A DNA stretch of 64,000 nt, from positions 9,057,730-9,121,729 of the forward strand of contig CAIIXF020000007.1 in NCBI GenBank assembly GCA_903813345.2, given 5' to 3'. Numbering within the stretch: position 1 is the stretch's first letter; each line of letters opens with the position of its first letter. Below the pieces are notes generated by a model. That model was not told the origin of the DNA and searched no databases. It was given only the letters and a program-made list of their open reading frames with translations. Origin of the DNA: Owenia fusiformis (lineage: Eukaryota > Annelida > Polychaeta > Sabellida > Oweniidae). Both the position numbers and the translations under genes were made by a program. Positions 1 through 64,000 of this stretch are shown here, piece by piece.

Positions 1-2582
1 ACCGACACCCACTCCAATGTTAAAGCACATGATAGCTGCTCCAGTAGTGTTCATGTACAGCTGTGCCCAAGAGAGGCCAATTCCAAAATAGGGCGCGGAG
101 AATACATCGTATACGCAGCTCGAAACGGCAAATGCCTGAACGCTCTCGATGCCGTAAATAAGAGCGTAGATGTTAATGGCAAGAACACCATGATGGACGA
201 TATAAACGAGAGCAACTATAGGTGCGCATCTTGTAATTGGTGTGAAGATAAGCATACTGGCTAAACCACATCCCTTTTGTAACGTACTCATCAATGCAGA
301 ATCTGGTTTGGTTAACCCAAGAGTGTCTTGAGTTACGGGGGCTTGATAGGTCGCAAAGGAAGTCCCCGTGACGAGCATCAGTACGTAATAGAGAAAGAAT
401 GTGAACGTGAATAATATACCGGCGCCCATACTTCCCCCGGTACATGAGGCCGGAGATAAGAACTCCAAAGGCTTACTACTCTTTGGACGGTTTGACAAGA
501 CAAGTTTTTCCGGCTTCGGACAAATAAAGAAGATAAGAAATCCAATAGCACAAACAGCTCCAACGACGCCGACGATAAGATGAGGGATTTCGATGTCAGA
601 GCTGAACTGTCGAACGCTTGTTGAGTAATTACCGTTCGTTGCATTGATATCACCAATTGTTGCCGTTGTAGCATTCCTGAGTCCAAGGAAAGGATATGCA
701 AGGATTGGGGCCAGAAACTGTCCTCCTCTGAATCCGAAACTCATGGCCAGAATAAGAGGAGGTGCTTTGTGTCCCCATAGAGCTAAACACATGGCGTTGC
801 CAACTGAAACATTAAGAATTGTGCAGTGTAATTCGTGTTACTGGACAGACGCTAGCACAGAAAATCAATGTTCTAGGTTCTGCATATAGCAATTAGTTGA
901 CTGAATGTCTGAAACAAAGCATCCAGAGTATACTATCTCGTACAGGGTGGGCCAAAAAGGGTAACCCAAACAACTGTTAAGAACTCAGTCATTCCTGAGA
1001 CTGAGTATATTAGTCTCAGGTCATTCATACATTTGTTTCAGTTACATTTTTTGCTTACACTGTACATGAGAAGGTGTTGTACAACTCATCTAAATAAGAA
1101 AATGATCTGTATTTCTAGAAGGAATCATGTTGACTTGGCATTTCATATACATACCCAATCCATGGATTCCATGAGCCAATCCTTCTCCGAAGAAACACAA
1201 TGCCATAGTGAAGACTGTCCTAGAGAGTGGCTTCACACCTACCGCAACTGCTTGTACTAGAAATCCTATCGCAAGTTGGAGATCCCATCCCTTTTGGAAA
1301 CGATCGAAACAGAACCCTAAAAGGTTTGTCGATGCATCATTTAAATGTCAAACGCAGTTGAGTTTTATGAGACAACAGCAGTGGATGGCTGCTAATATAG
1401 TCAATAACATCAAGAATATATAATATTGGAGGGCAATTGAGAAAACTTGTTCACTGAAGAGAGGGGGTCGTTCATTAATGAGAATTTGCAATTCATTTGC
1501 GATTTCAAAAACGTGTACGCTAATGACAAAATTGTATAGAAAGATGCATGTTTGTTTTATTCATCTGAAGAGTTCACCTCGTGGTAGATAGAGAGAGAGA
1601 GAGACAATTGGAAACATGAAAAATATTGACTCCTGGCATTTGTTACAGGCGCCGAACACAAACCGCCATCACAAGAATGAAGACTATAACAATATGTCAC
1701 CACTTCTGGTTTTGACATAACAAACTAGGAAAAACGTTTACCTCCTATTAAACACCCTATGATCCATCCAATATGTCTACTTGTCAATGCAGGGGAGAAC
1801 TCATCATATGGCACGTCAACCCTTTCCCTTAGGTCTGGTAGTGTAGGGAAACGTATAGCCAAAAGTAAACCCTGCAAATATAAAGGAACTTATGATAATA
1901 CAATGATTTATTATGAGCAACCAATGATTACAAAGGTCGAACTAACATCTGAAAATACAAGGGTAAAAGGTAATCAGTTTCGCAATCCTTTGTAACCCGG
2001 AAGGTGAAGTTAACATATCGGATCATATATAAAAACAACATTCTTAATACTTTAAATGCTTGATTGGTTCATTAAAAAATCAATACTATTTATATTGACT
2101 GTTGACCGCTACACTATACTCTCGACCGCCAGTAAAGTTAATCGCTAATGGATTGTGTTGACGATTCAATGTGTACGTAAACAATTTTTAAAACAATTGA
2201 CTTCAAGAGTGGTCAACAATCTTACATGGTAAATGACGATACTTACATTAATTATCCAACACACAATTAAAAATGCTGTTTTTCCTATTTTGTATTTTAA
2301 AATTCTTGCATTCTCTTGTTCATCAGCCCTTAGCTGAAGTTCAAGTTCTTCCTTTTCCAATTTCGAATCATCCTTGACGTTTGCATTAGGGTCACATTTG
2401 TCTTGATCAAAGCAATTTCCTGATTTTTCTCGATTTTCTGGAAAATCACCGAACGTGTTAAAAGCATTATTTACAAATGTTGCATCATATACATTATTGT
2501 TGTTAATGTTTGTTTTTGAGACACCAATATATGTAAAATCAACTGCGGCAGAGGTTTGAAAGCTAGATGACAAGTCCTTCAT
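1..2582 (-). CDS. MFSD4/NaGLT1-like major facilitator sugar transporter, 3' end cut by window
   Basis: Exons, all on the minus strand, are 2582-2247, 1871-1742, 1316-1155 and 803-1. Every junction is GT...AG and keeps frame, giving 477 residues so far; the family is usually a little over 500, so only the last part lies outside. The start ATG sits in a good context (AACACCATGA). Residues 1-95 are a hydrophilic, acidic cytosolic stretch, longer than I expect for the family. The first membrane segment spans the exon 1/2 junction (CWIIN/GLLLAIRFPTLPDL). The loop GGFCFDRFQKG matches MFS motif A. GLVGNAMCLALWGHKAPP and the following GFRGGQFLAPILAYPF resemble the MFSD4A/MFSD4B (NaGLT1) middle region. 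A variable Asn-rich loop and then six or so more hydrophobic segments follow in exon 4. The family mediates sodium-coupled or facilitated sugar uptake at the plasma membrane; the substrate here is inferred. MFSD4A versus MFSD4B cannot be decided from this. Confidence 0.85.
943..1020 (+). repeat. Solo element end and small hairpin in MFSD4-like intron 3
   Basis: CAGGGTGGGCCAAAAA at 943, preceded by TA, matches the terminus of the mariner-type element at 3771. No matching opposite end is visible nearby. Downstream, 994-1002 (CCTGAGACT) and 1012-1020 (AGTCTCAGG) form a perfect 9-bp-arm hairpin. It is probably a decayed or solo-ended copy. Confidence 0.5.
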
Positions 2583-2628
2583 GGTGTTTATGTTTCCTTC
2601 TTCAATAGTCTGGTGCGGAATCGCGCAT

Positions 2629-2640
2629 CCTTTTATATAT
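2629..2640 (-). promoter_or_regulatory. TATA box of the MFSD4-like gene
   Basis: Read on the minus strand the sequence is ATATATAAAAGG, a consensus-like TATA element 47-58 bases upstream of the ATG at 2582. A start of transcription about 30 bases downstream would leave a 5' leader of only some 20 bases. Confidence 0.5.
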
Positions 2641-3768
2641 ACTACCTGATGGGTTATCTTATACTAGGAGGCCCTTTGATTTCTTTGTTCATATAGTTTA
2701 TTTATAACTTTAATTATTATCACGTTTTCTCATCATTTTTGGAGATACTAGCCGAAATATGTTAGTTGAATAAGATGTACGTGTTAAAAAGGGTATGCAG
2801 TAATGTCGGAGAAAGAGACATTTATTGTGTCTATTTAATTATCACCCCTCGTACATTCATATGCACATCATGTATGCATGATCCATCTTTATTTCCTGAG
2901 ACAATATGTTCGTAACGCAAACCAATCCTATCCATTCATTCGACTTCACTTCTTAAAAGAGGATTAAGTCTTAGAATTGGCAATTTCTTAATTACTTTTG
3001 CTATTTTGAATTAAAAAGAATCATGTCAATCAGTTGATAGAGAAATATGATGTTGCGAATTTGCATTTCATTGTCATTTTGGTCTCGTTTATCAATCAAT
3101 ACTGGTACCTTCAATTGGCACTTTGTTGTCAAAAAACTAATCCCCAAACATTTTTAGCTCTTGACATATAACATGTGTTACATTTGGAGAGCTTCTTTGA
3201 ATCGATAAAGCAAATGGGCATGCGAAATAAAGAAAGTAGTCATATGGTCTTAAACACTAACAATTCATTTTGCTAAAAATGAATTGCCTGGTCAGTTCTA
3301 ATTTATAAAACCAGGGCCGCCACACATATACACAGATAAATTGTGTGGTTTTACAAGGAGCTCATATGATATATAACACTGACGACGCGTGCATTGCCAC
3401 ATGCATTGAATGATCCTAACGCTAATCAATCCACCGATTTCTTTCATCTTTTCATGACTTCATCGGTGCCTTGTTGGGTTTAAGAGGACATCCTTAGCAA
3501 TCGCTGTTATCCTAGATAAAGAGACAGGACGAGGAGTTTAATAATCATTTTGTGTGTTTGATTCAACTGGTTTTAACTGAATGCATGCCAATAAGTTACA
3601 CTGTCAATGTTGTTACGTGTTAAGTCTTGCATTAAGCCATGTGACCCCCTACACATCCTACTTCTGCATCCCAAGTACTTTGCAAGTCGAAGATAAGCGC
3701 CATTATGACTTCATCCATAGGTTTTCTCCATAAAATATTTTTATTAAATTGTTTTCATAATAACATTA

Positions 3769-4393
3769 TACAGGGTGGGCCAAAAAAACGCCACTTTTTT
3801 TCAAAATGCTATAACTTTTTTAATTTTTGATACAAAATCATAATTCACATACCAAATGAAACTTGAGGTTGTTATCTAGCCACTGATCATGAATTATACA
3901 CTTTTACTTGAATAAAATATGTCACCAGCGTCTCACTTAAACATGTGGTGTGCCATGAGAAATAAGCATAATTTGCATAATGTTCCTAAACTGATACGCC
4001 CTGATGACCGCAAGCTAATAGCCTTTATTCAAACCCAAGTGAGTATAGGGCATGGGGAGGTCTCCAGGAGATGGTATGAAGGCACCCGATCTAAATAATT
4101 GCTTCACTAAAGCTGGCAATTAAGACACATTGAAAAAAATATAGCTAACATTTCATTGATACTGCTACATCAGCAAGGCGACTAAAACTAAAACCTATCA
4201 TCAAATGGGGTGGCGGACCAATTGAACTCCTCTTTTTAGATCAAATATAATCCCAGTTGAAGGACTCGTTACATTATATTATTACTAAGAACCCTTGGCA
4301 CTATATAACTGCAAAATTTGGGGTATGTAGGTTGGAAAATAAAAAAGTTATAGTGTCTTGAAAAAAAGTGGCGTTTTTTTGGCCCACCCTGTA
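3769..4393. mobile_element. Mariner/Tc1-type non-autonomous element, 621 bp
   Basis: The element occupies 3771-4391 and is flanked by TA on both sides, as expected for Tc1/mariner target duplication. The inverted ends start CAGGGTGGGCCAAAAAAACG and pair with the reverse complement at the other end over at least 35 bases; inner matches extend to the AAAGTTATA stretches. The length is too short for a complete transposase gene. Confidence 0.85.
3943..4098 (+). pseudogene. Truncated transposase N-terminus (helix-turn-helix remnant)
   Basis: A 51-residue open frame lies inside the mariner-type element. Its second half (DDRKLIAFIQTQVSIGHGEV followed by SRRWYEG) has the length and residue pattern of a paired-like helix-turn-helix found at the N-terminus of Tc1/mariner transposases. 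It ends in TAA with no catalytic DDE/D domain. Assignment rests on context and pattern only. Confidence 0.4.
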
Positions 4394-4466
4394 CAAGCAA
4401 GATCATTAGGATATTTTCATTAAAGCTCAATATACACAAATGGGAAACCTCCATAGACTTAACATT

Positions 4467-4800
4467 GCGTAGGACCTCGTGGGATATCATGGGATTGTAC
4501 TCCATGGACTCCATGGGACACCATCGGACTTTGCCCCATCTTACCCCATCGAGTCCCATGAGGTCCCACGCTGGAAATGTTCATTCTTTCCATGGGGCAT
4601 CGTTGGACTTTTGATCGTGTGACGTTCAATTGACTTGGATCAAAATGGCCGCGGCAAAACCTTCTAAACTATATTAAATCATTTCCGTGGGACTCGATGG
4701 GGCTTTTGGTGGGTGTCGATTTAAGTTTATGAGGCCCCATAGGGCTCCATGGGATTCGATAGGACAAGGTGCGACTCGATGGGGCAAGTGGGATTTTGCT
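4467..4800. repeat. Degenerate inverted CCATGGGACTCGATGGGG repeats
   Basis: Many variants of CCATGGGA(C/T)TCGATGGGG occur on both strands. Blocks at 4467-4570 and 4681-4796 are roughly inverted to each other (CCCCATCGAGTCCCATGAGG against CGTGGGACTCGATGGGG). No reading frame of interest is seen. Confidence 0.5.
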
Positions 4801-5450
4801 CCATTGGTGTATATTGGGCTTAACATTATAAGAAAAATCAAATAATCGCACCAAAACATTTTTTCGGGCTTTTTTCAAATTGCAAACAGTAGACTCTTAT
4901 TTTCAAACCATTTGATGAATTGATGAAAAAGGATTAAACAACAAAAATATTCCCATTGTAGTGTATTTAAGCTTTGTCGAAGGTTTAATGAATCCAAATC
5001 AATGAATCTGTTCGTCAACCCTTATCATGTCGTAGATTATCAAAGAACAAATAAAAAAGCTTTTAAAACCACACGATTATCGTATACATCCAAGTTTCTT
5101 CTTGACTTGTATGACAAAGTGTGACGGTCTGTCGTACTAAGTTATGTAATGTGACCCGCTCCCATCATACACACGTTTTAAAAAGATCTTTGGGGCGATT
5201 CCATTTATTCTTTTGTTAATCATACCTTCGTGTAAGACGTCGTTATTATCTTCACCAAAGCCAATCACTGATTTGGCATTTGTTGACATCACCATTTGGA
5301 CATTACCATGGTTACAAATATCATTAAAATTCTTGGATGACTCACAATGGTAAATAGTGTGAGCTACAATGGCAACATTGAGAGGAGAATATTATCATTA
5401 CGCATTTTTGAAGGGAGCATCGACTTTCTCGTGTTTCTGTTGCATGGGAA

Positions 5451-5465
5451 TGATGATGATGATGT

Positions 5466-5526
<61 letters not shown>
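5451..5526 (+). repeat. (GAT)n microsatellite
   Basis: About 25 tandem GAT/TGA triplets with one interruption (GTT near 5464). In translation this gives spurious poly-Asp, poly-Met or poly-Ser frames. Confidence 0.95.
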
Positions 5527-5881
5527 AATTTTAAAAACAGGTTCAAAGTCTATGCTAAATGAAAAAAATTACTCCGCCTTAAGTTCTTGATGGGAATCGA
5601 ATCCAACACCAGTGTAGCATGTTCATAATAGTTTCGAGAAAACGTGAGTGATATTTTATTACCTTCTAGATATTTCTATAACGTGTTTTGCAGGTCGAAC
5701 AAGGCATTAAAATGTAAATACTTATCAAAGTATAAAAAGCATAAAGATGCAACTTGTTATCACCTGCCATTTGTGACTTTTGTTACGGACGCAAAACGCC
5801 GAGACAGTCCGCCGACGACACAAAAAGTTGGAGACTATAACAAATATAGCACCATTTGTGGTGTAACTTAAAAATGAAACA

Positions 5882-6770
5882 TACACTCCCCTCCATAAGT
5901 TTGGCAACCTTTTTCCCCCCATTGAACTACGTGTTAAAGCCTCTTTACCTTTGAATTTTTATTTACTTAACCTGCGATGAAAATACTTATACTATTGATG
6001 GAAACGTAATTTGACTTTAATTCCAATACCTCCAAATTTTCTCAATTTTTTTCCTCAATTACAATAAGTCCAAAATTGATGATAAATTTGATGAATTTTT
6101 GAAAATCGACATTCGCATGTTAACCAATGGGAAATGGTAGGTTTGCCGCACGTCATATGACAGAATATCCAACCATCCGAGTCCTTGCAAAAAATACGAG
6201 TTAGGCAGGCAATTGAATTTGCTAACTTTATTTAACAAAAAATTGATATGTTTCTTCAGGTTAAACAAAGTTATAGGGCTTTAAAGTCAAAATTGTTTTT
6301 CAAAAAACCTCTCCCATTGAAATAACACAGGAGGCAAAAAATGATTTTCAAAAATGACTTTGAAGCGCTGTAACTTTAATATTCATCAAATAAACTACAC
6401 ACTTAGTGTTCAAAAAAGTTAGACAATTCAATTTTCTATATAAAAATATTTTTTGCTGAATCTTTTACTGAAAAGATATCCTGATTTCTGATTTGCCCCG
6501 AACCCTTCATTTCCCATTGGATTACATGGGAATGACGATTTTCAAAAGTTCATCAAATTTATCATCAATTTTCGACCTATTGTAATTGAGGAAAAAATTG
6601 AGGAAATTTGGAGGTTTTGGAAATAAAGTCAAGTTACGTTTCCATTAATATAATAGTTATATAATAGTTATTTCATCGCCGGTTATGTAAATAAAAATTC
6701 AAACGTAAAGAGGCTTTAACACGTAGCTCAATGGGGGAAAAAGGTTGCCAAACTTATGGAGGGGAGTGTA
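5882..6770. mobile_element. Long-TIR non-autonomous element, 889 bp
   Basis: The ends are TACACTCCCCTCCATAAGTT and its reverse complement at 6751-6770, so TA flanks both ends. The inverted arms run about 200 bases inward with few mismatches. The interior is AT-rich and has no recognisable coding sequence. A second, right-truncated copy lies at 49451. TA flanks suggest the Tc1/mariner superfamily, which is inference. Confidence 0.85.
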
Positions 6771-9700
6771 ATCAGGGAACACGTGTTGTCTAACAAAAAT
6801 TGAGAAATCATGGTTTCCATTAATCGGAGGTGAGTGTCCCTGTATGTAGTTCAAATGTGTTGTGTCGCTCTCAGACTTCGATAGATGGTATAACGATCGA
6901 TTAACGACGAGATGTTAACTACACGTACATCATTGATGAAGTGGTGCTAATACTGCAAATAAAAAGAGAGTAGTGAAACATATAAAATTCCTGGTGTCAG
7001 AATAAAGAAGGAATGTATATTCCATCTGTTTGTCAGCCCTAGATCAATTTGAAAAAGTAATTAGTATTTCTGGTGTTTATGTATTTGGATAATGAAGTCT
7101 CATTTTGGCTTTTCTAAGTTAAAACGTTTATTCGATTAAGACATACATTGGCACTTCTAGGCGCGTGCTATCACTAAAAAGTATCGAGCTCGTCCCCTCC
7201 TGAAACAAGTTTAGGTTTATGTAGAAACGTGACCATCTGAATCGAAATCGCCTGTTTGGTTAACTAAATGAAAATGGTTACAAATCGAATGGACTCTTTA
7301 ATAACAAAATGTTTTGTCTCTAAGCAAACATTCTAAGAAATTCGATCAAATTGTAAATCTCTTCGAGTTTGTTATTTGAATTACATGCGTTTTTAGAAGA
7401 GACGAAAAGTGACTTAATTGACTATTGCCTCCCAAATTCACTGGGAAAGCAAGATTCTAACTTTAGCATTTAGTAACTCAAACTTTTTTATTGAATTTAT
7501 CAGACACTTCCAATACTTTTGTTAGATTGGTTGAAACAATGTCTGCGTATAAAAACAAAGGCGACCTTATCTGTAATAAAGAAAGTTACGGAGGAAAATA
7601 AAACATGATCAATGAAAAGCTTGCATCAGTGTTAGAAACGCACTTTCAACTGTGTGTATGACATACAAAAAATATTTTAGCCATATGTGACTGACAACCC
7701 GTCTGGGCATTGTAATCGACGTACCGACATTTCAAACCTAAGTACTTTCATTGCTAGTCAGTTACACTATGGAAACGTGAGCCATGAATGTACATTTAGA
7801 GTACGATAAACGTCTTCATTCTCCTTAAATATTTTCATTAAAAACACTCATTATGGCTTTCTTTCAAATTGTCAAAACTAGACGCTTATTTTTATACCAT
7901 TTGATAAATTAATGAAGTATTTTACAACCCTGAGATATTATCATTGCCGTGATGCAGTGTTGTGTTTAAGCTTCGCTGAAGCTTTAATGTATCAACCCGC
8001 GAGTTAAAGTCAACCCAAAACCTGCGCTGCATTACAAAACAAAGTGAAAAACTGCAGAATAAACCGAGGTTAAATTAAAGAAGCTTGAGGACCACATTTC
8101 AATTGTACATAGAAACCCAAGAGAATAATTCATTTTATGCGAACTGTTGAGAAAATGCAAGAAATCAGAGCAGCGAGGTTGAGAATTGGAGTACAGGACG
8201 TCTTCAACCTCTTCAGCATCTCTTGTCTTTCACTATTATGCTTTAAATAAACTATTGACAGAGTTTGTTATGGTTAATCGTATGGTTATTGTATCTACTT
8301 TAAATGATAAAATAATAGCTTCACGGACACATGCCGGTGACAATGCCACCCAAACTTAGATATATATTTACCTTACTAATTTTAAAGTTTGATCGACAAA
8401 ACAAAACGATACACGACTGAGTGATCGGGGCTCTGGTTTGTAGTCGAGGAATAAAAAGGAATATACTTTCAATTAAAATAAGACCCCCAGGCCGTTTGAC
8501 TTCAACTTCAAGTGATCTTTTGAAATTGTATGAAGAGAAGAAAAGACTTGTTCTTTTTTAATTTAGATAGTTTCCTTTTCTAAAACAACTTCCCCTTGTA
8601 TAGTTTCTAGTGAACATATTTTTTATATTAGCCGTCACTGATATTTCCTTCCTTTCTTGTGTTATTATGTTATTAGTTTATTTTTCTTTTATTTAATCTA
8701 CCGTAGTAAGTTCAACGCCCATGCCTGATACGACGTGGGAAAATATCTACAGTACCATCATAAGGATGAGAACAGTGGCTTAAGCTTGGACTCTCAGACG
8801 TACAATATTCCCTGGCCTCATACTTTACATGAACTTGATATATAGTGCATGGACGGGTAACAAATACGCCAAGATCAAAATTAGATTGAAAATTGCATTT
8901 CGACCAGTTACTATAATATTAGCTTTAAGGAGATTTTTGAGACTCATACGAAACTGTTCAAATGTTATTTCTTTGATTAGTATATGACATCACTTTAGAT
9001 ATTTTATTCAAATTTTCTTAAAAAATCATTTAAATTATTTCAGTTGCCATAGCGACCGAGGTTACAAAAATTGTGTTTTTCACCAAAATTCAATAAAAAC
9101 ATTTCTCTAAAATTCTGCGACATTACAGTACAATGCTCCATTCTCTTTCGCCCAATAGAGAATACACAATGCTTATGAAATATTGTTTCAACTTGGCTTG
9201 TTGATTGATCCTACGAGAAGGTTAATCACCAAGAGCAATAATTGTTATTTACTCTCTCTCCCAATTTGTCGCTCACCTCATAATGTTGCCACTAAGCCCT
9301 CTATTCACAGATCATTTTGTCTTTTGCTACACTAAGGAGGAGTTATGAGTGGAATGTGTACAATTATACGCCAATTTATAGCGCCTCTAATGAGCATACT
9401 AAGACAATGGGTGGGGATGAGTCTTTGTTGACTGCCTGGTAGACTTATATCTTTAATTCAATCTACTAAATCCCCCTCGCTTGTATCACACGTCGCACGT
9501 GTATAGAGCAACACAAGGGATCTCCAACTGTGTTAATCTTTAGAGAACATGGAGAATCCTCACAGTGGAAGATTGCGAATGAGTAGATATTTGACATTTT
9601 GCAATAAAGAAGAGTTGCATTTACTCTGTTGAAAATTGTATCTATAGTTTTCAAAGGGTGGAGAAGAGTAAAAGAAACATGAATAAGTACAACCAAGAGT

Positions 9701-9997
9701 CTGGTTATAACACGAAGCTCTCTTTTAAGAAGCGAAGCCGAATGAATGCAAAAGGGTATAAGAAAACACACTCCAATATCCCAAGAAATATTCTAACGCA
9801 AACGACACACTCGCTGCTCACGAGAAATTATTCAGTAGCACAATCCAAAACCATAAGACCATACGTAGGTAGTTCAGTCGGATGGTAACAGTCTAAAACA
9901 ATACATTAAAAATACCGATACAGTTACGCTGACATTAAAAATAGTTCTGCATAGCAACATTCATGCAAGAGCACTTTGTTTCAACTTTCAGTGGCAA

Positions 9998-10014
9998 CCC
10001 CCCCCCCCCCCCCC
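9998..10014 (+). repeat. Poly-C run, 17 bases
   Basis: Uninterrupted C17; the true length is uncertain because such runs are error-prone in sequencing. Confidence 0.9.
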
Positions 10015-11325
10015 ATAGCCCATTAAACACTAAAAAATGGAAAATTGACCAGGAGAAAATTATAGCTGGTTTCGATTCCTAAAATATAGTCATCAGCGGA
10101 TGTCTTGATGCGGTTTTAAGAATGATGAGATTCAAGCTATGGTTATTGGTCATGAGATTTTGATTGATATATGGCGGTCGAAGTGGGGTGAGATCTTAAT
10201 TTGTATTTTTATATTCTAAAGGTAGAATTTAGATGGATGTGGCAAAAGTACATTGATGATCAACACCAAACGAAATTATCAATAATAGTATTATTACTAT
10301 TAATATTTTTTAAATGCGCACAGATGTGCAAAAACAACATAAAACTTTCAAAATGACATATTTTACTGGAATATAACTGTGTTTGAACCAGATTCGAAAA
10401 TTGATGTAGGCTTGACAAGGACAAGCATGATGATTTGCACTTGTGGGGATCAAATGGTTTATCCCTTTTAACTGCAAATGATTTGCTAATGCGTCAAAAG
10501 ATGTACAAGTTGGGAAAAGTCACTAAGACTATAGTTTATTGTTCTTTTGTTTCGTCTTTATCATTCTGTATTTCCCAAATCTCAAATGAAAGACATCAGA
10601 ACTAATTAGTCTTGCTGACATAGCTCTAGTGTTAGTGCCATTTCAGACATGTTGAAATTAACCTAACACGTCGTATTGTTGTATTGGTCGGCAATTTGAA
10701 GAAACTATATAGACTAGCGCCTTTTAACAGAGCTATTTTCTTTTAAAGGGACACTCATTATGTGAATTGTCCATCGTTATCTTGATCTATGTTGTCATAT
10801 ATGTCTTAACTTATATTTTAAATGCAGTGTGATCTCTAACAGAAAGTGAGTTATTGAAACTTAAGAGAAAAGCATAAATCATAAACTGAACTGATAATTG
10901 ATCAATAATTGACAATACTTAAGCTTCTTATCTCAATTTCAATTTTCAATTAAAGCAGAGACATATATAAAACACGAAAAGTACTGTACAAAATCTGTAC
11001 GAAATAATTTTACACTAACTATTTTAGGAGATGGGAACAAAACGGGTTCAAGTAACAAATCGAGTAAAGTCCAAAAAGTCCCTTGCCTTTAACATCGTCG
11101 TCGATCAGAACTGAAAAGCAATGTTCGATCGTGTACGTTATTATTGGCCCAGAGTCAGCTTCACTTCTAGATAAGGACTTCAGTGTTAAGATTCTTGTCC
11201 TATCTTAGCCAGAAAGTAACAAGTTTATGAATTATTTTTGACGTGGATGTAATGATGTGTTTTAACTTGCTCCAATGACTTAGAAAATGATGTGTTAATC
11301 ATTATTAGTTACTAGAATGACTCTC

Positions 11326-11491
11326 TTAATCCCATGTGAGGTCTTTCTCTCTTGAGTTGATATGCTTCATAAAAGACGCTCTATCCAGTGAAATTAAATT
11401 TAAAGATTGCTGATCTAGATATTGCTTCGGCTTTGGTTCTAAAGTGAAGGCGGAACCATCGTTCTGAACTCGTGTTCTATATAACTGACTC
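11326..11491 (-). other. Possible orphan terminal exon, unrecognised
   Basis: On the minus strand a good acceptor (TTATTTGGTGCAG) is followed by an open frame of about 55 residues that ends in a stop at 11326. Composition is hydrophilic and protein-like (TRVQNDGSAFTLEPKPKQYL). I recognise no family, and no partner exon upstream could be fixed. It may be chance. Confidence 0.15.
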
Positions 11492-14400
11492 CTGCACCAA
11501 ATAATGTAATACAAATTAAGCGCAATTTAGTATCTGGTATAGGTAACACTCAAACAAATGTCTGCTTTAATTATAAAATAGAAAACGCCAAATTTCCGAA
11601 TCTGACTAACGAGACTTGCACATATCGTTCGCATGCCCTTACCGATGTTTTCGGAGGATATGGTGTCCGTAAATTTTAGATGACATTATGTGTTTCTTGA
11701 GAAACAGAAAGGATAGCAACCCAGTGGTTTACATTGGTATTCATTTGTATTTACTTTAATTTTGGTATTTTTATAGATACGTAGATGTAGTTAAATAAAT
11801 CAAAACTCTTAATATTGAATTTATATGGTTTGTGTAAATCATATGGGTTTGATTTCAGATGTTACCGTTTGACGTCTACTCTGACTCGTTATTTCATTTT
11901 TTAGAACCGGTATGACAAATGACAAAATGTCAATGTGATGTGCATTTGATACCAAAAGTATTAATTACCCATTTTAATTTAGTTTTCAAATTGTCGTTCC
12001 AGAGAGATTGCCTGGAGCATATAAACGAGTTTCTTCTATTAGCCTCCTTTTTGAACTAACAGCCTTATTAACCTGACTCTGAAGTACCCTTTAATAACAA
12101 TCTCAAGTGGACTTAAGTCTATAATCAAAACTAACTTCCAACTGTCAAGGGATTAAGCATTGTCAAAGAATGGTAGAGATATTGACCTAATCCTAAGATT
12201 TAACGACCTTTTGATAGGAAACGTATTCCTCACTGACTTTCAGTTACGGGGTTATGACTTTAATATCCAGCATATTGCAATTGTTTTTAGTTTAATATCG
12301 CTATTTGGAGCTTGATCTATGCCATCCAACCAGAACAAATATATCGGGTTTCTATCAATAGCATTGCCATGACTAACGTCAAAGAATTGGCGAAGACGTT
12401 TCCGAAAATGCATCTTTCCATTGTATTCACTGATGGGCCTCGCTAACTAAGCCGAGCAAGTGCCCATACTCCCTAAACGATCACTGTGTACAGTACTGCA
12501 CGGATGTGAGGATTGTTGATATTTAAGTACCCCCTCATATGTTTCCATGACAACTTATTATGGACTCAGTTACCAAAAACATTTATCAAATTACAGAGGG
12601 GATCAAACGTTTTTAATTTTTTGTACATCCTTATTGCATATGTAAGCCGAGATTTCAAAAGAGTAGCTCTATTAAAATGACTTTTCAAGTGAGTTGAAAA
12701 CCCTCTTAGTCTATATTGGATCATAAAATCTGTTAACAGCTCAATTTGGGTATGAGGCAAGCATAGGCTGCCATTTAATATACTTTCTCATCCTGCTTTC
12801 TCATTATCAATTCAAGGATCAAAATAATTCTCTAATGTGGTTTACTCTGAATTTTCTCAAATCTTAACTTTGAATCAAATTATTTTATAATTGCCACTTG
12901 TAAAGTCACCCTAGGATATGTTTGTAATTCAATTGAATAAACAAATGGTCATGAATACATTTTGTAATTGAATTGAAAAGAAGAAAATGAACCCCTGAAT
13001 ACATACGACCATAATAATCATTATTATGTTTTAATGGCGTTTCTCAATATATTTAATTGTTTCTAAACCTTATGAAGAGCTGTATGCTACACTCTCCCCC
13101 TCTTAAAAATTCGTCCTGTACTTTCAATAAGATAATCTGTGTTTGAACTTTACAAGAGCAATTTTCTTTCAAGTATTCAATGAAATAAAAATCTAAGGGT
13201 GGTCGAGGTCTGATCTTTAAATTGCCCTTTCAAATGGTAGAAACATGCTATCAGAAATCTACATCTAGCAAGGCGAGTCTCTCAAGGCTGAAGATTAATA
13301 GTTAAACTGACATTAAAGAGACTGAGATTCATCTTTCTACTGATAGTAATAGTAGATAAGAAGACCAAGTAATTGGGACCAATAAAAAGTACAGCCCAGC
13401 TATTTACTGCTTCAGTAAATACCATGCTTTTATTGTGAAGATAAATTGATAATAAATGCGTTAAAGGGATGTATGCAAAATTATATAACATAGGCGTGTA
13501 TTCGTAACTAATGTTATCATTTAGAGAGTCTTTATGAATACTCATTAAATTAATTAATATTGCTAAAATTGGAATTGATAGTAAATGTTATTTTATGAAT
13601 TAAAATGTGAGTCGGAAAGGTTTCAAGGGTTTTTGTAATTTCTTTGTATGGCAGTCCCATTGGAATTCAGATGTCCAACGCTATGGAGATGAGAGACCAA
13701 TTTGCCTTCGTTGTCTCATCCCATTTGAGAGGTGAACTAAACCGGGACTCTAACAGTAATTAAAGTTTTAGTGCGTAAGTAAAAGTGACAAGATTTCTCT
13801 TCCGAAGGAGCTCTTATTATCCTCCAAAATAGGTTAACAATATCATCTTTCAGCGATTATTAAAACAAATGGAGGATTCCTGCAATGAGTTATAAGCGCT
13901 GTGTTATGAGATACATTGCATTTTAATCACAGTCAAAGGACACCGAAGCTCAATCATGGCTGAAATTATGCCACAAACGGCGGCACCAATGATGACTTAA
14001 TGGCGAATATCACACCTTTAAAGAGATCGTATCACATATGATATTAATTTTATATGGCCATCAGTTTAATATTTCACTCAATGCAACACCTCTCCTCCTA
14101 TTAAAAAAGTATTTGTCCACGCATTAGTTTTTTCATTTCTCGCCCATCATCCTTTCTCCTATCCCTAAAAACTCAATGGATTTTTGTTACGTTATTCGTC
14201 CGCTCACTCTGTTTCATTGGTAGTTTATGTTCTTATAGCACTACCGATTAAAGTTTACTTGGTATTGGGTTTCGATAAAACAAGTCACTAACAAGCTACC
14301 TGTTTCTAAGATACATCACGGTGTCTCTTTGCTACTCGCCGTGCTAGCTTCACCATACGAACAGAATGACATGGACCTCTAGGAACTCTACTAATGTTTG

Positions 14401-17332
14401 GTTTTTATTGAACGTCGATACATTGAGAGCGAAGAACATAGTCTAGAAAAGCTCAAATCTCACGTCTATCCATCCCCTAGAACAACATAGGGCAATAGTT
14501 TAAACATCTCTACTCGTTTAACTAGACGGCCCATCCAATTAAAGTAGTTCCACTAGCAGGGACTACGTGACAAACAGCCCGGGGATGTAATCACTTATAT
14601 AATTACAACAAATATAGATGTTTTTATTCAATCTTTAACCTGATGCCTGGAAGTTATTGCGTTGTCTTGAGCTTTCATTTTAGTGCTCTGAGGTACACGA
14701 GCTGACATTTGACGAGGGATTCCAAGTATGTAAGACATTGATTGAGCTTGACAGTGGAGTAGGCTATCAACATTGCGAAACTTCAGTGTCCAACAGTCCA
14801 ACTATATCTCCAATTGATATGATCATTAAATAAACGTATTCGTGCAACAACTATTTTCGACGTAATAGTTAAAGGGATAGCAACGAAAAGAGAATGTGAA
14901 ATGTTGCAATCAACCCGACATTTTTAAAAGTATGCCGATGTTCCACTTACGAGCTAATCGAGATATATGAGAAGATGTTATTGGGAATATAAAATGCAAA
15001 ATGTTTAAAATCTAAAAAGGAAAAAATATTTTTCGAAAATTGGCATTACATGTAATGTTGTGAGCAAGCATAGCCGTAAAATTGTGATAAAAACTTTTTG
15101 AGAAAGTATACTTTTATCAGGCTCAGTCAACTGTCTCAGGTTTTTGTTGCCACTTAAATGTAATATAGCCATCCTTCTTCAAAGGACTTCATTTATGCCT
15201 AAATTCATATGCCTAAATTATATACTTGTAAAATACCTTTGCACCAAGGATGTAATATAGCCCTTCCCTTAGTTTGACACTTTATACGGTACATCATCTT
15301 CACAATGTATTGAATTTATACACCATGGTAAAAGAGGATTGTGGAATTCAATTTTTCACCGATGACTGGTCAATCTATTTCTGCTTTACGTTGCCGTTGC
15401 ATCAACATACTGGTTATAAGATTTGAGATGCTAGCATTAAAAATTCAAAAAATCATAATATAGGAGACCAGTTATTGACATTATCATTGAAAGATCATTA
15501 GGGTGGATTACATGGCTGATCTGACATGCCATAGTGCTGTTGTAAACCTATATCAGTAATTAACCCCGCCTTTTCATTGTTTGTAGAATGTATAAGGATA
15601 AAATTAACCTGGCTGTTATTGTGTTTTCTCAAAGTCTCTGCTATTAAGTGGTTTATTTGAAAAGGTGTTGCTTTTGATAGGCTCCATATTTGTTTAGAGT
15701 TATCAGGCAAGCGGCTCATCAAGTAGATTGAACAATTCAGGAATGTACTTCGCTGCCTCGATGACTTAATTAACAGCCAGAGTGATGTCAGAATGTAATT
15801 AATTATGGTCATGGTATTGTTTCGCCTTTCCCATCGACCAAATGACACCATATCTGCCCCCTTAATCATAATTCTAGTAAATAAGAAAGCACAACGGGCA
15901 ATTTCTGATTAATCAGCGGAACCAATAATTAGCCAGTCTCTCTTTTTGTTCACCAAATGAAACCAACTTTGCATTTTCTCTCTGTTGTACATTGGGTCAT
16001 GATTGGTTGGAAGGATAGGGGTTACTTTCATTATGATTGGTTGTACTATGGAGGATAAAAGTTCATAGGTGGCTGTACCTATTTACTTTTCAATCTTTTG
16101 ATCAAGTTTTTTAAAACTCTTTACCATCCAGGGAGTATTGATATTTTTAAATACCTTAGCACATAAATCGCAAAACTCCTCAATACGTCAGATGGCGTCC
16201 AGGGGATGGCGTTTCATTTTAAAAGATCAAGTAGCAGGACTACCAATGTGAAATAAAGAAAGTGATACGCACAATAGCATTCAAGGTAAATCAAACTAAT
16301 ATGAGATTTCTAATATTGCGTCTCTCCAATGCGATAATAAATGCCCAAAATCTTGATTGGTAATAACTCTGGACTAGACTCATAGTTAACCCATATCATA
16401 TTGTCTGGTCTAACATGACCCTGGGACCATTTAATTTGATACTATCTTACAAAAAATGGATAAAACTGATAGACAATCCTATGCAATAGTTAAGGTGGAT
16501 AAAAAATCTTATTCTATTTAACCATTCTTTGGTTTCCCTTGCTCCCTATAATTCAACCGATATCAGTGTTTTTAGTATCTCTTAGGGCTTTGGTGGGCAC
16601 AAATGGTTTTAGATAAAATCGAAGAACCGAGATTTCAATTTGCTTCGTCTATCTATATTGACTCCTTTAAACGTGATTTCTTGTTTTAATGTGAATCAAC
16701 TCAGACTTTTGCTTTGAACATATTCGTAACTACTGGTCGAACAAACAACTTCTTGTGGGACATACGATCGATTTGATTTAAATAGGTGCTTTTACAATAT
16801 CAGTAAGTAGCTTTTTATTTTTGAAAGTGTCTGAACATGTAATAGAATCATTTGGAATCAATTCCAACGGAACAGCTCATTTAATTATATCTCAGCTGTA
16901 TCTCTCTCTAGGACCAAGAAAACAAGTTTTTGACCGTAGATGTGACTGCTTTTAAAATTTGTTTGTTTTAAATAACTTACTATAAATGTGGAATTAATAA
17001 GTATTCAATAAAAAAGATCATATGCGATTGCGATATCCTTTATCTCTATTCTTGGCGACCTTGACAAATATGTTCAGAAAACTAGATGATCTATAGATTT
17101 TTTTGCTTTTTAACGTAAGGATGACAGCCAGCCGAGTGTGTTTAAAATTTCTTGTTTCAAATATTAACATTTTACATTAAAGAGTTTTAAACAATTTGAT
17201 TTAATCTGGTTTATCATGTTTTAATAGTAAGTATTACAACAAATAAATCTTGAAACATCAGCATCTAGCAAATGTTCCCTATAATAACATTCTATTATTG
17301 ATATTTATACCCGATTATAAAGGATTGTAACA

Positions 17333-17343
17333 GCGCATGCGCA
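17333..17343. promoter_or_regulatory. NRF1-like palindrome upstream of PRDM14
   Basis: GCGCATGCGCA matches the known NRF1 consensus and lies about 170 bases before the PRDM14 ATG, in a locally GC/CpG-richer patch (17.33-17.60 kb) of otherwise AT-rich DNA. A weak TATATAT lies near 17399. Function as the promoter is inferred. Confidence 0.45.
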
Positions 17344-17445
17344 GCGAAGGCTCAACTCTCATGAAATCTGCCACAGAATGCTTCTGTCTTTGCGATCACT
17401 ATATATCTCGGTTTCTCCCTAACCACACGTCATCACAAATCCGCA

Positions 17446-17463
17446 ATGGAGCGCGGGGACTGA
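17446..17463 (+). promoter_or_regulatory. Short upstream reading frame in the PRDM14 leader
   Basis: ATG GAG CGC GGG GAC TGA encodes MERGD and stops 42 bases before the main ATG. If the transcript starts upstream, this frame could reduce or tune initiation at PRDM14. Its inclusion in the mRNA is not shown by the sequence alone. Confidence 0.3.
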
Positions 17464-17505
17464 ACTAACCACTAATCGAGGATTTAAAGAAGTGATCGTC
17501 TTAGA

Positions 17506-32964
<15,459 letters not shown>

Positions 32965-34093
32965 ACCGCCAGAACAATCAGTTGAGACATGATCCCGACG
33001 TCTTTAAACAAGTCATTTATTATCCATCCATAATCAAAAATCTCTAGTCATTGACGAGAAATGAAAGTTGGATCCACGGGAGCCATTCTTCTCAAACAAA
33101 GGATTATAAATCCTGTCAGTTTTTAAAATAACAATCACTATGATTTGAAAATTATCGAGTGATCGACGACTTAAAAAGTCTCCATGACAGTATAACAAAC
33201 CCGTGTATCTGTCTCGGCCGAAATATTCTTACCAAATTGTAAATATTTACTACAAGGTAATTATTATATATTGTATGACTGTGTATATAGAGACTGCATT
33301 AAATGCATATTATGGAATTAATTTATATAAAAATAAATATAGATATTTATTATCAAAACTATTGTTTTTGGTACACCATTCCGAGTATTTCGTTGGAGAA
33401 AATCTCGCAATTATATTTAAATTGAATAGTTCCAGGAAAAATGGAACTTTTACTCAGTTCTTATAATTCTGTGGGACAATTCTTGTAGAGAATTTAGTTT
33501 GTATAGTAAGCAACGAATTCGAAATAATAACAAGATCATGAATTTAACTAGAGAGATCTAGTATAGTAACATGTCAAAAGAGTCAAGTAACATAATCTAA
33601 ATATGTTTACACAAATGATCGTAAGTTGTCCATGTAGTTCACAAATTATGCAAGCATGACAGAAACAAGTGTATTTGAAACAACAGTGAGGAAATTGAAT
33701 TCTGATAACAAAGAGACACACCCTCACACCCAAACCAATGATCAAACGCAAAAAGAAACAAAATCACATAACGCCAAATTCGCAAGAAATTCGCCATTAT
33801 ATTTTTAAAAGTAACATTCTTCAATACTTCAATAATTCTAATTAATACGTCTTTATGATGTCCGATTGTAAGTTTTAGAATCATGCATATATTATATACA
33901 CAGAGTCCATGTACTAACTGATTGATATGAATAACAATTTTGTCTCACGATATTATCTTTTGGAACACTTTAAACTTTCGCTCAAAAGTGTTGAATATCA
34001 TAAACAAATGTTTAAATCTCACAAGTCGCACATGTACTGAGTTACACAAACATCAAGTTTAGAACAATTCACTGAAGTAAAAACTGTAGTGAA
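32965..34093. other. PRDM14 3' region and gap to amylase
   Basis: AT-rich sequence with no gene. It should hold the PRDM14 3' UTR and the amylase promoter. No clear TATA box was found just before the amylase ATG. Confidence 0.5.
33332..33337 (+). terminator. Candidate polyadenylation signal of PRDM14
   Basis: AATAAA lies 368 bases after the PRDM14 stop in AT-rich sequence. Other weaker signals are possible, so this is only a candidate. Confidence 0.35.
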
Positions 34094-40658
<6,565 letters not shown>

Positions 40659-41517
40659 TATGTACAGTATATGGAATACACAAAATGTTTACAGCTAACT
40701 GGTAATAATGTTGATTATTTCTTTAGAAATAATAACAGTCCCCTCCATATTTGATAAAAAACTAATTGTAATATTAAAGTTGTTTAGGGCCATAAATAAT
40801 TACTGTATTAAACAATAATTCAAAGTCGAATACAAAAATAGTAAACATTTAATTGCCATTATTATACTTATAGGTCCACCATTCGTTTTTCGATTCCATG
40901 ATCAAGGTATGCACGTTGAACAATTTAAAATTCTGGTGTACGTTTCAAACTGGAATATATTAGGTGATCTCTGTTCTGCAATGTCTGATGTGCAGTTTGA
41001 TATACCTGGAATTATATGGAACATTTTATTACATTTAAATAATTATAGAAAATGACTGCCAAGAATAAGAATGAATACTGTATAAATAAGTGAACAATTA
41101 ATACCCCATTTTTCAAGTGTAACTCTACAATGCACTTCGCAAACCATTCGATATAGACATCCTTAATACGGCCGCTGACTCCACGAACGTCTGGACAAAG
41201 AACAGGTTCCCCCACGCAGCCTGGAATCATTAATGGCAGACTGAGGAACTGTTGTTGGGAGAGACATAGAATTAATCTGGAAGAATTTAAAAATGTAATG
41301 CAAACGTTTAAAATGGGACGAGCAGAAATGTTGACGGCTATCAGATCAGCATGCTATGGTATGGTCATCCAAATAGAGTAAATATTTTACTTTTCAAACG
41401 ATGAATTATAACAACCAAGTATAACGATTATCGTTAGATGTTATCGTATGGTACAAATGCAGATGACAACTGCATAGCAATACGGTTGCTCGTACGTAGA
41501 TGTTTATACTGATATCA

Positions 41518-41908
41518 TTAACGAAGGAAGTTTTGATTAAAAATTTTCGACAAATTAGCTCGTGATAAAAATTCATTTGAAGATAAATAAATACCACTGG
41601 CTGACCACTCTGTCTTGTCGGAACATTTCTTTCCTCTTATTCCACGTGCTTCTTGAACAATGTCATTTAGAAATCCCTCAGAGGTTCCAGTGTATTGGCT
41701 TCTAGAATATACCAATGGATCATCAATGGCATTTACATGTTTATGATCATCATTTGAGGCAAGGTGTCTAGAACGCTATGGAATAAATTCAAGCTTAGTA
41801 ACTTTTTTCCAATTAGAATCTTGGATTTCCAAGGTATGCTGTGTTCGAAAAATCAAACTGGGAAACGAGTATGCCAATAAGTATGATTACAACATGTCCA
41901 AGGAACAT
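41518..41908 (-). pseudogene. Possible decayed type II membrane protein gene
   Basis: On the minus strand an ATG at 41908 opens a short frame with a strongly hydrophobic segment (HVVIILIGILVSQF). It is broken after 31 codons. A second frame then reads through one further stop into about 80 open codons of hydrophilic, protein-like sequence (SEGFLNDIVQEARGIRG) up to 41518. This resembles the anchor and stem of a Golgi enzyme. I cannot name the family, and chance remains possible. Confidence 0.2.
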
Positions 41909-42485
41909 AATATGACTCTGATATCGTATTCATTTCATGGACCTTGGGTAAGCTGGACCACGATGTACTATTGATGTGGTAAATCTATCGAGCATTCGTC
42001 ATAAAGCAAAAAAGGATGTAAGGAAGTTCAACTTATATATAGCTGTAATTGGGTCAGATGTTTGCCAAAGCTTCCACAAGTGTGATGTGTGATACAAGGC
42101 CTAATAGAACCAGGACGATGCCGATCAGCGTCCTCTGATACACCTTGATCGTGATTTTGAATCACTTTAAAAGGAGCACGTAGGTTATCGCAAACAATTT
42201 CACTATATGCATATTGCTTCAGCAATATGTTGATATCAATCAATATTTACAAGCTTCGTATCTGTCCTCAGAACGTAGTATTTGAGCGTGGTGACCAACG
42301 ATGACATATCACCATGTATTACCTTGACGGGTTACGCCACCTCTAAAACGAGGTTGGACTGCTAGTACTAAAAACAAACATACATTATTACCACCTTGCC
42401 GGGCCAGTTCTAGGGGTTTTAGTGCTAGTTTAGAAGGCGTTCATTTTACTATATCGACCTGAGAAATGTGTGACGTCATAGTGGT

Positions 42486-42523
42486 GGTCCATATGGACCG
42501 GTCTAGAATATATTCTGGACCGG
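42486..42523. repeat. Palindromes just outside the Harbinger-type element
   Basis: GGTCCATATGGACC (42486-42499) is a perfect palindrome, and 42498-42523 (CCGGTCTAGAAT...GGACCGG) is a near-perfect one of 26 bases overlapping it by two. Confidence 0.8.
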
Positions 42524-42891
42524 CAATTTTCCCCGGGAAATTAGATATCGTTGAATGCGTAAGATTTTCTTGCTGTTTCAGTCCAGAGCCCTCATTATCC
42601 GGTCAGCGCTAAATTAGCGTTGCGATTTGCGTTGCGCTTGCGAATCAACATTATTCGCAAGCGCAAATCATGGTTTGCGTCGTATTACGCGCTTCACGCA
42701 AACGCAGACGCAACGCAGACACAACAGTAATGCTAATCGCAAATAAATTGGAAACGCGGGAAATTTAAACTTAGAGCTCAAAATAGATTTATCGATTTTT
42801 TAACGTCTATGTATATGTTTACGCCAGTGCGGATGTGTCAATCCAATACTTGGACGTGTTATAGGTACATAAAGCTGGTTTGTAAAAACTT

Positions 42892-43230
42892 TTATTCCAT
42901 ACTTAGTAGTGTTATAGGTATATAACATGCGGGAATATAACTGATATGTGACGTGAGCGGGAGATATATATATCTCCCAATCAGCAGATCTACGACGTCA
43001 TAAATTCAGGGAGTAGATACTGAGCCAGGGGACTTTGCTATTATTCCTCACAATCTACTAAGTATAGAATAAATCAGTTATTAAATGCTCGATTTTTGAT
43101 ACAGGGTATATCCCTCGGTAAATACAATATATCAACCCTCGGTCCCTACGGTCCCTCGGGTTGATATATTGTACTTCCCTCAGATATACCCTGTATCAAA
43201 AACCTCCCATTAAATAACCTCTATATATTT
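42892..43230. repeat. Composite hairpin element, copy 1
   Basis: Block A (42892-42990) starts TTATTCCATACTTAGTAGTG and contains GGGAGATATATATATCTCCC. Block B (43045-43230) contains a 110-base hairpin at 43093-43202 with arms of about 50 bases around the loop TAC and the motif GGTCCCTCGGG. The same blocks in the same order recur at 58179-58690. Confidence 0.8.
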
Positions 43231-43247
43231 TCATCAGCGGTCAGATA

Positions 43248-43840
43248 TAGAGATTATCCTATATGAGGTTCAGGATATTGGGATTATCAGTCATTACGCG
43301 AACGTTACAAATTATGAACAAATATGCGAGCGGCGATTATGACGTAGCGGGCAGATATACTATATCTGCCCGCTCGAAGCGGGACGTAAAGCTATATCTG
43401 CCCGCTGATGAAAATATAAGATTTTACAAACTGGCTTTATGCACCTGTAACACGTCCAAGTATGGGATAAATAGCTATACGTCTCGCTCTGAGCGGGCAG
43501 ATATAGTATATCTGCCCGCTGACGTCATAACCGCCGTTCGCATATTGGTTCATTTGTGTAACATGCGCATAATTACTGTAAACGTTAATGGAGAAAAGGC
43601 AGACAATCGCGATCTGTTTGAAGGAAGGAAATGAGCGTATCCCTGTTAAACAAGGATTTCAGAAATAAATGTGGATGAATATCTGAAAATCAGGCTATTC
43701 TAAATGAATTCTTACGGTTGGTTGGACATTTTCTGAACTCCGGCCAATTGAACAGCGTGAACAAAATGACCAAGATTGGTATGGGATAAACAGATCATCC
43801 TATAGTTCAATATCCTGAACCTCATATAGGATAATCTCTA
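43248..43840. repeat. Nested hairpin element with 33-bp perfect ends
   Basis: 43248-43280 and 43808-43840 are exact inverted copies. Inside, arms of about 70 bases (about 43305-43375 and 43490-43561) pair again. Each arm carries the 29-base self-palindrome AGCGGGCAGATATA(C/G)TATA... at 43346-43374 and 43492-43520. The 123-codon open frame across this region is an artefact of the repeats. Confidence 0.85.
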
Positions 43841-44231
43841 TTTATCCCATGATACTACTAATTCCCGATGAATAACCGGGAATATTTTTGATATTGAGAA
43901 AAAATCGTATTGAAAATTTTTGCCAAACAAAGCTTCCTCTTTCAATCAGTTGGGTCGATATAGCATGCTAAAATGATGTTCTTATGTGAAAAACGAATTC
44001 CAGTTTTATCATCATCGCTCTGACACAGACAAAAATGCTTGAATTGCTGAATGTTTTTATGTTGATGTGTTTATGTTACACATGTACAATAATTTTTTTA
44101 TATTTAAAAATATCATAAAGCTAAGTCATATTTTCTTGATTAAATATACCATTTTTTCATAGAAAAATCTAACTAATGATTTTATGAAGACAGTTATGAA
44201 TATCATGGAATAAAAAGCTAATTTACTGGTC

Positions 44232-44370
44232 GGGATTAAATATGGGTTTATTCCTCATGACAATTTGATATTTCACATATTGTGAGGGACAATTTGGTAT
44301 TTCCCTCTGACCCTCCGGGCTCTCGGTAAATATCATATTGTCCATCATAATAAAACCCATATTGAATCCC
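44232..44370. repeat. Hairpin, 139 bases
   Basis: GGGATTAAATATGGGTTTAT pairs with its near reverse complement ending at 44370. The centre is the inverted pair CCCTC...GAGGG-type sequence around CCTCCGGG. It lies downstream of the second transposase piece on the same strand. Confidence 0.75.
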
Positions 44371-44556
44371 TCCCACTACATAACCTATATATATCTTGCG
44401 AAAATCTAGATCTGTCACTGGAAGGCAGCCCATCTTGAAAACAAGACACGGTGTCTTTGTAATTAGTCCGACTGATATAGCCTACCTAGAGAAAACCGCC
44501 GATACCTCAGCAACAATGTTCGAAACAGTAGGTTGGGATACCCCGAATATATAGGG

Positions 44557-44697
44557 GTTATGCACTGGGAGGTTTTGGATACAGGGAATATCCCGAGGGA
44601 TATACAATATATCTTCCCGAGGGACCGAAGGGACCGAGCGAAGATGTATTGTATATCCCAAGGGATATTCCATGTATCCAAACCGACCGTGCATAAC
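44557..44697. repeat. Hairpin inserted in the transposase, part 1
   Basis: GTTATGCAC ... GTGCATAAC ends enclose arms with GGTTTTGGATACAGGGA and TATCCC(G/A)AGGGATAT. The centre GGGACCGAAGGGACCGAGCG resembles the loop of the 43093-43202 hairpin. Confidence 0.8.
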
Positions 44698-44700
44698 TGG

Positions 44701-45034
44701 TGTATCTCATACTTGAGTGGGTTTAGGGTAGATATAACCTTTTCCACCTTTTTCAAATGACAAGATGTTTATATTTAACATTTTCGTAATATTCTTTTTG
44801 TTCAATACAATGAAATTGTAACATTTAAACTTAAAAAAATTAAATTTTAAAATTAAAAAATTAAAACTTTTGATATTTAAACTTTTAAAAAATTCCCGGG
44901 AGCGGGATGGATATATTATATCTGCCCGCATTTGGCCTGGAGCGGGACATATACAATATATCCTGCCCGCTCCTCAGATACGATATATATTCCCGGGTGA
45001 TATCTACCCCAAACCCACTCAAGTATGAGATACA
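44701..45034. repeat. Hairpin inserted in the transposase, part 2
   Basis: 35-base ends (44701-44735 and 45000-45034) are inverted with one mismatch and begin TGTATCTCATACTTGAGTGG. The interior has an AT-rich half and a half with CCCGGGAGCGGG...CCCGGG palindromic sequence. It abuts part 1. Confidence 0.8.
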
Positions 45035-45918
45035 TCTCCATTTATCATTTGCATACAACCTGTAGCATAAAATCGTAATGAAATGAATACTTTTAGCTGA
45101 CATGGAATTGCCTGAGGATTCCTTGTTCTTGACGCTAGATCCCCATCTAATATATTAATCAACTCAAGAATGAGTGGCCTCGGCATGCGATATCTGTTTA
45201 ATATCTCATCGTCAGTTATCTCTAACGGCTGACTCCTGTCTCTGAATAAGCGTAAACCTCTTCTATTGTGAACATCCTGGAATAATATGCGCCACATTTT
45301 CCAGCTTGATCGAACCCTAATATTTTAATTTTAGCAGACGATATTTGCGAAATGGAATTGCGATATTTATTATAGATTTCACAAAACCAAGGTAGCATAA
45401 TCGTGCACTTTCAGACTTGATTTTGATAAATTTTGGTTATTTGTGTCTCTAATGTTTTTCAACCTATTTTTAGTTGGATGTCTCAAAGGGCACTTCCTAG
45501 ATTTCTACAACGATACTGTTAATTTAAATAGGAAAACTATCAAGATTCTTGATGATATGTTTGCGATTTATATTGCGGCAGGGTCAGGGATGCCGCAAAT
45601 AAAGTGGAGTTTGCGACATAAAAATCAACTGATTTACGTGGACGCAACTGTGCGATGACTGCATAATACCAATTTGCGTGCGGTTAGCAGTGTATTTGCG
45701 ATGCGAAATGAAAATAGCGATGCGTCTACCGTGTAATAAGAAAACTGCGATTTGCGCTAAAGACGCAAAACGGCAATGAATTTGCGCTAGAGTGCCTTTG
45801 AGATGACCTCATAATAACGTTTTGCGTACGATTCGCTAAATATTTACGTTGCGATTGCGATTTGCGGTGCGTCGACCGGATAATGAGGCCTCGGGTCGTT
45901 AACGGTGGTAATAATACT

Positions 45919-46012
45919 AATAACGTCATTTCTGCGAGCAATATAGTGAAATATTGGACCTTGGGCCTTCGGTCCAATATTTCACTATATTGCCCTTAGA
46001 AATGACGTTATT
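45919..46012. repeat. Hairpin, 94 bases, with 42-base arms
   Basis: AATAACGTCATTTCTG... pairs with ...AGAAATGACGTTATT, continuing through CAATATAGTGAAATATTGG. The loop is about 10 bases. It lies between the Harbinger end and the large foldback. Confidence 0.85.
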
Positions 46013-46017
46013 TTACT

Positions 46018-46865
46018 AGTAACACAGGCTGGTATCGAAAGATTTGTCCGCTGTGACACAGCATGCTATTTTTCATAAAAAAACTAAGAATGCTTCACGA
46101 TTTATTTTTTAACTCACATGTTTCGTTATATCAAAGATAATTACTTACTCCATGCAATGGATATATCATTTGCGTGTAACCTTCACTTCTGTTTTAAGTC
46201 CAATAACGCTAGGAGTAAAATCTAGTGAAAACGGTGCCAGAGTATCAAACTCTAAATTGTACCATTTCTTTTTTAATTTTTCAATGGCATGATATAGTGA
46301 CACGATAATATCAACATATGTTTTCAGCATAACTCTGAATGTATTGATGAGATATTAATGCATTGGGTCTTTTTAATTTTTTTATAAAAAATAATATTAA
46401 TATTTTTTGTCCGCTGTGACGGAGCATTTTCACAGTTCACATTTGCAACTGCTCCGTCACAACGGACAAAAAAAATTAAACATTATTTTTTATAAAAGAA
46501 TTAAAAAGACCAAATACATCAACATCTCATTTATACCTTCACAGTTATGCTTAAACCATGTGTAAATATTATCGTGTCACTATACTATATCGTGCCATTA
46601 GAAAGTTAAATAAGAAATGGTACATTTTGAAGTATGATACTCCGGCGCCATTTTCAATAGCTATTCTTCCCAGCGTAATTGGACTTCAAACAGAAGTGAA
46701 AGTTACCCGCAAATGATATATCCATTGCATGGAGTAAGTAATTTTGTATGGTATAACGAAACATATGAGTTAAAAAATAAATCGTGAAGTATTCTTAGTG
46801 TTTTTATGAAAAATAGCATGCTCCGTCACAGCGGACAAATATTTCGATACCAGCCTGTGCTTACT
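46018..46865. mobile_element. Foldback element, about 850 bp, arms about 400 bases
   Basis: Ends AGTAACACAGGCTGG and CCAGCCTGTGCTTACT are inverted. The arms pair almost to the centre at about 46441. The motif GTCCGCTGTGAC(G/A)(G/C)AGCA occurs near both termini (46048, 46820) and again on both sides of the centre (46410, 46451), so each half is bounded by its own direct copies. No coding sequence. Confidence 0.85.
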
Positions 46866-47436
46866 GGCCCTGACTGTGTATGAATAATAAGGAAAATAAT
46901 TGTAATTAGGTCACCATATAAATCAATAGAGAGTAGGACCAAAATTTCATAGGACCACCTACCCTTGTACACCGGTGTGTAGTGAAGGCTTATTTCCCCG
47001 CTACATTTTATTTGTTCTTGTAAAGCATACCGTCAAGAAGTAAGAGTAGGCAAAAATAGATGGAAATGACGGTCAGCAAGCTGCATCTTGAGTTCAGATA
47101 AACCTTTAAACAATATAAGGCCCCGTCGACCAAAAAAGATTAGATGGCCATCAAAGAAAGTAAATACCAAGACGGTGGTTAAGATGGAATCACTTTATAT
47201 ATTTCTACATGCGCTTTACTTTGAATGGAATGCAAACGACGGCTCATTTACAGACATCCAATATTAGGACCCAAAAAGCAACCCAAAGTATTTCCACATT
47301 CGGGTCTGGGTCCACATGGCCCAGACAAATGTTTGAAAACGATATCGCTTGAATTGACTTGGCGGACGCAGTCGATATTGTGAGTGTTTTAGTTTAAGCG
47401 TCCAAATACAGTAGAAAAAGCGCGCGTGTGTAAATC

Positions 47437-47442
47437 TTTATT
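47437..47442 (-). terminator. Polyadenylation signal of the NXPE-like gene
   Basis: AATAAA on the minus strand about 110 bases after the stop codon at 47553. Confidence 0.55.
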
Positions 47443-47552
47443 ACAAATATATTTCAAAATCACATCGGTGATCTTACTGATGAAAAATATCGCATTAATG
47501 TTGAGCACGGAAATATTGAAGGATCAAAAGTCCCAAATGATATCATTGATCA

Positions 47553-49292
47553 CTATCTACACATGTCCTCAAACAACATGTGAGCTATTACAGTCCCCAC
47601 ATATCCAGTTGCCTTGTGCGATCCGCCAACCTTTTTTGTACAGATGTAATGTACATTACATACATTCCCACTGGATCTTATACTCGAGGGGTTCAACTGA
47701 TTTATAAAGTCAACTTCAAGGTTCTTAGTAAGTGACTCGGTAAGAGCATTAGCAGCGGCAGCTCTGAAGTCATTCTTCCTATGGTGACCGTCAGACAGAA
47801 ATCCTTGCTTATGAGGAAATGCTGGATTACCAAACCAGATGATACGCATCTTTTTCCATGTTGGATTTTGGCGATATTTTCTGATAAGTGGCACAAGTAG
47901 AGTTTGAATAGAATTGAGATAGTTAGAAAAGGGGCCTCCTCCCAAATCCCACGCTCCATTATTAATAAGTATAATACTCTGACGTTGATCCTTTGTTTTT
48001 GCCGCAACTCCTTTAATATTTGGGTCGAAATCTTTTCGCAGACATTTCGAAACTTTGGGCACACTTGTACACCAACTGAAGGTTAAATGATTTGTATCAA
48101 AGCTCCAATTGATACCCGTTTTATGATAAACAGAGGTATTTTCTATCAGTTGTTGAAAATAAGTCATCGTATAAACAAGATGGGAGTCTCCGTAGCAATT
48201 TATATTTCTTAGTTTTTCAAAACAAGTTCTGAGTTCTGAAGGCTTCAACATCTTTGAAATACACTTTGAGTGCAATCCCCATCTTAAACTTCCATCTTGT
48301 AGTATCCATCTCCCATATTTAGAAAGGAATCTTGGATCTCTCTCACACTGAACCTTTTGAATCATGTCAGTCTCAAATTTTTCATGCGACCTCTGATCGC
48401 CATTATCTAGTCCGCAATTTTGAATTCGAGCAAGAATCAACGAAAATGGTCGAATTGATTGTATATCGAGGAATGCCCCATAGGAAGTGTACACCAATGT
48501 GACAGTAATATTACTACATGGTGGCACAAAGGGACAGCACACATGATATATTCCATTGAAATTATCTTTCACATTACACATAAAACTATGAATACCCTGT
48601 ACATGAATCCGAAAACTGCTACCTCCATAAGTTGATTTCCCCAAAAAAGTTTCGGAGATCGTTATATAAACATGATGACGAAGAGTATCAAATGTCCACT
48701 GTATGCTATACTTGTATTTCGTTGAATTATATAAACGGTGTTCAAAAATATTAGATATGAATTCAAGACACGTATCATTTAATCGTTGACTAATGTTTAT
48801 GCCAGCAAGATTATACATGTGTTCCACTTGTGATAGAATCAGGTCATCAGAATTTGTGTTACAAATGTTTTGAAAGTCTAAGGCTGTATCTATCTGTTTA
48901 CTACTTGTTTTATTTCCCCATGGATTGATTATTTGCTTGAAGTTTTCTTTCAGTATACTCTTCTCTGAAGTTTTAGGATCTTCTCCAAATGTAATGATCC
49001 CAGATGTTTTTCCTGCTCCAAAAGTTGTATCCACGCGCGTCTTCGGAGTTTGAGAGAATAATTCCATTTCTGATTTTATTTTATTTAAACTTTGCACGAC
49101 TATGTTTTTCCATTTTATCTGAACAGCCGATGTGGAAGTTTGTTTCATTTCTTGAACTAGCCGAGGTGCGATGCTCAAAAAGTATAAAGTACATATGACG
49201 ATAAAAGTGATGAGGATTTTGCCCCGACAGCCAGGCAGCCATTTTTGGTGCTTCATTTCAAGTTCTAAATGATAGGTTGTCATGCAGTTCAC
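47553..49292 (-). CDS. NXPE-like type II membrane PC-esterase protein
   Basis: A single uninterrupted 579-codon frame. A short basic N-terminus and hydrophobic anchor at about 25-42 (ILITFIVICTLYFLSIAP) predict a type II Golgi or surface protein. The stem reaches about residue 180. About 185-285 resembles the filamin/neurexophilin-like part of NXPE proteins (STYGGSSFRIHV, FNGIYHVCCPF). From about 320 the PC-esterase fold follows: GDSH at 368-371 with the likely catalytic Ser, INNGAWDLGGGPF at 443-455, FLSDGHHRKND near 500, and CNVHY close to the C-terminus where relatives often have a D-x-x-H. Related PC-esterases include acyltransferases acting on glycans; an NXPE protein was reported to acetylate sialic acid in mammals. 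The substrate here is unknown. MKH at residue 13 is an alternative start. Being intronless contrasts with vertebrate NXPE genes and may reflect retroposition or lineage-specific structure. Confidence 0.88.
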   Translation of the reverse strand: MNCMTTYHLELEMKHQKWLPGCRGKILITFIVICTLYFLSIAPRLVQEMKQTSTSAVQIKWKNIVVQSLNKIKSEMELFSQTPKTRVDTTFGAGKTSGIITFGEDPKTSEKSILKENFKQIINPWGNKTSSKQIDTALDFQNICNTNSDDLILSQVEHMYNLAGINISQRLNDTCLEFISNIFEHRLYNSTKYKYSIQWTFDTLRHHVYITISETFLGKSTYGGSSFRIHVQGIHSFMCNVKDNFNGIYHVCCPFVPPCSNITVTLVYTSYGAFLDIQSIRPFSLILARIQNCGLDNGDQRSHEKFETDMIQKVQCERDPRFLSKYGRWILQDGSLRWGLHSKCISKMLKPSELRTCFEKLRNINCYGDSHLVYTMTYFQQLIENTSVYHKTGINWSFDTNHLTFSWCTSVPKVSKCLRKDFDPNIKGVAAKTKDQRQSIILINNGAWDLGGGPFSNYLNSIQTLLVPLIRKYRQNPTWKKMRIIWFGNPAFPHKQGFLSDGHHRKNDFRAAAANALTESLTKNLEVDFINQLNPSSIRSSGNVCNVHYICTKKVGGSHKATGYVGTVIAHMLFEDMCR

Positions 49293-49450
49293 ACTTTAAT
49301 ACACAGAATAACACATGGAAACCAAGGAGACAACGATTTTTGTATTTGATTGATCGGCACTGATGACCAGTTAATATCAAACATACGATGGTATATCAAT
49401 TAATTTGATCAATTTGATCTAAAATTTATTTACATTAAATGTTGCATATG

Positions 49451-50155
49451 TACACTCATCTCCATAAGTTTGGCAACCTTTGCTCGCCCAATTGAACTAC
49501 GTGTTAAAGCCTCTTTACCTTTGAATTTGTATTTACTTAACCTGCGATGAAAATACTTATACTATGAATGGAAACGTAATTTCCAATACCTCCAAATTTT
49601 CGCAATTTTTTCCCTCAATTACAATAGGTCGGAAATTGATGATAAATTTGATGAATTTTTAAAAATCGAATTTCCAATGTTTACCAGTGGGAATTGGTAG
49701 GTTTGCTGCAAGTCAAATGATAGAAGATCCATCCATCAGAGTCCTTGCAAAAATACAAATTGGATAGGCAATTGAATTTGCTTACTTTATTTAACAAAAA
49801 ATGATACCTTTCTTCAGGTTAACAAAGTTATAGGTCTTTAAAGTCAAAATTGTTTTTCAAAAAACGCCTCACATTGAAATGAAACAGGAGGCGAAAAACG
49901 ATGTTCAAAAATGACTTTGAAGCTCTGTAACTTTAGTCTTCATCAAGTAAACTAAACACTTAGTATACAAAACGCTAGACAATTCAATTTTCTATCAATT
50001 TATCATCAATTTTCGACCTACTGTAATTGAGGAAAAAATTGAGAAAATTTGGAGGTATTGGAAATAAAGTCAAATTACGTTTCCATCGATAGTATATTAA
50101 GTATTTTCACCGCAGGTTAAGTAAATAAAAATTCAAAGGTAAAGAGGCTTTAGCA
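49451..50155. mobile_element. Second copy of the 5882-6770 element, right end lost
   Basis: It starts TACACTCATCTCCATAAGTT and follows the first copy closely, including the inner inverted arms (GGAGGTATTGGAAATAAAG near 50050). It stops at AAAGAGGCTTTAGCAC, about 45 bases short of the expected right terminus. It also lacks part of the centre around 49995. Confidence 0.8.
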
Positions 50156-52255
50156 CACACAAACTAGAGACAATTTCCAACATTTTATATCTTTATTGTT
50201 TTTATTTTGCTTCAAAAACAACAAACACAAGCAACTGAACCAAGGGTGTCGTTAATGACGTCATAAAATCAAAATTAAGAATTTTATTTACTTATCACTT
50301 ATTTGAACAATAACACTCCCTGATAGTACAGGGTAGGCTGTTAAAATTATGAGTCAAAGATATTATTAAAAACTTGTGCGGGTACTAATTATAACGGAGA
50401 TACACTCATAGTAACATAGCCTAGATTAGAACGATACAAATTATTATTTCAATATTGAAATATTTCTTATTTTGAAATGTATCATAGAAATACCTGTTAC
50501 ATGTCAATAACATTTGCTTTTGTCCATGTTGAAATTGACATTTGACAACAGATGTGTGGTTCACTTGGCAGTAACTACAGTTGTTCAATAATATATTAAT
50601 TAAAATATTGTGCGCCAAGTTCTGCTTGTGACCACCATTACATACCTCGTCCCCACAAGATCACGTATATATGTAAGAGGTACGGGGGTACGTTGGATTT
50701 GCTATTAACATTGTTCCACAACTACTTATTTTGACTGAACGTCAATGTAACAAAATGGATGAACTTCCTGGATACGAGATTTTTGTTTTCTCGATTTAAG
50801 CTTACGTAAGTCATGTTGCGAATTATCATTTGGCACAAAGATAGACAATATAGTCTAGCTTTAAGAAATGCACTCGGTTTGAATTTGATTTTTAAATAAA
50901 GCAGTTATTTGTGCCATCGCTTTCGTCACATTGACGAAGGTCGTCAAAGTAAGATACATTGGTAATATTACGGACTTTCGTCAATGTTACAAATGCGAGA
51001 GGTTAAATATTTGAATTGCAACTTCAATTCCAAATTGAAGAAACTTATAAAAAACTAAACTATATGTTTTTGCACTGTGTCATATTATAATCTGCAACTT
51101 GACTTAACGCTTATGTGTACAACGTATTTTTCATAACACTAATGGGCAGGGGGGGGGGATCAGATGGAGTTTCAAAAGTTGAAGAGGTACAATAAAAAGT
51201 AAGGTACCATAGTGTAGGTCATTCAAAACTCTCGAGGTGGGTGTATTAAAATCTCAAAAGTAGGTCAAATGGGGTCAAAAGTAGGTCAAAGTAACAAAGG
51301 GGTGAGTTTTTCGCGTATTTTTACTTTTATCTGTAAAAAACAACATATAATGCTTTTTAGCCAGAAACGGGTACTACATGTGATAGATGTATATAGTATC
51401 TACCTTTTTAGGACAAACAATCTTGGATAAATACCTTTCCTAGCTATATAGATCAAGAGAGGTAATTTGATCGAAAATTTGACGAAATGAAATATCGAAA
51501 AATGGAGGGATGGGAGACAAATCACGGCCCAGAACCTAAGATACTGAATAGATAATATATTTCTAAAAGTAACCTCATATGACATTTACCTGGCTATAAT
51601 ATAGTGTAATAGTTTAGGATATTGGTTGAGTATTAGCTGAGAAAATTTGTTTTTAGTACATCTCAGCTCGCGAAAGCACAATCTCGCGCATTGAAAAGTT
51701 GCAGCATTGACATATTTTTATGGCTTATTTTGCTTCTAATCATAGATGCCATGTGTTTCTACTGGTAAATAATCAAAATATTACATAGAATCACATGTTT
51801 GGCTCTATATTTACTGATTTATGAAAAATATTTGAAAATAGATAACGCCACCTGAGATGACAGAATTTTTTTTCTCCAAAAATAGAACTTCAAATACAAT
51901 TTACTCTTAACCCACTTGTTTGTTATTTTTTCAAGTTTGTAAATTATATGCTTATTTAGATTGAAAAATGACTAAAAATAGCCACGAAACAAAAAAAATT
52001 GGGGAAGGGGAGACAAAAAATTATTTCTACAAAAACTTCTTTAGGTTAAAAGTAGGTTTAAATCGAGAAAACAAAAAATCCGTAACCAGGAAGTTCATTC
52101 AGAGTAGCCAATCGATCGCTTTGTTGCCAATTTACGTGACATGAACGTGTACAGTGGTCAATGACGTTCACAGTAAAGTAAACATATCCATTTAGATTTT
52201 TCAGGGATGTGTTTGCTATGATGCTCAAGATATGATCAATTTTTATGAGTATTTG
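50156..52255. other. Gene-free stretch between the NXPE-like gene and the repeat block
   Basis: No gene supported. Contains short inverted CTTTCGTCA...TGACGAAGG near 50922 and 51170-51305 with repeated AAGTAGGTCAAA motifs after a G9 run, which looks like a dispersed repeat. Confidence 0.5.
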
Positions 52256-52482
52256 GTATTGGATTTTCCTCGTTAGCTCACATGGTGAGCTATTGCAATC
52301 ACTCACTTGTCCGACTGTCTGTCTGTCTGTCAAAAATTGGCCAGTTTTATAACCTCTGTCAATAGGATTCTAGTTTTAAGTTATTTTTGTTCGACATCAA
52401 TATAGATTACCCCCCTATGACTCCTGGTTCAATAGCTCGCCTATTTTCAAAATGGCCGCCATTTTTTTCTCGCAAAAATCAC
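52256..52482. repeat. Dispersed repeat, left copy flanking the ACGT-array element
   Basis: Begins TTTTCCTCGTTAGCTCACAT with AGCTCACATGGTGAGCT as a palindrome, then a (TGTC)n run, then about 130 bases from 52350 that recur in direct orientation at 61904-62022 (TATGACTCCTGGTTCAA, CAAAATGG(C/T)CGCCAT). Confidence 0.75.
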
Positions 52483-52559
52483 CTTTGGACCATTCCCAGC
52501 AAACAGTGACGTCAATGTCACGTCACTCATATGTCGTATATAAGTTCACTGAAGACGTT

Positions 52560-53990
52560 GTATATTTCCGTTATATAAACGTCAAAGCAACGTAAAATTG
52601 TGACATTCAGCAAAACGTCGGTGGATGGTTAAAAAATGACGTTGTAGTAATGTGTTCGTAAAGTTCGTAATTTGTGCTGGTGTGAAAAACGTAACAGGGA
52701 CGTTGAATTTTTACCAATTTGGTCCATTTGCGACGTAATATAAACGGTAACATTTAACGTTGTCGTGACGTGTTTTAAATGTGTAAAATATTTGTAAGTG
52801 TAGGAAACATTACAAAGACGTTGCAGTTCTCACCAAATTGGTTTATTTGCTACGTAATATAAACGGTAAAATTTGACGTTGTAGTAACGTGTTTTAAATG
52901 TGAAAGATATTTGTCAGTGTAGAAAACGTTACAAAGACGTTGTGTTCTCACCAAATTTGGTACATTTGCTACGTATTGCAAACGGTAAAATTTGACGTTG
53001 TCGTAACGTGTTTTAAAAGTGAAAGATATTTGTTAGTGTAGAAAACGTCACAAAGTCGTCGTGTTCTCACCAAATTTGTTTCATTTGCAACGTAGTGAAA
53101 ACGGCTAATTGTAACGTTGTCTAAACATGGTTTGAATGTGAAAAATATTTGTTATTGTAAAACACGTTACAAAGACGTCATTTTCTCACCAAACTGGTAC
53201 ATTTGCTACGTTATGTAAACGGTAAAATTTAACGTTGTCGTAACGTGTTTTAAATGTGAAAGATATTTGCAAATTGGTTCATTTTCAACGTAGTGCAAAC
53301 GGTTAATTTCAACGTTGTCGAAACGTGTTTTAAATGTAAAAAATATTCGTAAGTGCAGAAAACGTTACAAAGACGTTGTGTTCGAAACAGAAATTGGTTT
53401 ATTTGCAACGTAGTGAAAACGGCTAATTGTAACGTTGTCTAAACATGGTTTGAATGTGAAAAATATTTGTTATTGTAAAACACGTTACAAAGACGTCATT
53501 TTCTCACCAAACTGGTACATTTGCTACGTTATGTAAACGGTAAAATTTAACGTTGTCGTAACGTGTTTTAAATGTGAAAGATTTTTGCAAATTGGTTCAT
53601 TTGCAACGTAGTGAAAATGGTTAATTGTAACGTTGTCAAAACATGGTTTGAATGTGAAAAATATGTGTAAGTGTAAAACACGTTACAAGGACGTCATGTG
53701 CTCACCAAAATTGTTCATTTTCAACGTAGTGCAAACGGTTAATTTCAACGTTGTCGAAACGTGTTTTAAATGTAAAAAATAGTCGTAAAAAATATTCGTA
53801 AGTGCAGAAAACGTTACAAAGACGTTGTGTTCTCACCAGAAATTGGCATGGTTTATTTGCAACGTTGTCGAAACGGTTAATTTTGACGTTGACGAAAGGT
53901 GTTTTAAATGTGAAAGATATTTGTAAGTGTAGAAAACGTGACAAAGACGTTGTGGTCTCAACGAATTCGTTTAATTTGTGACGTGAAGTA
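52560..53990. repeat. Tandem array, about 119-bp unit
   Basis: The marker (C/A)GTTACAAAGACGTTG recurs at 119-base steps near 52808, 52927 and 53046, then with shorter and rearranged units. A 180-base block starting at 53089 is repeated almost exactly at 53407 (offset 318). Each unit holds about five ACGT tetranucleotides (AACGTT, TACGTA, GACGTT, AACGTG). Confidence 0.85.
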
Positions 53991-53999
53991 AATGTTAAA

Positions 54000-56900
54000 T
54001 ATATAATACATTACATGTATACAGGTATGCCTCGAGTTGTGGTAACTTTAAATACTAATCGGTAAAGGCACTACTAATAGGCACAGGAATATGTTGGCTC
54101 ACACAGATGAACTTAACGATGTGAGAGTGGAAATATGGATGTAGATAAAACGTTTCTCCGACGTTGTTATTTTGCCGTGGCCTTATTGCAGACGTTTCGA
54201 CTGTCAAAAGTTTGACGTTCTGTACGTCTCGAGTCGTGAAAAATTAACGTACAGCAGTGGTAACAACACTTTGGATCACGTAACTTTTGTATTATCTATC
54301 TGATTTGATTCTATTACTACATGTATTCTAGCAATTGATTGTGTTATTTCGTGATACCATGCATTTTTTATTTCGTGATAGATGGTAAGCGCCAGTGAGA
54401 ACAGTGCCATTTTGTTTGAAATTTTCAACGGATAACCGACAATATATTTAGACATAAAAACCATTATACATCTTAGTTTATTGTCTTTATATGGAACAGA
54501 ACACAGTGTCAGATATATTCCATATGTAGATCAGTCCAAACTGCTAAACAACGACGGTTGGAGCCGATGTCGATGGTTTTATTGGATATTTCGAAAATAA
54601 GTTGACATTTTTTTAGAGAAAACAGCTTTTATAGGCCCAGGGTAGGCTAATCGTAAATGTCCCATATCAGCAACAAGACGTGACAACTATTTAACATCAG
54701 CGGGATGGCGAATCTCTTTGTTCCCCACATACATTTGGGTAGAGTCATTAGACTCCACGAAACCACAGGTGATGAAGGTATAGCAGGAACTTTTTATTTA
54801 ATTAATACATGTAAATGGCAGGTGGATTTTGTATTACCAAACCATTACCATTTCCTAGACTAATCATAATCTGAAAGCCCATAGTTTCCAATATTGTCTA
54901 GATACATAGCCTACATGTATCCCCTAAAAGATGTATATTTTACATATTTTTATTTAATGTTTGGAACAACCGTCACCATGTTATTAAGTGTTTTAAGTTT
55001 CGCAAGGATCCTGCCATGACCGTGGTACTTTTATCATGATATTGCATGGCCTGTCATGACCGTTGTAATGTTAAAGCTTACCCCGGGCCAGGACTATATT
55101 TGGGAGAATAATCTACGCCCCTTAAACTTAAGATACCTTCTTCAATAGATTCCTGGGTATTTTAGCATTCTTTTCGTGTAGCTGAATCCACAATTGTCTG
55201 GGTATATCGGCAGAACGGGAACATTTTTCTTTTTCATCGAGAGATATTCCATCACTTTCCAAGATGGTGGTTGGATTTAAAAGGGGATTCCCCATTTTAC
55301 TGACAATTACACACAATTATTGTGATTAAAAAAGAAAATTTCTTTGTTCTGCCGATAAACCTAGACAATTGTGGATACAATTTGAAATAAAAGTATAAAA
55401 TAAAGTAACAGTCTTTTAAAGTACTAGTATTGTCCTCTATTTTTCCATCTACCTTTTCTGTTTTCAGGAGTAGGAGATGAACCAGGATGTTGTAGCTTTC
55501 ACCCATGATAACCCTGAGATGACCCTTGTGTTGAGATGAGTGGTGTTCCGAGCTAATCAGGTAGGCCTACATTATCTCTCGGAACACTCAGGAATATTGC
55601 AAGTTATCGTAAAATCCTTTATAATCCTGGCAAAAATTCAAATTATTAGCTGACTTATCTATTGTGAACATGTGATATGCATTACTTTAAGGGAAAATAA
55701 TTTACGATTTAGTGCTGAGTTTCTATCATTTTTCCTTTATCAAAGCATAATATGCAGTAATGCAGGCTTAATCAAGCTTATAATGTGCTTTTAAGGTAGT
55801 CCTTCAATGACTTGCGCTATACATTCATTGTGATAGAACGGGGATATTTTCAGTCCTTCTCAAAATTATTTTCGTTCGTTAACATATTTTTTCTAGGAAA
55901 GTTAAGAGTCATTCTCAGGTATCTACTTTCCTACTGTTCCAATATTTCAAATAAGTATCCAACAGAATATTTTAATAAATACATCTGTAGTGAGGTCATT
56001 GGATGAAGATTATCAGAGTCAACGGAGGAATGTTTTGCCTATGTGATTCTAGAAATACAAAAGGATAATATGAAAAGCTACTAGGGATCTATAAACAGAT
56101 GAGCATAGGGATTGTTTTACTCAGAGTAGTCCCAAAAAGTCTCCTGAGACAAAGATCAGATCTGGTGGAAGAAAGATAACACCCCAGGTGCATTTTCAGA
56201 TAACCCATAATATAATGTTTATACTAAAAGTCTCTAAAATATTTCAGACAAACTAGCAGTACAAGCAGAATGGAACATTTGACGTTTTTTGAAGTTAGGC
56301 AGGAGAGTCCTCTGAGCTTTGAGGAAAGTGACTTCTGTAAGTCCAGGTTAATCTATATTATTCATTATAGTAGTATTTTATATATCATGTATATAAAGTT
56401 TAAGGTAGAATCAAATCTAGCAAGATCCTTGTCATTCTATATTCCAAAAATCTAAAGTGCATACTTTACTTCAGGAATACTAGAGAATTTTACCAAAGAA
56501 TTTTACAAATATGTATTTTATATGGCTTCCATATTTATATTTGGAAGAATTTAAACAGTTTCCCGATTTTTGCACTTTTAATCCTTGATATCTTACTGAT
56601 TTTGAACACATTGTAGACCTTTGAGACATATTGTATCTGAGATTGTAAAGAATAGATCGCTAGGTCAATTTTGGTTGTAAATGACACTGCAAAATATACA
56701 GAGTGGGTATGGGTATACAGGTTACATTTCATACTTTTCAATAGATTGATTTTTTCCAGGAAAATGTTCAAAAACAAGCAGAAATGGCAATGTGTTAAAC
56801 ATGCACCCAGGGAAACAACGACTGAGCTGAGTCATTTAAAGAGACATTTGGGAAGTGATGAGGACCAATGAGAGCTCATGCTTTCAAGGAAAAATGAACA

Positions 56901-58178
56901 CTTAGCATAAACAATATCTGCAAGCCAGTTTGAATTAAATTTTTATCTCTATAACAAGTAACGAGACAGTTCTTTTAAGATTGCATAGATATAATGGCTT
57001 AATACTGAAACATGCAATTTTTCTAAAGGATGAGTCTGGATATATGCCCTTTTGGTCCCTCAGTTAAATGGATGTGAAATATGATTTTTATAACTGTCCT
57101 AGTTATATTTGTTAAGTATACTTACTTTTTCATGAGTTTTGCTGAGAGTCAAAATTAGTATCCTAACAGAAAACAAATAATCATTATCATGGAAAGAAAC
57201 ACCAATTGCAACATGTATGACATGTAAAATAAAAATAACTTAAAAGGCCCATGAAGAATTTTTTAAAAAAATCATATTTTTTAAATATATTTTAGGATTT
57301 AATTTTTTTTCAAACTTTTGAATTTCCCGCCAGTTTAATTTGAAGTGGAAAAAGTAAGATGGCTGCCATTTTAAGAAATATCAGAAAAAAGTAGCTTCAC
57401 TTTTAGTTTTCACAATGAACACAGTTTTCCAGTTTTTTTTGACTGATTCTGACTCTTCATCACCAGGGTCATGCAGAGATTATAAAATTGAAACCAAAAT
57501 GTTGTGCTCAGCATGAATTTGAATGAAATATGTATAATTTCACCAACACAATTGAAGTGTCAAAACTGGATGCTCATAACTTTGAGTGACTATAATCCCT
57601 TGATTACTCAGATCAACACCAATTCACTTATCAAGAAATACCATTCAATGTCAATACAAAGAAAGAAAGCAATGTTTTGGAGGATATGTATCAAACTTTT
57701 TGTATAAATTATTCATTTAGCATTTGCACTTGAATTTTTTTTTCAATTGTGGCATAGTCATATGCATTCTCTTTGATGCCAATATTCTTCATTAATTGTG
57801 ATACAGATTGATATTTTTGTACTCTCAGAAGAAGGATAAGACATTGAAGTTTAATAATATGTGTGATTGAGTTGGTTTTTCAGACACTACTATATTCAAT
57901 ATTTCCTAAGTCAATGTCAAGACTCATCCCCAGACTCATCCTTTATTCCCCACTTAAAATGGTCATTATTGCTTATTGACAATCAACACCTTGTTAACTA
58001 ATAGAGCATTTGTTCAAGCTCAAATTAGAGTATTTATTCATTCCGTTCAGAAAAATAACAATATAACCCCTAAACAGTTAGGCTATAGATAATTACATTC
58101 ATAGTAAAGGCGGACGAACAGATCTGCCGAGATTTGGACACAATCTCGGAAATGGAATATCGAAATATCAACAAGGGT
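54000..58178. other. Interior of the 9.4-kb element
   Basis: Mostly AT-rich with no recognised gene. ACGT-rich sequence continues weakly to 54255. An exon-like stretch with a donor is at 54704-54779 (MANLFVPHIHLGRVIRLHET...), and a phase-compatible acceptor at 55468 would add VGDEPGCCSFHP and a stop. An inverted pair of about 32 bases is at 55188-55222 and 55346-55383. A frame with acceptor at 56761 ends at 56871 (LSHLKRHLGSDEDQ). None is convincing alone. Confidence 0.35.
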
Positions 58179-58690
58179 TTATCCCATACTTAGAAGTGTT
58201 AAAGGTAAATAACATGCAGGAATATAATTGATATCTAAGGTAAGCGGGTGTTATATATATCTCCCACTGAGTTGAGTGGGAGATATACTATATATCATCC
58301 GCTCATCAGCAATCCCCGGGAATTTCTTTCGGTGCTTTTTTTGAATTCCCGGGATACACTTTGGCTCTATTTGATAAATATTATTTTCATACACTTTAAA
58401 ATGTTAAAAGCTGTTGAGTTTTAAAAAAACAAAAATCTTTGAGGACTTTAAATAAAATATTCATGTTTTGATTGAAATTATCGTTTGAATTACTACATTA
58501 GGGTACCCTAACATTCAATGCATATTTAATTCTCATAATCTACTAAGTATAGGATAAATCAGTTATTAAATGCTCGATTTTTGATACAAGGTATATCCCT
58601 CGGTAAATACCCTATTTACCGGTACCGGTATATTTCCCTCAGATATACCCTGTATCAAAAATCTCCCATTAAATAACCTCTATATATTAG
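58179..58690. repeat. Composite hairpin element, copy 2
   Basis: Block A (58179-58316) matches 42892-42990, with the hairpin GGGAGATATAC/TATATATCTCCC. After about 220 extra bases, block B (58539-58690) matches 43045-43230. Its hairpin at 58578-58661 keeps the stem (TTTTTGATACA(G/A)GGTATA) but has a different, shorter top with ACCGGTACCGGT. Confidence 0.8.
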
Positions 58691-59011
58691 GTATCATTGG
58701 AAAGATAACAAGTTTTCAATTTCAAATTCAATTTCAACCCACCTCCCTAACCGTTTAGGGGTTAATAAAATACTTAATAAAACTTATTAATGATAGGATA
58801 GATTTTTGATAGATGACATACGAGACTTTTCTTTAAGTTCAATTCTGTGTGTCAATATTCTCTATCTAGATGCTCAAAAAAGTTCTTGTGTATTAACTCA
58901 TTAATTATTGGAAAAACAATATACATTTGTTAATAAGTCAAAGCATAAGTTAGTTGTCTTTTACCTTCACATGTGAAAATGCTAGGCTTAGTGTGTTATA
59001 TATAATTTTAC

Positions 59012-61850
59012 TGAACATCGGTGTCTACATCTTCCTGTACTGGAACTTTAAATTAGCTATATAATCATGTAATGATTCATTTAACTGGACGTTAGTCATT
59101 ACCGGATTACTGTCACTATATCTTGTTGATGTCATAATTAACGTTACGAGAACGTTCCTTGCACGTGTTGTCCTAACTTGATGTAACCAGAAGTTAAATT
59201 GGCCATGTATGTGACAAGAACGTTACAGTCTCTTTATTTTGGCAAAGTCGTTAAGGTTGCTACTACATTCCTTGCACGTGATATTTAAGTCAAATGTAAC
59301 GTTCTTTAAACATCTGTGCGAGTCCACACCTTCCTGTACCTACAACGTTCCATAATTAACGTACCAGAACTTTAAACCGGGCACGTATATGTGACGTTGC
59401 ATAAGTACATGACAGTTTCGTTATTTTTGCGAAGTCATTGTTAAAGTTGGTTCTTCATTCCTGGCACGTGAAACTTAAGTCAAATGTAACGTTTAATAAA
59501 CATCTGTGCGAGTCCACACCTTCCTGTACCTACAACGTTCCATATCAACGTTACCAGAAATTTAGATTGGCCACGTATATATGACGTAATGTAAATACGT
59601 CGCAGTCTCGTTATTTTGGCGACGTAATTGTTAAGGTCGCTACTACGTTCCTGACACGTGATATTTAAGTCAATTATAACGTTCTTTAAACATCTGTGCG
59701 AGTCCACACCTTCCTATACCTACAACGTTCCATATTAACGTTACCAGGAATTTAGATTGGTCACGTATATATGACGTAATGTAAGTACGTAACAGTCTCG
59801 TTATTTTGGCGGCGTAATTCTTTAGGTCGCTACTACGTTTCTGACACGTGACATTTAAGTCAAATGTAACGTTCTTTAAACATCTGTGCGAGTCCACACC
59901 TTCCTGTACCTACAACGTTCCATATTAACGTTACCAGAAATTTAGATTGGCCACGTATATATGACGTAATGTAAGTACGTTACAGTCTCGTTATTTTGGC
60001 GACGTAATTGTTAAGGTCGCTACTACGTTCCTGACACGTGATATTAAAGTCAAATGTAACGTTCTTTAAACATCTGTGCGAGTCCACACCTTCCTGTACC
60101 AACAACGTTCCATATCAACGTTACCAGAAATTTAGATTGGCCACGTATATATGACGTAATGTAAGTACGTTACAGTTTCGTTATTTTGGCGACGTAATTG
60201 TTAAGGTCGCTACTACGTTCCTGAAACGTGATATTTAAGTCAAATGTAACGTTCTTTAAACATCTGTGCGAGTCCACACCTTCCTGTACCTACAACGTTC
60301 CATTTCAACGTTACAAGAAATTTAGAATGGCCACGTATATATGACGTAATGTAAGTACGTTACATTTTCGTTATTTTGGTGACGTAATTGTTAAGGTCGC
60401 TACTACGTTTCTGACACGTGACATTTAAGTCAAATGTAACGTTCTTTAAACATCTATGCGAGTCCACACCTTCCTGTACCTACAACGTTCCATATCAACG
60501 TTACCAGAAATTTAGATTGGCCACGTATATATGACGTAATGTAAGTACGTTACAGTTTCGTTATTTTGGCGACGTAATTGTTAAGGTCGCTACTACGTTC
60601 CTGACACGTGATATTTAAGTCAAATGTAACGTTCTTTAAACATCTGTGCGAGTCCACACCTTCCTGTACCTACAACGTTCCATATCAACGTTACCAGAAA
60701 TTTAGAATGTCCACGTATATATGACGTAATGTAAGTACGTTACATTTTCGTTATTTTGGTGACGTAATTGTTAAGGTCGCTACTACGTTTCTGACACGTG
60801 ATATTTAAGTCAAATGTAACGTTCTTTAAACATCTATGCGAGTCCACACCTTCCTGTACCTACAACGTTCCATATCAACGTTACCAGAAATTTAGATTGG
60901 CCACGTATATATGACGTAATGTAAGTACGTTACAGTTTCGTTATTTTGGCGACGTAATTGTTAAGGTCGCTACTACGTTCCTGAAACGTGATATTTAAGT
61001 CAAATGTAACGTTCTTTAAACATCTGTGCGAGTCCACACCTTCCTGTACCTACAACGTTCCATATCAACGTTACAAGAAATTTAGAATGGCCACGTATAT
61101 ATGACGTAATGTAAGTACGTTACATTTTCGTTATTTTGGTGACGTAATTGTTAAGGTCGCTACTACGTTTCTGACACGTGACATTTAAGTCAAATGTAAC
61201 GTTCTTTAAACATCTATGCGAGTCCACACCTTCCTGTACCTACAACGTTCCATATCAACGTTACCAGAAATTTAGATTGGCCACGTATATATGACGTAAT
61301 GTAAGTACGTTACAGTTTCGTTATTTTGGCGACGTAATTGTTAAGGTCGCTACTACGTTCCTGACACGTGATATTTAAGTCAAATGTAACGTTCTTTAAA
61401 CATCTGTGCGAGTCCACACCTTCCTGTACCTACAACGTTCCATATCAACGTTACCAGAAATTTAGAATGGCCACGTATATATGACGTAATATAAGTACGT
61501 TACATTTTCGTTATTTTGGTGACGTAATTTTTAAGGTCGCTAATACGTTTCTGACACGTGATATTTAAGTCAAATGTAACGTTCTTTAAACATCTATGCG
61601 AGTCCACACCTTCCCGTACCTACAACGTTCCATATCAACGTTACCAGAAATTTAGAATGGCCACGTATATATGACGTAATGTAAGTACGTTACAGTTTCG
61701 TTATTTTGGCGACGTAATTGTTAAGGTCGCTACTACGTTCCTGACACGTGATATTTAAGTCAAATGTAACGTTCTTTAAACATCTGTGCGAGTCCACACC
61801 TTCCTGTACCTGCAACGTTCCATATTAACGTTGCTACAACTTTAGACATA
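59012..61850. repeat. Tandem array, 190-bp unit, with 380-bp higher-order pattern
   Basis: CATCT(G/A)TGCGAGTCCACACC starts at 59311 and at every 190 bases to 61781, fourteen starts with no indel. Diverged units lie before 59311. From 60451 on, units alternate CATCTATG and CATCTGTG together with linked changes (ACATTTTCG/TTGGTGACG against ACAGTTTCG/TTGGCGACG), so the repeating unit there is a dimer. Each unit has nine ACGT tetranucleotides. Confidence 0.97.
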
Positions 61851-61903
61851 TATTCTGTCGACGTTATCACAACGTAAAATTGTTAGCTGGGTTTGCTTTA
61901 AAA

Positions 61904-62022
61904 CCTGTGTCGATAGGATTCCCGTTTTAAATTATATTTGTTCAACATCAATACGGAAAACTCCCTTATGACTCCTGGTTCAAAAGCTCGCTTATTTTCA
62001 AAATGGTCGCCATTATTGCCCG
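61904..62022. repeat. Dispersed repeat, right copy flanking the ACGT-array element
   Basis: About 80 percent similar by eye to 52350-52482 and in the same orientation; it begins 12 bases after the GCTGGG end. It lacks the upstream part present in the left copy. Confidence 0.75.
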
Positions 62023-62381
62023 CGAAATATATGATATATGAATACTAAAAACGCAAACAAGTTGAACTTGGAATTGCTGACTATGTTAACCTACTTTAAA
62101 AAATCTTTTCTAAAGAGTTAATTGTATAAGGTTTACAAAAAAATGACACTTGAAATAATTTATCACCCATGGAGCAAATTGATTTTTTACTGTATTGATA
62201 CTTTACTGTTTAATAAATGGTGAATGACAGCCCAATTAAGTTCTATAAGTATGAGAATGGCATGACGTCATGATATTTCAAGGTAGCGGCGTTTGCAATG
62301 TGATGGCGGTGATTGTAATTACGATGTTAAGGTAAAACGGCAACGAAATATTTGTAGATTTCTTTGAAAAACTAAGAAATA

Positions 62382-62735
62382 TACATCACATGACGAATTT
62401 TCCGAAACACAAAATCACGTATAAATAGTAAGGCCTGCAGGTCCGATTCCCCTTGGTAACATTAACTTTGGTTTCGCATATGCCATAAAATTAATATTTA
62501 AAACGCAACTATTATTCGAACTTATGATTGGACATTAGTATGATACTGGTATTACTTTATTACTTTGAAGTACACATCATACTTATGTCCGATCATAAAT
62601 TCGAATAATAGTTGTGCTTCAAATATTAATTGTATGACATACACGAGACCAATATTAATGCTAACAGGGGGAATTGGACCTGCAGGCCTTACTATTGTTT
62701 TTCTGTTTTGAAAAATTCGATATGTGATGTACTGT
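62382..62735. mobile_element. Inner palindromic MITE
   Basis: TAGTAAGGCCTGCAGGTCC at 62426 is exactly inverted at 62677-62695. Arms of about 115 bases flank a short centre, and weaker pairing (ACATCACAT / ATGTGATGT) extends outward to 62382 and 62735. The 108-codon minus-strand frame across it is not supported as a gene. Confidence 0.75.
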
Positions 62736-62913
62736 ACGCCCGGTATTATTCGCGTGCAATTTAGTTTCGCGCTTTTCGCGAGGGTGTTAAAATCGCGAAA
62801 AATTATCGTCGCGAAATTACCAATTAAATCCCCGGGATTGTTCACGTGATCGTAGCCTGCAATTTGATTGGACATCATATACTTGGGAATCCCCGAATAC
62901 GATAAAATACAGT

Positions 62914-63052
62914 ATGAAGTACGGTAAAGTTATTATGGGAGCCACGCACTTTTGCTTTAATATTAAAAATGACGATGCAATAGAGGTTGATATGCAGCTT
63001 GCCGATGATAAAGATCCCAGTTATTGTAAATCTCATCCAAATATGACATCAG
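62914..63052 (+). CDS. Possible first coding exon, unrecognised protein
   Basis: ATG at 62914 opens 46 codons (MKYGKVIMGATHFCFNIKND, then EVDMQLADDKDPSYCKSHPN) that run into a strong donor, TCAG/GTAAGT, at phase 1. Composition looks protein-like. It lies between the outer arms of the palindromic element, so it may be element-encoded or chance. Any following exon would have to lie right of 63.3 kb or outside the window. I recognise no family. Confidence 0.25.
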
Positions 63053-63295
63053 GTAAGTGCAATTACTGTACATCTAACTTAATTTAAACACGAGCGGGCG
63101 TACTATACTGCAAGTAAATATACAAGTATTCCGTTGCGGTTTCATCTTTACATCGTAATTCCAATCACCGCCATCACTATTCAAACGATTTACCTTGAAA
63201 TATCAAGATGTCATGCTATTCTCATACTTATAGAACTCAATCTGACTGTTATTCACCATTTATTAAGCAGTAAAAATCAATTTGCTTCATGGGTT

Positions 63296-64000
63296 TCAAA
63301 ATATTTCTAATTACCTGGTGAATGTCGAGTTTCGCATCATACAAATGTAATTTTAGGCGATCTGTCTGCATGGGGTGTAGTAGGAGGCAAGGTTATGCAA
63401 CGCCCTGACTATATTTGACCCGCAAACGGACGGGAGCAAAGTAGCAATGTAGTTTATTATCACATGATTAGATTCACGTCTATACATACCAACACAGAGC
63501 TAATGGTGAACAGGGGTTTTCACATACAGCACCTTGGGAATTTGACATATGTTCCGACAGCTGTGAGTCAATAAAAGTATTTAACTGTCATGTGTGGTTT
63601 TATTGCATGTCTCGACCATATCTTTTATACATATTAACGTAAAACTGTCGAACATTGATATGTTACCAAAGATTATGTTATTTTCCTTATGTGCACTCAT
63701 ATATTTTTAACGGACACATTTTTAGTCAAAATTGAAATTGCAATTTTCTAATTTGAACCCTTTAATTGATAACGATAGACACACTAAAAGTGTAGATACT
63801 AGTATTTTTACATAATTTGACACTGAACATTTCTGTAAGCATATTTTTATTTACTTGTCATGCCGCGGATTGTCGATACAAATAGTGATGGTCGGATTTT
63901 TTTATTATTTGCAAAACATATACAATCATTTTATTATCATTTATACGTTGTGTATAGATAATCTGCGCACAATTCAGTGATTTTATTAGCTTAATTCATT
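63296..64000. other. Right end of window, nothing recognised
   Basis: AT-rich sequence without a supported gene, repeat or RNA. Confidence 0.5.

Follow-up and report, generated by a model that had tools for sequence, protein, structure and literature searches.

In the 64,000-nucleotide stretch of the Owenia fusiformis genome analysed here (the window), positions 52495-61891 are a 9,397-bp DNA transposon insertion with inverted ends (genome position C7:9110224-9119620), in which two subterminal arrays of unrelated units are dense in one short word, ACGT. By its ends, the family to which the insertion belongs is best filed as non-autonomous and of the animal TRC type of CACTA/EnSpm. It counts as a new family of an established kind, and its interest lies in the code common to the two unrelated arrays. 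The favoured reading, which we hold to be quite probable, is that of a TRC/CACTA non-autonomous element served in trans by a Transposase_21-type enzyme, with the ACGT arrays acting as docking platforms.

Two unrelated arrays and a shared word

The element starts CCCAGCAAACA, its left terminal inverted repeat (52495-52505, plus strand), and its far end is the reverse complement of CCCAGCTAACA, the right terminal inverted repeat (61881-61891, minus strand); the inverted CCCAGC(A/T)AACA ends described in a sequence-only reading of the window are confirmed at 52495 and 61891. Inside each terminus is a pair of ACGT words seven bases apart, at 52509-52523 on the plus strand and, from the genome pattern search, at 61861-61875 on the minus strand. 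The left subterminal array (52686-53926, plus strand) has TRF rows with a main period of 119 and others of 80, 120, 138, 198 and 318, and unit analysis recovers 8 of its 119-bp units in this copy and 7-16 among the seven copies measured. The right array (59216-61846, plus strand), likewise delimited by TRF and unit analysis, consists of a 190-bp unit repeated 13.9 times with 93% matches. That the 119-bp and 190-bp units are unrelated, as first read, is borne out by alignment, in which they score 25 in forward and 19 in reverse orientation where shuffles average 18.1 and peak at 32 and 36. The interior (54291-59080) has two ACGT sites, and its blocks are 84-92% identical to larger copies of the family.

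The dense ACGT reported in both arrays also holds against dinucleotide shuffles. The left array region has 55 occurrences in 1,506 bp where 300 shuffles give 28.2 +/- 3.9 (maximum 38), and the right array region has 124 in 2,811 bp against 46.9 +/- 4.8 (maximum 61); the 4.8-kb interior has 2 against 5.5 expected from shuffles. Expressed per kb, the figures are 36.5 (left), 44.1 (right), 0.4 (interior) and 2.8 (remaining window). Because copies within an array are not independent, the test was repeated on one consensus unit per array, with 5 occurrences against 2.6 shuffled on the left (P 0.034) and 9 against 3.4 on the right (P 0.0005). The unique end pieces show the same excess: 7 against 2.9 on the left (P 0.0015) and 4 against 1.1 on the right (P 0.006).

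The word had been described as recurring about every 20-25 bases; its spacing is less even than that, the range being 11-39 bp in the left unit (11, 33, 24, 11, 39) and 11-46 bp in the right (25, 23, 11, 23, 46, 13, 25, 11, 13). The minimum distance between ACGT words in the window arrays is 11 bp, and pairs at this distance occur at both ends and within both arrays. The spacing statistics draw on 14 independent intervals between neighbours. Under random placement, at least two 11-bp spacings would arise with a probability of 0.009 on the left and 0.04 on the right, and the 11-bp floor with one of 0.18 on the left and 0.017 on the right. At the left end the bases between the paired words vary among CAATGTC, CCATGTA, CCATGTC, CCATGTG and TCATGTC, while the 7-base length is constant.

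Column divergence was taken from 75 left and 78 right units in seven copies, units shorter than 90% of the consensus being dropped. The earlier view that the core is kept and its flanks differ stands for the left array, where divergence is 0.034 in ACGT columns, 0.079 elsewhere and 0.111 beside the core (permutation P 0.023); on the right, ACGT columns are not significantly more conserved (0.043 against 0.055 elsewhere, P 0.23). In the right array, a CpG that is not part of an ACGT shows roughly double the variation of one that is (0.130 against 0.062).

Dispersed copies and their target sites

Across the 498-Mb genome there are 169 instances of CCCAGCWAACA-N0-12-ACGT and 13 of a reversed control. 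Exact ends number 74 left and 83 right, six of the right ones on a single satellite contig, C446, and for 61 of the 74 left ends the closest inverted right end lies no more than 45 kb away. These pairs give copies with a median length of 11,382 bp and a range of 845 to 42,179 bp, the longest pairing being doubtful. This leaves 13 left and 22 right exact ends unpaired; for some of them the partner carries a base change or has lost its terminus (for example C5, the two C8 copies and C2:31945120). Two further right ends (C3, C6) are truncated and fused to unrelated DNA. The conditions that the sequence-only reading set for its own refutation, arrays occurring independently and ACGT no commoner than expected, were thus for the most part not borne out: the arrays mostly occur together and ACGT exceeds the shuffled background, with the right ends in the C446 satellite and the two on C3 and C6 as observations to the contrary. 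In the 845-bp copy, what is left of the two ends is 519 bp and 329 bp.

In most blocks, the four large copies that were compared are 94-99% identical among themselves; against these the window copy shows 81-94% identity by blastn (overlapping pieces were dropped, as were those under 80-150 bp, the limit for the short copy being 30 bp). From this high identity, movement of the family was probably fairly recent.

Within the part of the genome covered by both end lists, CCCAGCWAACA-N3/5-ACGT-N7-ACGT is present in 92 of the 94 listed family ends. A genome search for the double-ACGT end pattern gave 92+86 matches against 31+17 for the control; 8 of the 100 matches listed are not family ends, and these, considered as possible sister families with the same double-ACGT end, look like chance. 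A search with CCCAGCSAACANTGAC gave two single matches in the genome.

The window copy sits inside a tandem repeat of about 150 bp with many copies genome-wide (1,161 candidates, of which 40 were scored), with one part of the repeat to its left (52325-52492, plus strand) and one to its right (61894-62028, plus strand), both placed by repeat search and empty-site alignment. Seven paralogous, element-free copies of the repeat align straight over the junction once a single TT is kept, six of them reading TT there and one TC, and the element therefore generated a 2-bp duplication, now represented by the TT at 52493-52494 and, from flank comparison as well, at 61892-61893. Across the family, 2-bp target duplications are found in 19 of the 23 testable copies, those with both termini intact and flanks compared; C2:31934589 was left out of the count because its left terminus is lost. 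The duplications have no fixed sequence (TT, AC, TG, AT, CT, GA, AA, TA and AG), and no matching duplication was seen in C11:2891837, C6:8260884, the inner C8 copy and the 845-bp copy.

Family interiors and a sister Transposase_21 family

The window copy has no ORF of at least 110 aa, and the longest among it and the four larger copies is 135 aa. ORFs of at least 110 aa in these five copies, C5, C446 and the outer C8 copy include no transposase, nor do ORFs of at least 120 aa in seven further stretches; in the 26.5-kb C10 copy, 17.5 kb covered at the 110-aa threshold is likewise without a transposase, the longest ORF being 126 aa. Among the ORFs listed outside C5, those over 135 aa occur only in DNA with no family match beside the truncated C3 and C6 right ends. 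No Pfam family was found at E 0.1 in the three plus frames of the window interior (54000-59001), and for the C11 interior in six frames together with the window interior in plus frames nothing exceeded the Pfam cut-off, with DUF7038 (E 0.053) the only entry. The 25-kb C5 copy has long ORFs, including a sulfotransferase-like one above the Pfam cut-off, and they lie in DNA that is mostly without a match to the other copies; the Pfam scan of C5 covered L021 in six frames, L020 in its three minus frames and L022 in a single frame.

Transposase_21 itself is present in the genome, with 14 matches by profile and 44 rows by protein search. No listed match falls inside any paired copy of the ACGT family, and the smallest distance to an exact family end among those compared is 98.5 kb. 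The transposase loci L056, L057 and L079 were considered as partners and have no CCCAGC pair with dense ACGT. More diverged Transposase_21 loci at C2:10.95 Mb, C3:34.55, C5:41.56 and others, with C6:6.10 and 6.21 and C10:36.72 and 36.81 further members of the set, are not near an exact family end and are therefore not partners with exact ends; a partner with changed ends may exist.

An identical 608-aa Transposase_21 protein with an intact ORF occurs at nine places, in a sister family that has CCCCGGCGAAA at both ends, 14,457 bp apart in three listed pairs. Matching 2-bp duplications flank four of six pairs (two of the four full-length copies and both short relatives) and are absent in the other two, both full-length. 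Its subterminal arrays have a 301-bp unit on the left and a 152-bp unit on the right, and the word in which they are dense is GAATA, which reaches 41.5 and 35.8 per kb at the two ends and 3.1 per kb in the interior. Of the intervals between neighbouring GAATA words, 14 of 49 on the left and 9 of 41 on the right measure 10-11 bp. The sister family is thus like the ACGT family in its CCC ends, 2-bp duplications and two arrays dense in one word, and unlike it in the word, in the intact 608-aa Transposase_21 and in a terminal inverted repeat identical at only 6 of 11 positions. The sequence-only reading had proposed a search for an autonomous relative; the one found is this intact Transposase_21 sister family, whose code is not ACGT.

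Placement of the family and what its arrays may do

The comparison with plant Spm made in that same reading was a good lead, the element being best filed in CACTA/EnSpm, animal TRC type. In the published account of animal TRC elements, the terminal inverted repeat opens with CCC in three species, duplications are of 2 bp and the authors suggest CCC as a trait (PMC1636069). The present family shares the CCC start and, from its testable copies and empty sites, the 2-bp duplication. SmTRC1, an element of that account, is alike in its CCC core, in a 2-bp duplication (7 of 14 copies there) and in a tandem-repeat region within the element, and differs in having a 54-bp terminal inverted repeat and in encoding Transposase_21, where the ACGT family has no recognised coding gene (PMC1636069). 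The Aedes aegypti mosquito end, CCCAGTCAAC (PMC1636069), matches the ACGT-family end at 8 of 10 positions. Hydra Spongebob_HMa, or EnSpm-4N1_HM, is classed as TRC CACTA, and its end CCCAGCCAACATTGAC matches CCCAGCAAACAGTGAC here at 14 of 16 positions on the left and the right end at 11 of 16, counted by eye; its 2-bp duplication and a consensus described as without a readable transposase are further likenesses, and it is shorter, at 5.8 kb where the present family has a median of 11.4 kb, the comparison resting on terminal inverted repeat and description (PMC4298943).

Plant CACTA elements such as Spm/En and soybean Tgmt* also have repeated subterminal motifs, asymmetric between the ends, but with CACTA ends and a 3-bp duplication, and the Tgmt* motifs, 12-20 bp long, occupy regions of 159 and 732 bp, not kilobase satellites (PMC2613891). 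As described there, the motif code differs between plant families and is bound by a separate protein, CACTA families within one species can differ in their subterminal repeats, and in maize Spm TnpA recognises subterminal repeats required in cis (PMC2613891). With CCCAGC ends and a 2-bp duplication, plant termini and the 3-bp duplication are not found here, and termini that are neither CACTA nor CA..TG count against a CACTA assignment. Encoded Transposase_21 did not appear in the six-frame scan of the C11 interior or the plus-frame scan of the window interior; its absence is to be expected of a family that is non-autonomous, and the filing is therefore made by the ends. Behind the filing as non-autonomous TRC/CACTA stand the CCC ends, the 2-bp duplications, the Hydra-like end and, in the same genome, the intact sister family.

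VANDAL elements are Mutator-like and so of a different transposon class. The main rival reading has the ACGT arrays, like the VANC targets of VANDAL in Arabidopsis, as targets of an anti-silencing protein and not as sites for excision or synapsis, and is rather unlikely. VANC targets are described as fast-diverging tandem repeats in noncoding regions with short, family-specific motifs, and their function is anti-silencing (PMC10398659). The arrays here are alike in being noncoding tandem repeats with a short word particular to the family; no such gene is recognised in the ACGT family. ACGT holds a CpG and the arrays are CpG-rich (observed/expected 2.14 and 1.77, against 0.48 in the interior and 0.81 in the remaining window), and two families here have two different codes; yet the sister family's word has no CpG, and on each side an ACGT follows the 11-bp terminal repeat at 3-5 bp, a placement which, with the N7 pair of nearly all listed ends, points to end recognition. 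That the arrays are passive satellite, their ACGT density a product of composition and the amplification of chance units, is improbable: right-array conservation is not clear, the left-unit spacing floor is unremarkable and right ends are amplified within an unrelated satellite too, but two unrelated units and two unique ends all exceed dinucleotide-preserving shuffles, and an autonomous family has a parallel code.

Sites for bZIP proteins of the TGACGTCA kind contain ACGT, and GACGTC and CACGTG contexts occur among the array sites, as would suit arrays that bind a host factor, perhaps a bZIP protein, as promoter or insulator; the variable flanks of ACGT, the want of a dominant extended site and the absence of a recognised gene in the interiors scanned make this quite improbable. 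Membership of another superfamily with 2-bp duplications is highly improbable. Tc1/mariner elements duplicate TA, and the duplications here are varied. ISL2EU of PHIS, the initial guess from the 2-bp duplication, is described as duplicating AT, with ends that usually begin GG (PMC4482050); here AT is one of several duplications and the ends begin CCC.

The preferred reading, of a trans-served element with docking arrays, has as its observed basis discrete ends, 2-bp duplications, dispersed copies, paired arrays and ACGT pairs at both ends. Counting against it are the lack of a transposase in the copies examined, the four copies and two sister pairs that have no matching duplication, and the ACGT columns of the right array, which are not significantly conserved. 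Under this reading the CCCAGC termini would be cut, and the element inserted with a 2-bp stagger, by a trans-supplied enzyme of the Transposase_21 type. ACGT may bind a transposase or a host protein; most likely, we infer, ACGT pairs about one helical turn apart (ACGT-N7-ACGT) present a single helical face to which a TnpA-like protein or domain docks. This putative binder could be a transposon protein in its own right or the part of the transposase that binds DNA. The arrays, with their many sites, would bring the two ends together, and would expand and contract by unequal exchange or slippage with the code retained.

A broader proposal, put forward tentatively, is that each animal TRC family has a private, helically phased code that has spread through two unrelated satellites. 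These would be multivalent docking platforms specific to the code and maintained by selection as the other array sequence turns over, and non-autonomous giant copies may retain them because a larger platform competes better for the trans machinery. The codes under this proposal are ACGT-N7-ACGT here and GAATA at 10-11 bp in the sister family. In a limited search of the open-access literature, no description was found of two unrelated subterminal satellites sharing a helically spaced code in an animal CACTA element. Two CACTA-type families exist side by side in this animal genome, each with its own word common to the arrays at both ends, so that code, spacing rule and partner protein are directly testable outside plants, and the finding suggests that transposons can put large satellite-like arrays to work as functional parts.

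Large, short and nested copies

At C5:13211407-13236321 (contig C5 of the same genome; loci L020-L022) lies a 25-kb copy of the non-autonomous family with matching 2-bp target-site duplications at its flanks, about 21 kb of which has little match to the family and carries an intact sulfotransferase-like ORF of 352 aa, an ORF that is presumably reverse-transcriptase-like and another, of 429 aa, that we take to be P-loop ATPase-like. This poorly matching DNA may be either nested insertions or carried host DNA. At C10:3729821-3730665 (L080) a copy of 845 bp consists of 519 bp of left end and 329 bp of right end with nothing else, shares more than 99% identity with one of the large copies and has flanks without a matching duplication; it could be a natural minimal element or the result of internal deletion in place.

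Family members also lie inside other members in inverse orientation, at C8:15846430-15867489, where the ends were read, and, from end coordinates only, at C12:27292754-27314782.

Truncated and apparently amplified right ends

The right ends at C3:31207686 (L045) and C6:27240789 (L046) match the family over only ~473 bp and ~275 bp, respectively, with unrelated DNA beyond, and both have the variant CCCAGCTAACAAATTT in common with the C5 copy.

A genome-wide end search placed six right ends on contig C446 (L023, L024), spaced 7.5-11.7 kb from each other. Since the two whole ones within the 16 kb read are each ~0.8 kb and embedded in 70-bp satellite, higher-order repeat amplification seems to have taken along a truncated family right end.

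The Transposase_21 sister family

Copies of this family, which has CCC ends, include C1:24231595-24246051 and C6:14000976-14015432 (among loci L054, L055 and L058-L061). Two copies are 99.96% identical across 12.4 kb, and a protein search of the genome found the 608-aa protein identical at nine places, so, judged from sequence, the family has probably been active in recent time.
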